From the NCBI RefSeq assembly GCF_900108095.1, contig NZ_FNWL01000001.1, forward strand, positions 1,054,001-1,118,000: a stretch of 64,000 nt of DNA, read 5' to 3'. The notes beneath the pieces were generated by a model. The model was not told the DNA's origin and searched no databases. It worked only from the letters and a program-made list of their open reading frames with translations. The stretch is from Natronorubrum sediminis (GTDB lineage Archaea > Halobacteriota > Halobacteria > Halobacteriales > Natrialbaceae). The translations under genes were made by a program, and so were the position numbers. Below, piece after piece: positions 1 to 64,000 of this stretch; position 1 is the stretch's first letter, and the number at the start of each line of letters is the position of its first letter.

Positions 1-2574
1 AGCGAGGACGGTGAGATCGGCGATTTCGAGACGGACTCTGAAGAGACCGAGGCACTCGAGGAAATCGAGGCGACCTACGAGACGGACGACGCCGTGGTCA
101 CCCAGATCGTCGTTCGCGACGAGGGTGGTGACGTTCTCACGCGCGACTCACTCCTTGACGGACTCGAGTTACAACAGGACGTGCGAGACGACGACGAACT
201 GAACGAGACACTCGACGAACAGGGCTTCGTCAGCCTCGAGAACATCGTCGCGACGGGTGCCGTCTTCGAGGACCGCGCCGAAGACGCAAACGGCGCGCCC
301 GATACTAGCGAGCCGACGCTCGAGGAACAGATCGACGCGCTCGAGTCTCGTTCCGACGCGGACGTCGAGGACTTGCTCGCCGACGTGCTCGACCCCAACG
401 AGGCTGAAGACGACGAGGGAGACGCACAGGGGCCCGAACAGGGCGACGAAGGCGGCGATCCCTACGAGTTCCTGCCAACCAGCTACGAACCGGGCGAGAC
501 CGAGGCCGAGTCGCGACTCGTCCTCCTCTTTCAGGACGACGGGGCGGGGTCGGACGACGAATCCGATGCCGTCGCCGACGCACAGGTCGAAATCGACGGC
601 CTCGTCGACGAGCGCTTCGACGACGCGTTCGTCTTCGGCGACGGCGTCACCGACGAAGCGTCCTCGAGCGCCGTCGGCGACAGTTTCGCGATCATCACGC
701 CCGTCGCGCTCGTGCTCGTCCTCGGCGTGCTGGCAGTCACCTACCGCGACGTCGTCGACGTGCTCATCGGACTGTTCGGAATCAGCGTCGTCATGGCCTG
801 GCTCGCCGGGATCATGGGCTGGCTCGAGATCCCCTCGAGTCAACTGCTGATCGCCGTCCCCTTCCTGCTCATCGGGTTGAGCATCGACTACGCGTTACAC
901 GTCGTCATGCGCTATCGTGAAGCGAGGGCAGGCATGCTCGAGGATAGTGGTGACGACTCGAGAACTGGGATGCGCGTGGGTCTCGCAGGAGTCGTCCTCG
1001 CGCTGGCCGCGGCAACGGTGTCGACCAGTGTCGGCTTCCTCTCGAACGTCGTGAGTCCGTTGCCGGCCATTCAAGACTTCGCAATTTTGAGTGCGGGTGG
1101 TATCCTCGCCACGTTCGTCGCCTTCGCAATTCTCGTCCCGGCGCTGAAAGTCGAAGTCGACGCGTTCCTCGAGAATCGATTCGACCGGAATCGCGCGAAA
1201 CGCCCGTTCGGTGCGAGTTCGGGTGCCGGGAACCGAATTCTCTCCTGGGTCGCCGCGGTGCCGCGACGGGTTCCGCTCGGAGTCGTGTTCGTCGCGTTCC
1301 TCCTCGCGACGGGTGGGGCCTACGGGGCGACGACGATCGACACGGAGTTCAACGAGGCGGATTTCCTCCCCGAGGATGCCCCGGAGTGGGCGAAGGCCAT
1401 GCCGGGACCGCTCGCACCCGATACGTACACGATTAGCGACGACGCGGCGTATCTCGGCGACAACTTCGCCGACCGCGGCGAGGGCGGGCAGACACAGATA
1501 CTGGTGACCGAGAACATCACCGATCCGGCAGCACTGACGGCGATGGCCGATTCCACCACCACCGACGATGGTGTGTTGAGCGACGACAGTACCGAAGCCG
1601 ACGACGGAACCATCGTTCTCCGACCCGACGGCGAGGCCGCAATCGACGGTCCGCACTCGGTGATCGACGAAATCGCGAGTGACAACGAAACCGTCGCGAG
1701 CGAACTCGAGGCTCGCGATACGACCGGCGACGGGCTCCCGAACGAGGACGTCACCGGCTTCTACGACGTGTTGTTCGATGCCGACGCCGACCGAGCGTCG
1801 GACGTGCTCCACCGCGTCGATGGGGAAGGCGAGAGCGACATCGACGACGAGGACGGTGGAACCGACGGCGACGAGGGAGGCGGCAACACCGAGTACGAAT
1901 CCGCTCGTCTCCTCGTGAACGTCCAGGGTGACGCTTCCGCACAGGACGTCGCCGACGACACGCGCGATGTGGCCGACGAAATCGAGGATACCGCACCCGT
2001 CTCGGCCGTCGCGACGGGCGGACCGGTGACGACGGCAGTCGTACAGGATGCGCTCCTCGAGACGCTCGTGCAGGCGTTCGCGGTGACGTTAGTCGTCATC
2101 CTCGTCTTCCTGACGGGACTCTACTGGTATCGCCACCGTGCCCCCTCCCTCGGTGCGGTGACGATCGCGCCGGTCGTCGCCGCATTAGCGTGGCTGCTTG
2201 GAACGATGGCGCTGCTCGACGTGCCGTTCAACAGCGAAACGGCGGTCATCACGAGTCTCGCGATCGGGTTGGGCGTCGACTACAGCATCCACGTCAGCGA
2301 GCGCTTCGTCGCGGAACGAGACGAACGCGAGTCACTCGAGGCCGCGCTCACCGCGACCATCACGGGAACCGGCGGGGCGTTACTTGGCAGCGCGGCGACG
2401 ACGGCGGCCGGGTTCGGGGTTCTCGCGTTGGCACTCTCCCCGCCGTTGCAACGCTTCGGGCTGGTGACGGGACTGAGCATCGTCTTCGCCTTTATCGCCT
2501 GCCTGACCGTGCTGCCGTGTTTGCTCGTGCTCCGCGAGCGAGTTCACGAGCGACTCGGTCGGTATCGGAACTAA
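1..2574 (+). CDS. RND/MMPL-family exporter, 5' truncated
   Basis: The reading frame is open from base 1 with no start in view, so the gene begins upstream of the window; 857 residues are visible. It looks like the archaeal RND superfamily exporter (MMPL type), a membrane pump with two similar halves. Two clusters of hydrophobic helices are visible, at about residues 230-390 and 680-850, each with the typical 'GLSIDYALHV' or 'GLGVDYSIHV' segment in the fourth helix of the RND bundle. A large acidic extracytoplasmic domain lies between them. The substrate cannot be told; family members move lipids, hydrophobic compounds or metals. The acidic loops (for example around residues 130-190 and 570-630) fit a halophilic surface-exposed protein. 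Confidence 0.88.
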   Translation, partial: SEDGEIGDFETDSEETEALEEIEATYETDDAVVTQIVVRDEGGDVLTRDSLLDGLELQQDVRDDDELNETLDEQGFVSLENIVATGAVFEDRAEDANGAPDTSEPTLEEQIDALESRSDADVEDLLADVLDPNEAEDDEGDAQGPEQGDEGGDPYEFLPTSYEPGETEAESRLVLLFQDDGAGSDDESDAVADAQVEIDGLVDERFDDAFVFGDGVTDEASSSAVGDSFAIITPVALVLVLGVLAVTYRDVVDVLIGLFGISVVMAWLAGIMGWLEIPSSQLLIAVPFLLIGLSIDYALHVVMRYREARAGMLEDSGDDSRTGMRVGLAGVVLALAAATVSTSVGFLSNVVSPLPAIQDFAILSAGGILATFVAFAILVPALKVEVDAFLENRFDRNRAKRPFGASSGAGNRILSWVAAVPRRVPLGVVFVAFLLATGGAYGATTIDTEFNEADFLPEDAPEWAKAMPGPLAPDTYTISDDAAYLGDNFADRGEGGQTQILVTENITDPAALTAMADSTTTDDGVLSDDSTEADDGTIVLRPDGEAAIDGPHSVIDEIASDNETVASELEARDTTGDGLPNEDVTGFYDVLFDADADRASDVLHRVDGEGESDIDDEDGGTDGDEGGGNTEYESARLLVNVQGDASAQDVADDTRDVADEIEDTAPVSAVATGGPVTTAVVQDALLETLVQAFAVTLVVILVFLTGLYWYRHRAPSLGAVTIAPVVAALAWLLGTMALLDVPFNSETAVITSLAIGLGVDYSIHVSERFVAERDERESLEAALTATITGTGGALLGSAATTAAGFGVLALALSPPLQRFGLVTGLSIVFAFIACLTVLPCLLVLRERVHERLGRYRN

Positions 2575-2592
2575 CCTCGGTCGTCACCGAGG

Positions 2593-3495
2593 TCAACTCG
2601 AGTCGTCACCGGAGTGGGCGCGAACCCATAGCTCGCCGATGCGAGAGAGTCTGGTGCGGTAGGATTTGCCGCGTTCTTCGCGTTCGATGTAGCCTTTGCC
2701 GCCCGGCCCGAGTCGATCGACGTTGTAGATGACCTTCGAACGGAAGCTGTCGGTGTACTCCTCGTTGAGTTCGCGAGCTAAGGCCTCGGCGAGTTCAGAG
2801 ACAGAGTCGAACTCGCCGTCCTCGCCGAGTTTGTAGAGGATGAGTTCCTCGAACGGCTTGACGTTCGAAAACGAGGCGACGGGCAACTCGACGATGTGGC
2901 GGCCGTCGATTTCCTTGGCACCGATCGTCGTCCCGCGTTCGTCGAACTCCGAGAGGAGGTCGCGAGCGCTCTCGAGACGGGAATCGATCCGGTCGCCGTC
3001 GACCGACTCCGACTCGGCGTCGAAGTCCTCGAGCAGGGTGATCTGCTCGCGAAGCTCTTCGGCGAGTTCGGTCTCGAGGTACTTCTCGGGGGCCGTGTAG
3101 TAGGTGTGGATGCCTTCGCGATCCTCTTGTCGTTCGACCATCAGCGAGTGGGCGGCGTTCGCGAACGCGAAACTGACGGTTCGGGGCATCGCGGCGACGT
3201 TGACCCAGACCTCGTTCCCGCGATCGAGTTCCGCCGTGATCAGGTCGTAGGCCTGCTCGAACGCCGCGTCATAGTCGTAGACATCTTCCAGGACGAACCG
3301 GTCCGTACTCGCGCCGAGGAGGTTCCGAAAGTCCGTCTCGAGTTTCTCCGAGAGGTGCCGGGAGTACTCGACGTTGGCCTCGCTGCCGACGGCTCCCTCG
3401 AGCAAAATGACGCTGTCGACGTCGATCTGGTCGCGCACGAGGGGCGCGATCAGCCGGTCGTAGTCGAAGCCGACCGGAACGATGTGCGTTTGCAT
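2593..3495 (-). CDS. CARF-like / winged-helix regulator (DUF6293, HFX_2341-type)
   Basis: A 300-residue protein. The ATG at 3495 is chosen because the protein then opens with 'MQTHIVPVGFDYDR', a first beta strand and loop; a longer reading frame adds 13 non-conserved residues. The N-terminal half looks like a Rossmann-type CARF domain: a 'PVGFDYDR' loop at about residues 6-13 and a second ligand-loop-like segment, 'VWVNVAAMPRTVSFAFANAA', at about 100-119. The C-terminal third (about 215-295) has a winged-helix pattern ending in a basic wing 'GKSYRTRLSRIGE'. The layout is that of Csa3 regulators, which sense cyclic oligoadenylates, but no CRISPR genes are near. I infer a ligand-controlled transcription factor; the ligand is unknown. 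It converges on the exporter gene, with 18 bp between the stops. Confidence 0.75.
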   Translation of the reverse strand: MQTHIVPVGFDYDRLIAPLVRDQIDVDSVILLEGAVGSEANVEYSRHLSEKLETDFRNLLGASTDRFVLEDVYDYDAAFEQAYDLITAELDRGNEVWVNVAAMPRTVSFAFANAAHSLMVERQEDREGIHTYYTAPEKYLETELAEELREQITLLEDFDAESESVDGDRIDSRLESARDLLSEFDERGTTIGAKEIDGRHIVELPVASFSNVKPFEELILYKLGEDGEFDSVSELAEALARELNEEYTDSFRSKVIYNVDRLGPGGKGYIEREERGKSYRTRLSRIGELWVRAHSGDDSS

Positions 3496-3585
3496 ACGTA
3501 GGTCGTCACACGGTGAGGTTATCAATCCCGGCACGTTGGGTCGACGCCGGTCGAATTCGACGAGAACTAGGCGCCAGAAGCTAAC

Positions 3586-4239
3586 TCATTCGGACTGTGC
3601 CGATGACGCTGCGCCAGCGGGCGACGGCGAGCGAATTAACTCCGCGATCGTCTCCCGGTCGTGTTCCGGGTCGAGGTCGAAGGATCCGAGGGTCGCTGGC
3701 AGGGTACCGGCGTCCGTCTCGCTACCGTCGCCGGGTTCCTCGAGCGGCACGATGCCACCGGCCATCCCGAACGTCTCCTCGAGTGGCCAGACGGCGACGT
3801 GAGCCTCGACGCCCAGGTTGGTCGATCGACCGTCACCGTCGAGGGGAACCGGGTAGCCGGCATCGAGCACGTACCAGGCACCGGCAGCGCCGTTCGTCGC
3901 CTCGAACTCGAGGGTGTTTCGCGTCTCCTCAACGACCAATCCCTCGTCCTCGAGCGTGTCGACGAACTGTGATTTCGCCTTCGGTGCCGCTTTCGAGAAG
4001 ACCGAGTCCGGCGAGACGCCGACGGCCGAGAGCGACGGCGAAATCGAGAGATCGACCGTGAAGAGCGAGCGAGGCGGAATGTCGAGTGACTCGAGCGTCT
4101 CGATTCCGTCTGCAGGTTCAGTTGGTCCGTAGACAGTCGTTTCGGCGTGAATCGACGCGACGAGCACGCTCGATTCGCCGGTCTTCGTTCCGATCGGGTG
4201 CCACGACTCGGCGAGCGTAGCTGGCAGGTCAGTCCCCAT
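3586..4239 (-). CDS. Haloarchaeal hypothetical protein
   Basis: A 217-residue soluble, acidic protein that I do not recognise. The ATG at 4239 gives 'MGTDLPATLAESWHPIG'. No signal peptide, membrane helix or known catalytic motif is visible. The central part (about residues 25-145) alternates beta-rich stretches and Gly/Pro turns. The C-terminus is Asp/Glu- and Ser-rich and ends in 'PAGAASSAQSE', probably disordered. It lies 90 bp downstream of the CARF-like gene's start and 102 bp from the tfx-like gene, all on the minus strand, so it may share a transcript with one of them. The long uninterrupted frame with haloarchaeal codon use supports a real gene. Confidence 0.65.
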   Translation of the reverse strand: MGTDLPATLAESWHPIGTKTGESSVLVASIHAETTVYGPTEPADGIETLESLDIPPRSLFTVDLSISPSLSAVGVSPDSVFSKAAPKAKSQFVDTLEDEGLVVEETRNTLEFEATNGAAGAWYVLDAGYPVPLDGDGRSTNLGVEAHVAVWPLEETFGMAGGIVPLEEPGDGSETDAGTLPATLGSFDLDPEHDRETIAELIRSPSPAGAASSAQSE

Positions 4240-4341
4240 CGTCGCGAGCTATGCGACGGGAGTGTTTTGCTCTGGCGGTCCCTCTCGAATGAGGGGACTG
4301 GTCGACGAACGGCCGTCGAACAGCCGTTACCGAGCGAAAAA

Positions 4342-4812
4342 CTACTCCTGTCGTCGGACACGGACTGTTCCGTCAGCCGTCACGCCGACGAGCAACGAGG
4401 CGGCCACTTCCCGGCCCGAGACTGCCGAGCCCGCAGCGTCGCTGACCACCTTCATCAGATCCGGAGCAGTGTGGCCGACCTTGACGCCCTGGTCGTCACA
4501 CGCCTCGTAGACGAGCTGTGGCACGTCGTACAGATCGGTTCCCTCAGGAACGCTAACGCGAACCGGTGCGCGAAGCGCCTCCGCGAACTCGACCGTCTCG
4601 TGGGCCTTCTCGAGGTTCTCGCGAGCGCTCGACTCGATGGATGAGACGTTCGCCCGAGAGGTCCCGAGGGCGTCCGCGATGTCAGCCTGCGATTCGTCAC
4701 GTTCGCGTAACGCGAGCACCTGCGCCTGTCGTTCGGTGAGTACGCTCGTCTCGGCGTCGAACCCGATGTCGTCGAGCAGCGCCGCTACCTCGTCGATCAC
4801 GGCGACCACCAC
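4342..4812 (-). CDS. tfx: Tfx-family DNA-binding protein
   Basis: A 156-residue transcription regulator of the archaeal Tfx family. The N-terminal 'TERQAQVLALRERDESQADI' followed by 'ADALGTSRANVSSIESSARENLEKA' is the sigma-70-region-4-like helix-turn-helix of the family (about residues 26-70). The C-terminal part (about 80-150) is the alpha/beta domain conserved in Tfx proteins. The founding member in Methanothermobacter binds downstream of the fmdECB promoter; haloarchaeal targets are not generally known. The start at 4812 is the first ATG of the frame; a shorter start cannot be excluded. Confidence 0.85.
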   Translation of the reverse strand: MVVAVIDEVAALLDDIGFDAETSVLTERQAQVLALRERDESQADIADALGTSRANVSSIESSARENLEKAHETVEFAEALRAPVRVSVPEGTDLYDVPQLVYEACDDQGVKVGHTAPDLMKVVSDAAGSAVSGREVAASLLVGVTADGTVRVRRQE

Positions 4813-4917
4813 GGCTGCTCGAGTCGTCGACGACTCTCGAGTCCGAATTCGCGTCCGCTCATACGATACAGTTAGCCGGTAGCAAGGTCAAAGCTTCCCC
4901 GATTTACTCGGCGGGAG

Positions 4918-5916
4918 TCAGTACGCCAGTTCCCAGCGCTCGTCCTCGCTGTCGGCGAGTTCGTCGGCGACGCCCTCCGCCAGCCGATACTCGTCGTCTT
5001 CACGGACGACGGTTCCCGCCCGTTCTAAGTGCTCGAGGTGAGCGTACGATTCACCGGGTCCGTGGAGAATGTGGATACTCTCGAGTTCGCCGAAGAGGTC
5101 GTCGCTGACGGTCCAGGTGTCACAGGGCCCCTTCCGATCGAGCGCGTCGAGAACTCGCCACGCACGCTCCTCGTGGTGGTCGATGATGTACTGGGCCCGT
5201 TCCGATGGGTCGTCGATCGGATCGCGGTGACCCGGCCACGCGCGGTCGTATTCGGCGTCGACGATACCCTGCAAGGCTCGCAGATACTTCTCGAGTGGAT
5301 TATCGACGCGAACGTCGGCACCCCCGACGTTCGGCGTGTAAACGGGCAACAGCGCGTCGCCCGAGACGACCTCGCGACGGCCGTCGACCGTCGTCTCGAA
5401 CATCGATAGCCCCGCGGCGTGTCCGGAGGCGTGGACGACCTCGAGGTCGTGTTCGTACCCCTCGAGGGCGAATCGCTCGCCGTCTTCGAACGTCGTCACG
5501 GTCGGTGCGTCGTTCGATTCGTCGCCGGAGACCATTCGCTCGAGGAGGACCTCCTGTTTGGCCTCGGGCATCCCCCACTGGTCGAAGTACCGCTTTTGGA
5601 GGTCGTGCATCTCCTGCCACGCACCTTCGTCGCCCTCGATGAGCGCTGCGTCGGCTTCGTGGGCGTACACCGTCGCGTCGCTCTCGGCCTGAATCTGCCC
5701 TGCGAGCCCGGTGTGATCGCCGTGCCAGTGCGTGAGAAAGATTCGGTCGACGTTGGCAAACGAGAGTCCTCGGTCGGCGAACGCGGCCTCGAGTTGCTCA
5801 CGCGTCGTCTCCATCCAGTCGCCGGTATCGATCAGCACGACTTCCTCACCGTCCGCTAACAGGTAGGCGTTGTTGTCGCCTTCGAACGCCGAATTCGAGA
5901 GTGAAATTCGATCCAT
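4918..5916 (-). CDS. MBL-fold metallo-hydrolase (LACTB2/glyoxalase II-like)
   Basis: A 332-residue metallo-beta-lactamase-fold hydrolase. The zinc-binding signature 'THWHGDH' is at about residues 62-68 (H63, H65, D67, H68), preceded by 'VVLIDTGDW'. Later ligands are suggested by 'HASGHAAG', 'VVSGDAL' and 'AWPGHRDPI'. After about residue 250 a winged-helix-like tail follows ('IDHHEERAWRVLDAL...'), as in LACTB2-like hydrolases. The substrate is unknown; thioesters and phosphoesters are typical. The start at 5916 gives 'MDRISLSNSAFEGDNNAYLL', the expected first strand. It is preceded on the same strand by the TRAM gene after 158 bp. Confidence 0.88.
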   Translation of the reverse strand: MDRISLSNSAFEGDNNAYLLADGEEVVLIDTGDWMETTREQLEAAFADRGLSFANVDRIFLTHWHGDHTGLAGQIQAESDATVYAHEADAALIEGDEGAWQEMHDLQKRYFDQWGMPEAKQEVLLERMVSGDESNDAPTVTTFEDGERFALEGYEHDLEVVHASGHAAGLSMFETTVDGRREVVSGDALLPVYTPNVGGADVRVDNPLEKYLRALQGIVDAEYDRAWPGHRDPIDDPSERAQYIIDHHEERAWRVLDALDRKGPCDTWTVSDDLFGELESIHILHGPGESYAHLEHLERAGTVVREDDEYRLAEGVADELADSEDERWELAY

Positions 5917-6074
5917 GGGACCATATCACATGAGCGGTGGGAAAACTGTTGTGACAACGGCCAACAACGCGGGGCAATTTGGCACGATGGCGGGTCGAAC
6001 GAATCTATCGATAGAACCGAACGTGTCGGAAAAAGAGCGTCGCTCGAAGACTGTCCACAGTATCGAGAGCGCCC

Positions 6075-6557
6075 TTACGATCCCCAGAAGTTCTCGCGAC
6101 TACCGAGTCGCTCACGGTCGGTCGCCCTCGAGACGGCGTCCTCGGATTCGTCCTCCTCACCGTCGGCAACGGTGCCTTCGCCGTCGTCAGCGTCTTCGTC
6201 TCCGTCAGCCGATTCCTCGCCATCCATCGGGAGCAACTCGAGTTCCTCCGCGCGGGCGTGGTTGCTGTGAACTCGCGTGATCTCGACTCGGGCGCGAGCT
6301 TCCGGCAGAACTCCGTCGACCATGACGATGAAGCCGTCGTCGGTTCGACCGACGCCGGCACCGCTTTCGTGCATATCGACGACGTCGATGACGACCTCTT
6401 CCCCGGACTTGACGGGCTGGGTTTTGAGGTCGTCGATCGGCTGGCTGTAGTGTTGGCACCACTCCTTGCCACCTCGATCGCCGTAGTGTTGACACCCCAT
6501 ACCCGAGATCCGCTCGGAATAACTCGGACAGTCGTCGGCGAGTGGACAGTCTGCCAT
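6075..6557 (-). CDS. TRAM-domain protein with N-terminal four-cysteine segment
   Basis: A 160-residue protein. The ATG at 6557 gives 'MADCPLADDCPSYSERISGM'; the upstream extension of the open frame is basic and unlike the rest. Four cysteines (C4, C10, C22, C34) precede a TRAM domain (about residues 45-108), the small beta-barrel RNA-binding module of TrmA/MiaB proteins and archaeal TRAM chaperones; its 'GEEVVIDVVDMHESGAGVGR' opening is diagnostic. A highly acidic low-complexity tail follows and the protein ends in 'SRENFWGS'. I infer RNA binding, perhaps with a metal held by the cysteines. The intergenic region to etfB at 6776 is divergent. Confidence 0.8.
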   Translation of the reverse strand: MADCPLADDCPSYSERISGMGCQHYGDRGGKEWCQHYSQPIDDLKTQPVKSGEEVVIDVVDMHESGAGVGRTDDGFIVMVDGVLPEARARVEITRVHSNHARAEELELLPMDGEESADGDEDADDGEGTVADGEEDESEDAVSRATDRERLGSRENFWGS

Positions 6558-6742
6558 ACGGCGTACTACCAGTGGTGGCGTTAAACCGTTTCCGTCTCGG
6601 AGATCGGCCGACGCCCGCCTCGAGACGTGGTGGAAGGAAACGCTGGTAGCCCTTTGTCTCACACCGTTCGTGAGTGTAATCCAACGGGTTTGCTTTAGTT
6701 ACAATCGCTAAATGAACCGGAGCCATCTGAAGGAGCGTTTCG

Positions 6743-6756
6743 AAAAGATTTACGGT
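6743..6756 (+). promoter_or_regulatory. BRE/TATA-like promoter of etfBA
   Basis: The stretch CGAAAAGATTTACGG has a BRE-like CGAAA followed by an AT-rich TATA-like core, centred about 27 nt before the etfB ATG at 6776. This spacing places the transcription start at or next to the ATG, i.e. a leaderless mRNA as is common in haloarchaea. No Shine-Dalgarno is seen next to the start. Confidence 0.5.
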
Positions 6757-6775
6757 ACGGACGTTGCACTGATCA

Positions 6776-7567
6776 ATGATGAAAATCCTCGTTACGGTCA
6801 AAGAAGTCGCGACCGTCGAAGACGAGTTCGAGATCAACGGTACCGAGATTGCCGACCAGTACCTCGGTGCAGATCTCAACGAATGGGACGACTACGCCGT
6901 CGAAGAAGCCGTCCAGCTCCAAGAAGCTGGCATCGCTGACGAAGTCGTCACTGTCACAATCGGTCCAGAAGACAGCGAACAAACCATCCGGCAGGCGCTC
7001 GCGAAAGGCGCAGACCGCGCCGTCCGCGTCTGGGACGACTCCCTCGAGGACGTCGACCTCCTCGACGTCAACGCGAAGACGGAGATCCTCAGCGCCGTCG
7101 TCGACGCAGAAGACCCCGACCTCGTGTTGACCGGCGTCCAAGCCGGCGACGACAGCTTCGGCGCGACCGGCGTCTCCCTCGCCGAAGAAATCGGCGCCCA
7201 GTGGGGTGCCGTCGTCAACCACCTAGAGCACGACCTCGAAGACGTCGCCTCCGTCCGACGCGAACTCGAGGGTGGCGTCGAGGAACTCACCGACATCGAG
7301 CTTCCTGCCGTCTTGACGATCCAGACGGGTATCAACGAACCACGCTACGCCAGCCTGCGTGGCATCCGACAGGCCCAGCGCAAGGAACTCGACGTCCAGA
7401 GCCTCGGTGACCTCGGACTCGACGAGAGCGCGACCGAATCCCAGCTTACCCTCACGGACATGTACGAACCAGAGAGCGAGAGCGACGTGACGGTCTGGGA
7501 CGGCAGCGCCGACGAGACCGCCGGCGAGTTAGGTGAACTGCTTCGCGACAAGGGGGTGGCACCATGA
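6776..7567 (+). CDS. etfB: Electron transfer flavoprotein, beta subunit
   Basis: A 263-residue FixA/EtfB-type subunit. It binds AMP (or FAD in bifurcating types) and, with the alpha subunit, carries electrons from acyl-CoA and other dehydrogenases to the quinone pool. Family segments are 'MKILVTVKEVATVEDEFEI' at the N-terminus, 'LNEWDDYAVEEAVQL' (about 36-50) and the nucleotide loop 'VLTGVQAGDDSFGATGVSLA' (about 118-137). The ATG at 6776 or 6779 could serve; 6776 fits the promoter spacing. The stop overlaps the etfA start in ATGA, showing a translationally coupled operon. Confidence 0.95.
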   Translation: MMKILVTVKEVATVEDEFEINGTEIADQYLGADLNEWDDYAVEEAVQLQEAGIADEVVTVTIGPEDSEQTIRQALAKGADRAVRVWDDSLEDVDLLDVNAKTEILSAVVDAEDPDLVLTGVQAGDDSFGATGVSLAEEIGAQWGAVVNHLEHDLEDVASVRRELEGGVEELTDIELPAVLTIQTGINEPRYASLRGIRQAQRKELDVQSLGDLGLDESATESQLTLTDMYEPESESDVTVWDGSADETAGELGELLRDKGVAP

Positions 7568-8520
7568 CGGACATTCTCGCCATCGCCGACCACCGCCGCG
7601 GCGAACTCCGCGACGTCAGCTACGAGATCATCACCGCCGGCCGCGAACTCGCGAACGAAACCGGCGGCGACCTCCACCTCGCCGCAATCAGCGGCGCTGT
7701 CGACGACTTCGCCGAGAACCTCAACCGCGAGGGCGTCGACGCGATCCACACCGTCTCTCACGGTGAGGAGTTCAACCACGACGTCTACACGCAGGCCGTC
7801 ACCCAACTCTACGACGACCTCGCCCCACAGTACGTTCTCATCCCGAACAGCGTCAACGGCCTCGACTACGCACCCGCCGTCGCCAACCAACTCGGTCTTC
7901 CGATCGTCACGGACACGATCGGCCTCGAGACCGACGGTGAGACGCTGATCGCCACCCGCGAGATGTACGGTGGCAAAGTCGAGACGACGAACGAACTCGA
8001 GGGCGAGTCGGTCGTCACGATCCGCAGTACCGAGTGGCCCGTCGCCGAAGGAACCGGCGACGCCGCGATCGAAGCCGCCGACGTTGAGATCGACGAGGAC
8101 GCCATCGGCTCGACCGTCAACGGCTACGAGGAAGTTGCCGGCGGCGACGTCGACATCAGCGAGGCCGAGGTGCTCGTCAGCGTCGGTCGTGGGATCGAAG
8201 AAGAAGACAACATCCCGATCATCGAGGACCTCGCCGAGGCCCTAGACGCCACGGTTTCCTCCTCGCGACCGATCGTCGACAACGGCTGGCTGCCAAAGAA
8301 CCGGCAGGTCGGCCAGTCCGGTAAAGTCGTCACGCCAGACGTCTACATCGCGATCGGTATCTCGGGCGCCGTCCAGCACGTTGCTGGCATGAAGGGGTCG
8401 GATACGATCGTCGCGATCAACACGGACCCCAACGCACCGATTATGGACATCGCGGACTACGCGATCCACGACGACCTCTTCGACGTCGTCCCCGCACTGA
8501 CCGAAGAGTTCGGCGGGTAA
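7564..8520 (+). CDS. etfA: Electron transfer flavoprotein, alpha subunit
   Basis: A 318-residue EtfA/FixB subunit. The C-terminal FAD-binding half is clear: '[20 protein letters not shown]', then '[22 protein letters not shown]' and '[17 protein letters not shown]' (about residues 235-310). The N-terminal half is the alpha/beta domain that pairs with EtfB. It overlaps the etfB stop by 4 nt. No fixC/fixX partner follows; the next gene is an unrelated transporter, so the quinone oxidoreductase for this ETF must lie elsewhere. A T-rich repeat element follows the stop. Confidence 0.95.
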
Positions 8521-8525
8521 TCGAG

Positions 8526-8610
8526 GCTACCGCGAGCGACCACAGGAGCGAGCGGCCTTTTTTGGTCGAGATTTCTTGCGTGAGCGTCCCAAGCGACCCG
8601 AGCGGAACGA
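8526..8610 (+). repeat. Gene-end GC/T-rich repeat element, copy A (probable terminator)
   Basis: Just after etfA comes CCGCGAGCGACC..., then GAGCGAGCGGCC, a T6 run (about 8558-8563), GGTCGAGA and a second T-rich stretch. The same pattern (CGCGAGYGA, then GAGCGAGCGG, TTTTTT, GGTCGAG and a further T-run) recurs twice after the radical SAM gene at 15.2-15.5 kb. The two T-tracts suit an archaeal U-rich terminator. Confidence 0.55.
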
Positions 8611-8718
8611 TCGGCTGAGACTCCGACAAGAAGCTGGTGACTCGAGGACGTCGGCAGGACTGTCCGCTTCTCGAGACGGTTTCTACCCGTCGGCCGTTTG
8701 GGCGACGTACTGGCTCCG

Positions 8719-9921
8719 ATGAGTTATCGAACGGCGGTTCGTCGAGAAATTCGTGGACTGTGGGCCGGCGGCACCGGGAAAACGCTCCTGGCAATCGCCC
8801 TCGGGTGGGGGTTGCTCAACGGGACGCGGATGATCTACCCCGTTTTGTTGCCGTATTTCAGCGAGGACTTCGGACTCACGCTGACGACCGCCGGATTGCT
8901 CGTCACGATCATCTGGCTCTGCTACGCCATCGGTCAGGTGCCGGGTGGAATTCTCGCGGATCGCTACGGCGAGCGCCGGATTCTGACGATCAGCGTCTCG
9001 ATCGTGATCGTCGGCCTCGGACTCGTGCTCCTCGCCCCGACGGCGACGGTGTTGTTTCTGGCGACGGGATTCGTCGGATTCGGGCTCTCACAGTATCCGA
9101 TTGCGCGAATGACCGCCCTCTCTGATCTCTACCCGGATCGAATCGGAAGCGCACTGGGTGTGACGATGGCCGCTGGCGATATCGGACAGACCGTGTTGCC
9201 GCCGATCGCGAGCGTGCTCGCCGTCTGGGTTGCCTGGCAGGCCGGACTCGGCTACGTCCTCCCGGTCTTGGGACTCGCCGCCGTCATCATCTGGCTGACG
9301 CTACCAACGAGCGACTCGCCGACCGACTCGAGCGAAGACGATGCGGACACGGATTGGGGTGCCGTCAAGGAGACTTTCCGCAATCCGACGATTCTCTTCA
9401 CGGGCGTCGTAATGTTCGTCTTCCTCTTCGTCTGGCAGACGTTCTCGGCGTTCTATCCGACGTATCTGACCGTCGAGAAGGGAATCTCGCCGACGGTCGC
9501 CGGCGGACTGTTCGGGTTATTTTTCGCCGTCGGCGTCGTCATCAAACCCCTCGCCGGGACGGCCTACGATAGGATCGGGATTCGCGCGTCGCTGCCGCTC
9601 GTGCTCGGGGGCGCCGCGGTCGGCTTTGCCCTGCTTCCATCCGTCGAGGGGTTCTGGCCGATCGTCGGCGTAACGGTCCTGATGAGCACGATGCTCGGCT
9701 CCGGTGCGATTACCCAGTCGTATCTCACCGAAACGATCCCACCCGAAGTTCAGGGTACTGGGCTCGGCCTCATCCGCTCGAGTGCGTCAATGCTCGGCGC
9801 GACCGGCCCGGTCGTCTTCGGCTGGATCGCAGAGCAGGGGTACTTCGACGAGGGATACATCCTCATGGCGGTGATCGTCGGGCTCATCACACTCTTGACG
9901 CTACGAATGCCCCAGGAGTGA
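8719..9921 (+). CDS. MFS transporter
   Basis: A 400-residue major facilitator with about 12 hydrophobic helices in two halves, split by a charged loop 'DSPTDSSEDDADTDWGAVKETF' (about residues 197-218; shorter parts are diagnostic). The motif-A-like loop 'GGILADRYGERRIL' lies between helices 2 and 3. ATG 8719 ('MSYRTAVRREIRGLW') is preferred over the in-frame TTG 21 nt upstream. The substrate is unknown. The gene stands alone between etfA and the polyprenyl synthase, on the same strand. Confidence 0.88.
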   Translation: MSYRTAVRREIRGLWAGGTGKTLLAIALGWGLLNGTRMIYPVLLPYFSEDFGLTLTTAGLLVTIIWLCYAIGQVPGGILADRYGERRILTISVSIVIVGLGLVLLAPTATVLFLATGFVGFGLSQYPIARMTALSDLYPDRIGSALGVTMAAGDIGQTVLPPIASVLAVWVAWQAGLGYVLPVLGLAAVIIWLTLPTSDSPTDSSEDDADTDWGAVKETFRNPTILFTGVVMFVFLFVWQTFSAFYPTYLTVEKGISPTVAGGLFGLFFAVGVVIKPLAGTAYDRIGIRASLPLVLGGAAVGFALLPSVEGFWPIVGVTVLMSTMLGSGAITQSYLTETIPPEVQGTGLGLIRSSASMLGATGPVVFGWIAEQGYFDEGYILMAVIVGLITLLTLRMPQE

Positions 9922-9973
9922 GGGCCGACTCACTCCAGGAGTGTCAGTATGCTCGATGGGTCCTGATCCGTCA

Positions 9974-9986
9974 CCTACTTTTTACC
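9974..9986 (+). promoter_or_regulatory. TATA-like box of the polyprenyl synthase gene
   Basis: CCTACTTTTTACC is an AT-rich TATA-like core centred about 26 nt before the ATG at 10006. This again implies a leaderless or nearly leaderless transcript. Confidence 0.45.
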
Positions 9987-10005
9987 CCCGTCCTAAGCGC
10001 TGGCA

Positions 10006-10848
10006 ATGGAACGTCTGGAGCGTCGTCGGGCGCTGATCGAGGAGCGCCTCGTCGAGGTAGTCGACGGCCTCGAGCCGGACGCGCTACAGGAGGAAGTTCG
10101 TCACACGGCACTCTCAGGTGGGAAACGCGTCCGGCCGATGGTAACGGTGTTGGCCTGTGAAACGGTCGGCGGAACGACGACAGACGCGGTCGATTTCGGC
10201 GTCGGAATCGAACTCGTCCACAGTGCGTCACTCGTCATCGACGACATCATCGATCGCTCCGAGTTGCGTCGCGGGACGACCAGCGCGTGGGCCGAGTTCG
10301 GCTACGGGCCAGCAATCGTCTCGAGTGACGGATTGCTTGGCGAGGCCTTTGCGCTCTTCTCTGCGGATCCGAACGCGATGCAGGTGGTCACCGAAGCGAT
10401 GGTCGAACTCGGCGTCGGCGAAGCAACGGAGTTGGCAGCCGAACCCGAGAGCGAAGCGGAGTACATGACACTCGCCCGGCGGAAGACGGGGGCACTCTTT
10501 CGCGCCGCCGCCGAACTCGGCGCGATCGCCGCCGATTCGGATCCGGTTACCGTCGAAGCGCTCGGCGAGTACGCCGAACGGGTCGGCATCGCGTTTCAGA
10601 TCCGAGACGACGTCCTCGACGCGATCGCGGACCCGGACGACCTCGGCAAACCGACCGGCCACGACGCCGCCCTCGAGCGGCCGTCGGTCGTACAGGTGAC
10701 CGATCTCACACCCGAGGAAGCAAACGTTCGGGCCAGACAGGAGTCGGATCGTGCCATCGAGGCCCTCGAGCGCGTCGAGGTCGTCGACCCGACGGCCAGA
10801 GAGTACCTCCTCGAACTGGCGCGGTTCGTCGTCGAACGCGAGCGGTAG
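10006..10848 (+). CDS. Polyprenyl (geranylgeranyl/farnesyl) diphosphate synthase
   Basis: A 280-residue all-trans isoprenyl diphosphate synthase. The first aspartate-rich motif DDIID is at residues 79-83 and the second, DDVLD, at 201-205; 'ALSGGKRVRPMV' at about 35-46 is the isopentenyl-diphosphate-binding region. The enzyme condenses IPP with allylic diphosphates for archaeal ether lipids or quinone side chains. It is shorter than the main haloarchaeal IdsA (usually about 340-350 residues), so it may be a second paralogue. The region following DDIID reads RSELRRG, close to the usual LRRG. Product chain length cannot be predicted safely. Confidence 0.9.
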   Translation: MERLERRRALIEERLVEVVDGLEPDALQEEVRHTALSGGKRVRPMVTVLACETVGGTTTDAVDFGVGIELVHSASLVIDDIIDRSELRRGTTSAWAEFGYGPAIVSSDGLLGEAFALFSADPNAMQVVTEAMVELGVGEATELAAEPESEAEYMTLARRKTGALFRAAAELGAIAADSDPVTVEALGEYAERVGIAFQIRDDVLDAIADPDDLGKPTGHDAALERPSVVQVTDLTPEEANVRARQESDRAIEALERVEVVDPTAREYLLELARFVVERER

Positions 10849-10889
10849 AATCGGATCCGTCGAGCGAACAGATCGAGCGGAGCAGGCGT

Positions 10890-12020
10890 CTATGCACCGT
10901 CGAAATCCCGCGTTCCCTCCTCGACGTCTTGTTCTGGGTCGCTCGACTCCGCAAATCGGGACTCGAGGACGGCGAACGCGAGCGTACTCACGATACCGAG
11001 GAGCGTGCCGGCGGTCAACGCCATCGCGAGGTAGCTCATCTCGACGACGTCGAGGAAGTACGCGCTGACGGCGTGCAAGACGAAGGCGATCGAAATGACG
11101 TAGAAGGGCGCGTTGAGATAGCGCCACTCGAAGCGACCTGCGATGTACTCGTCGGTGATCTGTCCGAGACTGGTCGTGAGCGCTGCGGCGGCGAACCACT
11201 GAATCGAGCCGTAGACGAACGCCGCGAGCATGACCGGTGCACCCACTCGGCCGGGCGTGGTTTCTTGAACGCCGTCGAAGGTATCGAGGCCGCTGACCGC
11301 ACCGAGGACGAACAGGGCGGCAGCGACGACGTAGGCGAGCAACGTGGTGCGCCCGGCATAGAGCAGTCGACGCGTTCGCTCGACGGTGTCGTCGAGTCGC
11401 TCGCCGAGACCGAGTCCTCGAGAGATGAGGTACAACCCGAGCAACGCCGACGTCGTCCCGAGAACGAATCCGGGCATATCCAGTGCGGAGCCGATCAACG
11501 CGAGTGGATAGATGAGCAACAGGATGCCGAGTGGGATCAACACCGTTCCGCGCGTTTCGGGGTCGTCGAGCACCTGTTTGATCGTGTAGTACATCGACTC
11601 GAGGTTCTGTGCCTGACGAACGACGACGCGACGGACGCCGTCGATGGGAACCCGTGATCGGATGATGGGGATGACCGATTCGTCCTGTGCGCCGTCGGTG
11701 ACGACGAGCGCAGTGACGTCCTCGGCAGTCGAGACGCTCGCGAGGACGGTATCGACCTCGTCGCCGACCTCCCGATTCGCTTTCACGTCGCCCTCGTCGT
11801 TGCCGGTGACGACGGCGACTTCGACGCTCTCGTTGCGATCAGCGAGGTCGTCGTAGATGTGTAACCCCTGGAAGATGACGTTGACGTCGGAATCCTCCGG
11901 ATCTGCAGTCGCGAGTGCGACGGCTGCCTCCTCGACGGGGTCGCGGCCGATAACCGGGGTCGAAAACCCGGTTTTTCGCCCGAGGTCGTCGTCGAGGTCG
12001 ACACAGAGGACCAACAGCAT
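10890..12020 (-). CDS. DUF373 family membrane protein
   Basis: A 376-residue archaeal DUF373 protein. The ATG at 12020 is chosen because the family begins 'MLLVLCVDLDDDLGRKTG'; a longer frame adds 11 residues. The N-terminal soluble domain (about 1-140) has the conserved 'CVDLDDDLG' and a 'GLHIYDDL' segment. The C-terminal part has about six hydrophobic helices (about 155-355). The function is unknown; the Asp-rich N-terminus suggests metal or nucleotide binding. The tail 'DVEEGTRDFDGA' is cytoplasmic-like. It converges with the polyprenyl synthase gene. Confidence 0.88.
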   Translation of the reverse strand: MLLVLCVDLDDDLGRKTGFSTPVIGRDPVEEAAVALATADPEDSDVNVIFQGLHIYDDLADRNESVEVAVVTGNDEGDVKANREVGDEVDTVLASVSTAEDVTALVVTDGAQDESVIPIIRSRVPIDGVRRVVVRQAQNLESMYYTIKQVLDDPETRGTVLIPLGILLLIYPLALIGSALDMPGFVLGTTSALLGLYLISRGLGLGERLDDTVERTRRLLYAGRTTLLAYVVAAALFVLGAVSGLDTFDGVQETTPGRVGAPVMLAAFVYGSIQWFAAAALTTSLGQITDEYIAGRFEWRYLNAPFYVISIAFVLHAVSAYFLDVVEMSYLAMALTAGTLLGIVSTLAFAVLESRFAESSDPEQDVEEGTRDFDGA

Positions 12021-12145
12021 ATAATCGAACGTTCGCGTGCGGGGTATTTCCATCTTCTGGGAACGACAGAAAACGAACGTGTCTGTGGTAAACGGTTTCC
12101 ACCATTGCCACTCGTAAGCCGCCCCCGGTTCCGTCTGCCAGAGCG

Positions 12146-14026
12146 TTACTCGAGTACCCTGACGCCGCTGATCTCGAATCGAGCGCCGCCACCACGGCTC
12201 TCACGGGCACTCGCCGTCCAGCCGTGAGCAGCGGCGATTCCGTCGACGATTGCCAATCCGAGGCCCGTCCCGTCGCTCGTGGTCGTGTGGCCGAATTCGA
12301 AGAGTTTCTCGGGATCCGTCTCGAACCCGCTGCCGTCGTCAGCGACGTAAAACCCACTCGTCGAGCCGTCGTTCTCGAGCAAACCGACAGTCACGGTCAC
12401 GTCCGTGTCGACGTGCCCCTCGTCCCGTTCGGATTCCAGGTCAGAGCCCGCGTTCCCGTGCTCGACGGCGTTCCGGAACAAGTTCTCGAGGAGTGCACGG
12501 ACGCGGCCTTCGTCGGCGCTGATCGTGGCGTCGATCGAACACGCGAGTGTGGCTCCGGTCGTATCGACGGCGTTCCAGGACTCCTGGACGAGTCGCGGGA
12601 GATCGACCGGCTCGAGTTCGCCGACACGCTGTCCGTGGCGAGCGAGCGAGAGGAGTTCCTCGATTAGGTCGTCCATTCGGTCCAGCGAGTGGCGAATCTG
12701 CTCGACCGATCCCATCTTGGTGTCGGTCTCGACCTGACACTCGTTCGCGTGGAGTTCGAGGTTTCCCTGGGCGACGTTCAACGGATTTCGCAGGTCGTGA
12801 CTGACGACGCCCGCGAACTCCTCGAGTCGATCGTTCTGGTGCTCGAGTTCGCGCTGATAGCGGCGGCGTTTCGTAATGTCTCGAATCGCGTGGATCGTCC
12901 CGGCAAACGACCCGTCCTCGAGTGGGAGTAATTTCGTGTGCACGTCGTGAATCCGTTCTTCGCCCTCCGGTGCCTGGAAGCGAACGTGATACTCCGCTCG
13001 CTCGAGGTCACTCGACGAGGAGAGCAACTCTCGAACCTGATCGTTGAACTTATCGATGACGTGACCGTCGTAATACCCTCGATCCACGAGTTCCGGAAAC
13101 CGCATGCCGCGGAGTTCCGCCGCGTCTTCTGCGAACGCGTCGGCAAACTCGTCGTTGAACCTCTCGATCGTCGCGTCAGCTCCGAGGATAAACAGCGAAA
13201 TCGGCGCGAGTTGAATAATCTCCTCGTACTGTATTAACTCTCGTTCTCGTCGTTTTCTATCCGTAATATCCCGGATAACAGCCGTCGATCCGGTCATATT
13301 GCCGTCCTCGTCGGTTACCATCGCGAGGTTCGCTTCGCCGACCCAGCGGTTGTCGTTTCGACCGAGACTAACTTCGTATCGAGTGGACGTGCTATTCCCC
13401 TGTCGCAACTGTCGAACTGTCTTTGCACCACGCTCGAGTCCGTCTCGAGAGATGAGATCAGAAATGTGGGTCCCGACGACGGCCTCACGGTCGGTTTCCA
13501 CCAGTCGACAAAACGCCTCGTTAGCGACCGTACAGATCCCGTCAGAATCGAGTACGTACATCGGATCGGTATTCGATTCCACGAGCGTCCGATAGCGCTC
13601 GAGTTCGCGTTCGCTCCGACGCTGTGCACGACTCGTCCGGTACCGGTCGACGGCATTTTCGATACGGTTTACGAGTACCGTATACTGGTCTATTCCCGAC
13701 CCCTTCTGCAGGTAGTCCGTGACGCCGGCCGAAATCGCGTCGCTGGCGATCTCTTCTGACCCCTTCCCGGTAAACAGAATAAACGGGAGTTCGGGATCGC
13801 GATCGCGGACAGCGTCGAGTAACTCGAGGCCGTCCATACCCGGCATGTCGTAGTCACTGACGACGCAATCGATCCGATCGCGCTCCGTGAGTCGGGAAAG
13901 TGCGTCGTGACCACAGCCTGCCGTAACGACGGTAAACTCCTCACCCGTTCGCTCGAGCGCCGTCGTCGTCAGTGCTCGGACGTCCGGGTCGTCGTCGACG
14001 CACAGTACGGATATCCCGGAAGTCAT
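12146..14026 (-). CDS. Hybrid sensor: receiver-PAS-PAS-histidine kinase
   Basis: A 626-residue signalling protein. Residues 1-120 are a response-regulator receiver domain ('VLCVDDDPD'; phosphoacceptor D58 in 'VVSDYDMPGMDG'; conserved K in 'DYLQKG'). Two PAS domains follow (about 145-260 and 270-385, each preceded by coiled linkers 'RERELIQYEE' and 'RRRYQRELEHQ'). The HisKA box is 'FAGVVSHDLRNPLN' (phosphorylated His in SHD), and the HATPase domain has 'LFRNAVEHG' (N-box) and 'YVADDGSGF'. No membrane helix is visible, so it is probably cytoplasmic. The N-terminal receiver suggests it is itself an output of another kinase. The stimulus is unknown. Confidence 0.9.
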   Translation of the reverse strand: MTSGISVLCVDDDPDVRALTTTALERTGEEFTVVTAGCGHDALSRLTERDRIDCVVSDYDMPGMDGLELLDAVRDRDPELPFILFTGKGSEEIASDAISAGVTDYLQKGSGIDQYTVLVNRIENAVDRYRTSRAQRRSERELERYRTLVESNTDPMYVLDSDGICTVANEAFCRLVETDREAVVGTHISDLISRDGLERGAKTVRQLRQGNSTSTRYEVSLGRNDNRWVGEANLAMVTDEDGNMTGSTAVIRDITDRKRRERELIQYEEIIQLAPISLFILGADATIERFNDEFADAFAEDAAELRGMRFPELVDRGYYDGHVIDKFNDQVRELLSSSSDLERAEYHVRFQAPEGEERIHDVHTKLLPLEDGSFAGTIHAIRDITKRRRYQRELEHQNDRLEEFAGVVSHDLRNPLNVAQGNLELHANECQVETDTKMGSVEQIRHSLDRMDDLIEELLSLARHGQRVGELEPVDLPRLVQESWNAVDTTGATLACSIDATISADEGRVRALLENLFRNAVEHGNAGSDLESERDEGHVDTDVTVTVGLLENDGSTSGFYVADDGSGFETDPEKLFEFGHTTTSDGTGLGLAIVDGIAAAHGWTASARESRGGGARFEISGVRVLE

Positions 14027-14242
14027 CTGTTAGCAATCGGTTGGGTGTCGACCTATAATAGTACACGGGCCGATTGAGAGGCACTTGGCCTTGAGTCACC
14101 TCGTTTCGCCCGGGGCAAACGCGCTCGAGAGCGATTGGGACGCGGATATTTGAGCGCTAGATCGTGTGCAGCGCCCTCACACCTCGTGCAGCCGTCTTCG
14201 TTTCGCACGGCTTTTGTGGGTCGGGCCGGTAGGTTCCCTCGA

Positions 14243-15238
14243 ATGATCTCGAAGGGCTGTGAGCAGTGCGCGAAAGGCGGCAAGATGGTGTTGTTCGTCT
14301 ACGGTTACTGCGACCAGCGCGACTGCTTTTACTGCCCGCTCGGTGAGAACCGCAAGAACGTGACCGACGTCTACGCCAACGAACGTCTCGTCGAAGACGA
14401 CGAAGACGTCCTGACGGAAGCCCACCGAATGGACGCACTCGGCACGTCGATCACCGGCGGCGAACCACAGGAAGCCCTCGAGCGAACCTGTCACTACCTC
14501 GAACTCCTCAAAGACGAGTTCGGCGAGGATCACCACACCCACCTCTATACGGGCATTCCAGGCGGCCGTGAAAACATGCGCCGGCTCTCCGAAGCCGGCC
14601 TCGACGAAATTCGCTTTCACCCGCCACTCGAGCTATGGGGCGAGATGCACGGCACCGAGTGGGAAGAGATTCTCTACATCGCTCGCGAGGAAGGACTCAC
14701 GCCGGCGTTCGAAATTCCCGGTATCCGGCCGGAGCCGGAGTTTCTCGAGTTTCTCGACGAGGGCGCAGCTGACTTTTGTAACGTCAACGAGTTCGAGATG
14801 AGCGACGGAAACTACCGCCGGATGCAAGAGGAGGGCTTCGAACTCAAAGAAGACCACATGAGCGCCGTCGACGGCACTCGAGACGAAATCCTCGAGACGA
14901 TGGGCGACCACGAGCGCGTCTATTTCTGTACGTCGGTGTTCAAAGACGCCGCACAACACCGCCGTCGGCTCAAGCGAATGGCCAGAAACATTCGCCGCGA
15001 GTTCGACGACGTGACCGACGACGGAACGCTCGTCTACGGCAAAACACAGACCGAACCGGAGCGATTCGAAGCGCTTGGCGTCCCAGAGGAGTTCTACACG
15101 ACCAAAACGAACCACGTCGAAGTCGCCTGGTGGCTCTTAGAGGAGATGATCGAAGAAGGCGACCTCGAGGACGGCGAAATCGTCGAACAGTATCCGACGT
15201 ACGACGGGCAGGTCGTCGAGCGGACGCCCCTAGCGTAA
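14243..15238 (+). CDS. Radical SAM protein (COG2108-like) with CX4CX2C cluster motif
   Basis: A 331-residue protein. The ATG at 14243 starts 'MISKGCEQCAKGGKMVLFVY'; a longer frame adds 36 basic residues. The cluster motif is C23-x4-C28-x2-C31 ('CDQRDCFYC') instead of the canonical CX3CX2C, and a 'CEQC' pair precedes it at C6/C9. 'TSITGGEPQEAL' is the GGEP SAM-binding strand. The barrel continues to about residue 230, with 'EIPGIRPEPEFLEFL' and 'NVNEFEMSD'. It resembles the archaeal group once described as related to pyruvate formate-lyase activating enzymes. Substrate unknown. Its last codons are copied in the duplicated DNA behind it. Confidence 0.85.
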   Translation: MISKGCEQCAKGGKMVLFVYGYCDQRDCFYCPLGENRKNVTDVYANERLVEDDEDVLTEAHRMDALGTSITGGEPQEALERTCHYLELLKDEFGEDHHTHLYTGIPGGRENMRRLSEAGLDEIRFHPPLELWGEMHGTEWEEILYIAREEGLTPAFEIPGIRPEPEFLEFLDEGAADFCNVNEFEMSDGNYRRMQEEGFELKEDHMSAVDGTRDEILETMGDHERVYFCTSVFKDAAQHRRRLKRMARNIRREFDDVTDDGTLVYGKTQTEPERFEALGVPEEFYTTKTNHVEVAWWLLEEMIEEGDLEDGEIVEQYPTYDGQVVERTPLA

Positions 15239-15341
15239 TCTGCGCGAGCGAAGCCACGGAGTGCGAAGCGAGCGTTTTTGGAGGAGATTTTTCGAGGAGG
15301 GTGAGCGAGCGAACCTGACGAGAAAAAGGTCCGTGTGTCAA
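15212..15341 (+). repeat. Tandem duplication unit 1 (gene end plus T-rich element, copy B)
   Basis: The 23 bp GTCGTCGAGCGGACGCCCCTAGC (split here: GTCGTCGAGCGG then ACGCCCCTAGC) begins at 15212 in the last codons of the radical SAM gene and again at 15342, exactly 130 bp later. Behind it, unit 1 has CGCGAGCGAAG..., GCGAGCG, T5, GGAGGAGA, T5 and CGAGGAGGGTGAGCGAGCGAAC. This is the diverged sister of unit 2 and of the element after etfA. Confidence 0.7.
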
Positions 15342-15470
15342 GTCGTCGAGCGGACGCCCCTAGCATAACGGACCGCGAGTGAACGGTGTGAACGAGCGGA
15401 CTTTTTTGGTCGAGGTTTTTTGGAGGAGCGGTGAGTGACCGAAGGGAACGAACCCGACGAGCGGGACCGT
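15342..15470 (+). repeat. Tandem duplication unit 2 (gene-end copy plus T-rich element, copy C)
   Basis: Repeats the 23-bp end of the radical SAM gene, including an in-register copy of its last codons, then CGCGAGTGAACG..., GAGCGGAC, T6, GGTCGAGG, T6 and GGAGGAGCGGTGAGTGACCG. It is non-coding here. The unit is diverged from unit 1 by point changes and small indels in the AT/GC tail but not in the first 23 bp, which suggests recent copying or conversion of the coding end. Confidence 0.7.
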
Positions 15471-15480
15471 CGGTCCCGCT
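15460..15480 (+). terminator. Perfect 9-bp hairpin
   Basis: AGCGGGACC, loop GTC, GGTCCCGCT: a perfect 9-bp stem with a 3-nt loop. It closes the duplicated region and lies between the radical SAM gene and the convergent membrane HTH gene. It may end transcripts or act as an RNA 3' end; no T-run follows directly. Confidence 0.4.
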
Positions 15481-15587
15481 GACCATGCGAGCGGACGCTT
15501 TGCGTGCGGGCAGAAGAGGTAGTGAGTGACGCGAGCGAATCCACTAGAAAACGACGAGAATTGAAAACGTGTGTATCGCCGCAGGCG

Positions 15588-16970
15588 TCACTCGAGTTCG
15601 GTGGGATCGATTTCGGGAAGCGTGATGAGATTTTCCCGACCGATTCGGAGCTTTTCGATGTCGTCCTCGTCGTCCATCTTAGAGAGGAGTTGTGAAACCT
15701 TGGCGTTCGACCAGCCGGTCTCGTTGACGATCGTCGCCTGCTTCATTCGGCCGCCGTTCTGGGTAATCATTTGCAAGACGCGCTCTTCGTCACTCAACAA
15801 CTCAGGATCAACCCCGGCGGCTTCCTCTTCGAACTCGAGGTGGGTCCCCATGTCACGTGAGCCGTCAGTTGCGGCGGGATGTGAGCCAGCCGACTCCCCT
15901 CGAGGGGAATCGGTCGAATGCGTCGGTTCATCCTCCGGGCGTCCGGATTCGTCACTGCCAACCAGCGATCGAACTTTGGCGGCCATACCCGGGAAGCCGA
16001 GCGCGGCGATGGACGCTGGGGCGCGCTCGAGCGGTGATGGGAGCTCGATAGTCGTATTTCGTTGCACGTAGAGGTAGCCGATGGTACCGACCGCGACCAC
16101 GACACCGATTCCCGTGAGTGCCCAAAGTATCGTCCCGAGTGCGGGCGGCACGATTCCGCCGCTGTGGACGAAGACGACGTCGATGTCCTGTTCGGAGAAC
16201 TCGTGTGGTCCCTCCCACTCGAGTTGGGTGGACGTGTCGGTGCCGAGTGCGTAGTCTTCCGGTGGTTCGAGGACGAGTCGTTGGTTCTCAGTCAGCGAGA
16301 GCCAGGACCCGTCTTCGGTCTGAAACGCGTCACCGACGTGAATCTGATCGTCGTCGTCGACTGCTGCGAAGTTACTCCAGACGAACGAGTAGGAGACGAC
16401 GCCGACGTGTACGTCTTCGGCGTCCACGTCGTCCTCGAGGTCGAGTTCGTCTTCGTTGATATCGCCGACATCTTCAGCGGGTTCGACCGTCTGCTCCTCC
16501 CAGCCGGGGTCTTGAATTTCCATGGAACGGTCGGTCTCTTCCGACGCACCCGCTGCACGGTCTTCGAACAACCCGGGGTCGACGATAGTGTTCTGGTGAG
16601 AGCTCGTGACCTCGTCGGCCCACTCCTCGAAGTCCTCGATATTTTCCTCGTCTGTCAGGATGAACCGACTCTCGATCGTCCAGTGGGCATTCCCGTCTGC
16701 GTCCATGCTGACCCGCAGTACCTGTCTCGCATCGGAATCATCTGGTGGGTCGATGGCCGTCAGTGATTCTGAACGTTCGGCGATCGGAGATGAGGACGCC
16801 GCGGACGAATCGTCGGACTCGAGTGTTGCGTGGGTACCGTCGAGATTCTGAGAGGCATCCACCGGTTCATCAACAGTTGCGGACGCTGATGGCATCCCGG
16901 CGACCACACCGATGGTCGACGTAAAGAGAAGGACGGTGAGGCCAATCGTAACGGCAGTGGATACCCGCAT
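15588..16970 (-). CDS. Membrane-anchored winged-helix regulator (signal peptide-sensor-TM-wHTH)
   Basis: A 460-residue protein. The ATG at 16970 ('MRVSTAVTIGLTVLLFTST') starts a signal peptide with an 'ASA-TV' type cleavage region; a longer frame adds 12 residues. A large acidic extracytoplasmic domain (about 30-275) is followed by one membrane helix, 'TILWALTGIGVVVAVGTIGYLY' (about 280-300, given in part). Then come a low-complexity linker and a C-terminal winged helix (about 390-450: 'DEERVLQMITQNGGRMKQ', 'TGWSNAKVSQLLSKMDD'). The topology places the sensor outside and the DNA-binding domain inside. It is divergent from the secreted-protein gene at 17129, so they may share regulation. Confidence 0.82.
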   Translation of the reverse strand: MRVSTAVTIGLTVLLFTSTIGVVAGMPSASATVDEPVDASQNLDGTHATLESDDSSAASSSPIAERSESLTAIDPPDDSDARQVLRVSMDADGNAHWTIESRFILTDEENIEDFEEWADEVTSSHQNTIVDPGLFEDRAAGASEETDRSMEIQDPGWEEQTVEPAEDVGDINEDELDLEDDVDAEDVHVGVVSYSFVWSNFAAVDDDDQIHVGDAFQTEDGSWLSLTENQRLVLEPPEDYALGTDTSTQLEWEGPHEFSEQDIDVVFVHSGGIVPPALGTILWALTGIGVVVAVGTIGYLYVQRNTTIELPSPLERAPASIAALGFPGMAAKVRSLVGSDESGRPEDEPTHSTDSPRGESAGSHPAATDGSRDMGTHLEFEEEAAGVDPELLSDEERVLQMITQNGGRMKQATIVNETGWSNAKVSQLLSKMDDEDDIEKLRIGRENLITLPEIDPTELE

Positions 16971-17128
16971 GCGTACCAACCGGTGGTTTCCCCGGGGAAA
17001 AAACACTTTCCATCGGAAAATAACGTCTCCCGATCAATGGAAAATAGTGTGACAGTCAGATTCACGTACCAGTCGAGGCGACAGACGGTGCGACTCGTTT
17101 TTGTATCAGGAGCCTAAACAGTGGCTCG

Positions 17129-18391
17129 ATGAATAGCGCGACACCGGCTTTCCTCGCGGTGTTGCTCGTGACGTCGCTTCTCGCGATGCCCGTCATAGCG
17201 GGTCCAGAAGCGAACGACGCGACACACGACGGCCCACAACCAGAGTTCCAGCCATCGACCCTCCAGCACGCGTCGACGGAACCAGTCGAAGCGGAGAATA
17301 CGACGAATCGACTTCAGCCGACAGGCGACACTCGTGACGAGGTCAGAACCGAGTATACCACGTACGGCCCCGATCTCGGTGTCGCTCTCGCATCAGTCGA
17401 CGACGAGTTGCGAATCGATCAAGAACAGTACACCCTCGTCGACAGCGAGTTCGATGCGGCAAGCAACGACGAACGAGAGCAGATGGTCAGTGCCGCCGTC
17501 GACCAGATCGAAGACCAAACCGACGTGATCGAAGAGCGCGAGCGCGACGCCGTCCGCGGACACGCTGATGGCGAGGTTTCAGACACCGAACTGATCCACA
17601 CCCTGTTGCGAAACTACCACGAATCGCAGGTGCTCTACGACGCGTTGAACGAACTGGATGGTGAGCGAACGGACGCGATTCCGGGATACGCCCTCTCCCG
17701 TCAGCAGGTTCGAGCGGACGAAACGGTACTCGAGCTCCAGCAGACGTCGCTCCGATCGCTCCTCGATCAGGCGAGTCAGTCGACCGACGCCGACGGTGCA
17801 CTCGACGTGCAAATTCAAACCGCCGAAGACGGTTACAGCATCTCGGCCATCGACGGCGATACGTACGTCACCGAAACGACGCGCTTCGACAACCGTGACG
17901 CCGACGGCGAGAACCAGTTCGGAGACGCCTCACACTCCGACATGATCGACCGGACGACCGAATTGTATCCGTGGGCAGCCGACCAATCCGGTCTGAGTTT
18001 CAACGAAGCCGGGAATCAGAACCTCTACGTGACGACCATCGAGTACGACCAGAATCGGTTGCAGGTATACCTCGATGGCGCAACGAACGAGATAACTCGA
18101 GAGTCACAGGAACTCACACTTGAGTCGTTGCCGGAGGAGAACAACGAGTCGTGGGAGAACGACGACCTCGAAGTAATGCAGACGGAAACGCCCGTGAACG
18201 GACCCTCGGAACTGACCGTCACCGATTCGGTCAGTGGTGACCCAGTTTCGGCGACGATCGAAGTCGATGGCACCGAAGTCGGCGAAACCGACGACGACGG
18301 GACGGTGTGGTTCTTACCACCGGGTGACGAGTACGAGTTGACCGCAGAGACTGACTCGAGAGAGATCACAGAGACCGTCTCTCCCGACTGA
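17129..18391 (+). CDS. Haloarchaeal secreted protein (possibly DUF7094/DUF7096-type)
   Basis: A 420-residue exported protein. The signal peptide 'AFLAVLLVTSLLAMPVIAG' is clear, ending near residue 25. The body is acidic, with helical, Gln/Glu-rich segments (about 100-215, coiled-coil-like: 'MVSAAVDQIEDQTDVIEERE'), then a beta-rich domain (about 225-340). The C-terminal segment (about 350-420), 'LTVTDSVSGDPVSATIEVDG', resembles a carboxypeptidase-regulatory-like (CarboxypepD_reg) Ig-type fold. No C-terminal anchor helix is visible. I do not know its function. It is divergent from the membrane wHTH gene and 55 bp upstream of the pilin-like gene. Confidence 0.72.
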   Translation: MNSATPAFLAVLLVTSLLAMPVIAGPEANDATHDGPQPEFQPSTLQHASTEPVEAENTTNRLQPTGDTRDEVRTEYTTYGPDLGVALASVDDELRIDQEQYTLVDSEFDAASNDEREQMVSAAVDQIEDQTDVIEERERDAVRGHADGEVSDTELIHTLLRNYHESQVLYDALNELDGERTDAIPGYALSRQQVRADETVLELQQTSLRSLLDQASQSTDADGALDVQIQTAEDGYSISAIDGDTYVTETTRFDNRDADGENQFGDASHSDMIDRTTELYPWAADQSGLSFNEAGNQNLYVTTIEYDQNRLQVYLDGATNEITRESQELTLESLPEENNESWENDDLEVMQTETPVNGPSELTVTDSVSGDPVSATIEVDGTEVGETDDDGTVWFLPPGDEYELTAETDSREITETVSPD

Positions 18392-18446
18392 TCCGTCGCT
18401 CTTCTCGGCCGAACGTTTATATCGGAACGGGCGGCCACGTTGGTGC

Positions 18447-19013
18447 GTGATCGATCGCCCTCACTCGAGTGATTCGACGTTCTCCAGCCGAGAAATCAGT
18501 ACGGAGAGTGACTATAACGGAGGGAAATCAGCAAAGTTCGGATTCCACACCGACGCTCGAGCGCTCAGTCGACTGGTGGGTATCGTCGCACTGCTCGGGG
18601 TGACGGTTGCGCTTGCGACGATGGTCGCCGTCGGAGCCAGTACGTGGTCGCTCGACTCGAGTCCACCGACGGCGGCGTTTTCGATGACAGCAGACGGTGA
18701 GAGTTCGACGATAACGATCGACCACGACGGTGGCGAGACGATCGATGTGACCGAAGTGGAACTAATCGTCGACATCGATGGCGACGAACTTGCCACTCAG
18801 CCACCGGTTCCGTTCGTCGGCGCGGTCGGGTTCGACGGGACGCCAGATGGACCGTTCAACGCCGAAGGCGACACCGAATGGGAGCCGGGCGAACGAGCGG
18901 CGTTCACGATTGCCGAGACGAATGATCCCGCACTCGAGTCAGGAGAGACAGTTGCAGTGGCGCTCTACGCGGACGGATATCAGCTCGCGACGCTCGAGGA
19001 CGATGCGACGTGA
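18447..19013 (+). CDS. Type IV pilin-like protein
   Basis: A 188-residue protein with a GTG start at 18447. A hydrophilic leader of about 40 residues is followed by 'DARALSRLVGIVALLGVTVA' (about 33-52), matching the archaeal pilin N-terminus (compare DDRAVSPVIGV in DUF1628 pilins): a prepilin-peptidase-type site directly before a single hydrophobic helix. The C-terminal beta-rich domain (about 75-185) has the 'GGETIDVTEVELIVD' pattern common in haloarchaeal pilins. The leader is longer than usual, so translation could begin at a later internal codon. It probably forms an operon with the preceding secreted-protein gene. Confidence 0.72.
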   Translation: MIDRPHSSDSTFSSREISTESDYNGGKSAKFGFHTDARALSRLVGIVALLGVTVALATMVAVGASTWSLDSSPPTAAFSMTADGESSTITIDHDGGETIDVTEVELIVDIDGDELATQPPVPFVGAVGFDGTPDGPFNAEGDTEWEPGERAAFTIAETNDPALESGETVAVALYADGYQLATLEDDAT

Positions 19014-19015
19014 TC

Positions 19016-19087
19016 GAACGTGCCGTGGCGTTCGTTGGAGAACGTGTCGTGGCGTTCGTTGGAGAACGTGCCGTGGCGTTCGTTGGA
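19016..19087. repeat. 24-bp minisatellite, three copies
   Basis: Three head-to-tail copies of a 24-bp unit GAACGTGCCGTGG-CGTTCGTTGGA at 19016-19039, 19040-19063 and 19064-19087; the middle copy has T for C at position 8. The array fills the gap between the convergent pilin-like and methyltransferase genes. The unit length is a multiple of three and the array is open in several frames, but no gene is supported. Confidence 0.85.
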
Positions 19088-19094
19088 GCGGACG

Positions 19095-19724
19095 TTACTC
19101 GGGTGCTCGGCCAATCGTCGTAATCGCAACGTCCGGGTCGTACGACGGTCCCTGGAACATGTGTCTGACATCTTCGAAGCCAGCGCGCTTGAACATCGCA
19201 TCGGCCTCGTACTCGTCGTAAAAGAGCATGATCGAGTCAGCGAGTTTCTGTGCAAGAATGCTGTCGGGATAGTTCGGGCCGACGACGAGTACCTGTCCGC
19301 CGGGTTTCAACACGCGGCGGAACTCGCGAAGGGCGAGAATCGGGTTCGGCCAGTATTCGATCGAACCGGAGGACCAGACCACGTCGAACGTGTCCGTCGC
19401 GAACGGGAGGCGTTCGGCGTCTCCCCGGTGAAAGTGAACCGGCGGAGCGCGTTTGCCGAGCTTCGCGTAGGCTTGCTCGAGTTGGTGGTCGCTCTGGTCG
19501 AGCGCGTACACTTCCTCGACGTGCTCGAGGAGCCCTTCGGTGGCGAAGCCGGTGCCACAGCCGACGTCGAGGACGGTCGTGTCGTCGTCGAGTTCGAGTA
19601 GCTCGAGGGCCTCCGCTCGCATCTCCTCGTTCCAGATGAAGGGGTTAACCTGGTCGTAGACCTTCGAGAGGTACTTGTAGAACAATCGAGCCCGAGCTTT
19701 GTTCTCGAGGATTCCCATTGGCAC
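19095..19724 (-). CDS. SAM-dependent methyltransferase (MPBQ/ubiE-like)
   Basis: A 209-residue class I methyltransferase. Motif I is 'TVLDVGCGTGFATEGLLEHV' (about 50-69), motif II 'EVYALDQSDHQLEQA', and the post-motif 'GDAERLPFATDTFDVVWSSG' and 'EFRRVLKPGGQVLVVGP' are complete. The C-terminus 'YPDSILAQKLADSIMLFYDE' resembles plant and cyanobacterial MPBQ/MSBQ methyltransferases that act on quinone rings, so a role in haloarchaeal menaquinone methylation is possible but inferred. 'MGILENKARARLFYKYL' two codons in may be the true start. Confidence 0.88.
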   Translation of the reverse strand: MPMGILENKARARLFYKYLSKVYDQVNPFIWNEEMRAEALELLELDDDTTVLDVGCGTGFATEGLLEHVEEVYALDQSDHQLEQAYAKLGKRAPPVHFHRGDAERLPFATDTFDVVWSSGSIEYWPNPILALREFRRVLKPGGQVLVVGPNYPDSILAQKLADSIMLFYDEYEADAMFKRAGFEDVRHMFQGPSYDPDVAITTIGRAPE

Positions 19725-19836
19725 AGCGTTTCGAGCGAACCGGGATATGTCTGCTGTTCCACGTGGTCAGGGAACCCGAACGATCGATTCGAACCGGCTT
19801 GCTCGTGCCGGGAATCGCTGGCCGTCTTTCGCAACT

Positions 19837-19847
19837 ACCATATACGC
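19837..19847 (+). promoter_or_regulatory. TATA-like box upstream of the ATP synthase cluster
   Basis: ACCATATACGC is the only strongly AT-rich core in front of ahaH (ATG 19877). The spacing predicts a transcription start near 19865-19870, a short leader of about 10 nt. It would drive the whole H-I-K-E-C-F-A-B run. Confidence 0.4.
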
Positions 19848-19876
19848 GCCTTCGCAAACGTTCACCCGCTTAGAGT

Positions 19877-20209
19877 ATGCCGAGGCCAGAGGTTCTCGAA
19901 CGAATACAGTCGGCGGAGGAAGAAGCCGACGAGATCGTCGCATTGGCACAGAACGACCGCGACGAGCGAATAGCCGAGGCCCGGGAACGTGCCGAGGAGA
20001 TTCGCACGGAAGCGGAACAAGACGCGCGTGATCTCAAAGAGCGCCAACTAGAAGCGGCGCGCGAAGAGATCGACGAGGAGTGCGAGGCGGTCCTCGAAGA
20101 GGGCGAACAGCAGCGCGAAGCATTAGCCGAGCGCGCCCAGGAGCGGGTCGACGACGTGGTCGATCACGTCGTTTCCCTGTTCCAGGAGGACGTCCATGCT
20201 CAGACCTGA
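19877..20209 (+). CDS. ahaH: A-type ATP synthase subunit H (peripheral stalk)
   Basis: A 110-residue protein that is nearly all coiled coil (Glu/Ala/Arg-rich, about 5-95). It matches subunit H (also called G), which pairs with subunit E as a peripheral stalk of the archaeal A1Ao ATP synthase. It opens the cluster and overlaps the subunit I start by 14 nt. Confidence 0.85.
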   Translation: MPRPEVLERIQSAEEEADEIVALAQNDRDERIAEARERAEEIRTEAEQDARDLKERQLEAAREEIDEECEAVLEEGEQQREALAERAQERVDDVVDHVVSLFQEDVHAQT

Positions 20210-22451
20210 ACGGATGAGCAAGATCTCGGTGACCGGTTCACGGGGCGTCATGTCCCCGGTCATCGAGACGGTTCACGGACTGAACCTGGTTCACCTGTCG
20301 GACTACGACGGCTCCTGGGAGGGATTTGACAACGGAACTCCCGTCGAAGGAGCCGACAACGTCTCCGAGAAACTGGTGACCGTTCGCGCCCTCGAGAACA
20401 CCCTCGATCTTTCGGCCGACGAGGCCGAACCGGGGACGCTCGAGGAGAATTGGGAAACCCGCGTCGAAGAGATTCGGACGCGAGTCAACGAACTCGACGA
20501 CGAACGGAGTGACATCCGCGAATCGCTTCGACAGGTCGAAGAGCGAATCGACCGCGTCGCACCCTTCGCGGAGCTCGGAATCGATCTCGACCTCCTGTCG
20601 GGGTACGATTCAGTCGACGTCGTCGTCGGTGAGGGTCCACACGCCCAGATCGAAGATGTAGTCGCTGCATCCGACGAGATCCGGGCGTTCGAGACGTTCA
20701 CCGGTGGAGACATCGTGGCGGTCGTCGCTGCGTCCACCGACGACGCCGGCTCGAGCCCGATCGACGACGCCCTCGTCGGCGTCGAGTTCACGCGACACGA
20801 GGTCCCAGAAACGGACCAGACGCCGAGTTCCTACGTCGACGAACTCGAGGAACGTAAACGCGAACTTGAGTACGAAATCGACGACGTCGACGCGGAACTC
20901 GAACAGATCAAAGCGAACGAGGCGAGCTTCCTCCTCCGCGTCGAAGAGGAGTTGAGCATCGACGTGCAACAGGCCGAAGCACCGCTGCAGTTCGCGACGA
21001 CGGATCGGGCGTTCATCGCGGAAGGGTGGATTCCCTCCGACGAGTACGAACGCCTCGCCGCATCGTTGCGCGATGCCGTCGGCGAAAGCGTCGAAATCGA
21101 AGAGCTCGAGCGAGCGAGCTACGACCGTCACGGCAAGACCCACACTGAAGAGCTTCAGGAGGGAACACAGACGGCGAAAGACGACGAAGAGAGCGACGAC
21201 GAAAACGCGGCTGCCGCGGATAGCGAGCAGCCCCAGAAGGCGATGACAGACGGTGGCTCGGCCGTGACGATGAGCGACCAGCCGCCGACGATTCAGAAGA
21301 ATCCGTCGGCTGCCAAGCCGTTCGAAGCGCTGGTACAAGCAGTCAACCGGCCGAAGTACAACGAGCTCGATCCGACGATTTTCATGTTCCTGACGTTCCC
21401 GTTGTTCTTCGGGTTCATGATCAGCGACGTCGGGTACGGCCTGTTGTACGTGCTGACCGGCTTCTACATGTACCAGAGCTTCGATAGCCCGGGGATATCG
21501 AGTCTCGGTGGCGTCGCCATGTGGTGTGGTGCGTTCACCATCTTCTTCGGAATCCTGTTCGGCGAGTTCTTCGGACTCCACGAACTCGGATACATGCTCT
21601 TCGGCGACGCAGGTGCGCCGATGGGAGATAAAGGACTCTCGCCAGCGACGCTCGACTTCGCGTTCGCCTGGCTCCTCGTGAGTCTGCTGTTCGGGATTAT
21701 CCACCTGAACATTGGATACATCCTCGACTTCGTCGAGAATATCCAGCATGGCCACGGCCTCTGGGGAGCGATCACCCACAGCGGCTCGTGGATCCTGATG
21801 CTCAACGGACTCTGGATCTGGGTCTTCACGCCACAGGCATCGGACGTCAAACCCGAATTCCTGTTCACAACCTTCGACGGTGGCGCGTTCGACCTCGGAT
21901 TCAGCGGCTTCCCGCTGATGGACATCTTCACCGTTCCCAGCGATATCGCCTACGTTGGCGGGTTCGAAGTGACGATCCCGTTCTTACTCGTTATCGCTGG
22001 ACTCGTATTGCTCGCGATCGGTGATCCCGTCGAACTCGCGGAGTTCGCGATCCCGTTCGCACACGGCGTCTCCTACGCCCGAATCGCCGCAGTCCTGCTC
22101 GCGAAGGGTGGGATGGCGTTCGTCGTCAATCTGCTGGTGTTCGGTAGCGTCGAGACCGACGCTGGAGAACGCCCATTCATGGCCCCGTGGACCGGTTACG
22201 GTCCCGAAGACGGACAGGTAATGTTCGATGGGCTGTTCTACATGGGCGACGGAGCCGTCGCGATTGGCTTCTTCATCCTCGGCATACTCGTGTTGGTCGT
22301 CGGACACATTGTAGTCTTGCTACTTGGTATCACAAGTGCCGGATTACAGGGTATCAGGCTCGAGTACGTCGAGTTCTTTGGGAAGTTTTATGAAGGCGGT
22401 GGAAAGAACTACGAACCGTTCGGACACGATCGAAATCACAGTGAGGACTAA
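20196..22451 (+). CDS. atpI: A-type ATP synthase subunit I (membrane stator)
   Basis: A 751-residue counterpart of the V-ATPase a subunit, forming the ion half-channels. The N-terminal half (about 1-380) is cytoplasmic with two coiled coils. The C-terminal half has about seven membrane helices, starting with 'PTIFMFLTFPLFFGFMISDVG' (about 390-410) and 'YGLLYVLTGFYMYQS'. An acidic insert (about 325-370, 'DDEESDDENAAAADSEQ') is a halophilic addition. Starts at 20196 ('MLRPERMSKISV') and 20214 ('MSKISV') are both possible; the latter is the more usual N-terminus and would leave only a minimal gap behind ahaH. Confidence 0.92.
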   Translation: MLRPERMSKISVTGSRGVMSPVIETVHGLNLVHLSDYDGSWEGFDNGTPVEGADNVSEKLVTVRALENTLDLSADEAEPGTLEENWETRVEEIRTRVNELDDERSDIRESLRQVEERIDRVAPFAELGIDLDLLSGYDSVDVVVGEGPHAQIEDVVAASDEIRAFETFTGGDIVAVVAASTDDAGSSPIDDALVGVEFTRHEVPETDQTPSSYVDELEERKRELEYEIDDVDAELEQIKANEASFLLRVEEELSIDVQQAEAPLQFATTDRAFIAEGWIPSDEYERLAASLRDAVGESVEIEELERASYDRHGKTHTEELQEGTQTAKDDEESDDENAAAADSEQPQKAMTDGGSAVTMSDQPPTIQKNPSAAKPFEALVQAVNRPKYNELDPTIFMFLTFPLFFGFMISDVGYGLLYVLTGFYMYQSFDSPGISSLGGVAMWCGAFTIFFGILFGEFFGLHELGYMLFGDAGAPMGDKGLSPATLDFAFAWLLVSLLFGIIHLNIGYILDFVENIQHGHGLWGAITHSGSWILMLNGLWIWVFTPQASDVKPEFLFTTFDGGAFDLGFSGFPLMDIFTVPSDIAYVGGFEVTIPFLLVIAGLVLLAIGDPVELAEFAIPFAHGVSYARIAAVLLAKGGMAFVVNLLVFGSVETDAGERPFMAPWTGYGPEDGQVMFDGLFYMGDGAVAIGFFILGILVLVVGHIVVLLLGITSAGLQGIRLEYVEFFGKFYEGGGKNYEPFGHDRNHSED

Positions 22452-22457
22452 CTAACA

Positions 22458-22721
22458 ATGGCACTTGAACTTGGACCAGAACTGGCGGATGTTGCACTGC
22501 AAGCAGAAGAAGCAAGCGGACCAACCCTCGAGAACGAGGGCGCAGCGGCACTCGCCGTCGGTCTCGCGGCACTCGCAGCGGGATACGCCGAGCGCGGTAT
22601 CGGCGCCGCTGCCGTCGGCGCAATCGCCGAGGACGACGATATGTTCGTTCCCGGCCTGATCATGACCGTCCTCCCAGAGACGCTCGTGATCCTGGCGCTG
22701 GTCGTCGTCTTCGTCGTCTAA
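22458..22721 (+). CDS. atpK: A-type ATP synthase subunit K (proteolipid c-ring)
   Basis: An 87-residue two-helix proteolipid forming the rotor ring. Helix 1 is Ala/Gly-rich (about 28-50, 'AALAVGLAALAAGYAERGIG'), and helix 2 (about 62-87) carries the ion-binding carboxylate Glu in 'TVLPETLVILALVV' (about residue 74). Only one hairpin is present per subunit. The N-terminal 20 residues look like an extra leader that may be processed. The Na+-type helix-1 ligands (Gln) are not evident, which fits a proton-type ring, although 'ET' is at the helix-2 position. Confidence 0.9.
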   Translation: MALELGPELADVALQAEEASGPTLENEGAAALAVGLAALAAGYAERGIGAAAVGAIAEDDDMFVPGLIMTVLPETLVILALVVVFVV

Positions 22722-22743
22722 AACTACCCCCCTTCTCTCACCA

Positions 22744-23325
22744 ATGAGTTTGGACACAGTCGTAGAAGACATTCGAGAAGAGGCCCACGCGCGTGCGGAG
22801 GACATCCGCGCCGAGGGCGAAGCGCGCGCCGACGAGATCGAATCGGCCGCCGAGGAAGACGCCGAGGAGATCCTCGCTGACGCAGAGCAGTCCGTCGAGC
22901 GCGAGATCGAGCAGCTTCGCGAACAGCGTCTCTCCAGTGCGAAACTGGAGGCGAAACAAAAACGCCTGGAGGCCCGTCGTGACGTACTCGGTGACGTTCG
23001 TGAGCAAGTCGAAGACGGACTCGCCTCCCTCGAGGGAGAGACCCGCGAGGAGTTGACGCGAGCCGTCCTCGACGGTGCGAGCGACGAGTTCGACGAGGGC
23101 GACGACGTGAGCGTCTACGGTCGTGAGGAAGACCAAGAGCTCATCGAGTCGATCCTCGAGGACTACGACGGCTACGAGTACGCCGGCGAGTACGACTGTC
23201 TCGGCGGCGTCGTCGTCGAAAGTGACCAGTCTCGAGTTCGAGTCAACAACACGTTCGACTCGCTACTCGAGGACGTCTGGGAAGACAACCTCCGGGAGAT
23301 CAGCACCCAACTCTTCGAGCAATGA
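22744..23325 (+). CDS. atpE: A-type ATP synthase subunit E (peripheral stalk)
   Basis: A 193-residue subunit E. The N-terminal half (about 1-100) is a long acidic helix ('EIESAAEEDAEEILADAEQ'), which pairs with subunit H. The C-terminal globular part has the conserved 'LGGVVVESDQSRVRVNNTFD' (about 155-174) that contacts the catalytic head. The stop overlaps the atpC start in ATGA. Confidence 0.92.
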   Translation: MSLDTVVEDIREEAHARAEDIRAEGEARADEIESAAEEDAEEILADAEQSVEREIEQLREQRLSSAKLEAKQKRLEARRDVLGDVREQVEDGLASLEGETREELTRAVLDGASDEFDEGDDVSVYGREEDQELIESILEDYDGYEYAGEYDCLGGVVVESDQSRVRVNNTFDSLLEDVWEDNLREISTQLFEQ

Positions 23326-24392
23326 GTGTAGGCGCCTCGAATCCGGAATACGTGAACGCTCGCGTTCGGTCACGCCGAGCCTCGCTGTTCGCGGACGAAG
23401 ATTATCGGAAGCTGGTCCGGATGGGGCCGAGCGGGATCGCACGGTTCATGGAGGAATCGGAGTACGAACGCGAGATCAACGATCTCGGCGCCAGATTCTC
23501 CGGTGTCGACCTGATCGAGTACGCGTTGAATCGGAATCTCGCGAAGCACTTTCACGACTTACTCGATTGGTCGGAGGGACGACTCTACGACCTCGTTGCC
23601 CGATACCTTCGGAAGTTCGACGTCTGGAATCTGAAGACGATTATTCGTGGCATCTACACCGACACCGACGCCGAAGAGATCCAGACCGACCTGATCCGTG
23701 CCGGCGAACTCGAGGACCGGACGATCGACCGATTGCTCGAGGTCGACTCCATCGAGGACGCCATCGAGGTACTCAACCGGACGATTTACTACGAGCCGCT
23801 CTCGGACGCCTACGAGGAGTTCGAGGAAACCGGCGCACTCGTTCCCCTCGAGAACGCACTCGACCGAGAGTTCTACGAGCACTTACTCGAGGACGTCAGT
23901 CGATCCCCAGGAGGAGAGCAACTACAGGAAGGACCGGAAGCGAAGTACATCGAATTCCTGCAAGCAGAAATCGACTTCCGAAACGCACGAAACGCACTCC
24001 GACTCGCTCGCAGCGGTGCAGACCTCGATCCGGCCAGCTACTACATCGAGGGCGGCGTCTTATTCGACGAATCGGATCTCAACCGCCTCGTCGGCGATTT
24101 CGACGAACTCGTCGACCACATCGACGAGAACAAGCGCTACGGCGACCGTCTCTCCGGAGCGATGGCTCGACTGCGGGATGCTGACAGCCTTATCCAGTTC
24201 GAGCACGCACTAGACGCTGCGTTGCTCGAGTACGCTGATACGCTCTCGAGCATTTATCCGGCGTCGGTCTCGGCCGTGTTGTCGTACATCCTCGCGAAGG
24301 AACGCGAAGTCGAGAACATCCGTGCGATCGCTCGCGGTCGCGAAGTCGGCCTCGACGAGAACGAAATCGAAGAGGAGCTGGTGATCCTATGA
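23322..24392 (+). CDS. atpC: A-type ATP synthase subunit C (central-stalk/rotor coupling)
   Basis: A 356-residue all-helical subunit homologous to the V-ATPase d subunit, which sits on the K ring and holds the central stalk. Family hallmarks are 'NPEYVNARVRSRRASLF' at the start, 'VWNLKTIIRGIYTDTDAEEI' (about 103-122) and 'EREVENIRAIARGREVGLDE' near the end. The length is normal for the family. It overlaps both neighbours by 4 nt. Confidence 0.93.
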   Translation: MSVGASNPEYVNARVRSRRASLFADEDYRKLVRMGPSGIARFMEESEYEREINDLGARFSGVDLIEYALNRNLAKHFHDLLDWSEGRLYDLVARYLRKFDVWNLKTIIRGIYTDTDAEEIQTDLIRAGELEDRTIDRLLEVDSIEDAIEVLNRTIYYEPLSDAYEEFEETGALVPLENALDREFYEHLLEDVSRSPGGEQLQEGPEAKYIEFLQAEIDFRNARNALRLARSGADLDPASYYIEGGVLFDESDLNRLVGDFDELVDHIDENKRYGDRLSGAMARLRDADSLIQFEHALDAALLEYADTLSSIYPASVSAVLSYILAKEREVENIRAIARGREVGLDENEIEEELVIL

Positions 24393-24724
24393 GTCAGGAA
24401 ATCGCAGTCGTCGGCAGCCCGGAGTTCACCACTGGCTTTCGCCTCGCGGGAGTCAGTCGCTTCGAGAACGTGCCGGACGACGAGAAAGACGCGGAGTTAG
24501 ACGACGCGGTGACGGCCGCCCTCGACGACGAGGGTGTTGGTATCGTCGTTATGCACGACGAGGACCTCGAACATCTCTCGCGGAACGTCCGCCAGAACGT
24601 CGAGACGAGTGTCGAACCGGTCGTCGTCACGATCGGTGCCGGCACCGCTGGTGGTGGGCTGCGTGAGCAAATCAAACGCGCGATCGGTATCGACCTCATG
24701 GAAGAGGACGAACAAGAAAGCTAA
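24389..24724 (+). CDS. atpF: A-type ATP synthase subunit F
   Basis: A 111-residue CheY-like small subunit of the central stalk. 'QEIAVVGSPEFTTGFRLAGV' and 'GIVVMHDEDLEHLS' are the typical first and second strands. It is translationally coupled to atpC (ATGA overlap) and followed by atpA after 3 nt. Confidence 0.92.
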   Translation: MSQEIAVVGSPEFTTGFRLAGVSRFENVPDDEKDAELDDAVTAALDDEGVGIVVMHDEDLEHLSRNVRQNVETSVEPVVVTIGAGTAGGGLREQIKRAIGIDLMEEDEQES

Positions 24725-24727
24725 ACT

Positions 24728-26491
24728 ATGAGCCAGGCAGAAGACATCGAATCCGTCGACGAAGACGGTCTAATCGAAAGCGTGAGTGGTCCAGTCGTGA
24801 CCGCCACGGACCTCGACGCCCGGATGAACGACGTCGTCTACGTCGGCGACGAAGGACTGATGGGCGAGGTCATCGAGATCGAAGGAAACCTGACCACGAT
24901 TCAGGTCTACGAAGAAACCTCCGGTGTTGGCCCGGGAGAACCCGTCGAGAACACGGGCGAGCCCCTGAGTGTCGACCTCGGTCCAGGCGTTCTGGACGCC
25001 ATTTACGATGGTGTCCAGCGCCCACTCGACGTGCTCGAGGAGAAGATGGGGACGGCGTTTCTCGACCGCGGAGTCGACGCCCCCGGCATCGACTTCGAGA
25101 CGGAGTGGGAGTTCACTCCGACCGTCGAGGAAGGCGACACGCTCGAGGCAGGTGACGTCGTCGGTGAAGTTCCCGAAACCGAAAGCATCACCCATCGCGT
25201 GATGGTGCCACCGGACTACGAGGGAGGCGAAGTGACGTCGGTCGAAAGCGGTTCGTTCACGGTCGACGAAGTCGTCGTCGAACTCGACTCCGGCGAGGAA
25301 GTCACGATGCACCAGGAGTGGCCGGTTCGCCAGTCGCGACCCGCAGACACGAAGGAGACGCCGACGGTCCCACTCGTCTCGGGACAGCGAATTCTCGACG
25401 GTCTCTTCCCAATTGCGAAAGGTGGAACGGCCGCGATTCCCGGTCCGTTCGGATCCGGGAAGACGGTCACCCAACACCAACTCGCCAAGTGGGCCGACGC
25501 GGACATCGTCGTCTACGTCGGCTGTGGCGAGCGTGGCAACGAGATGACCGAAGTCATCGAGGACTTCCCGGAGCTGGAAGACCCGACCACGGGCAAGCCG
25601 CTCATGGCTCGGACGACGCTCATCGCGAACACGTCCAACATGCCAGTTGCAGCCCGTGAGTCCTGTATTTACACCGGCATCACCATCGCGGAGTACTTCC
25701 GCGACATGGGCTACGACGTCGCGCTTATGGCAGACTCCACCTCCCGGTGGGCCGAAGCCATGCGTGAGATTTCGAGTCGACTTGAGGAGATGCCCGGCGA
25801 AGAGGGGTATCCCGCGTACCTCGCCGCAGCGCTCTCGGAGTTCTACGAGCGTGCCGGCAAATTCCAACTGATGAACGGCGACGAGGGGTCCATCTCGGTT
25901 ATCGGCGCGGTCTCGCCACCGGGCGGGGACTTCTCCGAGCCGGTTACCCAGAACACGCTGCGTATCGTCAAGACGTTCTGGGCGCTCGACGCCGACCTCG
26001 CAGAGCGTCGGCACTTCCCGTCGATCAACTGGGACGAGTCGTACTCGCTGTATCGACAGCAACTCGACCCCTGGTTCCGCGAGAACGTCGCGGACGACTG
26101 GCCGGAGGTTCGCCAGTGGGCGGTCGACGTGTTAGACGAGGAGGGCGAACTTCAGGAGATCGTCCAACTCGTCGGCAAGGACGCGCTGCCGGAAGACCAG
26201 CAACTGACCCTCGAGGTCGCACGCTACCTGCGTGAAGCCTGGCTCCAGCAGAACGCGTTCCACGACGTCGACACCTACTGCGATCCGAAGAAGACCTACC
26301 GAATGCTCGAGGCGATCAGGACGTTCAACGACGAGGCGTTCGACGCGCTCGAAGCCGGCGTTCCGGTTGAAGAGATCCAGAACGTCGACGCGGCCCCACG
26401 CCTCAACCGAATGAACACGTCCGAGGAGTGGAACGAGTTCATCGACGAACTCGAATCGGACCTGCAAGAACAGATTCGGAGCCTGTACTAA
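24728..26491 (+). CDS. atpA: A-type ATP synthase catalytic subunit A
   Basis: A 587-residue catalytic subunit. The P-loop GPFGSGKTV is at residues 239-247, followed by '[20 protein letters not shown]'. '[17 protein letters not shown]' and '[16 protein letters not shown]' are further nucleotide-site segments. The non-homologous region typical of A/V-type A subunits is present between about 110 and 190. No intein interrupts the P-loop region, although several archaeal A subunits carry one there. It lies between atpF and atpB with 2-3 nt gaps. Confidence 0.97.
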
Positions 26492-26493
26492 CT

Positions 26494-27912
26494 ATGAAGG
26501 AATATCAAACGATCACGGAGATCAGCGGTCCGCTGGTGTTCGCCGAGGTCGACGAACCCGTCGGTTACGACGAGGTCGTCGAAATCGAGACGGAACAGGG
26601 CGAAACGCTGCGCGGTCAGGTGCTGGAATCGAGCGACGGACTCGTCTCGATTCAGGTCTTCGAAGGGACCGGCGGTATCGACCGCAACGCGTCCGTTCGG
26701 TTCCTGGGCGAGACGATGAAGATGCCCGTCACCGAAGACCTGCTCGGACGGGTGCTCGACGGGTCCGGGAATCCGATCGACGGCGGCCCGGAAATCGTCC
26801 CCGACGATCGAATCGACATCGTCGGCGAAGCGATCAATCCCTACTCTCGAGAGTACCCAGAGGAGTTCATCCAGACCGGTGTGTCGTCCATCGACGGCAT
26901 GAACACGCTGGTTCGCGGCCAGAAGCTGCCGATCTTCTCCGGTTCTGGACTGCCACACAACGACCTCGCACTCCAGATCGCCCGTCAGGCGACCGTGCCT
27001 GAAGAGGAAGAAGGCGACGACGAAGACGGGTCGGAGTTCGCAGTCATCTTCGGTGCGATGGGGATTACCCAGGAAGAGGCCAACGAGTTCATGGAAGACT
27101 TCGAGCGCACGGGCGCACTCGAGCGTTCGGTCGTCTTCATGAACCTCGCGGACGACCCAGCCGTCGAGCGCCAGGTCACGCCGCGACTCGTGCTCACCAC
27201 GGCCGAGTACCTCGCCTTCGAGAAGGATTACCACGTGCTGGTCATCCTGACCGACATCACCAACTACTGTGAGGCACTGCGCGAGATCGGTGCCGCACGT
27301 GAGGAGGTTCCGGGCCGACGTGGCTACCCCGGATACATGTACACCGACCTGGCACAGCTCTACGAGCGTGCGGGCCGGATCGAGGGCAAGGAGGGGTCGG
27401 TCACGCAGATTCCGATCCTGACGATGCCTGGTGACGACGACACCCACCCGATTCCGGACCTGACTGGCTACATTACGGAAGGCCAGATTATGATGGATCG
27501 AGACCTCAACAGCCAGGGTATCGAGCCGCCGGTCAACGTTTTGCCATCGCTCTCGCGATTGATGGACGACGGGATCGGCGAGGGCCTGACCCGCGAAGAC
27601 CACGGCGACGTCTCCGACCAGATGTACGCCGCCTACGCGGAGGGGGAGGACCTGCGTGACCTCGTGAACATCGTCGGTCGCGAAGCGCTCAGCGAACGGG
27701 ACAACAAGTTCCTCGACTTCGCCGACCGCTTCGAGACGGAGTTCGTCCAGCAAGGTTACGACAACAACCGCTCCATCGAAGAGACGCTCGAGTTGGGTTG
27801 GGACCTCCTCTCGATGCTTCCGAAGGAGGCACTCAACCGGATCGACGAGGACCTCATCGAAGAACACTACCGCGAAGACGAGGCGGAAGCCGCCGAAGTG
27901 TCCGCCGACTAA
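26494..27912 (+). CDS. atpB: A-type ATP synthase non-catalytic subunit B
   Basis: A 472-residue regulatory subunit. The ATG at 26494 ('[14 protein letters not shown]') lies 2 nt after the atpA stop; an earlier in-frame start would overlap atpA by 64 nt and is rejected. The usual P-loop is replaced by '[20 protein letters not shown]' (about 147-166), as expected for B subunits, which bind nucleotide without hydrolysis. '[20 protein letters not shown]' is well conserved. An acidic stretch '[14 protein letters not shown]' sits at about 169-182. Confidence 0.97.
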
Positions 27913-28314
27913 TCGACGCGGGTTCGTCGTTTCAACTTTCTTGCAGCGCTCGAGTAGTTAGGTAGCCGTCGCTAACAGAAATCCGATGTGACAGTATCGA
28001 AGAAGACCCAGACAGGAATGCGGGTACAGCAACCCCTGGCTCAGTCGCTGACGACACTGAATATGGATTCTCGCAGTGGTGTCGTCCGCGTCACGTCATC
28101 GCCGTAACGACAACGAACCGGGGGCGCGTTAGTCGCAGTCTCGTCCGGTGGGTCAGGCGTGCTTCGATTTGCCGTGAGTACTTCGAACAGTCACCGATAT
28201 CACGATCGCGGACTGTTGCATCGACTTGAATCGACACGGGGCAGGTTTCGTCGATTGCAACGGCACCTAACGGACGAAGGGTTTTTCGAGCCGATTGCGA
28301 GACGCTCGAGGCGC
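27913..28314. other. 402-bp region between atpB and the beta-solenoid gene
   Basis: No gene is supported. A frame upstream of 28315 is open on the plus strand for 52 codons but is Arg-rich and unlike the following protein. A minus-strand frame at 28091-28363 overlaps the solenoid signal peptide and has no recognisable features. The region presumably holds the atpB 3' end and a separate promoter for the solenoid gene. Confidence 0.5.
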
Positions 28315-29232
28315 ATGCCAAGAAACACAACTCGCCGCCGGATCGTCGCATTGGCAGGGTCAACTGTGGTTGGACTGGCCGGGACGCTCACGGGAAGTGT
28401 CGGTGCAGCACAATCCGGTACAGAATCCGATCAAGCGCTCGTGATCGACGCCGATACGGACGACGACGTCGACCACACCGGCGATATCGTCGTTCGGCAG
28501 GGGGTCACCGTCGACGGCGATCTCGAGGCGAGCGGTCACGTCGAACTCGAGACGGGGGTTGTCGTAGATGGCGAGGTGATCGCGAATTCGCTAACAGCAG
28601 GGTCGACCGTAGAGTTCGACGACAGCGTCGACGTGAGCGGCGACCTATCGGGCGGAGATAGACTCTATTTCGACGACGACGTGTCGGCTGACGGTGCTGT
28701 CTCAGTCGGCGAGGGGGCCTATTTCGACGACGACATCATCGCGGGGGGAGATATCGACATCGGCGTCGATGGGTACGTCGACGACGAACTCGACAGCGGC
28801 GGAGACGTGACGCTCGATCAGGGTGTCGTCGTCGACAGCGACGTCGACGCGATCCGGGCCGTCGACCTCGCTCGAGGCGGAGAAATCGGCGGAGACATCG
28901 ACGCCGGTGAAACCGTTTCAGTTAGCTCGCAGGCCGAAATCGGTGGCGTGGAAACGGGTGGGGGTATCGAGGCGGGCGACGACGTCTCGTTCGACGACAG
29001 CGTCTCGGCTCTCGGATCGATCGACGTCGGCGACGGCGCGTACTTCGACGACGATATCGAGGGTGGGAGCGACCTGACTCTCGGCGACGATACGACCGTT
29101 GACGACAGTATCGAGGCGACGGGTGACATCGAACTCGGCTCGCAGGGGTACGTCGATGACGACGTCTCCGGCCGAACCGTAACGCTCGGAGCGGGGACGA
29201 CGGTCGATGGTGACGTCGAAGAAGGCTGGTAA
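28315..29232 (+). CDS. Tat-exported acidic beta-solenoid (bactofilin/hexapeptide-like) protein
   Basis: A 305-residue protein. The ATG at 28315 gives a Tat signal 'TTRRRIVALAGSTVVGLAG' (twin Arg followed by a hydrophobic core) ending at about residue 36, 'SVGAAQ'. The rest is an Asp/Gly/Val repeat with units such as 'VSVGEGAYFDDDI' (about 130) and 'DVGDGAYFDDDI' (about 238), 'GDITVxxGxVVDG' and 'SGDLSGGD'. This is the pattern of a left- or right-handed beta-solenoid as in bactofilins and polymer-forming proteins, but exported. There are no cysteines and no clear C-terminal anchor. It sits between atpB and atpD in the same direction. Its role is unknown; a surface or cell-envelope scaffold is inferred. 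Confidence 0.75.
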   Translation: MPRNTTRRRIVALAGSTVVGLAGTLTGSVGAAQSGTESDQALVIDADTDDDVDHTGDIVVRQGVTVDGDLEASGHVELETGVVVDGEVIANSLTAGSTVEFDDSVDVSGDLSGGDRLYFDDDVSADGAVSVGEGAYFDDDIIAGGDIDIGVDGYVDDELDSGGDVTLDQGVVVDSDVDAIRAVDLARGGEIGGDIDAGETVSVSSQAEIGGVETGGGIEAGDDVSFDDSVSALGSIDVGDGAYFDDDIEGGSDLTLGDDTTVDDSIEATGDIELGSQGYVDDDVSGRTVTLGAGTTVDGDVEEGW

Positions 29233-29286
29233 CGATCCAGCCTAAATCGTACTCAGCGATCGATCGCAGGCCACGGTAGTCAACAC

Positions 29287-29300
29287 AACTGTAAACAGTT
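29287..29300 (+). promoter_or_regulatory. Palindrome upstream of atpD
   Basis: AACTG-TAAA-CAGTT is a perfect 5-bp inverted repeat with a 4-nt AT-rich centre, about 31-44 nt before the atpD ATG. It overlaps the place of a TATA box, so it may be the promoter core, an operator, or both. Confidence 0.4.
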
Positions 29301-29330
29301 ATCCGATTGGGAGCGCAACTTCCCCACAAG

Positions 29331-30083
29331 ATGGCCAAGGACGTCAAGCCCACTCGTAAGAACCTGATGGAGATCGAGGATCGGATCGAACTCTCCGAAC
29401 GTGGGCACGGGACACTCGAAAAGAAACGAGACGGGCTGATCATGGAGTTCATGGACATCCTGGACAAGGCCCAGGACGTTCGTGGCGACCTCGCAGACGA
29501 CTACGAGGAAGCTCAAAAGAAGATCAACATGGCTCGAGCGATGGAAGGCGACGTCGCTGTCCGTGGGGCTGCCGCCGCCTTGCAGGAACACCCCGAAATC
29601 ACCACCGAGTCGAAGAATATTATGGGCGTCGTCGTCCCGCAGATCGAATCCTCGCGCGTCTCGAAGAGCCTCGACCAGCGTGGCTACGGGATCATGGGGA
29701 CCTCCGCTCGCATCGACGAGGCCGCCGAATCATACGAGGACCTCCTCGAGAGCATCATCCTCGCCGCGGAAGTCGAAACGGCGATGAAAAAGATGCTCCG
29801 GGAGATCGAGACGACGAAGCGACGCGTCAACGCTCTCGAGTTCAAACTCCTGCCCGACCTCTACGAGAACCAGGAGTACATCGAACAGAAACTCGAGGAA
29901 CAAGAGCGCGAGGAGACGTTCCGGCTGAAGAAGATCAAAGAGAAGAAAGAACAGCAGGAAAAAGAAGCCCAGGAAGCCGAAGCTGCGGCCGAGGCGGAGG
30001 CTGAAGCGAATGCGGAAGATACGGGCACGGCTGAACCGGATATGGAACAGTCGACTGCCGGTGGCGTTCCGGGCGGCGACTGA
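29331..30083 (+). CDS. atpD: A-type ATP synthase subunit D (central stalk)
   Basis: A 250-residue subunit D, the central rotor shaft. The ATG at 29331 gives '[20 protein letters not shown]', the family N-terminus; an in-frame start 8 codons upstream is rejected. Long helices at both ends form the shaft ('[20 protein letters not shown]' and '[20 protein letters not shown]'). The C-terminal tail is acidic and Ala/Glu-rich ('[19 protein letters not shown]'). It is separated from atpB by the solenoid gene and has its own likely promoter. Confidence 0.95.
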
Positions 30084-30118
30084 TTTCGAACCCCGTATTC
30101 ACTCTTCTCTCTCGTCCG

Positions 30119-30511
30119 ATGACCTGTCCAACGTGTTCCTCACCGACGGTAGCTGTCGAAGTCCCAGAAAGCTATCGTGAGTACGCACCGGAACGATCGG
30201 CGACAGTGGCGATCTGTACGCACTGTCTCACCGTCGAGTCGGCGGAAGGCGGCGACCCGGACCCGAATTTCACAGCCATCAGCGACGCGCTTCCATCGAA
30301 CGCAGACGCGGCGATCCCGCTCGTGCTCGCGATCGATCGCTGTGACTCGCTCGTGACGAATCGAAGCGCCATCGAGGAGTTACTCGAGGCCGTCGAGCGA
30401 GAAGGAACGGACCCGTTGTTGGTCTGGGATCGACTCAGTCGCGACCCCGAACTAGAGCCGACGGTCGACCTCGAGCGACGGCGACACCAACTCGAGCAAT
30501 TGCTGTACTGA
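30119..30511 (+). CDS. DUF6276 family protein
   Basis: A 130-residue haloarchaeal protein. It begins 'MTCPTCSSPTVAVEVPESYR' and has a second pair 'ICTHC' (about residues 31-35), so four cysteines form a zinc-ribbon-like knuckle pair. 'DAAIPLVLAIDRCDSLVTNR' (about 64-83) and a helical C-terminus follow. It matches the uncharacterised DUF6276 family. It is 35 bp behind atpD, possibly on the same transcript. Confidence 0.8.
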   Translation: MTCPTCSSPTVAVEVPESYREYAPERSATVAICTHCLTVESAEGGDPDPNFTAISDALPSNADAAIPLVLAIDRCDSLVTNRSAIEELLEAVEREGTDPLLVWDRLSRDPELEPTVDLERRRHQLEQLLY

Positions 30512-30566
30512 CACCTGCTGCTCGTCCATGAACGAACGACGCGAAAACAGCCACAATCGTTGAGTG

Positions 30567-30965
30567 CTACTTTCCAGTCGGCTTCACGTTGTTGCTGACG
30601 GCCTGTTTGACCTGCAACGCGGCGCTGGCGGCCAATCCGCGAGCGACCTCGTTTCGCTCGTCCGCCGTGATGAGATCGTCTTCGGTAGCGACGTCCTCGA
30701 GGTCGGGGGTAAACCCGGCGCTGACGGCGTGGCCGATCGGTGGCCGGACGGCGACGGTGACCTGCGGGCCGGACATCCCGCTCGTAATATCCGAGTCGAC
30801 GACGTATTCACTCGGGAGGAACTCGCGCGTGCGAGCGGCGATCCGCGAGACGTCACGGTGGAGAAGTCGCTTTTGATCTCTCGAGAGTTCAGGAACGTCC
30901 GCCGCGGCACGCTGACCAGCACCCGTTTCTCCCGGCAGTCCTGCGTACGGCGTATTTCCGTTCAT
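30567..30965 (-). CDS. DUF5811 family protein
   Basis: A 132-residue conserved haloarchaeal protein. The ATG at 30965 gives 'MNGNTPYAGLPGETGAGQRA'; a longer frame adds 13 residues. The middle is alpha/beta ('EYVVDSDITSGMSGPQVTVA'), and the C-terminus ('ARGLAASAALQVKQAVSNNV') is helical. No catalytic motif is visible and function is unknown. It converges with the DUF6276 gene and precedes nothing on its own strand for 55 bp. Confidence 0.8.
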   Translation of the reverse strand: MNGNTPYAGLPGETGAGQRAAADVPELSRDQKRLLHRDVSRIAARTREFLPSEYVVDSDITSGMSGPQVTVAVRPPIGHAVSAGFTPDLEDVATEDDLITADERNEVARGLAASAALQVKQAVSNNVKPTGK

Positions 30966-31060
30966 GAGAAGTGTGTACCTGATAGCAACGGGACGGCAGG
31001 TCAAAAGGATTCGCCTTCGGACAATCTCGAGAGACCTGGAGAGAACGCGTGCGCGTGCAG

Positions 31061-31540
31061 TTAACAGATTGGTTCGCTCTCGCCGTAGACGGCCAGGACG
31101 AGCGCCGTCGTGTGTTCTCCCGGTTTCGCCTGAATGCTCTCGGTGGCGACCTGTGTGTCCGCGAACTCCCAGTCGCGAAGCTCCTGTCCGGCCGCTAACC
31201 CCTCGAGAACGCGCCGTTCGACGTCCTCCGAGTCGGTTTCACCCGACGTTTCGTAGAACAGCCCGGGTCCGTTCTCGACCGATTGGGACCACGCGAGCGC
31301 CGCACTCGCGCGGCCTGGTCCAGCGACAGTGGCTCGTGCTTCGACGACAGTCAGTCGTTCGCCGGCAGGACCGAGGTCGGGTGCCGTGCCGACGGCTTCG
31401 ACGTGGGTGTCGGCCGGAATGACGGAGGAAACCGAGACGAGATTGTAGTTCTCGACGCCGGCGTCAGCGAGTGCGGCGTCGTAGGACGACATCGCCGTCG
31501 GGGCCGATGCGACCCCCCAGACGATTCGAATCGTGCTCAT
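31061..31540 (-). CDS. pdaD: Pyruvoyl-dependent arginine decarboxylase
   Basis: A 159-residue proenzyme that cleaves itself to make a pyruvoyl group. 'YNLVSVSSVIPADTHVE' (about 32-48) contains the Ser38-Ser39 self-cleavage site by homology with the Methanocaldococcus enzyme. The product agmatine is needed in archaea for agmatidine at the wobble base of tRNA-Ile2 and for polyamine synthesis. The C-terminal 'STQVATESIQAKPGEHTTALVLA' segment (shown in part) is also family-typical. It lies downstream of PAN on the same strand but 216 bp away, with a hairpin between. Confidence 0.92.
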   Translation of the reverse strand: MSTIRIVWGVASAPTAMSSYDAALADAGVENYNLVSVSSVIPADTHVEAVGTAPDLGPAGERLTVVEARATVAGPGRASAALAWSQSVENGPGLFYETSGETDSEDVERRVLEGLAAGQELRDWEFADTQVATESIQAKPGEHTTALVLAVYGESEPIC

Positions 31541-31685
31541 GGTTGTTCTCGGGACCGGACGGCGTAAGGGCTTGCGGTACAGCGTCGTCGCTCGAGCCCC
31601 GACGGTAATCGATTCGTGACCACGAGCGAGACCGACGGTCGAACGAGCGGGCCGACGACCGATGAACTAGAGGCCCCTCGCTGTC

Positions 31686-31706
31686 CGAGAGAACTTTGCT
31701 CTCTCG
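31686..31706 (-). terminator. Hairpin between pan and pdaD
   Basis: CGAGAGA, loop of 7 nt, TCTCTCG: a perfect 7-bp stem about 50-70 nt behind the PAN stop on the minus strand. An AT-rich 'CAAAATC' lies on one side. It probably separates the pan and pdaD transcripts. Confidence 0.4.
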
Positions 31707-31756
31707 AGATTTTGCCAAGGACGGCCTTCGGCGACCCGCAGAGCAAAACTTTGGTC

Positions 31757-32989
31757 TTACTGGTAGAAGTAGCCCGCAGACGAGATAACGTCACTCGAGT
31801 CGTCGTCTTCGATCTTCTCGATGGCGTTGAGGAAGTCTTCGTGGTGGACCTCCTCGCGGTCGTTGCGGATAGCGAACATGCCAGCCTCGGTCGTGAGACT
31901 CTCGATTTCGGCCCCGGAGTAGCCGTCGGTTTCCTCGGCGAGGTCGTCGAAATCGACCTCGTCGTCGACGTTCATGCCGCGCGTGTGGATCTGGAGGATC
32001 TGCTCCCGACCTTCCTGGTCGGCTTCGGGGACTTCGATGAGACGATCGAAGCGCCCGGGTCGGAGGATGGCGCGATCGAGCATGTCGAAGCGGTTCGTGG
32101 CGGCAATGATGCGAATCTCGCCTCGAGCGTCGAAGCCGTCCATCTCGCTGAGGAGTTGCATCATCGTCCGCTGGACTTCGGCGTCTCCCGACGTCTTCGA
32201 CTCCGTTCGCGTCGTTGCGATGGCGTCGATTTCGTCGATGAAGATGATTGCCGGTTCACGTTCGCGAGCCATCTCGAAGAGGTCCCGGACGAGTCGCGAG
32301 CCCTCACCGATGAACTTCCGGACGAGTTCCGAGCCGGCCATCTTGATGAACGTCGCGTTGGTCTCGTTGGCGACGGCTTTGGCGAGCATCGTCTTCCCGG
32401 TCCCTGGCGGTCCGTGGAGGAGCACGCCACTCGGTGGTTCGATGCCGACGTCCTCGAACAGTTCAGGTTCGGCGAGGGGCTGTTCGACGGCCTCGCGAAC
32501 TTCGCGAATCTGTTCGTCGATGCCGCCGATCTCTCCGTAGGTGACTTGTGGTCGCTCGGAGATTTCCATCGACTGCGCTCGCGCGTCGGTTTCGGCGTCA
32601 AGGATCGTCTGTACTGCAAACGAGTCGTTGACCGCGACGCGGTCGCCGGCTTCGAGTCGCTCGAGCATCCGCGGGGAGACGTCGGTCAACACCTCCTGGT
32701 TGTTGCCGTGTTGTTTGACGACGACTTCGTCGTTGTCGAGTACGTCCTCGACGGTCGCGATGTACAGCGAGGAGCCTTTGAGCGTCTCGTTTTCGCGTTC
32801 GACGCGGTCGACGCGCTCTCGCAGTTGCTCGCGGCGGTCTTGGGCCTGTTCGAGCTGGGAAGCGAGTTGCTCGTTGACGTCCACGAGGTCCGAGAAGTGC
32901 CCGTGGAGCGCCTCGAGCCGTTCGCTGTCGGGGAGATCCGGATCGATATCGCGGTGAGGTCGGTCTGGGATAGACGGGCTTCGAGACAT
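31757..32989 (-). CDS. pan: Proteasome-activating nucleotidase (PAN)
   Basis: A 410-residue AAA ATPase that unfolds substrates for the 20S proteasome. The ATG at 32989 is chosen; the upstream open frame is basic and not conserved. It has an N-terminal coiled coil (about 30-70), an OB domain (about 75-135), Walker A GPPGTGKT (193-200), Walker B 'IIFIDEID' (248-255), sensor 'IIAATNRFD' and the 'RPGRFDR' finger. The protein ends in F-Y-Q, the HbYX motif that docks into the proteasome alpha ring. Haloarchaea often have two PANs; this one cannot be assigned to A or B with certainty. Confidence 0.95.
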   Translation of the reverse strand: MSRSPSIPDRPHRDIDPDLPDSERLEALHGHFSDLVDVNEQLASQLEQAQDRREQLRERVDRVERENETLKGSSLYIATVEDVLDNDEVVVKQHGNNQEVLTDVSPRMLERLEAGDRVAVNDSFAVQTILDAETDARAQSMEISERPQVTYGEIGGIDEQIREVREAVEQPLAEPELFEDVGIEPPSGVLLHGPPGTGKTMLAKAVANETNATFIKMAGSELVRKFIGEGSRLVRDLFEMAREREPAIIFIDEIDAIATTRTESKTSGDAEVQRTMMQLLSEMDGFDARGEIRIIAATNRFDMLDRAILRPGRFDRLIEVPEADQEGREQILQIHTRGMNVDDEVDFDDLAEETDGYSGAEIESLTTEAGMFAIRNDREEVHHEDFLNAIEKIEDDDSSDVISSAGYFYQ

Positions 32990-33123
32990 CCTGACGTGCA
33001 CCGGTAAGTTCCCGACGATAAATGTGCCTTTGGGTCGCGGATGGTTTTCAACGATCAGTTGTACTGGCAGTGAGCACCTCGAGCGGTGGATAAAACCTCG
33101 AGTTTGGTGCCGCCGAAGCGGCG

Positions 33124-33465
33124 TCACTCACAGGAGTACGTCGGTGAACTCTCGAGTTCTTCGACGGTCATGTCTTCGGGGTCGTCGTATCCGCAATCGA
33201 GTTCGGCGTCGGATTCGTCGGCTTCGCAGGTCGTGCTACGGATATTGTTGAGGTGGGAGCCGCCGACGATAGTGTGACAGTAGCAGGTTTCAGCCGGGCC
33301 ACACTCGCTCGCTTCGGCCGCTGTACACTCGCAGTTGACTGCGGTTGCTGAGGACGACGCCCCAGCAATTCCTGCGACGGAGGCGACACTGACCGCCGTC
33401 GCTCTCAGTACTCGACGTCTGTTTACCGTTGGTTCGCCGCGCCGATCTGATTGGTCATCAGACAT
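33124..33465 (-). CDS. Tat-exported small eight-cysteine protein
   Basis: A 113-residue protein. The ATG at 33465 is preferred to a GTG three codons upstream. A Tat signal 'NRRRVLRATAVSVASVAGIA' (about 15-34) with a likely cleavage after 'SSATA' leaves a mature chain of about 71 residues with eight cysteines: C-x-C, C, C-x-C, C, C, C. It is acidic and ends 'SSPTYSCE'. The even cysteine number suggests disulfides or bound metal outside the cell. I do not recognise the family. The layout (Tat signal, short Cys-rich mature part) recalls halocin precursors, but the sequence is not like halocin C8. The upstream DNA is AT-rich with a good TATA box. Confidence 0.7.
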   Translation of the reverse strand: MSDDQSDRRGEPTVNRRRVLRATAVSVASVAGIAGASSSATAVNCECTAAEASECGPAETCYCHTIVGGSHLNNIRSTTCEADESDAELDCGYDDPEDMTVEELESSPTYSCE

Positions 33466-33489
33466 GTGTTCCACGTTAATACGTCACTA

Positions 33490-33503
33490 GTATTTATATT
33501 TAC
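33490..33503 (-). promoter_or_regulatory. TATA-like box of the eight-cysteine protein gene
   Basis: On the minus strand the sequence reads GTAAATATAAATAC, the strongest TATA-like core in this part of the window, centred about 31 nt before the ATG at 33465. A further AT-rich patch (CCTATTTTTTGGAG, 33522-33540) lies upstream. Confidence 0.55.
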
Positions 33504-33696
33504 TGTCGCACTCGATTATCCAACCTATTTTTTGGAGATTTGATTCCCCGACTCAGGTACTTTATCGGGACGAAATTTCGACTGACAACGAATCGGGGGC
33601 TGGTGCTCACGCAGGAGACGAGTCACGGTTAGCGTTAGTCGAGCGGTCGAGTTGAGACGGCGTCGAGTAGTCGAGACCGGTCTCTAAGGAGCCCGA

Positions 33697-35508
33697 TTAC
33701 TCGAGCAGTTGCTCCAACTCCTGGAGTCGCTCCCCGTACGTCTCGAGCGCGCGATCGATGGGATCGGACGTGCTCATGTCGACGCCGGCGATCCGGAGCA
33801 ATTCGAGGGGATACTCGCGAGAGCCCTGTCGGAGGAACTCGAGGTAGTCCTCGGCGGCGTCGCGGTTCGGGTCGCTTCCGGGGCCGTCGGGGAGCACGTC
33901 GTCGACGATGGCGAGTGCGGCGGAGATGCCGGTCGCGTACTGGTAGACGTAGAACGCGCGGTAGAAGTGGGGAATACGCATCCACTCGCGAGCGATGCGG
34001 TCGTCGATGACGGCGGGTTCGTAGTACGCTTCTTTGAGTCCGCGATAGACCTCGTCGAGTCGGTCTGCCGTGAGGGGCTCTCCAGTCTCTTCGAGTCGGT
34101 GTGCTTCGTGTTCGAACTCGGCGAAGAGCGTCTGTCGGTAGAGCGTCGAGCGGACGCGTTCTGCGAACTCGTTGAGAACGTGCGTGCGGAACTCGGGGTC
34201 GTCGACGGTCTCGAGGAGGTGATTCGTCAGCAGGGCCTCGTTGACCGTGCTGGCGACCTCGGCGACGAAGATTTCGTAGTTCGAGTAGATGAAGGGCTGT
34301 TCGTCTTTCGTCAACTGAGAGTGCATCGAGTGGCCGAGTTCGTGTGCCAGTGTGTACATCGAGGAGATGTCGTCCTGATAGTTCATCAGGATGAACGGCT
34401 GGGTGTCGTAGGTGCCACCGGAGTACGCGCCGGATTGTTTGCCCTCGTTCTCGTAGACGTCGACCCAGCGCGACTCGAGGCCCTCGGCGACACGAGATTG
34501 GTACTCCTCGCCGAGTGGTTCGAGTGCCTCGACGACGTACTCACTCGCCTGCTCGTACTCGAGGTCGGGGCTCTCGCCGCCAGTGACGGGCATGTAGACG
34601 TCCCACATCTGAAGGTCGTCAACCTCGAGTGCCTGGCGCTTGAGTTCGGCGTGGCGGTGGAGTTTGTCGAGGTTGTCGTTGACGCTGTCGACGAGCGTGT
34701 CGTAGACGTCGACGGGAACGTTCGGACCGTCGAGGGCGGCCTCGCGGGCGGTGTCGTAGTTGCGAGCCTGTGCCATCTTGACATCGGCCTTGACGCTGTT
34801 CTTGTAGGACGAAGCGACCGTATTGCGAACGTCGCTCCACTCGTCGAAGTAGGCCTCGTAGACCGTCTGGCGGAACTCCCGCTCCGGTCGTTTGAGCAGG
34901 TTCGTGAGGTTGCTCTGGGTGATCTCGATCGCCTCGCCCGAGGGATCTTCGACCGTCGGGAACGACATGTCCGCGTTCGATAGCATGGTGTACACTTCGC
35001 CCGTCGCACCAGTGACCTCGCTCAGGTCGGCCAGCAGGGCCTCGACCTCCGCCGAGCGCGTGTGCGGTTTCATCCGCAGAATGTCGTCGACGTAGTGATC
35101 GTAGGTCTCGAGAGCGGGTTCGGACCCGGCCATCGACTCGAATTCCTCGCGAGTCAACTCCTGGAGTTCCGGTTCGATGAACGACGCCGCGGACTGGGCG
35201 TCGGCTGCGAGCGATTGTGCGCGTGCAGTCAGGGCCTGGTACTGTTGATTCGTCGTATCTTCGTCGCGACGCATGCGAGCGTAGGAGGCGACCATTGCTA
35301 CCTCGCGCATGACGTCGTCACGGAGTTCGAAGACCTCGAGGAGGGTACTCTCGTCGTCAGTCGTCTGGCCCTCGTAGGCGGCGAGGTCGTCGACGCGCTC
35401 GGCGACCGATTCGTACGCGGTCTCCCACTCCTCGTCGGAGGCGTAGATACTCTCGAGATCCCAGGTATCGGCCTCGTCTACTGCAGATCGTTCGGGAACG
35501 GAACTCAT
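33697..35508 (-). CDS. pepF: Oligoendopeptidase F (M3 family)
   Basis: A 603-residue zinc endopeptidase of short peptides, probably cytoplasmic. The ATG at 35508 ('MSSVPERSAVDEADTWDLES') is chosen; the longer frame adds 22 residues. The active site HELGH is at residues 389-393 in 'TLAHELGHSMHSQ', with the third ligand Glu in the next helix ('FVAEVASTVNEALL'). 'YSGGTYDTQPFILMNY' and 'VAEVASTVNEAL' are typical of PepF. It is divergent from the M28 peptidase gene, 85 bp apart. Confidence 0.94.
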   Translation of the reverse strand: MSSVPERSAVDEADTWDLESIYASDEEWETAYESVAERVDDLAAYEGQTTDDESTLLEVFELRDDVMREVAMVASYARMRRDEDTTNQQYQALTARAQSLAADAQSAASFIEPELQELTREEFESMAGSEPALETYDHYVDDILRMKPHTRSAEVEALLADLSEVTGATGEVYTMLSNADMSFPTVEDPSGEAIEITQSNLTNLLKRPEREFRQTVYEAYFDEWSDVRNTVASSYKNSVKADVKMAQARNYDTAREAALDGPNVPVDVYDTLVDSVNDNLDKLHRHAELKRQALEVDDLQMWDVYMPVTGGESPDLEYEQASEYVVEALEPLGEEYQSRVAEGLESRWVDVYENEGKQSGAYSGGTYDTQPFILMNYQDDISSMYTLAHELGHSMHSQLTKDEQPFIYSNYEIFVAEVASTVNEALLTNHLLETVDDPEFRTHVLNEFAERVRSTLYRQTLFAEFEHEAHRLEETGEPLTADRLDEVYRGLKEAYYEPAVIDDRIAREWMRIPHFYRAFYVYQYATGISAALAIVDDVLPDGPGSDPNRDAAEDYLEFLRQGSREYPLELLRIAGVDMSTSDPIDRALETYGERLQELEQLLE

Positions 35509-35593
35509 ACCTCGGCTATTGAAGGCGAGGTGGTAAAATATGTCGGCAGCGGCCCAGCCCGACGCATAACTCACTCGAGCACGAAGGAAGCGT

Positions 35594-36988
35594 ATGGACG
35601 AGGAACGTCTGGGTGAGGGTGCCGATCACCTCGCCCTCGCGCTCGGCTGTGCGTGGAGTGACGACCGGGGCTGGGAGTTGCTGACGAAGCTCACCGAACT
35701 CCCACATCGGATGGGTGGCTCGCCCGGGGAGCGACGAGCCGCCGACCTCGTCGGCGAGGCGTTTATCGACGCCGGCCTCACCGACGTACAGCAAGCGGAG
35801 TTCTCGATGCAACACTGGGAACGGGGAACGACGGAATTCGCCGTCTTAGATACCGTGGGAGGAGACGGCGAGTCCGAGTCGGGTCGCCCGTTCGAGGCGA
35901 TTGCGCTGCCCTACGCGCCGGCGGGCGACGTACAGGGCCCGCTGGTCGACGTCGGTTACGGAACCCCGGCGGAACTCGAGGATATCGACCTGCAGGGGAA
36001 AATTGCGGTCGCGAGTACGACGACGCCGTCCGGGCAGCGATTCGTCCACCGGATGGAGAAGTTCGGTCACGCGGTCGCTGCCGGAGCCGACGCGTTCATC
36101 TTCGCAAACCACATTCCCGGCCAGTTGCCGCCGACGGGGGCGTTGAAGTTCGACGCCGAAGCCGCGATGCCGGGAGTCGGCGTCAGCGCCGAAACCCACG
36201 GCTGGCTCCGCGAGTACGCCGACCGCGGCGCTCGAGCCCGGGTCCGAGTCGACGCCTCGACCGAACCGGGCTCGAGTCAGAACGTCCACGGCACGCTCGG
36301 GCCGGACACGGACGAGGAGGTGCTCGTCGTCGCCCACTACGACGCCCACGACACCTCCGAAGGGGCGCTCGACAACGGCTGTGGCATCGCGACCGTCGCG
36401 GGGGCGAGTGCGATCCTCGCCGAACTCGAAGCTGACCTCGAGTGTCGGGTTCGCGTCGCCGGCGTCGGCTGCGAGGAGATCGGCTTGCTGGGTGCCGACG
36501 CCTTGGCCGACGAACTCGACCTCGAGTCGATTCGCGCGGTGATCAACGTCGACGGTGCGGGTCGGTTTCGTACGCTTCGGGCGTACTCACACGGCTCCAC
36601 GGCGATCGAAGCGATGGCCGAGGAAGTCACGGACGCGGCTGGACAGCCGGTTTCTCACGAGCCGGATCCACATCCGTTCAGCGATCACTGGCCGTTCCTT
36701 CGCGAGGGCGTCCCGGCGCTCCAGTTACACAGCGAGCCACCCGAGGGCGCCGAACGGGGGCGCGGGTGGGGGCACACGGCGGCGGACACGCGCGACAAGG
36801 TCGATCCGCGGAATCTCCGAGAGCACGCCATGCTGACGGCGTTGTTGGTTCGGGACGCGACGCGCCGTCAGTTCCCGCGTCGTGACGAGGGCGACCTCCG
36901 TGAACAGTTGCAATCCCAGTCCTACGAACCGGGAATGCGCGCCGCCGACATCTGGCCTCGGTCGTGGGACGATTTATCTGAGACGTGA
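35594..36988 (+). CDS. M28 family metallopeptidase
   Basis: A 464-residue zinc aminopeptidase/carboxypeptidase-type enzyme. The zinc ligands are visible: 'VVAHYDAHDTSEGALDNGCG' (His and Asp), 'VGCEEIGLLGADAL' (catalytic Glu and ligand Glu), 'VINVDGAGRF' (Asp) and 'PHPFSDHWPFLREG' (His). Between residues 100 and 190 lies a protease-associated (PA)-like insert ('LQGKIAVAS...'). No signal peptide is present, so it is probably intracellular. Its divergent partner pepF suggests a peptide-degradation locus fed by PAN/proteasome products. Confidence 0.92.
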   Translation: MDEERLGEGADHLALALGCAWSDDRGWELLTKLTELPHRMGGSPGERRAADLVGEAFIDAGLTDVQQAEFSMQHWERGTTEFAVLDTVGGDGESESGRPFEAIALPYAPAGDVQGPLVDVGYGTPAELEDIDLQGKIAVASTTTPSGQRFVHRMEKFGHAVAAGADAFIFANHIPGQLPPTGALKFDAEAAMPGVGVSAETHGWLREYADRGARARVRVDASTEPGSSQNVHGTLGPDTDEEVLVVAHYDAHDTSEGALDNGCGIATVAGASAILAELEADLECRVRVAGVGCEEIGLLGADALADELDLESIRAVINVDGAGRFRTLRAYSHGSTAIEAMAEEVTDAAGQPVSHEPDPHPFSDHWPFLREGVPALQLHSEPPEGAERGRGWGHTAADTRDKVDPRNLREHAMLTALLVRDATRRQFPRRDEGDLREQLQSQSYEPGMRAADIWPRSWDDLSET

Positions 36989-37008
36989 GGATTCATCTGA
37001 GACGTCAT
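36971..37008. repeat. 19-bp tandem duplication across a stop codon
   Basis: Two adjacent 19-bp copies, GATTTATCTGAGACGTGAG and GATTCATCTGAGACGTCAT (16 of 19 identical). The first copy contains the last codons and the TGA stop of the M28 peptidase, the second is non-coding. This looks like a slippage duplication of a gene end. Confidence 0.6.
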
Positions 37009-37061
37009 CGTCTACAAATCGGGTGCACAAGCAGGCCTCCCTCTCCGTCGTGATTCGGACA

Positions 37062-37071
37062 AGGATTTAAC
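37062..37071 (+). promoter_or_regulatory. TATA-like box of the multi-PAS kinase gene
   Basis: AGGATTTAAC is centred about 29 nt before the ATG at 37096, matching leaderless haloarchaeal promoters. Confidence 0.45.
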
Positions 37072-37095
37072 TGCTGGTGACGACTTTCGACGACA

Positions 37096-39762
37096 ATGAG
37101 TGATCTGGGGGATGGGGCACGGTCGGACGCCGATATCGACAGTGAACTACTCCATGCACGATCCTTCCGAACGCTCGCCGAAAACGTGTCGGAAAGCGTC
37201 TATCAACTGGATTCGGACGGCCACTTTCTTGCGGTCAACGACGCGTTCGTCGAGGCGAGCGGATACGACCGCGACGCGCTGGTCGGTGAACACGCCTCAC
37301 TCGTCGTCGATGAGCCAACGCGCTCGCGACTCGAGGACGACGTTTGCTCGTCGCTCGAGCGCGAGGACGAGACGATCGAGTCACTCGAGTTTGTGCTCGA
37401 AACGGCCGGTGGGGAACGGCTATCGGGTGAAGCGACAGTCGAAGGGGTTCGCGTCGATGGAGAGTTCGCCGGGTGTATCGCCGTCGTTCGTGACCTCGAA
37501 GGTGATGACGATTCTGGGGATCACCAGCGACCGACGGTGAACACGAGCGAACCGATTCCGTCGGTCATGGACGAAGCCGACATCGGCGTGTTCGTCCTCG
37601 ACGAATCGTTCGATATCGCGTGGATCAACGGGACGATCGAGACGTATTTCGGAATCGACCGGGCCGAGGTCGTCGGTCGGAACAAGCCGACGGTCATCGA
37701 CGAGACGATCAAGGACACCTTTGTCGACCCCGAGACGTTCGCGACGAACGTCCTCGCGACCTACGAGGACAACACGTACGTCGAGGAGTTCGAGTGTCGG
37801 ATTACGGGCGGCGATGGCCGTGAGGATCGGTGGCTCGAGCATCGGAGCAAACCGATCGAGTCGGGCCGGTACGCGGGTGGGCGGATCGAACTATACTACG
37901 ACGTGACGCAGCGAAAGGAGTCAGAACGGGCCCAACTCGAGAGCGAGCAACGATTTCAATCGCTGGTAGACGCAGTCGAAGAGTACGCGATTTTTATGCT
38001 CGACACGGACGGGAACATCGTGAGCTGGAACGGTGGTGCCGAACAGATCAAGGGCTACGAGGCCGAGGACGTCATCGGCGAGCATATCTCGCTGTTTTAT
38101 ACGGAAGCGGATCGGAAAAACGGCATTCCCGAGCGAAATCTCAAACGGGCGAGAGAACGCGGTTCGATCGAAGACGAAGGCTGGCGCGTCCGAGCAGACG
38201 GAGCCGAGTTCTGGGCGAACGTGACGATCACCTCGATTCGAAACGACGGCGAATTGCAGGGGTTCGCGAAGGTTACGCGGGATATGTCCGATCGACGAGA
38301 GCGCGAACGACAACTCCAGCGCGAACGCGACCTCACGGAGCAAATTCTCGAGACAAGTCCCGTCGGGATCGCCGTCGTCAACCGCGATGGAACGACCAAC
38401 CGGGCGAACGAACGGATGGCCGACTTGCTCGGATTGTCGGGATCGAATATGGCGGCTTACACCGCGGGCCAACGGGAGATGTTCGACGCAGACGGGCAGT
38501 TCGTTCCGGTCGAGGATCGGCCTGCGAGTCGCGTCTTCGAGACGGGACAGCCGGTGTACGACAAGGATATTCGTCTCGAGCTACCCGACGAGCAACAGCG
38601 CTGGCTCTCCGTCAACGCGACGCCGATCACCGACGACCGAGGAGAGCCCGAACAGGTGGTCACGACAGCGACGGACATTACGGATCTCAAGAAGTTAATC
38701 GAGCGTCGGAAACGCAAACTCGAGGAGCGAGAGAAGGAACTCGCCGCCGTCCAACTCGCCACGGACTTACTCGAGACCGGCGACCAGCCGGTCGACGAAT
38801 TGCTCGACGAGTTCGTTTCGAAGCTCCCTCAGTCCTTTCACGCACCGGAACTCACTGACGCACGGGTCACATTCGGCAGGCACGAGGCGACGACCGATGG
38901 GTACGAACCCCTCGAACGGTCGATTACGGCCCACAGCGCGACGGCCAGTGGAACGCGAATCGCAATCGACGTCGTCACCCGGCACGAAACCGACGAGTCG
39001 TTTATCGACGAGGAGCGAGAGTTGATCGACACCTTAGCGACCCTGTTGACCTTTCACTTCGAGCGCCAGGAGTACATCGACGAGTTGCGTGCAGAAACCA
39101 GACGACTGGAACAGTTCGCCTACGCGGCCAGTCACGACCTGCAGGAACCGCTTCGGATGATCTCGAGTTACCTCCAACTCATCGAGGGTCGGTACGGAGA
39201 CGACCTCGACGAGGACGGACGCGAATTCCTCGCGTTCGCCGTCGACGGTGCCGAACGCATGCGAGAGATGATTCAGGGGCTGCTCGCGTACTCTCGCATC
39301 GAAACGCGGGGCAGTCCGTTGACGCCGGTCGATCTCGATACGGTCCTCGAGGAGGTGATCGCCGACCTCGAGGTTCGACTCGAAGAGAGTGGTGCAACGG
39401 TGAACGCGGAGTCGCTTCCGACGGTCGAGGGAGACGCCAGTCAGTTACGGCGAGTCTTCCAGAACGTCCTCGACAACGCGATCGAGTACAGCGAGGGAGA
39501 GCCACAGATCACCATCTCAGCTGCTCGAGCGCACGATAAGTGGACGATCACCGTCGAAGACGAAGGAATCGGCATCGACCCGGACGACGCAGAGCGGATC
39601 TTCGAGGTGTTCACGCGACTTCACAGTCGCAGCGAGCACGAAGGAACCGGCATCGGACTCGCGCTCTGTCGACGGGTCGTCGAACGCCACGGCGGAGAGA
39701 TCTGGGTCGACTCGAAACCCGGCGAAGGAGCGGCCTTCTCGTTCACGTTACCGGCCGTCTAA
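37096..39762 (+). CDS. Multi-PAS sensor histidine kinase
   Basis: An 888-residue soluble kinase. At least four PAS domains follow each other (about 20-135, 155-280, 290-405 and 420-545; the third contains 'YAIFMLDTDGNIVSWNGGAE' and 'ISLFYTEADR', typical of phytochrome-like kinases). A region at about 570-670 may be a degenerate GAF-type domain. The phosphorylated His lies in 'FAYAASHDLQEPLRMISSYL', then a phytochrome-type HisKA ('YSRIETRGSPL') and a HATPase ('VFQNVLDNAIEYS', 'VEDEGIGIDP', 'GTGIGLALCRRVV'). No receiver or membrane helix is present; the partner regulator is not nearby. Ligands such as haem or flavin cannot be told. Confidence 0.93.
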   Translation: MSDLGDGARSDADIDSELLHARSFRTLAENVSESVYQLDSDGHFLAVNDAFVEASGYDRDALVGEHASLVVDEPTRSRLEDDVCSSLEREDETIESLEFVLETAGGERLSGEATVEGVRVDGEFAGCIAVVRDLEGDDDSGDHQRPTVNTSEPIPSVMDEADIGVFVLDESFDIAWINGTIETYFGIDRAEVVGRNKPTVIDETIKDTFVDPETFATNVLATYEDNTYVEEFECRITGGDGREDRWLEHRSKPIESGRYAGGRIELYYDVTQRKESERAQLESEQRFQSLVDAVEEYAIFMLDTDGNIVSWNGGAEQIKGYEAEDVIGEHISLFYTEADRKNGIPERNLKRARERGSIEDEGWRVRADGAEFWANVTITSIRNDGELQGFAKVTRDMSDRRERERQLQRERDLTEQILETSPVGIAVVNRDGTTNRANERMADLLGLSGSNMAAYTAGQREMFDADGQFVPVEDRPASRVFETGQPVYDKDIRLELPDEQQRWLSVNATPITDDRGEPEQVVTTATDITDLKKLIERRKRKLEEREKELAAVQLATDLLETGDQPVDELLDEFVSKLPQSFHAPELTDARVTFGRHEATTDGYEPLERSITAHSATASGTRIAIDVVTRHETDESFIDEERELIDTLATLLTFHFERQEYIDELRAETRRLEQFAYAASHDLQEPLRMISSYLQLIEGRYGDDLDEDGREFLAFAVDGAERMREMIQGLLAYSRIETRGSPLTPVDLDTVLEEVIADLEVRLEESGATVNAESLPTVEGDASQLRRVFQNVLDNAIEYSEGEPQITISAARAHDKWTITVEDEGIGIDPDDAERIFEVFTRLHSRSEHEGTGIGLALCRRVVERHGGEIWVDSKPGEGAAFSFTLPAV

Positions 39763-39828
39763 CGTTCGTCTCGCCACCTGTCGGTACCGACCCGAGGCCG
39801 ACGGCGACTCTGTCGATCTCGAGGAGTA

Positions 39829-40146
39829 TTAGAACGGAACGTCGTCCGAGATTTCACGTCCGGTACCCTCGGTCAGGCCGTCGAAGCCCGTGCTCACCGA
39901 GACGGTCTCGATTTCCTCGACGTCGTTTGGCAGCCGTCGTTGAATCGCCTGCGTCGTCATCGGCGAGACGCCACAGCCACTACAGGCACCGCTCAGATTG
40001 ATCTCCACGTGGCCCGCCTCGAGATCGACCTCGGTGATCGAGGAATCGCCGCCGTGGGCCTGAATCTGTGGAAAATTCCGCTGGAGGAACATCGATACGT
40101 CCGCTCGAACCTCGTCTTCTGACGACTGTGGGGCGGATTCACTCAT
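39829..40146 (-). CDS. NifU C-terminal-domain Fe-S carrier
   Basis: A 105-residue NifU-like scaffold. The ATG at 40146 ('MSESAPQSSEDEVRADV') is preferred to one 13 codons upstream. The cluster-binding pair C55-x2-C58 sits in 'LSGACSGCGVSPMTTQAIQR', with 'IQAHGGDSSITEVDLEAGHV' before it. It probably carries 4Fe-4S clusters to client proteins, a role consistent with radical SAM and ferredoxin use. The C-terminus 'GLTEGTGREISDDVPF' is a halophilic tail. Confidence 0.9.
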   Translation of the reverse strand: MSESAPQSSEDEVRADVSMFLQRNFPQIQAHGGDSSITEVDLEAGHVEINLSGACSGCGVSPMTTQAIQRRLPNDVEEIETVSVSTGFDGLTEGTGREISDDVPF

Positions 40147-40224
40147 GTGCGAACCTAGTCGCTGGACGAGTATATCAGTGTTCACTGCTCGAGTCGAGTC
40201 CGCTCGTATCGATCGAATCGGCCA

Positions 40225-40467
40225 TCATCCCCGCATTTCGGCGTCGACGGCCGTTCGAACGGTTCGAGCGACGCCGAGCATCGCGATGAACGAACCGGCG
40301 ACGACGAGGGCGACGAAGATGAAAATGCCGATGCCGACCGCGCCGACGTTCGAGTACTCGAGCAGCGGCGAGACGACCTGATACCCCAGGTAGATGATGA
40401 TCAGCCCCGCTGCGACGTGCAGCGACGCCCGCCAGTACGCACCGTACTCCTCCGGAGACAGTTCCAT
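40225..40467 (-). CDS. Small two-helix membrane protein
   Basis: An 80-residue protein beginning 'MELSPEEYGAYWRASLHVAA'. Two membrane helices ('AGLIIIYLGYQVVSPLL' and 'GAVGIGIFIFVALVVAGSFI') are joined by a short loop, and a basic/acidic C-terminus follows. It overlaps no gene but ends 78 bp from the NifU start and begins 35 bp after the truA stop on the same strand. Function unknown; haloarchaeal conservation is likely but not testable here. Confidence 0.75.
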   Translation of the reverse strand: MELSPEEYGAYWRASLHVAAGLIIIYLGYQVVSPLLEYSNVGAVGIGIFIFVALVVAGSFIAMLGVARTVRTAVDAEMRG

Positions 40468-40502
40468 GCTCCGAGGTGTCGGGCGCGGTACAAAAATGCT
40501 CG

Positions 40503-41354
40503 TCACCGTCCGTCGACGCCGTCGGAGAGTTGGCCTGCCACGCGTCCGGCCGTCCGTCGGTCGATCCGTCGCGTCTCGAAAATCTCGCGGGCGCTCGCGG
40601 CCGCCCGGTCGTCGCGCTCGAACGCGAGAGCAGGGTAGTCGACGTCGGTCAAGACGAGCGGTTCCGGCGGTGCAGGGGCGACGCCCTCGTGGCCGGGCAA
40701 CGGCTCTGGTGCGAACACGCGGTCGACCTTCTCGAGTGGAGCCTCGCCGCTCGCAATCGAGTGGGCGAGTGAGACGAGTCGCCGGACGAGTTCGCGAGCG
40801 AAGCCACCAGCACTGACGGAAACGACGAAGTAAGGGTCGTCGCGGGCGGCCTCGAGCGTCGGCGCGCGCTCGGTGTTGTGGTCGTCCGGCGTGAGGTTGT
40901 GGAAATCGTGGTGCCCGGAGAGAGCGTCACAGGCGGCGCGGAACCGGTCGTCGTCGATGGCCTGTTCGCTCTCGAGACGACTTGACGCGTTGGCGAGCGG
41001 CGCGTAGAGGTGGTACGTGTACTCCCGACGGGCGGCGTCGTGTGTCGCGTGAAAGTCCGGCGGTGCGTCGCTCGCGGCCCACGCCCGAACGTCGGCGGGG
41101 AGTTCGGCGTTCATCGCTCGCGGGGTGAGCCAGTCGGGTGCCTCGAACGCGACGGTCTGTGCGAGCGCGGAGACGCCGGCGTCCGTTCGGCCTGCGGCGG
41201 CGTACCCCAGCGGCTTATTCGCGTCGGCCGAGACGACCTCGAGCGAGACGAGCGCGTCGAAAATGGCGTCCTCGACGGTCGGGACGTCGGGCTGGCGCTG
41301 GAAGCCGTAGTACCCGGTGCCGTCGTAGGCGATCCGAAAGGCGCGCTTGCGCAT
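40503..41354 (-). CDS. truA: tRNA pseudouridine(38-40) synthase TruA
   Basis: A 283-residue pseudouridine synthase that modifies the anticodon arm (positions 38-40). The ATG at 41354 gives 'MRKRAFRIAYDGTGYYGFQR'; a longer frame adds 54 non-conserved residues. The catalytic Asp58 is in 'AAGRTDAGVSALAQTV'. 'HDFHNLTPDDHNTERAP' and 'GFARELVRRLVSLA' are typical of archaeal TruA. It may share a transcript with the small membrane protein gene behind it. Confidence 0.94.
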   Translation of the reverse strand: MRKRAFRIAYDGTGYYGFQRQPDVPTVEDAIFDALVSLEVVSADANKPLGYAAAGRTDAGVSALAQTVAFEAPDWLTPRAMNAELPADVRAWAASDAPPDFHATHDAARREYTYHLYAPLANASSRLESEQAIDDDRFRAACDALSGHHDFHNLTPDDHNTERAPTLEAARDDPYFVVSVSAGGFARELVRRLVSLAHSIASGEAPLEKVDRVFAPEPLPGHEGVAPAPPEPLVLTDVDYPALAFERDDRAAASAREIFETRRIDRRTAGRVAGQLSDGVDGR

Positions 41355-41442
41355 CGATCGGATCGAGGGGAGCCAGCGTGTTAGGCGCGTCGAACGGGCG
41401 CAATCGCGTGCCGTCGGTTCGCACCCGATTTCCCCGGCCGAC

Positions 41443-42894
41443 TCAGTTCCGCGTGGCCTCGCGGTCGTCGGCCAGTCGGGGATGGACCGTCTCCCAGTCG
41501 TTGGGCAGGACGACACCCTCGAGTAGCGGATCGTTCGTCGCGTCCATCCACTCGAGTAACTCGTCTTTGAGCCGGTCGCGGGCGGCCACCGTCTCCGAAT
41601 CCTTGGGACCCTCTCCCGCCGCGAGGTTGTCCTGCTCGAGGGGGTCGGCCTCGAGGTCGTAGAGCTCCTCGTAGGCGCGTTGCTCGCCGTAGAACTCCTC
41701 GCGGAGTTCGCGGCCGGCGTCGCTGCAGTAGATGTCGGTCGTCATGTAGACCGCGGGGAGGTGCCAGAAGTTTCGGATGTACTTCCACTGATCCGTTCGG
41801 ATCGCGCGGATGGGGTTGTAGCGATCGTGCCAGGTCATGCCGGCGAAGATTCGATCTCGGGGTTCGTACTCGTCTCCCTCGTTGGTTCGCTCGTCGCTCT
41901 CGAGGAGCAACGGTGCAAGGCTCCGGCCGGCGATCGGCCGTTCGTTCGACGCCGTCGACTCGTCTCCCTCACTCGTCGTCTCGGGGCCGGTTTCGGGAAC
42001 CGACGCGTCGGCGACCTCGAGCAGCGTCGCGAAGACGTCGACGTTGCTGACGAGGTCGTCGACGGTGCCGGCTTCGAACCCGTCGGGCCAGTGCATGAGC
42101 AGGGTCGCTTCGATCCCCGGATCGAAACAACAGCCCTTCGCTCGGGGCATGGCCAACCCGTGCTCGGTCGTGAACACGACGAGCGTTTCCTCGAGAATCC
42201 CCGCCGCCTCGAGTGCGTCGGTGATCGTCCCGATACCGTCGTCGATCGCGCCGACCATGCCGTCGATCTCGGCGATGTCCGACCGGATACTCGGCTCGTC
42301 GGGGAGGAACTCGAGCGGGGCGACCTCGTCGGGGTCGGGTGCACCGTATCGCTCGCCTTCGAAGCCGAAGCCGCCGTTTTCCTCGACGCGGTGGGCTTCG
42401 AAGAAGCCGACGGAGGCGAAGAAGGGGTCGTCGTGGTCGCCTGCCTCGAGGACGTCGGCGAGGTCGGCCCCTACGTCTCGAGCCCGGGACGTTTCGTGCA
42501 CCGAGGGCGGTGCGTCCGCTGTCAACGATTCCTCGGTGTGGATCTGGTCGTAGCCGAGTCGGTCGGGAAACTTCGTGATGTGCTGGAGGCCAAAGAGATG
42601 CGTCTCGTAGCCGGCGTTCGAGAGGCACTCGGGGAGGAGGTGCTCGTCGTCTCCGAGTTCCCAGTTTCCGTGTGCGAGACCCAACATGCCGTTTTGATGG
42701 GGGTGTCGGCCGGTCATGAGACTCGAGCGACTGGGCGAACACTGGGGTGCCGTGACGAAGTGACGGTCGAATCGGACGCCCTCGGCAGCCAGCGTGTCGA
42801 TCCGAGGCGTGTCGACGGCCGCGCCGTAACACCCGACGTATTTTCCGAGGTCGTGACAGTGAATCAAGACGATGTGTGGCCGGGTCATCGACAT
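41443..42894 (-). CDS. Sulfatase with formylglycine motif
   Basis: A 483-residue arylsulfatase-type enzyme. The ATG at 42894 ('MSMTRPHIVLIHCHDLGKYV') is chosen; 42888 is an alternative. The nucleophile motif C52-S-P-S-R56 followed by 'SSLMTGRHPHQNGML' is the Cys-type sulfatase signature in which the Cys must be oxidised to formylglycine. 'FTTEHGLAMPRAKG' is the second metal/sulfate-site segment. Substrate is unknown; sulfated polysaccharides or glycolipids are plausible. No signal peptide is visible. No formylglycine-generating enzyme is in the window. Divergent from the next sulfatase-like gene. Confidence 0.9.
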   Translation of the reverse strand: MSMTRPHIVLIHCHDLGKYVGCYGAAVDTPRIDTLAAEGVRFDRHFVTAPQCSPSRSSLMTGRHPHQNGMLGLAHGNWELGDDEHLLPECLSNAGYETHLFGLQHITKFPDRLGYDQIHTEESLTADAPPSVHETSRARDVGADLADVLEAGDHDDPFFASVGFFEAHRVEENGGFGFEGERYGAPDPDEVAPLEFLPDEPSIRSDIAEIDGMVGAIDDGIGTITDALEAAGILEETLVVFTTEHGLAMPRAKGCCFDPGIEATLLMHWPDGFEAGTVDDLVSNVDVFATLLEVADASVPETGPETTSEGDESTASNERPIAGRSLAPLLLESDERTNEGDEYEPRDRIFAGMTWHDRYNPIRAIRTDQWKYIRNFWHLPAVYMTTDIYCSDAGRELREEFYGEQRAYEELYDLEADPLEQDNLAAGEGPKDSETVAARDRLKDELLEWMDATNDPLLEGVVLPNDWETVHPRLADDREATRN

Positions 42895-43053
42895 GAGATA
42901 CGCCAACGGGGCGAGTAAGGGTTCGGACGACCCCGAGCGGGAGAGAGTCACTACACGGTGAAAAACGGGTGTACGTGTTGGTTTCTGCCCCCGAGGCACC
43001 TGCACTCGCTGGGGGGAGGGCCTTCCCTGCCAACGGCGGATGATGTGCCACCC

Positions 43054-44583
43054 ATGGCGAATACCACCGATACCGGGGATTCGACGGCTAACGGACGTGA
43101 CCCGGCGTCACATTCGACTTCGCGGAACGTCGTTCTCGTCGTTCTCGATACGGCTCGAGCGAAGACCAGCGGCCCGGAGACGAGTCCGACGCTCACGGCA
43201 CTCGCGCGGGAGGGGATGTCCTTCGAAAACGCGTTCGCGACCGCGCCGTGGACGTTGCCCTCACACGCGTCGATGTTCACGGGAACGTACTCCTCCACGC
43301 ACGGCACGCACGGCGGCCACACCTTCCTCGACGACGATTTGCGAACGCTTCCCGAAGCGCTCTCCGAAGCGGGCTACGAGACCGTCGGCGTCTCGAACAA
43401 CACCTGGATTACCGAGGAGTTCGGCTTCGATCGGGGCTTCGACGACCTCAGGAAGGGCTGGCAGTACATCCAATCGGACGTCGATATGGGAACCGTCGTC
43501 CGCGGTGAGGACCTCCGAGAGAAACTCCAGGCGACTCGAGATCGACTGTTCGAGGGCAATCCGCTGGTCAACACCGCGAACGTCCTCTACAGCGAACTCT
43601 TCCAGCCGAGTGGCGACGACGGCTCCGCCCGCTCGACGGCCTGGATTCGAAACTGGCTCGACGGGCGAGACGACGAGCAACCGTTCTTCCTCTTCTGTAA
43701 CTTCATCGAGCCCCACGTCGAGTACGACCCCCCGCGTGCGTACGCCGAGCGTTTCCTCCCCGGGGACGCGAGTTACGCGGAGGCGACGGCGATCAGACAG
43801 GACCCGCGCGCCTACGACTGCGAGGACTACGAACTCACCGAACGGGATTTCGAGCTTCTTCGCGGACTCTATCGGGCGGAACTCGCGTACGTCGACGACC
43901 AGCTCGCGGCCCTCCGGAGCGCACTCGAGGACGCGGGCGAGTGGGAGGACACCCTTTTCGTCGTCTGTGGCGACCACGGTGAACACATCGGCGAACACGG
44001 CTTCTTCGGCCACCAGTACAACCTCTACGACACCCTGATCAACGTCCCGCTGGTCGCCCACGGCGGCCCGTTCACCGACGGCGGCACGCGAGACGATCTC
44101 GTCCAACTGCTCGACCTGCCGGCGACCATCCTCGAGACCGTCGGCGTCGACGACCCAAAACTCCTCGAGCAGGGCTCGAGTCGGTCGTTGCACCCCCAGT
44201 CGACGGACCCATCGCGAGAGGCCGTCTTCGCCGAGTACGTCGCGCCACAGCCGTCGATCGATCGGCTCGAGGCGCGCTTCGGCGACATTCCGGAACGCGT
44301 TCGGGAGTACGACCGCCGGTTGCGAGCGGTCCGGACGGCGACGCACAAGTACGTCCGCGGCGACGACGGGTTCGAACGACTCCACGACGTGAGAAGCGAC
44401 CCACAGGAGCGAACGAACGTCGCGGATCGAGACCCAGAACGAGCGCGCGACCTCCGAACCCGCCTCGAGGAGCAGTTCGGCTCGCTCGAGGAGGCCGACG
44501 TGTCCGGCGCGGGTGCTGAGACGGGGGCGGTCGCGATGCGCGACGGGACGAAAGAACGCCTCGCGGATCTGGGATACCTCTGA
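43054..44583 (+). CDS. Sulfatase/alkaline phosphatase-superfamily hydrolase with Thr at the nucleophile site
   Basis: A 509-residue protein. The ATG at 43054 ('MANTTDTGDSTANGRD') is used; the upstream open frame overlaps the divergent promoter region. The fold markers are 'NVVLVVLDTARAKTSG' (about 25-40), 'WTLPSHASMFTGTYSSTHGT' (about 66-85) and 'VVCGDHGEHIGEHGFFGHQY'. At the place of the CxPxR signature it reads T67-L-P69-S-H71, so it cannot make formylglycine. Thr may act as a direct nucleophile, as in related phosphodiesterases and phosphoglycerol transferases. Such proteins are common in archaeal surface-glycan gene sets; the true reaction is unknown. Confidence 0.88.
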   Translation: MANTTDTGDSTANGRDPASHSTSRNVVLVVLDTARAKTSGPETSPTLTALAREGMSFENAFATAPWTLPSHASMFTGTYSSTHGTHGGHTFLDDDLRTLPEALSEAGYETVGVSNNTWITEEFGFDRGFDDLRKGWQYIQSDVDMGTVVRGEDLREKLQATRDRLFEGNPLVNTANVLYSELFQPSGDDGSARSTAWIRNWLDGRDDEQPFFLFCNFIEPHVEYDPPRAYAERFLPGDASYAEATAIRQDPRAYDCEDYELTERDFELLRGLYRAELAYVDDQLAALRSALEDAGEWEDTLFVVCGDHGEHIGEHGFFGHQYNLYDTLINVPLVAHGGPFTDGGTRDDLVQLLDLPATILETVGVDDPKLLEQGSSRSLHPQSTDPSREAVFAEYVAPQPSIDRLEARFGDIPERVREYDRRLRAVRTATHKYVRGDDGFERLHDVRSDPQERTNVADRDPERARDLRTRLEEQFGSLEEADVSGAGAETGAVAMRDGTKERLADLGYL

Positions 44584-44766
44584 GGATGACCGACGGGAGG
44601 TGTCTTCTGGGGCGATCGTCGCGACGCGTACACTAACGGCGTGCTCACCTTCGCGCTCGAGACGAGGGCCGGCATTCGTTAACGCAGACGGGCGACTTTG
44701 GAAGGGACGGAGCGTCGTGCCAGCACCAGTCTTTTGCGCGAGAGCGCGCTATCGTACACATCTCCG

Positions 44767-46296
44767 ATGTCACCGTTGCACGATCGCCTCGAGAGTGACG
44801 GATTCATTCCCTTCTTTCGCTCCTACACGAAGACCTGGATTCACACCGTCGCGACGGCCGGGCTGACCGCCTTCGGTACTCTCACCATCGTCCACCGCTG
44901 GTTCGCCGGACTCGCCCTCGCGTCGTACATCCTCCCGCCACTCGTTCTCTACATCAGATACGGCAAGCGAGGCGAGGAGACGCGGGTGGACGACCGCGAC
45001 GCGACTCGAGGCGACGATCACGACGAACCGACAGCCGAGCCACCGTCAGAGACGGCCACAAATGCCACGTCGAGGGCAGAGCCGGTGCGAGAAACCGACG
45101 GGGAGCCCACTCGAGAGCGCCGACAGTCGGAGCCAGCTCCCGACGAGGGGGCACGCGAGCGGCGACCGGCAGGCGAAACGGGAGGGACACCAGAACGGGC
45201 TACCGCTGCACGCGAGGGCGACGAAGGCGGCACAGTTCACGAGACCGGCGTCGAAGACGACACAGTAGACGAAGCCGGCGACGGTGATGTCGCAGTAGAC
45301 GAGACCGGTGACAGGAGCGCCGAAGTGGGCGAAGCCGACGACAGCGATGTCGAAGTGGGCGAAGCCGACGACAGCGACGAGACCTCGGGCGAGCGTCAAC
45401 GCGAGCGCGAGGCCGAGTCATCGTCCGCCGATTGGACGGCCACCGACTCCCCCGCAGCCGTCTCGCTTCGTGACGTCGTCATCACCTCGAGTGGCAGCTA
45501 CGCCGTCGGTGACGGCGGCGTCGTCCTCGGCCGTGGTGAAGACGGCGAGTGGTCAATCCTTCTCGAGGACGGCCCCGCAGCGGGCGGCAACGACCTCCAC
45601 GGCGTGGATGCGACGAGCGACGGCGGCGCGATCTGGGTCGCCGGGGCCAGCGGCTCGCTAGGCCGTCTCGATCCCGAAACCGGCAGACACGTCGACTACA
45701 CCGCGCCAGAGGACATCACGGATAACTGGCTGGGCGTCGCCGTCGGCGGGTCGAGCGGCGAGGAAACCGTCCTCTTGATCACCGGCTCCGGAGCCGTTCT
45801 CCGCGGGACGTACGGTGACGGCGAGGTCGCGTGGACGGGCCCGGAGAAACCCGGCAGCGGCTCGAGTCTGTCCGCGATCACCCTCGATGACGGCGTCGGC
45901 TACTGCTGTGACACCAACGACGGCGTGTTCGAGACGACCGACGGCGGCGACTCGTTCGAGCGAATCGGACTCGAGGGTGCTGACGGGACGCTCACCAACG
46001 TTGTGACGACCGACGACGGCACCTGTCTCGTGAGCGCCGACGACGGAGTCGTCCACCGCTACGACGAGACGACGTGGACCCCCGAACGCGTCACCGATGG
46101 GACGATACAGGGACTCGCGACAGCAGGCGAGCGCGTCGTCGCGTGCGGCGACGGGACGATCTACGAACGCGAGGACCCAGCGGCTGAGTGGGAAGCGTTC
46201 GAAACGGACTCGAGCGACTCGCTGCTGGCGGTTTCGGTCGCGGACGCTCGAGGAGTAGCGGTCGGCGAGAACGGCGAGATTATCGAGCGAACGTAA
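44767..46296 (+). CDS. Membrane protein with YCF48-like beta-propeller domain
   Basis: A 509-residue protein. The ATG at 44767 gives 'MSPLHDRLESDGFIPFFRSY'. Two hydrophobic helices at about 27-60 are followed by a long acidic low-complexity linker (about 75-225) with tandem 'EVGEADDSDV' repeats. The C-terminal half (about 235-505) is a beta-propeller with repeated 'AVGDGGVVLGRGEDGEWS', 'VDATSDGGAIWVAGASGSLG' and 'CCDTNDGVFETTDGGDSFER' units, of the YCF48/BNR type known from photosystem assembly factors. The function here is unknown. The stop is only 8 bp from the stop of the convergent Mrr-like gene. Confidence 0.85.
   Translation: MSPLHDRLESDGFIPFFRSYTKTWIHTVATAGLTAFGTLTIVHRWFAGLALASYILPPLVLYIRYGKRGEETRVDDRDATRGDDHDEPTAEPPSETATNATSRAEPVRETDGEPTRERRQSEPAPDEGARERRPAGETGGTPERATAAREGDEGGTVHETGVEDDTVDEAGDGDVAVDETGDRSAEVGEADDSDVEVGEADDSDETSGERQREREAESSSADWTATDSPAAVSLRDVVITSSGSYAVGDGGVVLGRGEDGEWSILLEDGPAAGGNDLHGVDATSDGGAIWVAGASGSLGRLDPETGRHVDYTAPEDITDNWLGVAVGGSSGEETVLLITGSGAVLRGTYGDGEVAWTGPEKPGSGSSLSAITLDDGVGYCCDTNDGVFETTDGGDSFERIGLEGADGTLTNVVTTDDGTCLVSADDGVVHRYDETTWTPERVTDGTIQGLATAGERVVACGDGTIYEREDPAAEWEAFETDSSDSLLAVSVADARGVAVGENGEIIERT
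45321..45378 (+). repeat. 30-bp in-frame tandem repeat
   Basis: Two nearly perfect copies of a 30-bp unit starting CGAAGTGGGCGAAGCCGACG (45321-45350 and 45351-45378), coding EVGEADDSDV twice in the linker of the beta-propeller protein. Older degenerate copies precede it (about 45240-45320). It keeps the frame, so linker length can vary by slippage. Confidence 0.75.
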
Positions 46297-46304
46297 CTGG
46301 GCGA

Positions 46305-47666
46305 TCAGAGGAGGCCGACCGCGAGGACGACGGCAAACACCGCGAGTGCCAGTGTGAGGACGGTTCCGGCGACCAGCGGAACGTTTTCCGTGGCTTTCTC
46401 TCGGATCGACATCGCGGCGTACTCCTCGCCGAAGGCCTCGGCGTTCGCCTCGCTGTAGAAGTACATCGTCCGGAACGCGAATCGCTCCGTGACCGCACAG
46501 TCCGTACAGACCGGTTCGCCCTCGAGTCGCTCCGTCTCGATGTGGTCGTCGCAGTTGATGCTGCCACAGTTCGGACAGTACGTGTACGTCTCCTCGGGGT
46601 CGGCCCTCTCGCAATGGACACACTTGGCGAACTCGTTCGTCGTCGTCGCTCGAGAGGGACCGGCGGCGTAGTAGTTGTACGTGTACGTGTAGTCGCCGAG
46701 CGAGAGCGTCGACTGAACGTGTGGTGCGTAGACTGGGTCGATCGACCAGATCGAGATGTCAGACGGTCTGGGCGTGCAATTCTTCTCGTAGTCCAGATTG
46801 TTCTCGCCCGTATAGTGGACCGTCGTCGAGTGCGTTTGCTGGACTCGGTCGATCGCCCACTGTTTGTACCTCGTCTCCGTCTGACCGAATCGGTCGACAT
46901 CGACGCCGTCGAACGTTCGCTCGAGGTCGACGCTCTCGAGGGGAACCCGGGGGGCTGAGCGATTCGAGACGAGTGATCTGACGTCGGCGTCTGCGATCCG
47001 TGGCGAGTCGCTTCCAGCGTGCAACACGAGGTCATCCATTTCGTCGACCTGATGGACGACGCCAGCGGCCGTCTCGAACGTGGCGCTCGTCTTCGCGTGA
47101 ACGGCTACCATCGGTTCCAACGAGACGGTCGTTTCGGGGGTCGGAACGGTCACCGACTCGAGGTTCTCGATGTTCTGCAGGGCGTCGAAGACCGGTGCGT
47201 CGCGGCCGGCGGTCGGGTGCATCGGCCGAAGCGCCTCTTCACAGCTGATCTCGATCCGGCCGTTGTAGAGGTCCATCCCGATGCCATCACCCAGTTCGCT
47301 GATGGCAGTGCCATCGAGGAGTTCGATGCCACCGTCTCGTCTGGATCCGAGCTCGTCGACGTACTCGCGCGCGGCGTCGGTAAATCGACCGGTCGTAACT
47401 ACCATTCCGCGAACGGGGCCCTCGGAGTCGTGCGCTTCGACGACCGAGTGGAGGGTTTCGACCGGCCCTCGGCCGACTGCCTTCGCGTGTTCACAGGCGA
47501 CGACGACTGCTCGGTGGTGACCGTCGACGGTCTCCTCCATCAGAATATCCCGGCCCGTTTCGGCCGTCTGACGTGTTTGGCGGACGTTCTCGTACCCGAG
47601 GTTCCGGAACACGTCCTCCATCAGGTCCTCGAACTCGTAGTCCGAGAGGTCGTCCAGGATCGCCAT
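46305..47666 (-). CDS. Mrr-like (restriction endonuclease-fold) protein with zinc ribbon and C-terminal membrane helix
   Basis: A 453-residue protein. The ATG at 47666 gives 'MAILDDLSDYEFEDLMEDVF'; the longer frame adds 23 residues. The N-terminus (1-110) has the Mrr/PD-(D/E)XK fold pattern: 'FEDLMEDVFRNLGYENV', 'AETGRDILMEE' with D40, then 'VVVACEHAKAVG' where Mrr enzymes have V-x-Q-C-K. The Q and K both seem replaced (A57, E59), so it may be catalytically dead. The middle (about 115-350) is unknown. A zinc ribbon (C-x2-C at 'CVHCERADPEETYTYCPNCG', then 'CDDH' and 'CTDC') is followed by one membrane helix at the C-terminus. I infer a membrane-tethered DNA-binding or sensor role. Confidence 0.78.
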   Translation of the reverse strand: MAILDDLSDYEFEDLMEDVFRNLGYENVRQTRQTAETGRDILMEETVDGHHRAVVVACEHAKAVGRGPVETLHSVVEAHDSEGPVRGMVVTTGRFTDAAREYVDELGSRRDGGIELLDGTAISELGDGIGMDLYNGRIEISCEEALRPMHPTAGRDAPVFDALQNIENLESVTVPTPETTVSLEPMVAVHAKTSATFETAAGVVHQVDEMDDLVLHAGSDSPRIADADVRSLVSNRSAPRVPLESVDLERTFDGVDVDRFGQTETRYKQWAIDRVQQTHSTTVHYTGENNLDYEKNCTPRPSDISIWSIDPVYAPHVQSTLSLGDYTYTYNYYAAGPSRATTTNEFAKCVHCERADPEETYTYCPNCGSINCDDHIETERLEGEPVCTDCAVTERFAFRTMYFYSEANAEAFGEEYAAMSIREKATENVPLVAGTVLTLALAVFAVVLAVGLL

Positions 47667-47806
47667 CGCGTTCACTGATACTAGAGACTCCAACACCGAT
47701 AGCATTTTGGATTGTGAGATGGTTCCAAATGCCAACGTGACGAATCACTCTCGCTCGTCGAGTGACCCGTGAAACGCCTTTTGTTGTCTCTCACGTGGGA
47801 CTACTC

Positions 47807-48208
47807 ATGGCAACCGATCCCGACGACCTCGAGCTCAGCGACAGTGAAGCAGCCGCCCTCCACGACCTCCAACTCGGCATCGAGTACGTGTATCGGGCCT
47901 ACGGCTCCTTACTCGAGTTCCACCACCAACTCGGCCACGCAATGGATCGAATGAGCGACGCCGAGGACGACCTCAGAGACGCCGGTCACGAGGAGTGGGC
48001 GAACGAACTCCGAGACGAGCACCTCCCCGCGGGAGCGATCAGCGACCAGTGGACGTTCGAACTCGTCGAGGAGTTCTCTACGGAGTTCCTCGAGGAGGTC
48101 GACGCCTTCGAATCGAACGTCAGAGACGAACTCGCCGACGGCATCGACCACGTGACCGAACGACGTCAGAAGCAACGGCTTCGCGACCGGGCTAAACGAG
48201 AGGACTGA
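47807..48208 (+). CDS. Haloarchaeal hypothetical helical protein
   Basis: A 133-residue all-helical acidic protein. The ATG at 47807 gives 'MATDPDDLELSDSEAAALHD'; an earlier in-frame start adds 15 residues. 'QLGIEYVYRAYGSLLEFHHQ' (about 29-48) and 'LGHAMDRMSDAEDDLRDAGH' (about 49-68) look like a four-helix bundle with several His and Glu residues, so metal binding is possible. No membrane helix or signal is visible. I do not recognise the family. It is divergent from the Mrr-like gene, 140 bp apart. Confidence 0.72.
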   Translation: MATDPDDLELSDSEAAALHDLQLGIEYVYRAYGSLLEFHHQLGHAMDRMSDAEDDLRDAGHEEWANELRDEHLPAGAISDQWTFELVEEFSTEFLEEVDAFESNVRDELADGIDHVTERRQKQRLRDRAKRED

Positions 48209-48330
48209 CGGGCGAAACGAAACGGCTGCCGGACTGGACGAGAGAAGTTCGAGCCGAATGAGAGAACGCACTGCTCGAGCGTATCCGCCGCGAAACTAAC
48301 GCTTTTGTATCACACCGCTGGAATTAGGTC

Positions 48331-49767
48331 ATGGTATCAAATACCACGGGCCTATCCGCCGCTGGACTGGCACGGCGGATCCGCGACCGCGATCTCGCTC
48401 CGAGCGAGGTCGTCGAGGACCACCTCGAGCGGATTCGCGAACGAAACGAGCGGACGAACGCGTTCGTTACGGTCACCGACGAGCTGGCCCGCGAGATGGC
48501 CGCCGACGCGGAACGCGCCCTCGAGGCTGGTGATCCGCTCGGGCCGCTCCACGGAGTTCCCGTCGCAATCAAAGACCTCGACGACGTCGAGGGCGTTCGG
48601 ACGACGTCGGGGTCACTCCTTTTCGAGGACCGCACCGCCGACGCGGATTCGCCGTTCGTCGCCAGGCTGAAAGAGGCGGGCGCGATCGTGGTCGGCAAGA
48701 CCAACCCGCCGGAGTTCGGTCTCGGAACGACGACGGACAACCGGGTCGCCGGGCCGACGGGGACGCCGTTCGATCCCGACCGCGTCGCCGGCGGCTCCTC
48801 GGGTGGCGCGGCCGCGGCACTCGCCGACCGGTTGGTCCCCCTCGCGCCGGGCTCAGACGCCGGCGGATCGATCCGTATTCCGGCGAGCCTCTGTGGCGTG
48901 TACGGACTCAAGCCGACCTACGGACTGGTCCCGAACGTCGGTCGACCAAACGGCTTCGCGAGCCATACACCGTTCTCCCACGAGGGTCCGATGGCCCGCA
49001 CCGTCGAGGACGTGGCCCTCTCGCTCGACGTGATGGCGGGGACGCATCCGCGCGATCCCTTTTCAGTTCCCGTGACCGACGACTACCGTGCAGCCGTCGA
49101 CCGACCGATCGACGAGCTAACGATCGCGTACAGCCCGGACATGGGCGTGTTTCCCGTCGAACCCGCCGTTCGGGACGTTCTCGAGGAAGCCGTCACCGAA
49201 CTCGAGCGTGCCGGGGCGACCGTCGACGAGGTAGACCCCGACCTCGGTCACGACCAAGCGGAGTTACTGGACGCGTTCTACACGATGGCGACCGTCCGAT
49301 GGCAGTCGCTATTCGACACGCTCGAGGACCAGGGATTCGATCCGCGCGGAGCCGACCGCGACCGACTGCGACCCTACCTCGTCGATCTCGTGTTAGACGC
49401 CGAGACGCCGACCACGAGGGAGGCTGCCCAGGCTGACGTGGTCCGAACGACCGTCTACGACGGCCTGGAGGACTGCTTCGAGGAGTACGACCTGCTCGCG
49501 ACGGCGACGCTCGCCACGACCGCGTTCGCACACGGCGAGGAACCCGAAACGATCGACGGCGTCGAGGTCGAGCCGCTGCGCGGCTGGGTGCTCACGCAAC
49601 CGTACAACTTCACCGGTCACCCCGCCGCGTCGGTTCCCGCCGGATTCGTCGACGACCTCCCCGTCGGTATGCAACTCGCCGGCCCCCGGTTCGCCGACGC
49701 CGACGTCATCGCGGCCAGCGCCGCCCTCGAGCGACGGCGGCCGTGGATCGATCGCTACCCCGCATGA
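48331..49767 (+). CDS. Amidase (amidase-signature family)
   Basis: A 478-residue amidase-signature hydrolase. The Ser-cisSer-Lys triad is visible: Lys81 in 'GVPVAIKDLDDVEG', cis-Ser156 in 'GGSSGGAAAALADRL' and nucleophile Ser180 in 'SDAGGSIRIPASLCGVYGLK'. It hydrolyses amides; the exact substrate is open (GatA-like, indoleacetamide or nylon-oligomer-type enzymes share the signature). No gatB/gatC genes are near, and the length fits a stand-alone amidase. The ATG 48331 is preceded by a plausible TATA-like 'TTTTGTATCAC' 25 nt upstream. Confidence 0.93.
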   Translation: MVSNTTGLSAAGLARRIRDRDLAPSEVVEDHLERIRERNERTNAFVTVTDELAREMAADAERALEAGDPLGPLHGVPVAIKDLDDVEGVRTTSGSLLFEDRTADADSPFVARLKEAGAIVVGKTNPPEFGLGTTTDNRVAGPTGTPFDPDRVAGGSSGGAAAALADRLVPLAPGSDAGGSIRIPASLCGVYGLKPTYGLVPNVGRPNGFASHTPFSHEGPMARTVEDVALSLDVMAGTHPRDPFSVPVTDDYRAAVDRPIDELTIAYSPDMGVFPVEPAVRDVLEEAVTELERAGATVDEVDPDLGHDQAELLDAFYTMATVRWQSLFDTLEDQGFDPRGADRDRLRPYLVDLVLDAETPTTREAAQADVVRTTVYDGLEDCFEEYDLLATATLATTAFAHGEEPETIDGVEVEPLRGWVLTQPYNFTGHPAASVPAGFVDDLPVGMQLAGPRFADADVIAASAALERRRPWIDRYPA

Positions 49768-49788
49768 GGACGGGTCCACGCGCTCGAC

Positions 49789-50709
49789 CTACAGCCCATC
49801 TATGATCTCGGCGGCGAACGTCGACAGCGCCGCCGCCGTGTCCTCGTTTTGGATCCCGATAATCGCGTGATCGAGTCCGTACGACTCGAGCCTGCGGAAG
49901 TAGTCCCGAAACCACTCGATCCCGGCGTGAAAACCGAGGTGAAGCGGCTCCGGTCCGGCTGTTGGATCGTCCGCCAACTCGACGCGAACCGCGATGGCGA
50001 AGGGCTTCTCGTCCGCTCGCTCGCGCCAGCCCGAGAGGTAGCTCTCGAGCGTCGACTCCGGGAGGTGATAGAAGAGCCAGCCGTCGCCGTGCTCGGCGAT
50101 CCACTCGTCGGACTGGCGGGAGTTACCCGTCGGCAAGAGCGGAATCGTCTCCGCCGTCGGCTTCGGAACCACGTCGAGGTCCCCCTCGAGCGAGCCCCAC
50201 TCACCCTCGATGGTAGGGTACTCCTCCCGCCAGAGGGTTCGAATCGCCTCGAAGCGCTCGCGAAACGCCCGGCCGCGCTCCTCGCGGTCGACGTCGAAGG
50301 CGGGGTACTCGGGGTCGCGGTCGCCCGAGGCGACGCCGAGGACGAGTCGCCCGTCTGAAAGTTGGTCGACCGTCGCCGCGGACTTCGCGACGTGAATCGG
50401 GTGACACAGTGTAAGCACGACGCTCGAGGTCCCAAGTGCGATGTCGTCCGTCTGTGCGGCAACGTGTGAGAGCCACGGCCAGGTGTCGAACGTCTGACCC
50501 GCGTCGCCGAATTTGGGCCAGAAGGTCGGCACGTCTCGCGTCCAGAGGCCGTCGAAACCGACTTCCTCGGCGTGTGTCGCGAGTTCGATCTCGCGTTCGG
50601 GATCGGGCGTCGAACGGTTCGCTCCGGTCAAGGGAAAGCCCGCGCCGAAGGTCAGTCCCTCGCGGTCGAACAACCGTCGATAGCCAGCGTTCGCGTGGTC
50701 TGCGGGCAT
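49789..50709 (-). CDS. LLM-class (F420/FMN-type) oxidoreductase
   Basis: A 306-residue luciferase-like monooxygenase-family protein. Typical segments are 'TFGAGFPLTG' at about 16-25, 'ATHAEEVGFDGLWTRDVPTF' (about 44-63), 'TDDIALGTSSVVLTLCHPIH' (about 87-106) and 'DGRLVLGVASGDRDPEY' (about 122-138). It could use FMN or coenzyme F420, which haloarchaea have. Substrate unknown. It converges with the amidase gene with a 21-bp gap. Confidence 0.9.
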   Translation of the reverse strand: MPADHANAGYRRLFDREGLTFGAGFPLTGANRSTPDPEREIELATHAEEVGFDGLWTRDVPTFWPKFGDAGQTFDTWPWLSHVAAQTDDIALGTSSVVLTLCHPIHVAKSAATVDQLSDGRLVLGVASGDRDPEYPAFDVDREERGRAFRERFEAIRTLWREEYPTIEGEWGSLEGDLDVVPKPTAETIPLLPTGNSRQSDEWIAEHGDGWLFYHLPESTLESYLSGWRERADEKPFAIAVRVELADDPTAGPEPLHLGFHAGIEWFRDYFRRLESYGLDHAIIGIQNEDTAAALSTFAAEIIDGL

Positions 50710-50783
50710 TCGCTCGAGCTATCCGCCGCGCTCACAAGACGCTGTTCGTTTCCGTCGGCATGGTCAGGAGAGACGAAACGACC

Positions 50784-51344
50784 CTATGCCGGAATCCGAG
50801 CGCGAACGTACTCGAGTCCCGGGCATCCGTCGACGTACCAGAGCGCGAGCGCCGTCCCGAACAGCAGCCACTCGGACAGGAAGAATATCGCAGGGTTCGT
50901 AAACGGCCCCACGAGCACTTCGACGGCCGCAGGCGGCTCGAACAGTCGGTCGTGAAACCGAAACGTCGGCTGCTCGAGCAGCGGCCAGACGAGGAACTCG
51001 GTCCCGTGGGGATACCCGAGGAACGCCCGTGGTGGGACGTCCGTGAGGATATGCGAGAGGTGTGCGATGGCGAACGCCGTCGCAGTCTCGAGGCGGCCGA
51101 GCGCGAACCCCACGGCGTAGACGACGACGAGCAACCCCGCGGCGAACAGCAGCGAGTGGGCGAGCGAGCGGCCGCTGGGCAGAATTCCGAACCACCACGC
51201 GAGTGGCTTGTCGATCAGGTCCGCGAGCTGCGAGCCGGCTAAGACCGCCAGCGCCGGCTCCGGGCGCGGCGGTCGTCCGAACCGACCGCGAGCGTACAGC
51301 GAGTAGAGGATGTAGGCGACGCCGAAGTGCCCCCAGGGCCACAT
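50784..51344 (-). CDS. Membrane-bound metal-dependent hydrolase (YdjM/DUF457-like)
   Basis: A 186-residue protein with about four membrane helices. His/Asp residues are spread as in the YdjM/DUF457 group: 'WPWGHFGVAYILYSLYARGR', 'SQLADLIDKPLAWWF', 'GRSLAHSLLFAAG' and 'AIAHLSHILTDVPPRAFLGY'. These could form an intramembrane metal site; the reaction is unknown. A paralogue-like gene is at 54537. The neighbours do not reveal a role. Confidence 0.82.
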   Translation of the reverse strand: MWPWGHFGVAYILYSLYARGRFGRPPRPEPALAVLAGSQLADLIDKPLAWWFGILPSGRSLAHSLLFAAGLLVVVYAVGFALGRLETATAFAIAHLSHILTDVPPRAFLGYPHGTEFLVWPLLEQPTFRFHDRLFEPPAAVEVLVGPFTNPAIFFLSEWLLFGTALALWYVDGCPGLEYVRARIPA

Positions 51345-51459
51345 GGTCGGGCGTACCTATCCACGGCGTGTAGTTAAGTCGTCCGTAACCCAGAGACGGA
51401 GCCGTGGTTCGCTGTCGAGGGCGATCGAATCGGGACGGAGGACTCTCGGTGGCTTCGTC

Positions 51460-51480
51460 GGCCCAAAAAAGGACGGAAAT
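51460..51480 (-). terminator. T-rich terminator behind acnA
   Basis: On the minus strand, TCCGTCCTTTTTTGGGCCG follows 24-40 nt behind the acnA stop. A T6 run after a GC-rich stretch fits archaeal intrinsic termination. Confidence 0.5.
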
Positions 51481-51503
51481 GTTCGGTGGGTCGCGTCGCG
51501 TGA

Positions 51504-53477
51504 TCAGTCGTCGGCGGGCGTCGCACCGCTCGCGCCTTCGGCCTGGTCGCGCGTCCAGGAGAGTTTGCCACCGGCGGCGAGGATTGCGCGCTCGCGTTCG
51601 GAGGCGTCGAGGGTCGCCGTGACCTCGTAGTCGTCGTTGACGCGGACGGTGAACTCCTCTTGTCCGCTCGTGACGGCCTCGTAGACGTCGTCGACGATCT
51701 CGATCTCGTCGCCCTGGTCGATGTTCGCGTAGGTCTCCTCGTCGATCGTCAGCGGGACGATCCCGAAGTTGAAGAGGTTCGCGCGGTGGATCCGGGCGAA
51801 GCTCTGTGCGAGGACGCCCTCAATGCCGAGGTACATCGGACAGAGGGCGGCGTGCTCTCGCGAGGAGCCCTGACCGTAGTTCTCGCCGGCGACGAGGAAG
51901 CCGCCGTCGGCCTCGAGCGCGCGCTCGGCGAAGGTGTCGTCGACGCGGCTGAGGGTGAACTCGCTCAGTTTGGGGACGTTCGAGCGGTACATCAGGATGT
52001 CCTGGGTCGCAGGAATGATGTGGTCGGTCGTGATGTTGTCCTCCATCTTCAGGAGGGCGTCTCCCGAGATGTCGGAGCCGAGTTCGTCACGCAGGGGCAC
52101 GTCGCCGATGTTCGGACCCTTGATGAGTTCGTCGTCGACGGCTTCCTCAGGTGCGATGAGGTCCGTCTTGGAGCCGTCGTACTCGTCTGGGAGTTCGACG
52201 CCGGGTGCCTCGAGGTCGTCGACTTCTTCCTCGAGGTTCCGTGGGTCGATGATCTCGCCTTTGATCGCCGCGGCGGCGGCGACCTCCGGCGAACAGAGGT
52301 AGACGTTGTCGTCTTCGATTCCCGAGCGACCCTCGAAGTTGCGGTTGAAGGTTCGCAGGGAGACCGAATCGGAGGCGGGAACGTGACCGATGCCGATACA
52401 GGCACCACACGTCGCTTCCGAGAAGTTGACGCCAGCAGCCATCATCTCCGCGACCCAGCCCTCGCGGGCGAGCATCTCGGAGGCCTGCTTGGAGCCAGGG
52501 GCGACGATCGTCTCGGTCTCCATCGAAACTTCGCGGCCCTCGAGCATCTTGGCGACGGGGAGGATGTCCTCGTAGCCACCGTTCGTACAGGAGCCGACGA
52601 TGACCTGCTCGACGGACTCGCCCTCGACTTCGCTGACGGGGACGACGTTGTCGGGCATCGATGGCGTCGCGATCAGGGGCTCGAGGTCGGAGAGGTCGAC
52701 GACGATTTCGTCGTCGTACTCGGCGTCGTCGTCGGGCTGAAGCTCGACGTACTCGTCGCCGCGGCCGACGCGCTCTAAGTAATCCTCGGTCTGCTCGTCG
52801 GTTGGGAAGATCGACGTCGTCGCGCCGAGTTCGGTTCCCATGTTGGTGATCGTCATCCGCTCGGGTGCAGTGAGCGACTCGACGCCGGGACCGGTGTACT
52901 CGAGAATCTTGCCGACGCCGCCTTTGACGGAGAGACGACGGAGCATCTCGAGGATGACGTCCTTCGCGGTGGCCCACTCTGGCAGTTCGCCCTCGAGGCG
53001 AACGCTGACGATTTCGGGCATTTCGACGTAGTAGGGTGCACCGCCCATCGCGACGGTGATGTCGATGCCACCCGCGCCGATAGCGAGTTCGCCGAGCCCG
53101 CCGGGGGTGGGGGTGTGACTGTCCGATCCCAGCAGCGTCTTGCCGGGTGCGGCGAAGTTCTCGCGGTGAACGTTGTGACAGATACCGTTACCGGGGCGAG
53201 AGAAATGAGCGCCGAATGTACCGGCTGCAGATCGCAGGAAACGGTGATCGTCCGTATTCTTAAAGTCGAACTGGTAGGTCTGGTGGTCGCAGTATTGTGC
53301 GGCAATCTCGGTCTGGACTTCGTCCAGTCCCATCGCTTCGAACTGGAGCCAGACCATCGTGCCGGTCGTGTCTTGGGTAAGTACCTGGTCGATCTCGATC
53401 CCGATCTCCTCGCCGGTCTCGAGTTCGCCCTCGACGAGGTGATCGTCGAGAATCTTCTCGGTGAGAGTCTGTCCCAT
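51504..53477 (-). CDS. acnA: Aconitate hydratase
   Basis: A 657-residue 4Fe-4S aconitase of the TCA cycle. The ATG at 53477 ('MGQTLTEKILDDHLVEGELE') is chosen over one 3 codons upstream. Cluster ligands lie in 'QVIVGSCTNGGYEDI' (first Cys) and 'EATCGACIGIGHVPASDS' (the CGAC pair). 'LGSDSHTPTPGGLGELAIGA' is typical. The swivelling C-terminal domain includes 'GENYGQGSSREHAALCPMYL'. It resembles the bacterial-mitochondrial-like short form used by haloarchaea. It is the only gene in this run with a clear terminator. Confidence 0.96.
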   Translation of the reverse strand: MGQTLTEKILDDHLVEGELETGEEIGIEIDQVLTQDTTGTMVWLQFEAMGLDEVQTEIAAQYCDHQTYQFDFKNTDDHRFLRSAAGTFGAHFSRPGNGICHNVHRENFAAPGKTLLGSDSHTPTPGGLGELAIGAGGIDITVAMGGAPYYVEMPEIVSVRLEGELPEWATAKDVILEMLRRLSVKGGVGKILEYTGPGVESLTAPERMTITNMGTELGATTSIFPTDEQTEDYLERVGRGDEYVELQPDDDAEYDDEIVVDLSDLEPLIATPSMPDNVVPVSEVEGESVEQVIVGSCTNGGYEDILPVAKMLEGREVSMETETIVAPGSKQASEMLAREGWVAEMMAAGVNFSEATCGACIGIGHVPASDSVSLRTFNRNFEGRSGIEDDNVYLCSPEVAAAAAIKGEIIDPRNLEEEVDDLEAPGVELPDEYDGSKTDLIAPEEAVDDELIKGPNIGDVPLRDELGSDISGDALLKMEDNITTDHIIPATQDILMYRSNVPKLSEFTLSRVDDTFAERALEADGGFLVAGENYGQGSSREHAALCPMYLGIEGVLAQSFARIHRANLFNFGIVPLTIDEETYANIDQGDEIEIVDDVYEAVTSGQEEFTVRVNDDYEVTATLDASERERAILAAGGKLSWTRDQAEGASGATPADD

Positions 53478-53923
53478 AGCACACAAAACTCGGCTGCCCG
53501 GCCTGATAAATCCAGCGTGTTTCTACGAGGAGAGCACGATTTGTGGGACTACACGCGTCCTCGTGAACGGTGTCGCCGACGATGGTGTGAGCGCGCAGAA
53601 CGAATCTCGCCATAACGGTCCGGCAATCGCTAGTCACCGTGGTCTTTCCCCTCGAAATTCGAACGCAGAGTGGCACAAAAACGGCTGTGAGGCGAGTGTA
53701 CGCAGACCGTCTGTAAGCAGTGTAAGTACTGTGGACGTACGCACGTACAGCCACCAGCGAGTGTAGCCACCAGTCACTGGCGAGTGTAGCGCGTCGTCTC
53801 GAGAGGTGGCGCGTATTCGACGCGCCGTGTCGTGTGGTGATGTGTACGTTGGTACTCGGAAACCTGGCGTACGGGCCGTGACGAACGGATACGCTTTTCT
53901 CGATTCCCTCGCGTTGTCCCCAC
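53478..53923. other. 446-bp divergent region between acnA and dut
   Basis: No gene is supported; open frames here are antisense shadows with Arg/Ser-rich composition. The region holds both promoters. Short direct repeats are visible, such as AGCCACCAGCGAGTGT and GCCACCAGTCACTGGCGAGTGTAGC (53749-53790), and a run CGTACGCACGTAC at about 53737-53750. I see no RNA gene. Confidence 0.5.
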
Positions 53924-54406
53924 ATGTTCCGTTCCGGTGCGTTCGTCGCCGAGCACATCTCGCCGACGACCGACGATCAGATTCAGCCAAACGGCGTCGA
54001 CCTCACCTTAGACGTCGTCTTCGAACAACTCGAGCCGGGGCGTATCGGCCGAGACGGGAAACAAGTCGGCGACCGAATCGCCCGCCCGCTCGAGGAACTC
54101 GAGGAGGCCGACCCCGATACGTACTATCTCCCCAAGGGCGCGTACGTCGCGCGCTACGGCGAACGAATTCACATTCCCGACGGCCACATCGGGCTCGTCT
54201 ACCCGCGTTCGTCGCTGATGCGAAACTCGTGTATGCTCAACACGGCCGTCTGGGACGCCGGCTACGAAGGCCGCGGCGAGGGGCTGTTGCAGGTCCACCA
54301 CGACATCGAAATCGCACGCGGCGCGCGAATCGCCCAACTCGTCTTCGCCGAAGCGAACCACGAAGACGTCTACGACGGCAGCTATCAGCGCGAAAACCTC
54401 GAGTAG
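53924..54406 (+). CDS. dut: dUTPase / dCTP deaminase-family protein (probable dUTPase)
   Basis: A 160-residue trimeric dUTPase-fold protein. Motifs: 'DDQIQPNGVDLTLDVVFEQL' (motif 1 region), 'VYPRSSLMRNSCMLNTAVWD' (about 91-110) with the Arg-Ser-Ser loop and 'AGYEGRGEGLLQVHH'. Archaeal members can be dUTPases, dCTP deaminases or both; the short length and 'SSLMRN' context fit the archaeal Dut group, so dUTP to dUMP plus pyrophosphate is the likely reaction. It is divergent from acnA. Confidence 0.85.
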   Translation: MFRSGAFVAEHISPTTDDQIQPNGVDLTLDVVFEQLEPGRIGRDGKQVGDRIARPLEELEEADPDTYYLPKGAYVARYGERIHIPDGHIGLVYPRSSLMRNSCMLNTAVWDAGYEGRGEGLLQVHHDIEIARGARIAQLVFAEANHEDVYDGSYQRENLE

Positions 54407-54536
54407 CGACCATTCGACGCGCAGTGCCTTTTTCAGCTGTCCGATCGGTCGGCAGTCAACTGCCGTCGGCTCCCCGTCGTCGCTCGCAGCGAGTGCGCGT
54501 ACCCTTTTAGTCACTGCCAGCGGAACGTTCGGTACG

Positions 54537-55091
54537 ATGATGGCGACGACCCACGTGTTCGCCGGCCTCGCACTCGTCGCCCCCATTGCGATGGAGGTCC
54601 CCGAATTCGCACTTCCACTCGCACTCGGCGCGATCGGTGGCGGTCTCGCGCCGGATGTCGACCTCGTCCTCACCCACCGACGAACGTTTCACTTTCCCAT
54701 TTTCGGGATCGCACTCGCCGTTCCGATGATCATCATCGCTCTTGTCGCCCCCTCGAGCGCCACGGCAGCGCTGGCAGCGTTCGTGGTGACCGCGTGGCTC
54801 CACGCGGCGAGCGACGCGCTCGGTGGCGGCCCCGAAATGGATCCCTGGAACGACCGGAGCGAGCGCGCCGTCTACGACCACGTGCGCGGGCAGTGGGTCC
54901 GTCCTCGTCGCTGGATTCGCTACGACGGCGCACCCGAAGACGCCGCACTCGGCGTCGCGCTCGCGATTCCAGCACTGATCGTCTACGACGGTCCGGTCGC
55001 GTCGCTCGTTCTCGGCGGAATCGGACTCTCACTGGGCTACGCGGCCCTCCGTCGGCGACTCGTCGCGTGGGTTCCAGACTGGCTCGAGTGA
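54537..55091 (+). CDS. Membrane-bound metal-dependent hydrolase (YdjM/DUF457-like)
   Basis: A 184-residue membrane protein with about five hydrophobic helices. 'MMATTHVFAGLALVAPIAME' begins with a family His; 'GGGLAPDVDLVLTHRRTFHF' has the Asp and His residues of the proposed metal site, and 'AWLHAASDALGGGPEMDPWN' the third. This is the standard YdjM layout (PDVD and HR-T-HS-like). It is a paralogue-like partner of the gene at 50784. Reaction unknown. Confidence 0.85.
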   Translation: MMATTHVFAGLALVAPIAMEVPEFALPLALGAIGGGLAPDVDLVLTHRRTFHFPIFGIALAVPMIIIALVAPSSATAALAAFVVTAWLHAASDALGGGPEMDPWNDRSERAVYDHVRGQWVRPRRWIRYDGAPEDAALGVALAIPALIVYDGPVASLVLGGIGLSLGYAALRRRLVAWVPDWLE

Positions 55092-55190
55092 AAGACGCCC
55101 AGACTCGTGTAGTCACCACGCCTTACATCGGTCTGACAGACACAGCGGCGAGTCGGAACGCTGATACTCCCGCTCGCCAAGCACATCCGT

Positions 55191-55655
55191 ATGGTTGATA
55201 CGTTCCTCGCCCAGACGACACATCTCGTCTTCGCCGCGATCTGGGCCGGCAGCGTCTTCTACGTCGCGTTCGTCATCTTGCCCCTGGCTCGAGACGGCGC
55301 GTTCAACTCGACGAAACCCCTCGAAGTCATCTCGAGCAAACTCACGACCATCTCTCGGATCAGCGCACTTCTCTTGTTGCTCTCGGGGGGCCACCTCGCC
55401 GGGACGGGGTACACCTCGGAGAGCCTCTTCAACACGACGAACGGGCAACTCGTGCTCGCGATGGTCGCACTCTGGGCCGTGTTGGCCGCACTCGTCGAAA
55501 TCGGCGCGAAGCGACTCGAGTCCGGGCTCAACGGCAAGAAGCTCCGAGAGCCTGCGGGCGACGTGCTCTCGATCTATCGCGCGGCCGCAGTCGTCGCCAT
55601 CGCACTGCTCGTTATCGGCGGCATGATCACGACGGGCGTAACGCGGTACTTCTAA
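55191..55655 (+). CDS. CopD-like four-helix membrane protein
   Basis: A 154-residue membrane protein with four helices: 'TTHLVFAAIWAGSVFYVAFV', 'SRISALLLLLSGGHLAGTGY', 'GQLVLAMVALWAVLAALVEI' and 'AAAVVAIALLVIGGMITTGV'. The His in helix 1 and the H in helix 2 ('GGHLAG') resemble the haem- or copper-coordinating residues of CopD/YeaQ-type proteins. The function in haloarchaea is not established. It follows the YdjM-like gene on the same strand after 99 bp. Confidence 0.75.
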   Translation: MVDTFLAQTTHLVFAAIWAGSVFYVAFVILPLARDGAFNSTKPLEVISSKLTTISRISALLLLLSGGHLAGTGYTSESLFNTTNGQLVLAMVALWAVLAALVEIGAKRLESGLNGKKLREPAGDVLSIYRAAAVVAIALLVIGGMITTGVTRYF

Positions 55656-55785
55656 CCGAATAGAGTGCTTCGAGGGAGAGTCGAGTCGGTGAGTTCGGCG
55701 GCATGACGAGACGCACACCCCGTCGCCGGCCGGGTTTTAAGCGAACGTGTCCGTGCGAAAGATACTTGGTGGATTGCTGTAACGT

Positions 55786-56229
55786 ATGTCCATGATGATT
55801 AGGGGCAAAGAACTGGCGCTGTCGGTGCTTGCGGTTGGAACCGCTGCAGTCGCCGGCTACGTGTTGCATTCGGGCCAACAGACCGATTGCCCGTCGCGGT
55901 CGAAAGCCAACCTCGGGGCGCGCATCATCGCCCGCGAGGACGTGCCCCGTGGCGCCACTGTCGTCGAGAGTACCTCACAACGACTCGAGGAAATTCCCGG
56001 TGCGCGACGGGTGGTCGAACGGGCGATTCGAGCCGATGCAGACGAAGAGTGGGCACACGTGACGATCGAACACGAGGGCGCGTGGTCAGTCGTCGACGCG
56101 GTTCGGGGGTCGCTGCCGTACTACGACGGGAAACACGGGGAGTACAACGGCGTCTACATCCAGTACGACGGGCGATTCGTCGTCCTCGATGCCTTCGGCT
56201 GGGCCCGACTCGAGGAGCCGCTGCAGTAA
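55786..56229 (+). CDS. Haloarchaeal exported/membrane-anchored hypothetical protein
   Basis: A 147-residue protein. The N-terminus 'GKELALSVLAVGTAAVAGYV' is a signal anchor, followed by a small mixed domain with 'VVERAIRADADEEWAHVTIE' and a Tyr-rich beta region 'YYDGKHGEYNGVYIQYDGRF' (about 108-127). A second Met at residue 3 or 4 could also be the start. No known motif is present. It stands between the CopD-like gene and the dehydrogenase, all on the plus strand. Function unknown. Confidence 0.7.
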   Translation: MSMMIRGKELALSVLAVGTAAVAGYVLHSGQQTDCPSRSKANLGARIIAREDVPRGATVVESTSQRLEEIPGARRVVERAIRADADEEWAHVTIEHEGAWSVVDAVRGSLPYYDGKHGEYNGVYIQYDGRFVVLDAFGWARLEEPLQ

Positions 56230-56381
56230 GGAACGCTGGCGTATACTCGGGCCGTGTGAGCGGTCTGGCTCTCAGATTCATATTCGCTCGAGCGACGCGC
56301 TATTCTCCGTCTGGGCGCCGTTGATTCACCCCGACGAGTGAAACCACAACCACTACCATCTGGCCACGTCGAGTGACGGGC

Positions 56382-57281
56382 ATGCAACTGGGCGTAATCG
56401 GACTCGGACGGATGGGCCAGATCGTCGTCGACCGAACGCTCGAGGCAGGCCACGACGTCGTCGCCTTCGACCTCGAACCGGAAGCCGTCGCGACGGCAGC
56501 AGACGCGGGCGCCGAACCGGCAGAGTCGATCTCGGATCTCGTCGACCGACTCGGCGCGGAGAAACGCATCTGGTTGATGGTCCCCGCGGGCGACGCCGTC
56601 GACGCCACGCTCGAGGAACTCGACGGACACCTCGAGAGCGAGGACATCGTAGTCGACGGCGGGAACTCCTACTTCGAAGACTCCGTGCGTCGGGCGGAGG
56701 CCTGCTCCGCGGCGTACCTCGACTGTGGCACCTCCGGCGGCCCCGCAGGCGCGCACCTGGGTTTTTCACTAATGGTCGGCGGGCCCGAGTGGGCGTACGA
56801 CGAACTCGTTCCCGTCTTCGACGCCGTCGCGACCGGTCCCGACGGTCACGAGCGTATGGGCCCTGCTGGCTCGGGTCACTACGTGAAGATGATCCACAAC
56901 GGCGTCGAGTACGCCCTCATGCAAACCTACGGCGAAGGGTTCGAACTGCTCCACGAGGGTCGGTACGACCTCGATCTGGAGAACGTGGCGTCGGTCTGGA
57001 ACAACGGCGCAGTGATCCGCTCGTGGCTGCTCGAACTCTGCGAGGAAGCCTTCCGCGAGGAGGGCTCCGATCTGGGCGACGTCGCCGACCGTATCGAGGG
57101 GGGGTCGACCGGCACCTGGACCGTCCAGGAGGCCCTCGAGCAGGAGGTCCCGCTGCCGCTCATCTACACCGCGCTCTCCGAGCGATTCGGTTCGAGAGCC
57201 GATGACGGGCGGTTTTCCCGCCGGTTGGCGAGTCGCCTTCGCTACGGCTTCGGTCGCCACGACGTCCCGCGTCGTGATTGA
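56382..57281 (+). CDS. gnd: 6-phosphogluconate dehydrogenase (decarboxylating, short type)
   Basis: A 299-residue NAD(P)-dependent dehydrogenase. The ATG at 56382 starts 'MQLGVIGLGRMGQIVVDRTL', with the Rossmann loop GLGRMG; a GTG three codons upstream is less likely. Catalytic segments are 'DGGNSYFEDSVRRAE' and 'DCGTSGGPAGAHLGFSLMVG', plus the Lys/Asn in 'GSGHYVKMIHNGVEYALMQT'. This is the short GndA-like type; in Haloferax it is the enzyme of the oxidative pentose phosphate pathway making ribulose-5-phosphate. The residue pattern after strand 2 ('AFDLEPE') suits NAD preference. Confidence 0.92.
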   Translation: MQLGVIGLGRMGQIVVDRTLEAGHDVVAFDLEPEAVATAADAGAEPAESISDLVDRLGAEKRIWLMVPAGDAVDATLEELDGHLESEDIVVDGGNSYFEDSVRRAEACSAAYLDCGTSGGPAGAHLGFSLMVGGPEWAYDELVPVFDAVATGPDGHERMGPAGSGHYVKMIHNGVEYALMQTYGEGFELLHEGRYDLDLENVASVWNNGAVIRSWLLELCEEAFREEGSDLGDVADRIEGGSTGTWTVQEALEQEVPLPLIYTALSERFGSRADDGRFSRRLASRLRYGFGRHDVPRRD

Positions 57282-57440
57282 GGCCTGACACGATAGAGTG
57301 AATTAGCGGGGCTCACAGCCTCAGTCGCTCGCGTCGTCCGTCGGAGAATATTCCGCGAAACTAAACTGTGATTTTGCGTGTCCGACTGGTGGCGAAAAAT
57401 TGGGGCATTTTCTTTACGCCCGGTCACGACAGCATCAGTT

Positions 57441-57758
57441 ATGAACTCACACCAGTCGACGACGGTAGTGACGAGTGACGACCAACGGCCGAGCATGGCT
57501 ATCGTCGAACTCATTAGCCAGGCAACGGGCACCAATCCAATCGAACTCGAGCCACTCTATAACGTCATCGACCCCGACGTTCTCGACTCGCTTTGTACGT
57601 CCAGTAGCGGTTTCTCGAGTCTCGAGTTCGAGTACGCCGGCCGAACAGTCGCCGTCGAGCAGACGACCGACGGCGTCGAAATTTCACTCGCGACCGTAAC
57701 GATTGGCGCGGCGGGAACGACAGCGGATTCAGAAAGCGAACCGACGGTTTCGGAGTAA
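57441..57758 (+). CDS. HalOD1 output-domain protein
   Basis: A 105-residue protein that is essentially one HalOD1 domain (halobacterial output domain 1), starting at ATG 57441 ('MNSHQSTTVVTSDDQRPS'). The core 'MAIVELISQATGTNPIELEP', 'LYNVIDPDVLDSLC' and 'SLEFEYAGRTVAVEQTTDGV' is typical. HalOD1 usually follows receiver domains; here it is alone. It is thought to be a signalling output, with unknown target. Confidence 0.85.
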   Translation: MNSHQSTTVVTSDDQRPSMAIVELISQATGTNPIELEPLYNVIDPDVLDSLCTSSSGFSSLEFEYAGRTVAVEQTTDGVEISLATVTIGAAGTTADSESEPTVSE

Positions 57759-57926
57759 TTCTTCACGCGGAGCCGACGGCGTTGTAACTGAGCGACCAAG
57801 TGCTACTACAGGCATGTAAACGGTGCAGTCGACGGCGGTAGCGACGAGTGAGTTTCATTTCGTTATCGTCGCCTGCGACTGTTTGCCGACGAAGCGTACG
57901 TCTCCAGTGAAGGGTGAAGGCCAGTC

Positions 57927-57937
57927 AATTTATACAG
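57927..57937 (+). promoter_or_regulatory. TATA-like box of the SRA-HNH gene
   Basis: AATTTATACAG is centred about 33 nt before ATG 57965. The spacing supports the ATG at 57965 over the GTG at 57914, which would lie upstream of the promoter. Confidence 0.5.
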
Positions 57938-57964
57938 CGTGGGAGTAACTTCCAGCCGTATGAA

Positions 57965-59452
57965 ATGACGTCGGAAAAACGATCGATCGCCGTGCGGTTT
58001 TTCGGAGGGGCTGGAAATTACACCACCGTCCTCGAGGAGTGTTGTACGCACATTCTGACGTCGGATCCGACTGAAACGGCGCTTATCGAGTGGGTGAAAT
58101 CGAACACGGAAGCGACGAGTACCGACGGCATCCGTAACCGACTCCGATTTCTCGAGGCCCTCGAGTTACTCGAGATTGAACCGGAACGCGTGCGGGTGAC
58201 CGAGACGGGAATTACGTGGGTTTCCCAGACGGATCCGGAAGTGTTGTTCGAGCGTCTCGATACAACGGTCTACGGGTTCGAGACGGCCCTCGCGGCGTTG
58301 CAGAATGGACCTAAAACGGACGCCGAATTGGGCGACATCATCGCTAATACGCACGCGGAAGTGAACTGGAACGACCCGTCCGGCCCTGCCCAACACCGCG
58401 GGTGGCTCCAGAGTCTCGGCTACGTGGAACGATTGGACGGGCGCAATTCGCTGACAGACAGCGGGCGAACGCTGGCTCGCCGGCGCACGTCCGACAACCC
58501 GGATCTCGAGCGCCAGACGTACTATACACAGACGGACCTCGAGGAAGCCTTCGACACCAGCTTCGGGTCCTACATCAAGGGGATCAATCCGCGAACCGAC
58601 GACGACGGGGAACTGTCGTACATCATCGTGAAAGCTCGAGAGGATGGTCCATACAGCGACGAACTCGACGGAGAACGGTTTACGTACATCGGCGAAGGAG
58701 TGCCCTCGAAGGGCGACCAAACGCTGACTGGTGCAAACAAGGCGCTCCTCGAGCAGGCCGAGGGCGCATCTGTTCCCGTCTATTTCTTCTACCAACCAGC
58801 TGATCGCAGTGACCTTCGATACGAGGGACTGGTTTCGGTCGTCGACGTTCGCTACGTCAATGCAGACGAACGCGACCGGAGAGTCTACGAGTTCACGATG
58901 GAACGACTGGACCTCGAGCATCCGACAGCATTCGAAACGCTCGCGGCGTCAGTCACCGCAGGTGCGCACGAAGGAACTGATTCGAACGCGAATGATGGGG
59001 CAACCGCTGGCAGCGACCCGGAACCGGCACTGACCGCTGCAGAGGACGAGTATACCGAGACCCAGCGACGAGTTCGCTCGAGTGCGTTCGCAAAACGGGT
59101 GAAATCGGCCTACGACTTTCGCTGTGCGATCTGTGACCGGAGCCGGGAATCGCCGGCAGGCACGGTCGATATCGAAGCCGCACACATCTATCCGAAACAG
59201 GAGAACGGGCGCGATTTCATCCGGAACGGACTCGCTCTCTGTCGATTACACCACTGGGCGTTCGATGCCGGCTGGCTCGCCATCTCCGACGAGTATCGAA
59301 TTCTGGTTGCCGACCGGCCCGAACTCGAAGGCTACGAGGAGTTTTCGCGACTCGAGGGAGCGCAGATTTCGGTTCCACCAACCGAGGACGAACGGCCCCA
59401 CGCGACGTTCCTCGCTGCACACCGAGAGTTACACGGCTTCGAATCGGTCTGA
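57965..59452 (+). CDS. SRA-HNH nuclease with N-terminal winged helices (type IV restriction-like)
   Basis: A 495-residue protein. Two winged-helix-like modules (about 1-95 and 96-172) are followed by an SRA/YDG-like domain (about 198-315): 'DGPYSDELDGERFTYIGEGV', 'KGDQTLTGANKALLEQAEGA', 'PVYFFYQPADRSDLRYEGLV' and 'YEFTMERL'. A flexible linker (320-365) leads to an HNH domain: C387-x2-C390, H407 in 'VDIEAAHIYPKQENGRDFIR', N421, and C426/H429/H430 in 'NGLALCRLHHWAFDAGW'. SRA domains flip modified cytosine; SRA-HNH pairs (ScoMcrA type) cut modified DNA. The N-terminal winged helices are not usual for ScoMcrA. It is tail-to-tail with a PD-(D/E)XK gene. Confidence 0.82.
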   Translation: MTSEKRSIAVRFFGGAGNYTTVLEECCTHILTSDPTETALIEWVKSNTEATSTDGIRNRLRFLEALELLEIEPERVRVTETGITWVSQTDPEVLFERLDTTVYGFETALAALQNGPKTDAELGDIIANTHAEVNWNDPSGPAQHRGWLQSLGYVERLDGRNSLTDSGRTLARRRTSDNPDLERQTYYTQTDLEEAFDTSFGSYIKGINPRTDDDGELSYIIVKAREDGPYSDELDGERFTYIGEGVPSKGDQTLTGANKALLEQAEGASVPVYFFYQPADRSDLRYEGLVSVVDVRYVNADERDRRVYEFTMERLDLEHPTAFETLAASVTAGAHEGTDSNANDGATAGSDPEPALTAAEDEYTETQRRVRSSAFAKRVKSAYDFRCAICDRSRESPAGTVDIEAAHIYPKQENGRDFIRNGLALCRLHHWAFDAGWLAISDEYRILVADRPELEGYEEFSRLEGAQISVPPTEDERPHATFLAAHRELHGFESV

Positions 59453-59490
59453 AGCGACAATTTTCCCTCGCCAACGGAGTTTACACACCT

Positions 59491-60735
59491 TCACACGTGT
59501 TCTCGAAGCGCCCACACGTCCTCGAGGGGCTCCAGACGATGGGGCTCCGCCCCGCGTTCGGTCAGGATTCCGACGTGGTAGAGCATCGCCTTCAGCTGGA
59601 ACACGGTGGGCGAGTGGTAGATCGCCCCGTCCTCGAGTGCCTCGCGCCGGAGGTCGCCGTTCTCGGTCAGCACCCGCCGTCGAACCGCGTCGTCGCCGCG
59701 GACGAAGAGTTCGATCGCGAACGTCGGGTGAACCGCGTGCAGGTGCTCGAGGAGGTCCACGAGCGAGGGTTCGGGCTGCCAGTCGTCGTGCATGGTCTGG
59801 AGTTCCGTGACGAGCAGTTCCGTCGCGGGGTACTCGAAGACGACGCGGCGGGCGAGTTGCCCCCAGGCGGGCGCGAGGTCGACGAAGCGTTTGCGCGACC
59901 GGTACCACTCCTCGAACGCCGCGAGGGCGGCCTCGACGGAGCCACAGCGGCCGATGGCGAAGCGGACGACCTCGTGGCCGAGCGACGTCAGTTCGACGCC
60001 TCGGGGACCCGTTTCGATCAACCCCAGAAACGCCGCGCCGCGTTCGGCGTCCGAGGCGGCGCTGACGACCTTGTACTCCGAGAGCACCGTCGCGGTGTCG
60101 CCCTCGGCGTAGTGGGCCAGCGGATAGCCGAGGTAGTTCTTCGGGTGGTTCAATCCGAAGGAGGCGTCGGCCACGCCTTGCGCTCCGGCCTGAAACCGAA
60201 GCGCCGTCGCCTCGCTCGAGGACCGATTCCCGACTACCCGCGGCACCTCGAGGACGGACACCTCGCCCGTCGCGTCGACGCCGAGGACGCCGACGTTCAG
60301 TTCGCTCGCGAGCGTTCGGTCGGTTTCCGTGATCGCCGCGCTCGGGGCTGCGAAGTACGCCGCGTTGGCCTCGTGGAGTCGGTCGTAAGCCTGGACGATG
60401 CCGAGGTGGGTGTCCACGCCGCCGCTCGTCTCGCCTTTCGCTTCGATGGCGATCAGCGGCGGCTCCTCGCCCAGTCGTTCAACGGCGAGGAGGTCCGACT
60501 CGAGGGATCCGACGCCCACCAGGTCAGGGTAGCCGCCACCGATCTGGACGTGGTTGAACGGCGCGAGTTCCTCGCGAATCCCGGCCGCGATGGGCTGGCC
60601 GGGCAGCCACTCGTCCTGCGAAAACTGCGTGTCAGCGACGACGTAGGAGTCTCCGTCCTCGGCGGGCGAAAAGAGCCGCCGCTTGGTGTGGGCCAGCACC
60701 CGCGGTTCCGACAGCGGACGCGTCGCACCACTCAT
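59491..60735 (-). CDS. PD-(D/E)XK nuclease-fold protein
   Basis: A 414-residue protein. The ATG at 60735 ('MSGATRPLSEPRVLAHTKRR') is used; the long upstream open frame runs antisense through an intergenic region and the DUF393 gene and is rejected. The nuclease core is 'HVQIGGGYPDLVGVG' (D71) and, after a strand, 'PPLIAIEAKGETSGG' (E98, K100), i.e. PD-x(n)-ExK. 'LGIVQAYDRLHEANAAYFAA' is the typical helix/strand after it. The C-terminal half (about 190-414) is helical and may include winged-helix modules ('LGLIETGPRGVELTSLGHEV'). I infer a DNA- or RNA-cutting defence or repair enzyme. It ends 38 bp from the SRA-HNH gene. Confidence 0.78.
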   Translation of the reverse strand: MSGATRPLSEPRVLAHTKRRLFSPAEDGDSYVVADTQFSQDEWLPGQPIAAGIREELAPFNHVQIGGGYPDLVGVGSLESDLLAVERLGEEPPLIAIEAKGETSGGVDTHLGIVQAYDRLHEANAAYFAAPSAAITETDRTLASELNVGVLGVDATGEVSVLEVPRVVGNRSSSEATALRFQAGAQGVADASFGLNHPKNYLGYPLAHYAEGDTATVLSEYKVVSAASDAERGAAFLGLIETGPRGVELTSLGHEVVRFAIGRCGSVEAALAAFEEWYRSRKRFVDLAPAWGQLARRVVFEYPATELLVTELQTMHDDWQPEPSLVDLLEHLHAVHPTFAIELFVRGDDAVRRRVLTENGDLRREALEDGAIYHSPTVFQLKAMLYHVGILTERGAEPHRLEPLEDVWALREHV

Positions 60736-61071
60736 GGCTGGTGATTGGTCAGCTGCGCCAATAATGTTCTGGCAGTGACCGTTGACCCCGGTCGCTCGAG
60801 AGCCCTCCGCCACTCCACTACTGGACTCGCAGTCCGTCCACTCTACCGTCGAACCAGCCTGCGACCCACTCCACTGCGGGTGGGACTGAAAGGGGCGAGG
60901 CCGATTCGCGCGAGCACCGCGAGCGCGAGTCTCGAGTCGTAGACTCGAGCGGGCTCGGGGCTTTCGTGGTGTATTCGGCGGCACGAGGTGCGATATCGCG
61001 CCTCGACGACGGTCTCTCGAGTCGCGCAACTCCCAGATAGATGTTACTGTCTTGAGGACGTACACCCGAGT
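60736..61071. other. 336-bp divergent region with structured elements
   Basis: No gene is supported. It holds a CCCAC-N10-GTGGG stem-loop (60865-60884) directly followed by ACTGAAAGGGGCGAGG, and a perfect CTCGAGTC-GTA-GACTCGAG hairpin (60931-60949). Both promoters (minus-strand nuclease gene, plus-strand DUF393 gene) must lie here. A small RNA is possible. Confidence 0.5.
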
Positions 61072-61467
61072 ATGACCGAGCCAACCCTCGTCTACGACGA
61101 CGACTGTGGCTTCTGTACGTGGTGGGCCGAGTTCTTCGGCGAACGAACGGAAATCCGACTCGTCGGCTTCAGCGACCTGCCCGACCACCCCGACCTCCAG
61201 GAGCGACTGCCCGAGTTCTACGAGGAGTGTTCCCACCTCGTGGCCGACGACACCGTCTACTCCTGCGGGCAGTCTCTCGAGGAGGCCCTCCGGCGCTACG
61301 ACGACGGCGGACCCGTCGGCAACGGACTCGAGTTCCTGCGGAATTTCGAGGACTACGAACACGTCCGCGAGTGGGGCTACCGGCAGGTGGCGAACAACCG
61401 CGACAAGTGGGGGAAAGTCATGTCGAAGACGCCGCCGGCGCGTCGGGATACCGAAGACTCGGGGTAA
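61072..61467 (+). CDS. DUF393 (DCC family) thiol-disulfide oxidoreductase-like protein
   Basis: A 131-residue protein. The ATG at 61072 ('MTEPTLVYDDDCGFCTWW') shows the family signature DDDCGFC with C12 and C15, the active-site thiol pair of DCC proteins. 'TEIRLVGFSDLPDHPDLQER' and 'SCGQSLEEALRRYDDGG' follow the usual thioredoxin-like pattern. The reaction and partner are unknown. A longer frame of 28 upstream residues is rejected. Confidence 0.88.
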   Translation: MTEPTLVYDDDCGFCTWWAEFFGERTEIRLVGFSDLPDHPDLQERLPEFYEECSHLVADDTVYSCGQSLEEALRRYDDGGPVGNGLEFLRNFEDYEHVREWGYRQVANNRDKWGKVMSKTPPARRDTEDSG

Positions 61468-61575
61468 CACTCACCGAATGGGAATTCTCGAGTAGGACGG
61501 ACGTTCGCACGTAGCAACCATCAGATCAGAGTATTGATGGTTTTCAGGGTAGTCTCTCGACAGAGAGAACGGATC

Positions 61576-62079
61576 ATGCCGACATCACTGTTGCAACGGA
61601 GACGGGAGTATCTCACGAATATTGCAGCATCAGCAGTAGCAGCAACAGCAGCAGTAGGTCTCGGCGGATGCATAGACGACGTGAGTCGGTGGAACGACGA
61701 GGAAAGGGAATCCGCGATTCGGGTCAGGAACGATTCGGACGACGATGAGAAGGTGGCGTTCATCGTCCACGACGACATGGAAGACGAGCGACTCGTCGAA
61801 ACGGTTGCGACCGTCGAAGCCGGCGAGCGTCACGAAATCGAATTTCCCGTCGAAGAAGACGGCCAGGAGATGTGGGCGATGATTCGACTCGATACGGAGA
61901 ACGCCGAGACGTTCGACTCCATCGCGGGGCCATCGATGGGCGAGGTCGACCTACCCGACGGCTACGACGAGAGCACCGTCGGAATCGAATCGGGAAGTAT
62001 GACACCCGGTGGAATCGCTTGGTTCGACGGGGGGATAAACGAGTTCGGAGAGGTGCGTTTAGGTGGAGTCCAGTTTTGA
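61576..62079 (+). CDS. Tat-exported lipoprotein
   Basis: A 167-residue protein. The ATG at 61576 gives 'MPTSLLQRRREYLTNIAASA', a twin-arginine signal; 'AAVGLGGC' is a lipobox, with Cys lipidation at about residue 32. The mature part (about 33-167) is acidic and beta-rich ('ESAIRVRNDSDDDEKVAFIV', 'DERLVETVATVEAGERHEIE'), probably a small beta-sandwich. It would be anchored on the outer face of the cell membrane. I do not recognise a functional family. A poly-CAG-like stretch (GCAGCATCAGCAGTAGCAGC) codes for the Ala-rich part of the signal. Confidence 0.75.
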   Translation: MPTSLLQRRREYLTNIAASAVAATAAVGLGGCIDDVSRWNDEERESAIRVRNDSDDDEKVAFIVHDDMEDERLVETVATVEAGERHEIEFPVEEDGQEMWAMIRLDTENAETFDSIAGPSMGEVDLPDGYDESTVGIESGSMTPGGIAWFDGGINEFGEVRLGGVQF

Positions 62080-62232
62080 CGGTGGCGGTGAAGTTCAGTT
62101 CGGCGAGCGTGGACTGCGGCGCTCAAGTGAGCGTGAGTACTCGGCAGTTTGTCACAGACGGTCTGCTCTACGTCATTCTTCGTGCAATCGTGACCGCTCT
62201 GCGTCGTACGGTAAATCACAACAATAAACGTA

Positions 62233-63447
62233 TCAGTCGTCCAGATACTGCAACCCAGCGCCGGCGAGTACGACCACCAGCGTCCCGGCCGCGAGCAGCA
62301 TCAATCCGGGGACGAACGAGCCGGTCGCGTCGTGGAGGACGCCGATGAGCATCGGGCCGAAGAAGCCGCCAATCTCGCCGACGGCGAAGATGAATCCTAC
62401 CGCGGTCCCCGTGAGCCGCGCGCCGATTCCCTCGAGATCCGGCGGGATCGCCCGGACGAGCGGCGAGACGCCGCCGACGCCGAGGCCGGTGACGATGATC
62501 CCGAGGACAACTAACGCGCCGGTGTCGCCGGCGATCACGCCCAGCATGCCGACGAACGCGACGGAGCCACAGGCCATCAGCGCCGGACGGCGAAGCTCGA
62601 ATCGGTCGGCGAGTTCGGGCACCGCAAGGACGCCCACGACGTAGGCAGCGATCAGCAAACTCGTCGCCTGTCCGGCCAGTCCTGGCGAGAGCCCGCGGGA
62701 CTCGAGCAGCGTGGGGAGCCACCCCTGCAGGCCGTGATTGAGCAGGAGGTACATCGTGCCGATGACGACCACGAGCTGGAGTTCGCGGTGAGAGAGTACC
62801 AGTCGTAGGTCCGCAACGACCGACTCGAGAGAGAACGAATCGTTGGTCGCCATCTGTGCGTCGACTCGAGCCCGGTGACTGACGAGCAACCACGCGAGGC
62901 CGTAGCCGACGGCGACAACGCCGCTCCAGAAGAACAGCGGTCGCCAACCGCCGAGCCACGGCCCCAGAATCGGGCGACCGACGGCGAAGACGAGCGCCGA
63001 ACCCGCGGAGGCACCGACGAGGTAAATCGCGGATGGGCGACCGGTCTCGTCTGGTGGGAACAGGACGCCCACCAGTTTCGGCAGTCCGAACGTGATCGCG
63101 GTCGCGCCGACACCGATCAGGAGCGTCGTCGCGAGCAGCGACGGAAAGTCGGGCGCGACGCTGCGGGTAATCTGTCCGATTCCGTAGATCAAAATCCCGG
63201 CTGCGAGGCTCCGTCCGGGGCCGATTCGGTCGACGGCGATCCCCGAGAACAGCGCGATCGGGATGTACATGAGCGGGATCGCCCCCGTCAGGACGCCGGC
63301 TTGCGTGCTCGAGAGCCCAACCTCGTCGATGATGACGGGCAGGTACGCGGGCAGCGAGAACCAGATGAACATCAAGCAGGTGTAGCTCACCGCCCCGAAA
63401 GCGACGAGGCCGTAGGCGCGCCGTTGGTTCTCCATCCCGTCGGTCAT
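62233..63447 (-). CDS. MFS transporter
   Basis: A 404-residue major facilitator with about 12 helices. 'MTDGMENQRRAYGLVAFGAV' is the N-terminus; the loop 'SGIAVDRIGPGRSLAAGILI' (about 63-82) is the motif-A-like segment between helices 2 and 3. The central charged loop is 'HRARVDAQMATNDSFSLESV' (about 190-209). It belongs to the same broad group as the transporter at 8719 but is not a close copy. Substrate unknown (sugar phosphate or organic-anion carriers are common in the family). Confidence 0.88.
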   Translation of the reverse strand: MTDGMENQRRAYGLVAFGAVSYTCLMFIWFSLPAYLPVIIDEVGLSSTQAGVLTGAIPLMYIPIALFSGIAVDRIGPGRSLAAGILIYGIGQITRSVAPDFPSLLATTLLIGVGATAITFGLPKLVGVLFPPDETGRPSAIYLVGASAGSALVFAVGRPILGPWLGGWRPLFFWSGVVAVGYGLAWLLVSHRARVDAQMATNDSFSLESVVADLRLVLSHRELQLVVVIGTMYLLLNHGLQGWLPTLLESRGLSPGLAGQATSLLIAAYVVGVLAVPELADRFELRRPALMACGSVAFVGMLGVIAGDTGALVVLGIIVTGLGVGGVSPLVRAIPPDLEGIGARLTGTAVGFIFAVGEIGGFFGPMLIGVLHDATGSFVPGLMLLAAGTLVVVLAGAGLQYLDD

Positions 63448-63489
63448 GAACGTCTCTGCTCGAGAGGTGTCGACGCGAGCTATTTCGAT

Positions 63490-63660
63490 ATGTCGGTCTC
63501 GCTGTCGAGGCTCGCGGTGTCACAGTTGCAGATCGGGGTTTTCAGACAAGTGGCTCGAGGAGTGCTTACTGTTCCACTCACGGTCCTCGTCGGTTTTGGG
63601 ACGCTGCTCGTGCTCGCTCGGTTCGGTCACGTCGGCGGCTACCTCTGGCCAATTCAATGA
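63490..63660 (+). CDS. Possible small one-helix membrane protein
   Basis: A 56-residue open frame from ATG 63490: 'MSVSLSRLAVSQLQIGVFRQ', then one clear hydrophobic helix 'GVLTVPLTVLVGFGTLLVLA' and a short C-terminus. It is divergent from the MFS gene and lies in otherwise empty DNA. The helix and the codon pattern suggest a real mini-protein, but it could be chance, since a GC-rich shadow frame continues upstream. Confidence 0.35.
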   Translation: MSVSLSRLAVSQLQIGVFRQVARGVLTVPLTVLVGFGTLLVLARFGHVGGYLWPIQ

Positions 63661-63683
63661 GCACTCGATTCGCTGGCGGGAGG

Positions 63684-64000
63684 TTACACCGTCACAGTTT
63701 CGCCCAGTTCGGGCGCACTCGAGTCGAAGCCGTCCTCGCGCAATTCCGCCGCGAACGCGTCGCATCGGTCGCCGTGATTGACGAGGACCTCGCTGTCGGG
63801 GTAGGACGCGAGGAACTCGAGGAGGCCCGCTCGATCCGCGTGGGCCGAGAAGTCGTACTGTTCGACCTGCGCGCTGATGGGCATGATTCGGCCGTCGAGT
63901 TCGGCGCTACCGGTCTCGAGGAGGTCGCGGCCGGGCGTTCCCTCGACTTGATAGCCTGTCATGGTAATTTTGTTCGTCGGATTCGCTCGAATTGCGGGGA
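63684..64000 (-). CDS. Beta-CASP/RMMBL exonuclease (RNA-processing type), 5' truncated
   Basis: The C-terminal 105 residues of a metallo-beta-lactamase/beta-CASP RNA nuclease; the rest lies beyond base 64000. The frame is open through the window edge ('PAIRANPTNKI'). 'TMTGYQVEGTPGRDLLETG' is the beta-CASP-to-RMMBL junction and 'ISAQVEQYDFSAHADRAGLL' with 'SEVLVNHGD' is the RMMBL domain, with His residues for the metal site. Such enzymes trim or cut RNA (aRNase J / CPSF-like). A start at the internal Met at 63962 is not credible. Confidence 0.85.
   Translation of the reverse strand, partial: PAIRANPTNKITMTGYQVEGTPGRDLLETGSAELDGRIMPISAQVEQYDFSAHADRAGLLEFLASYPDSEVLVNHGDRCDAFAAELREDGFDSSAPELGETVTV

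Follow-up and report, generated by a model that had tools for sequence, protein, structure and literature searches.

A rare orphan family of cysteine-rich mini-proteins with predicted twin-arginine signals in haloarchaea

The 64-kb window analysed here, which is the whole stretch of Natronorubrum sediminis DNA under consideration, contains a small minus-strand gene (33124..33465, stop codon included) that belongs to a real and rare orphan family and is preceded by a strong promoter-like sequence. We describe its open reading frame, the conserved cysteines of its product, a TATA-like run, a fixed site in the genome, a narrow distribution, and a divergence far above that of its neighbours; from these we infer export, cleavage, disulfide formation, release, binding and a part in competition. 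Reading from sequence, we tentatively regard the product, with somewhat less than even confidence, as a secreted, disulfide-stabilised accessory mini-protein that would act on a partner outside the cell.

The frame running from 33465 to 33124 encodes, as the original prediction had it, a 113-residue twin-arginine precursor and a mature chain of about 71 residues, with eight cysteines arranged as CxC, C, CxC, C, C, C. The predicted signal peptide (residues 1-42; 33340..33465, minus strand) possesses an NRRRVLR motif, a hydrophobic stretch, and a candidate cleavage site between ATA and V, beyond which lies the predicted mature chain of 71 residues (43-113; 33127..33339, minus strand). A GTG at 33474 is a possible alternative start three residues earlier, and its use would affect no result. 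On reading, the precursor has the features of a Tat substrate, namely NRRRxLR, invariant in all three known copies, the hydrophobic stretch and, in the window protein, ATA; Tat profiles score it only below threshold (Pfam TAT_signal, E 4.3; TIGR01409, E 0.55). A Tat lipoprotein was considered and set aside, as the precursor sequence has no lipobox cysteine at the cleavage site, its first cysteine coming after AVN. Because neither a lipobox nor a C-terminal hydrophobic anchor is visible in the sequence, the mini-protein is predicted to be released from the cell. The mature chain is acidic (pI 4.05) and hydrophilic (GRAVY -0.56; range -0.56 to -0.73). Its richness in cysteine is indeed rare, as had been proposed: 464 kb of the same genome, comprising the window and 20 further stretches, contain 21 acidic Tat-like open reading frames, nine of them with a mature part of at most 200 residues, and among these nine the mini-protein has eight cysteines, against 0 or 1 in each of the others.

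A TATA-like promoter element, a 12-base A/T run, is located upstream of the gene at 33491..33502 (TATTTATATTTA in plus-strand letters; TAAATATAAATA on the coding strand, minus, 33502-33491). It is the sole A/T run of at least nine bases in the 64-kb window (GC 62.6%), which bears out its earlier description as the best TATA box of the area. First-order Markov simulations produced 0.05 runs of at least 12 bases per window, and at least one such run in 10 of 200 simulations. The run ends approximately 26 bases 5' of the ATG, a distance that would fit a nearly leaderless mRNA. By eye, the two homologous copies described below also have AT-rich upstream stretches, at a similar distance in one (G128) and farther up in the other (G200). 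A bacterial-type scan returned one sigma-70-like match and no terminator; the model being bacterial and the host archaeal, this result was not used.

Two real homologues besides the window gene came out of a search across the order (392 genomes), one in the same genus (genome G200; E 1.6e-32, 53% identity) and one in another genus (genome G128; E 1.4e-16). This single-protein search matched 100 of the 392 genomes at E<=0.01, and the remaining matches (best 4.3e-6) were set aside as weak and lying for the most part in and around the Tat signal; the follow-up covered one plus-strand frame for each of 37 loci and both strands for eight. With a profile of the mature chain, four of 125 genomes of the family matched at E<=0.01, the fourth of which (G407, E 0.006) is not convincing, so that the gene is found in 3 of 125 family genomes, and 391 genomes of the class add none. 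At E<=0.05 the class-wide profile matched 20 of 391 genomes; none of the ten weak loci inspected combines a Tat signal with this cysteine pattern. A DNA pattern for CGPxExCxC matched in 4 of the 391 genomes. The fourth of these, in G148, falls within a 417-residue frame of a different type, which lacks a Tat start, and it was taken as chance because a reversed-pattern control also matched single genomes. Loci L016, L018, L019 and L021 encode a different small protein of Tat type (...SPCSDCDDCY...ACRGWE...), which is well conserved in its own genus (g2) and whose mature part is unrelated to the mini-protein.

Whether the cysteines are conserved was the question on which the original prediction had been staked, and in both homologues they are. 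Eight cysteines, an even number, occur in each of the three copies, the first six in the same order and with nearly the same spacing. This six-cysteine core (residues 45-80; 33226..33333, minus strand), CxC-x7-C-x5-CxC-x16-C, is kept in all three, with a five-residue insertion in G128, where the seventh cysteine is also displaced and the sixth and eighth stay equally far apart. Among gap-free columns of the three sequences, 7 of 9 that contain cysteine are invariant versus 16 of 62 others (Fisher p=0.004). Pairwise NG86 estimates of dN/dS are approximately 0.26-0.35 (0.404/1.151, 0.516/2.0 and 0.488/1.531), and these, the E values of the two homologues and the eight cysteines of each copy support the conclusion that the frame is coding. 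A single-sequence structure model of the window mature chain has a mean pLDDT of 49.7, which is too poor for cysteine pairing, and the disulfide proposal therefore draws no support from a fold.

The residues that are invariant in all three copies bear on two other views of what the protein does. They include, besides the cysteines, one histidine, and with the two CxC motifs this would suit an exported metal binder, in which the CxC pairs and the histidine would take up metal in the cytoplasm before export of the folded holoprotein by Tat, for metal capture or detoxification at the cell surface. The Tat pathway can carry folded proteins with cofactors across the membrane, and the original prediction took the signal to imply folding, possibly with metal or disulfides, prior to export. 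That argument is weak, as 39-55% of haloarchaeal secreted proteins use Tat (PMC2945643), and the signal is thus no hint of a cofactor. Furthermore, the shift of the seventh cysteine in G128 suits a disulfide more easily than a metal site, no metallothionein or other metal family was matched in Pfam, and no metal gene was noticed beside the three copies; we regard a metal-binding role as unlikely. The redox role that the original prediction also named found neither support nor counter-evidence here. The second view concerns a stretch framed by cysteines, GGxHxxxIRxTxC, whose marked positions are invariant in all three copies. GGxHxxxIR could be a cysteine-held binding loop through which the protein inhibits, or protectively binds, secreted proteases, and the spacing C-x5-C-x-C-x16-C resembles the later half of thyroglobulin type-1 inhibitors (thyropins). 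The signature of thyroglobulin type-1 domains is CWC, however, and the three proteins have CYC, CVC and CKC instead; with no Pfam match either, membership of that family was rejected, and a role in protease inhibition appears improbable.

No convincing family match to the mature part was obtained from Pfam, NCBIfam, PHROGs or the PDB. In Pfam, none of the three mature chains has a family at E up to 10, and a PDB profile search gave no match. The PHROGs matches are weak (at best E 0.0021, for residues 4-65 of the G128 protein against a profile of unknown function) and were set aside because they are dominated by the signal peptide. Additionally, no relative was found in collections of species-genome contigs, viral contigs, plasmids or phages.

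The position of the gene is fixed. In all three genomes it lies upstream of, and on the same strand as, a gene that we take to encode the proteasome-activating nucleotidase, PAN (31757..32989, minus strand, in the window; 99.3% amino acid identity to G200). On its other side is what is presumably a pepF-like oligopeptidase gene (33697..35508, minus strand), the other border of the interval. In a stretch of approximately 4 kb upstream of PAN, taken from each of 100 other genomes of the 125-genome family, the gap between PAN and pepF is at most 300 bases in 58, 300-500 in 6 and 500-4000 in 32, with no pepF within reach in the other 4, and this spread of sizes marks the interval as a variable islet. 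In G200 some 6 kb of extra genes separate the mini-protein gene from pepF (locus L060, 4593-9691); these we take to be permease-like, gamma-glutamyltransferase-like and MFS-like genes. In G128 a small Tat-type open reading frame (MFTRRQLLG...) is seen by eye on the opposite strand, between the mini-protein gene and PAN.

Other cysteine-containing proteins are encoded in the same interval. A family of approximately 300 residues (starting with ...QPEYTGENRC..., about eight cysteines) recurs there, at 10151-11068 of locus L061 (G128) and at L086, L102, L131, L134, L135, L136, L140 and L176. In 2 of the 100 further genomes (G412 and G344) the interval contains Tat-type precursors with cysteine-rich C-terminal ends, of 302 and 314 residues in G412 (L070) and 279 residues in G344 (L163), with 14, 12 and 8 cysteines. 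The two G412 precursors are encoded on opposite strands, are 30% identical and match one another at E 4e-37, and one of them matches the G344 precursor at E 0.001. We take the layout of these precursors to be like that of halocin C8 precursors, a likeness for which the description in a review (PMC11509114) is the sole support. Neither Pfam nor NCBIfam names the two G412 precursors; a relative of one of them is encoded on a plasmid of Haloferax larsenii, where its annotation says no more than Tat-signal protein. The window mini-protein has no convincing similarity to the G412 and G344 precursors (best E 0.026).

Comparison with G200 sets the gene apart from its surroundings. G200 is a close sister, in which 51 of 54 picked window genes have a match that covers more than 60% of the gene, at a median identity of 97.5%. 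The mini-protein, at 52.6% amino acid identity, is the only one of the 51 below 70%, the next being at 79.8%. By NG86 its dS is approximately 1.15 and its dN 0.40, versus dS of 0.05-0.15 and dN of 0-0.03 for six neighbours, PAN left out, and this dN approaches the distance of the same gene to the other genus (dN 0.49-0.52). One edge of the divergent segment lies just upstream of the PAN promoter region, and on the far side of this edge the window and G200 are nearly identical. Within the gene, the last 18 codons (33127..33180, minus strand) have 88.9% nucleotide identity to G200, with the same codon for 14 of 15 shared residues, versus 47-63% in other blocks, indicating that the gene is a mosaic. 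Two further differences from G200 were observed elsewhere in the window. A gene at 28315-29232 (plus strand) encodes a 305-residue protein whose start is Tat-like and which contains acidic repeats; nothing at the corresponding position of G200 aligns with the region around it (approximately 27941-29175). The only match of a 478-residue protein (48331-49767, plus strand) in the compared G200 stretches is 46% over 108 residues, and judging from the sequence its gene is probably absent from the corresponding place.

Exchange of an old, divergent allele or fast change of the gene itself could each account for the divergence of the mini-protein gene. The simplest account is the replacement of the divergent segment by a foreign allele in one lineage. 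Since dS is also raised about tenfold, replacement by an old allele is favoured over positive selection alone, which we do not favour as the sole cause; with dN/dS below 1, there is no indication of positive selection. Repeated exchange, selected for difference at this gene, is possible, and the divergence is what one would expect of a protein that is exchanged or selected through extracellular contests; a single replacement suffices to explain it, however, and ongoing selection is not required. Alternatively, the gene might be a near-neutral orphan on transferred DNA, with no selected role and a divergence that reflects only the foreign allele, as its presence in so few family genomes and its place in a variable islet could suggest. 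The retention of eight cysteines in all copies, the low dN/dS and the strong promoter-like run argue against this explanation, which we consider improbable.

We return to the reading that we prefer, a secreted accessory protein with an outside partner. A lineage-restricted accessory gene would encode a small acidic protein for Tat export, which would be cut between ATA and V to release the mature chain outside the cell, where the eight cysteines would probably pair as four disulfides. The fold, held by the six-cysteine core, would display the conserved GGxHxxxIRxT stretch and variable loops. The protein may act by binding a partner that is extracellular or at the cell surface, in the simplest case one belonging to competing strains, as in antagonism. 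Divergent versions would be swapped at the PAN-pepF site because strains would gain by being different. The eight conserved cysteines, the lack of a lipobox or anchor, the A/T run and the standing of the gene as the lone outlier between sister species support this reading, and the halocin-C8-like precursors in the same interval of two genomes are a weak contextual hint in its favour. Against it, there are three sequences in all, ordinary genes also occur in the islet, and no immunity gene, which the original prediction proposed to look for nearby, is shared by the three neighbourhoods.

The same evidence touches on the possibility of a new type of halocin-like toxin. A disulfide-rich peptide would be secreted to kill related strains, and immunity would be encoded elsewhere in the genome or provided by receptor variation. 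The secreted size class, the extreme allele divergence between sister species, and the precursors in G412 and G344, which we take as halocin-C8-like, are consistent with such a toxin; an acidic, hydrophilic chain that has neither an immunity part nor a shared neighbouring immunity gene makes it rather improbable. More broadly, and this we find doubtful, the three proteins could be the founding family of archaeal four-disulfide secreted effectors, with ancient divergent alleles shuffled between species beside PAN, amid unrelated halocin-like genes, in an antagonism or recognition islet of swappable cysteine-rich mini-proteins.

Eukaryotes are well known to secrete disulfide-rich mini-proteins, which to our knowledge are little described in archaea; a literature search found no archaeal family of this kind. 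New here are the narrow distribution, the fixed position by PAN and how extremely the gene differs between sister species. With its three members, its conserved cysteines and the extreme divergence of its alleles at a single site, the family represents a test case for the part that small secreted proteins play between haloarchaeal strains, and the PAN-pepF interval is a place to mine for more of them.

Halocin C8 is cysteine-rich, and the mini-protein resembles it as a small, presumably Tat-exported product of the same character, and in that genes of apparently similar layout occupy the same interval of other genomes. According to a review, ProC8 is a 283-residue precursor that yields the immunity peptide HalI and a 76-residue halocin, and the halocins described so far are all hydrophobic (PMC11509114). 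The mini-protein, in contrast, lacks a HalI-type N-terminal part, its signal being followed directly by the cysteine domain, and is acidic and hydrophilic. Membership was therefore rejected on precursor layout (113 residues, no immunity part) and hydrophobicity, and the halocin suggestion of the original prediction survives only as a possible role. The small zinc-finger proteins of haloarchaea are likewise small and contain cysteine, whereas the mini-protein has a Tat signal and CxC pairs rather than motifs of the zinc-finger type. Bacterial-type metallothioneins share with it a small size, CxC motifs and a conserved histidine; membership was set aside, as none of the three mature chains has a Pfam match. 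Metallothioneins are described as intracellular chelators (PMC3600143), whereas the mini-protein carries an export signal.

Follow-up and report, generated by a model that had tools for sequence, protein, structure and literature searches.

ScoMcrA combines an SBD, an SRA domain and an HNH nuclease domain, and depends on phosphorothioate modification of its target. A simpler SRA-HNH arrangement is found in TagI, which is dependent on 5mC or 5hmC (PMC6212794). In HHPV4I (HhiV4I), encoded by Haloarcula hispanica pleomorphic virus 4, a winged helix (wH) stands between SRA and HNH; the enzyme cuts near fully methylated Gm6ATC, requires the middle wH but not the SRA domain for this, and is inactive on 5mC and 5hmC (PMC10101028). 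Fifteen further proteins, nearly all haloarchaeal, were tested by Helbrecht et al. (2024; PMC11037411), who label those of 375-496 aa PUA-wH-HNH, with the wH between PUA and HNH. The longest include HtuIII, Hsa13891I and HsaZ19I (496 aa, Haloterrigena), NtiG33I (492 aa, Natronorubrum tibetense) and NspC1119I (480 aa, Natrinema). Dam-dependent toxicity was strong for NspC1119I, mild for HtuIII, Hsa13891I and HsaZ19I, and absent for NtiG33I (PMC11037411, Table 1), which also showed no restriction in E. coli, while HtuIII gave weak nicking near Gm6ATC with Mn2+/Co2+ (PMC11037411). Activity on Gm6ATC DNA is on record for both HHPV4I/HhiV4I and the HtuIII group (PMC10101028, PMC11037411). The same study describes McrBC systems with wH N-termini ('NTD-wH-NTPase'; PMC11037411).

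The window analyzed here, a stretch of 64,000 nucleotides from Natronorubrum sediminis, contains two convergent genes that bear on this family. Their features, and the genes that border them, are as follows.

56373..57281, + strand: gnd-like 6-phosphogluconate dehydrogenase gene, named from reading its sequence; left edge of the ancestral spot
57965..59452, + strand: gene 1 (protein P0001), 495 aa, predicted wH-wH-SRA-HNH endonuclease, ortholog in the HtuIII/Hsa13891I group
57980..58492, + strand: tandem winged-helix module of gene 1, residues ~6-176
58514..58912, + strand: SRA domain of gene 1, residues 184-316, from Foldseek; pocket candidates Y230, D232 and Y241
58913..59044, + strand: linker of gene 1, residues 317-360, with pLDDT < 50 at 333-350; too short for the DpnI-like wH of HHPV4I
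59045..59440, + strand: HNH nuclease domain of gene 1, residues 361-492, with C387, C390, H407, D417, N421, C426, H429, H430 and D434
59491..60735, - strand: gene 2 (protein P0002), 414 aa, predicted PD-(D/E)XK nuclease with a helical/wH domain
59500..60159, - strand: C-terminal domain of P0002, residues 193-412; a homologous domain is fused to HNH in locus L132
60436..60525, - strand: conserved nuclease signature of P0002, D71...E98-x-K100
60988..61467, + strand: DCC/DUF393-like gene, named from reading its sequence; right edge of the ancestral spot

Both open reading frames lie where a sequence-only reading of this DNA had placed them, with stop codons separated by 38 bp (59453-59490), and both are genuine genes, as conserved orthologs or matches and purifying selection attest. 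Of 125 family genomes, about 30 encode full-length orthologs of gene 1 and 119 (108 of 111 counting good genomes alone) contain a match to gene 2, as do 58 of 117 genomes of a wider set. The median dN/dS is 0.195 for gene 1 and 0.165 for gene 2; within gene 1, the HNH (0.152) and SRA (0.164) domains have the lowest values, followed by the wH region (0.231) and the linker (0.42). Over 21 genomes, the distance matrices of the two genes are concordant (Mantel r 0.87, permutation p 0.0005), a pattern consistent with joint vertical descent. A bacterial-type scan, which has little weight in archaea, found no terminator between the two stops.

An AF2 model of gene 1 built on 51 sequences has a mean pLDDT of 84.7 and a pTM of 0.62, so the folds of the individual domains can be used but not their relative placement. 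The model contains two helix/beta-wing repeats, at ~19-88 and 91-175, in agreement with the two winged helices proposed earlier. Pfam gives only weak, sub-threshold matches to this N-terminal region, and an 18-sequence profile of the wH pair finds nothing in the PDB below E 0.66. The SRA domain has no Pfam match even at E = 10 and is thus unrecognized by that library; structure comparison nevertheless bears out the SRA/YDG-like assignment, since Foldseek matches the model to TagI (E 5e-13), to ScoMcrA (E 5e-11) and to the SRA domain of SUVH5 (TM 0.71-0.75 by target length, E down to 3e-7), as expected for the SRA/PUA fold. The three pocket candidates are invariant across 32 sequences. The HNH domain, also named by the earlier reading, is matched by Pfam HNH_2 (E 2.6e-11, residues 387-440) and has a complete active site and zinc site: the residues listed above correspond in order to TagI C210, C213, H229, D241, N245, C250, D253, H254 and D258, and their roles were assigned by comparison with TagI (PMC6212794).

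Gene 1 is 69% identical over its full length to a 496 aa protein of Haloterrigena salina JCM 13891 (locus L092), which is equated with Hsa13891I of PMC11037411 Table 1 by strain and length and not by accession. This identity places gene 1, as judged by homology, in the published HtuIII orthologous group, with which it shares family and length class (480-496 aa); homology over the full length and a common architecture hold across an alignment of 29 orthologs. The genus of NtiG33I is also that of Natronorubrum texcoconense, whose genome (G005) was grouped by the search in one genus with that of the window. A tblastn search of phage records with gene 1 retrieves HHPV4 gp06 (HHPV4I) at E 2e-71. 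The SRA and HNH domains of the two proteins are homologous, with 39% pairwise identity over residues 186-492 and an identical HNH motif, but HHPV4I has no N-terminal wH pair, and gene 1 has no DpnI-like wH between PUA and HNH. The SRA-HNH linker is 23-40 aa in the 29 aligned long orthologs (gene 1 included) versus 102 aa in HHPV4I, too short to hold a wH. Moreover, a search of the PDB with the HHPV4I wH returns DpnI (E 5e-7), whereas the N-terminal wH profile of the gene 1 group has no DpnI match and no alignment with the HHPV4I wH (hhalign probability 0.3%). The published order puts the wH in mid-protein, while gene 1 and 28 aligned orthologs have both winged helices at the N-terminus; on these alignments, the PUA-wH-HNH label does not fit the long HtuIII-type members. 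Stand-alone SRA domains resembling those of HHPV4I and gene 1 also occur as short open reading frames with no nuclease (L022 in genome G018; G008:C43:62794-63165; G074:C1:237361-237765; HHPV3 gp15).

In related genomes, the HNH domain of gene 1 type carries several front ends. These include SRA plus a DpnI-like wH in L233 (81% to HHPV4I), MTaX1 in L009, wH-wH with no SRA in L127 and L130, and, in L232:887-2473, SRA followed by a domain judged by eye to be EVE-like; the genome of L232 (G105) contains an ortholog of gene 1 as well. Conversely, in proteins of ~1,210 aa, wH-wH-SRA stands ahead of an AAA_5 domain that hits E. coli McrB at E 1.5e-12. One of these (L144:6100-9723) is overlapped downstream by a gene (L144:9719-11086) with a PD-(D/E)XK-like RPD...EVK motif and no family match, and L145 is similar. 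These pairs are apparent McrBC-type systems that have their reader in common with gene 1. Fusion of wH-wH-SRA to McrB-type AAA as well as HNH domains argues for the module as a reader of modified DNA. The earlier proposal that the N-terminal winged helices form a new DNA-recognition module is upheld insofar as the module is real, has no PDB relative by profile, and recurs on McrB-type AAA proteins; DNA reading by the wH pair itself is a candidate role.

The earlier reading had also taken gene 1 for an SRA-HNH protein of the ScoMcrA/TspMcrA type that restricts modified cytosine. Its kinship with TagI and ScoMcrA as a type IV SRA-HNH protein stands on the Foldseek matches and HNH residues, but the cytosine specificity is unsupported, because the nearest tested enzymes act on Gm6ATC, HHPV4I is inactive on 5mC/5hmC, and genomes with C5-methyltransferases are not avoided. 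Membership in the HtuIII group makes m6A in GATC-like sites the best present guess for the substrate, favored but unsettled and somewhat short of an even chance; modified cytosine is a lesser yet substantial possibility, and some other mark is rather improbable. In the absence of a DpnI-like wH, any m6A sensing by gene 1 would have to come from the N-terminal wH pair, the SRA domain, or both.

In the strongest competing account, SRA does the reading, the enzyme is really directed at modified cytosine (5mC, 5hmC or a viral cytosine modification), and the wH pair supplies sequence context, the weak Dam-dependent effects of the orthologs being secondary. The canonical SRA fold and the invariant pocket candidates suit this, as the TagI pocket consists of Y55 and Y67 with an aspartate; however, this pocket motif (GPYDD...FEYIGEG) also occurs in HHPV4I, an enzyme inactive on 5mC/5hmC, and any inference to cytosine for gene 1 is weakened accordingly. 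With the m6A-reading wH of HHPV4I missing, an m6A reader would lack an explanation, and four of the five 480-496 aa enzymes show mild or no Dam-dependent restriction, although NspC1119I is strongly toxic in Dam+ cells. Gene 1 also coexists with C5-methyltransferases (PF00145) in 14 of 30 genomes, that of the window included, versus 32 of 95 genomes without gene 1 (p 0.28), so general, as against context-specific, cutting of 5mC is unlikely. Overall, this cytosine account is plausible but takes second place to m6A. The same exclusion tests gave no significant association in either direction for D12 methyltransferases or DndC (1/30 vs 8/95), and among the matches listed the N6-methyltransferase family PF02384 is too widespread to inform. 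As the earlier reading had observed, there are no methyltransferase neighbors: the window has no match to C5 (PF00145) or D12 (PF02086) families and none among the PF02384 matches listed for the genome, which carries a C5-methyltransferase on contig 2 and N6-methyltransferases outside the window.

Dam-dependent effects that are mild or absent, as in four of the five long enzymes, would also fit a mark other than Gm6ATC, which the long HtuIII-type enzymes may read. A wider version of this idea, somewhat unlikely at present, is that the tandem N-terminal wH forms a modified-base reader of its own kind, with no sequence relationship to the DpnI-type wH, that it has been exchanged in haloarchaea as a unit with SRA between HNH and McrB-type effectors, and that the long enzymes read a non-Gm6ATC modification not yet tried.

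Gene 2 was previously put forward as a nuclease partner of gene 1. P0002 looks like a PD-(D/E)XK nuclease with a helical domain: its predicted topology suits that fold (mean pLDDT 88), and the 'GYPD...IEAK' motif noticed earlier holds up, conservation of D71, E98 and K100 in GYPD71...E98-A-K100 being 90% or higher among 45 homologs. A search of the PDB gives no match below E 0.17, and part of the protein matches viral models named MmcB-like with probability 1.0 but E about 2e-3. At the loci examined, the spot reads gnd-like gene, HalOD1-like gene, gene 1, an interval of 38 bp to ~6 kb, gene 2, and DCC-like gene. The interval holds beta-lactamase-like, CAAX-protease-like and nucleotidyltransferase genes, regulators and transposases in other genomes, and with these contents the spot is no clear defence hotspot. 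Decayed remnants of gene 1 persist at the ancestral spot in three genomes (G009, G107 and G124; loci L152:7706-7834, L156:flipped 5304-5402 and L157:flipped 7761-7931), and on this synteny gene 1 is a long-established resident with a history of repeated loss and not a mobile island.

That the two genes form a two-nuclease defence system is very improbable. Gene 2 is indeed convergent with gene 1 within ~6 kb in 28 of 30 gene-1 genomes, and the check proposed in the earlier reading, adjacency of homologues elsewhere, thus comes out positive, but both genes occupy one ancestral chromosomal spot, and such adjacency therefore fails to discriminate a partner from a non-partner. P0002-family genes, mostly of a divergent clade (~40% identity), have wH-HNH or HNH genes nearby in L127, L128, L130, L215, L216 and L217, and L132:3191-4393 encodes a 400 aa protein that joins the P0002 C-terminal domain to an HNH nuclease. 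Against this, P0002 is present in 119 of 125 genomes, mostly without P0001; P0001 occurs without a P0002 match in G125 (complete chromosome, L087), and the two are unlinked in G066; the gap is variable and filled with ordinary, unrelated genes; and P0002 has no conserved neighbor in 29 loci. Presence and absence, synteny and the lack of a conserved neighbor thus lead to rejection of both the partner and the defence-island readings, co-occurrence (119/125 vs 30/125) being far from matched, and gene 2 is best described from its distribution as an independent core nuclease-like gene, merely a common resident of the ancestral location of gene 1. The proximity of gene-2-family members to wH-HNH and HNH genes in the six loci named seems above chance.

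A phosphorothioate-dependent nuclease like ScoMcrA is the least credible identity for gene 1 and is rejected: the NCBIfam PT-DNA_restrict match (E 1.3e-25) and the Foldseek match to ScoMcrA speak for it, but the former is limited to the C-terminal HNH (model 155-280; 90 bits vs a curated cut-off of 180), family libraries find no SBD, and DndC co-occurrence is uninformative.

Gene 1 is thus quite probably a single-protein, NTP-independent, modification-dependent (type IV) restriction endonuclease, with gene 2 independent of it and sharing only its location. A modified base on incoming DNA would be recognized by the N-terminal tandem wH, the SRA domain, or both; the HNH domain, probably dimerized and, like that of its relatives, presumably favoring Mn2+/Co2+, would nick or cut nearby. 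Three points count against this: gene 1 is stably and vertically inherited at one locus and hence less mobile than typical defence genes, the m6A-reading DpnI-like wH is missing from it, and its Natronorubrum tibetense relative NtiG33I gave no restriction in E. coli (PMC11037411).

With gene 1 placed in a bench-tested group, 'm6A or unknown' replaces cytosine as its expected substrate, and m6A sensing by the long members, if real, cannot stem from a DpnI-like middle wH. Assigning domains to marks is relevant to plasmid transformation of haloarchaea and to tools for detecting DNA modification. The remaining interest lies in the architecture and in the mark read by the group.

Compared with the known systems, gene 1 shares with TagI the order SRA then HNH and the catalytic positions, but TagI has no N-terminal wH and uses CxxD where gene 1 has CxxH as zinc ligand, and its cytosine specificity is a less favored possibility for gene 1. 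ScoMcrA shares the SRA-HNH core and has its SBD where gene 1 has the wH pair. The McrBC systems with wH N-termini likewise carry a wH module on a McrB-like AAA domain, and the haloarchaeal examples found here bear the wH-wH-SRA of gene 1, with an AAA motor and a separate nuclease subunit in place of HNH; these may be the proteins described in PMC11037411. That the group of gene 1 has been bench-tested, with relatives from sister genera, was known already; what appears new, from the alignments, is that the HtuIII group does without the DpnI-like helix that HHPV4I carries between SRA and HNH.
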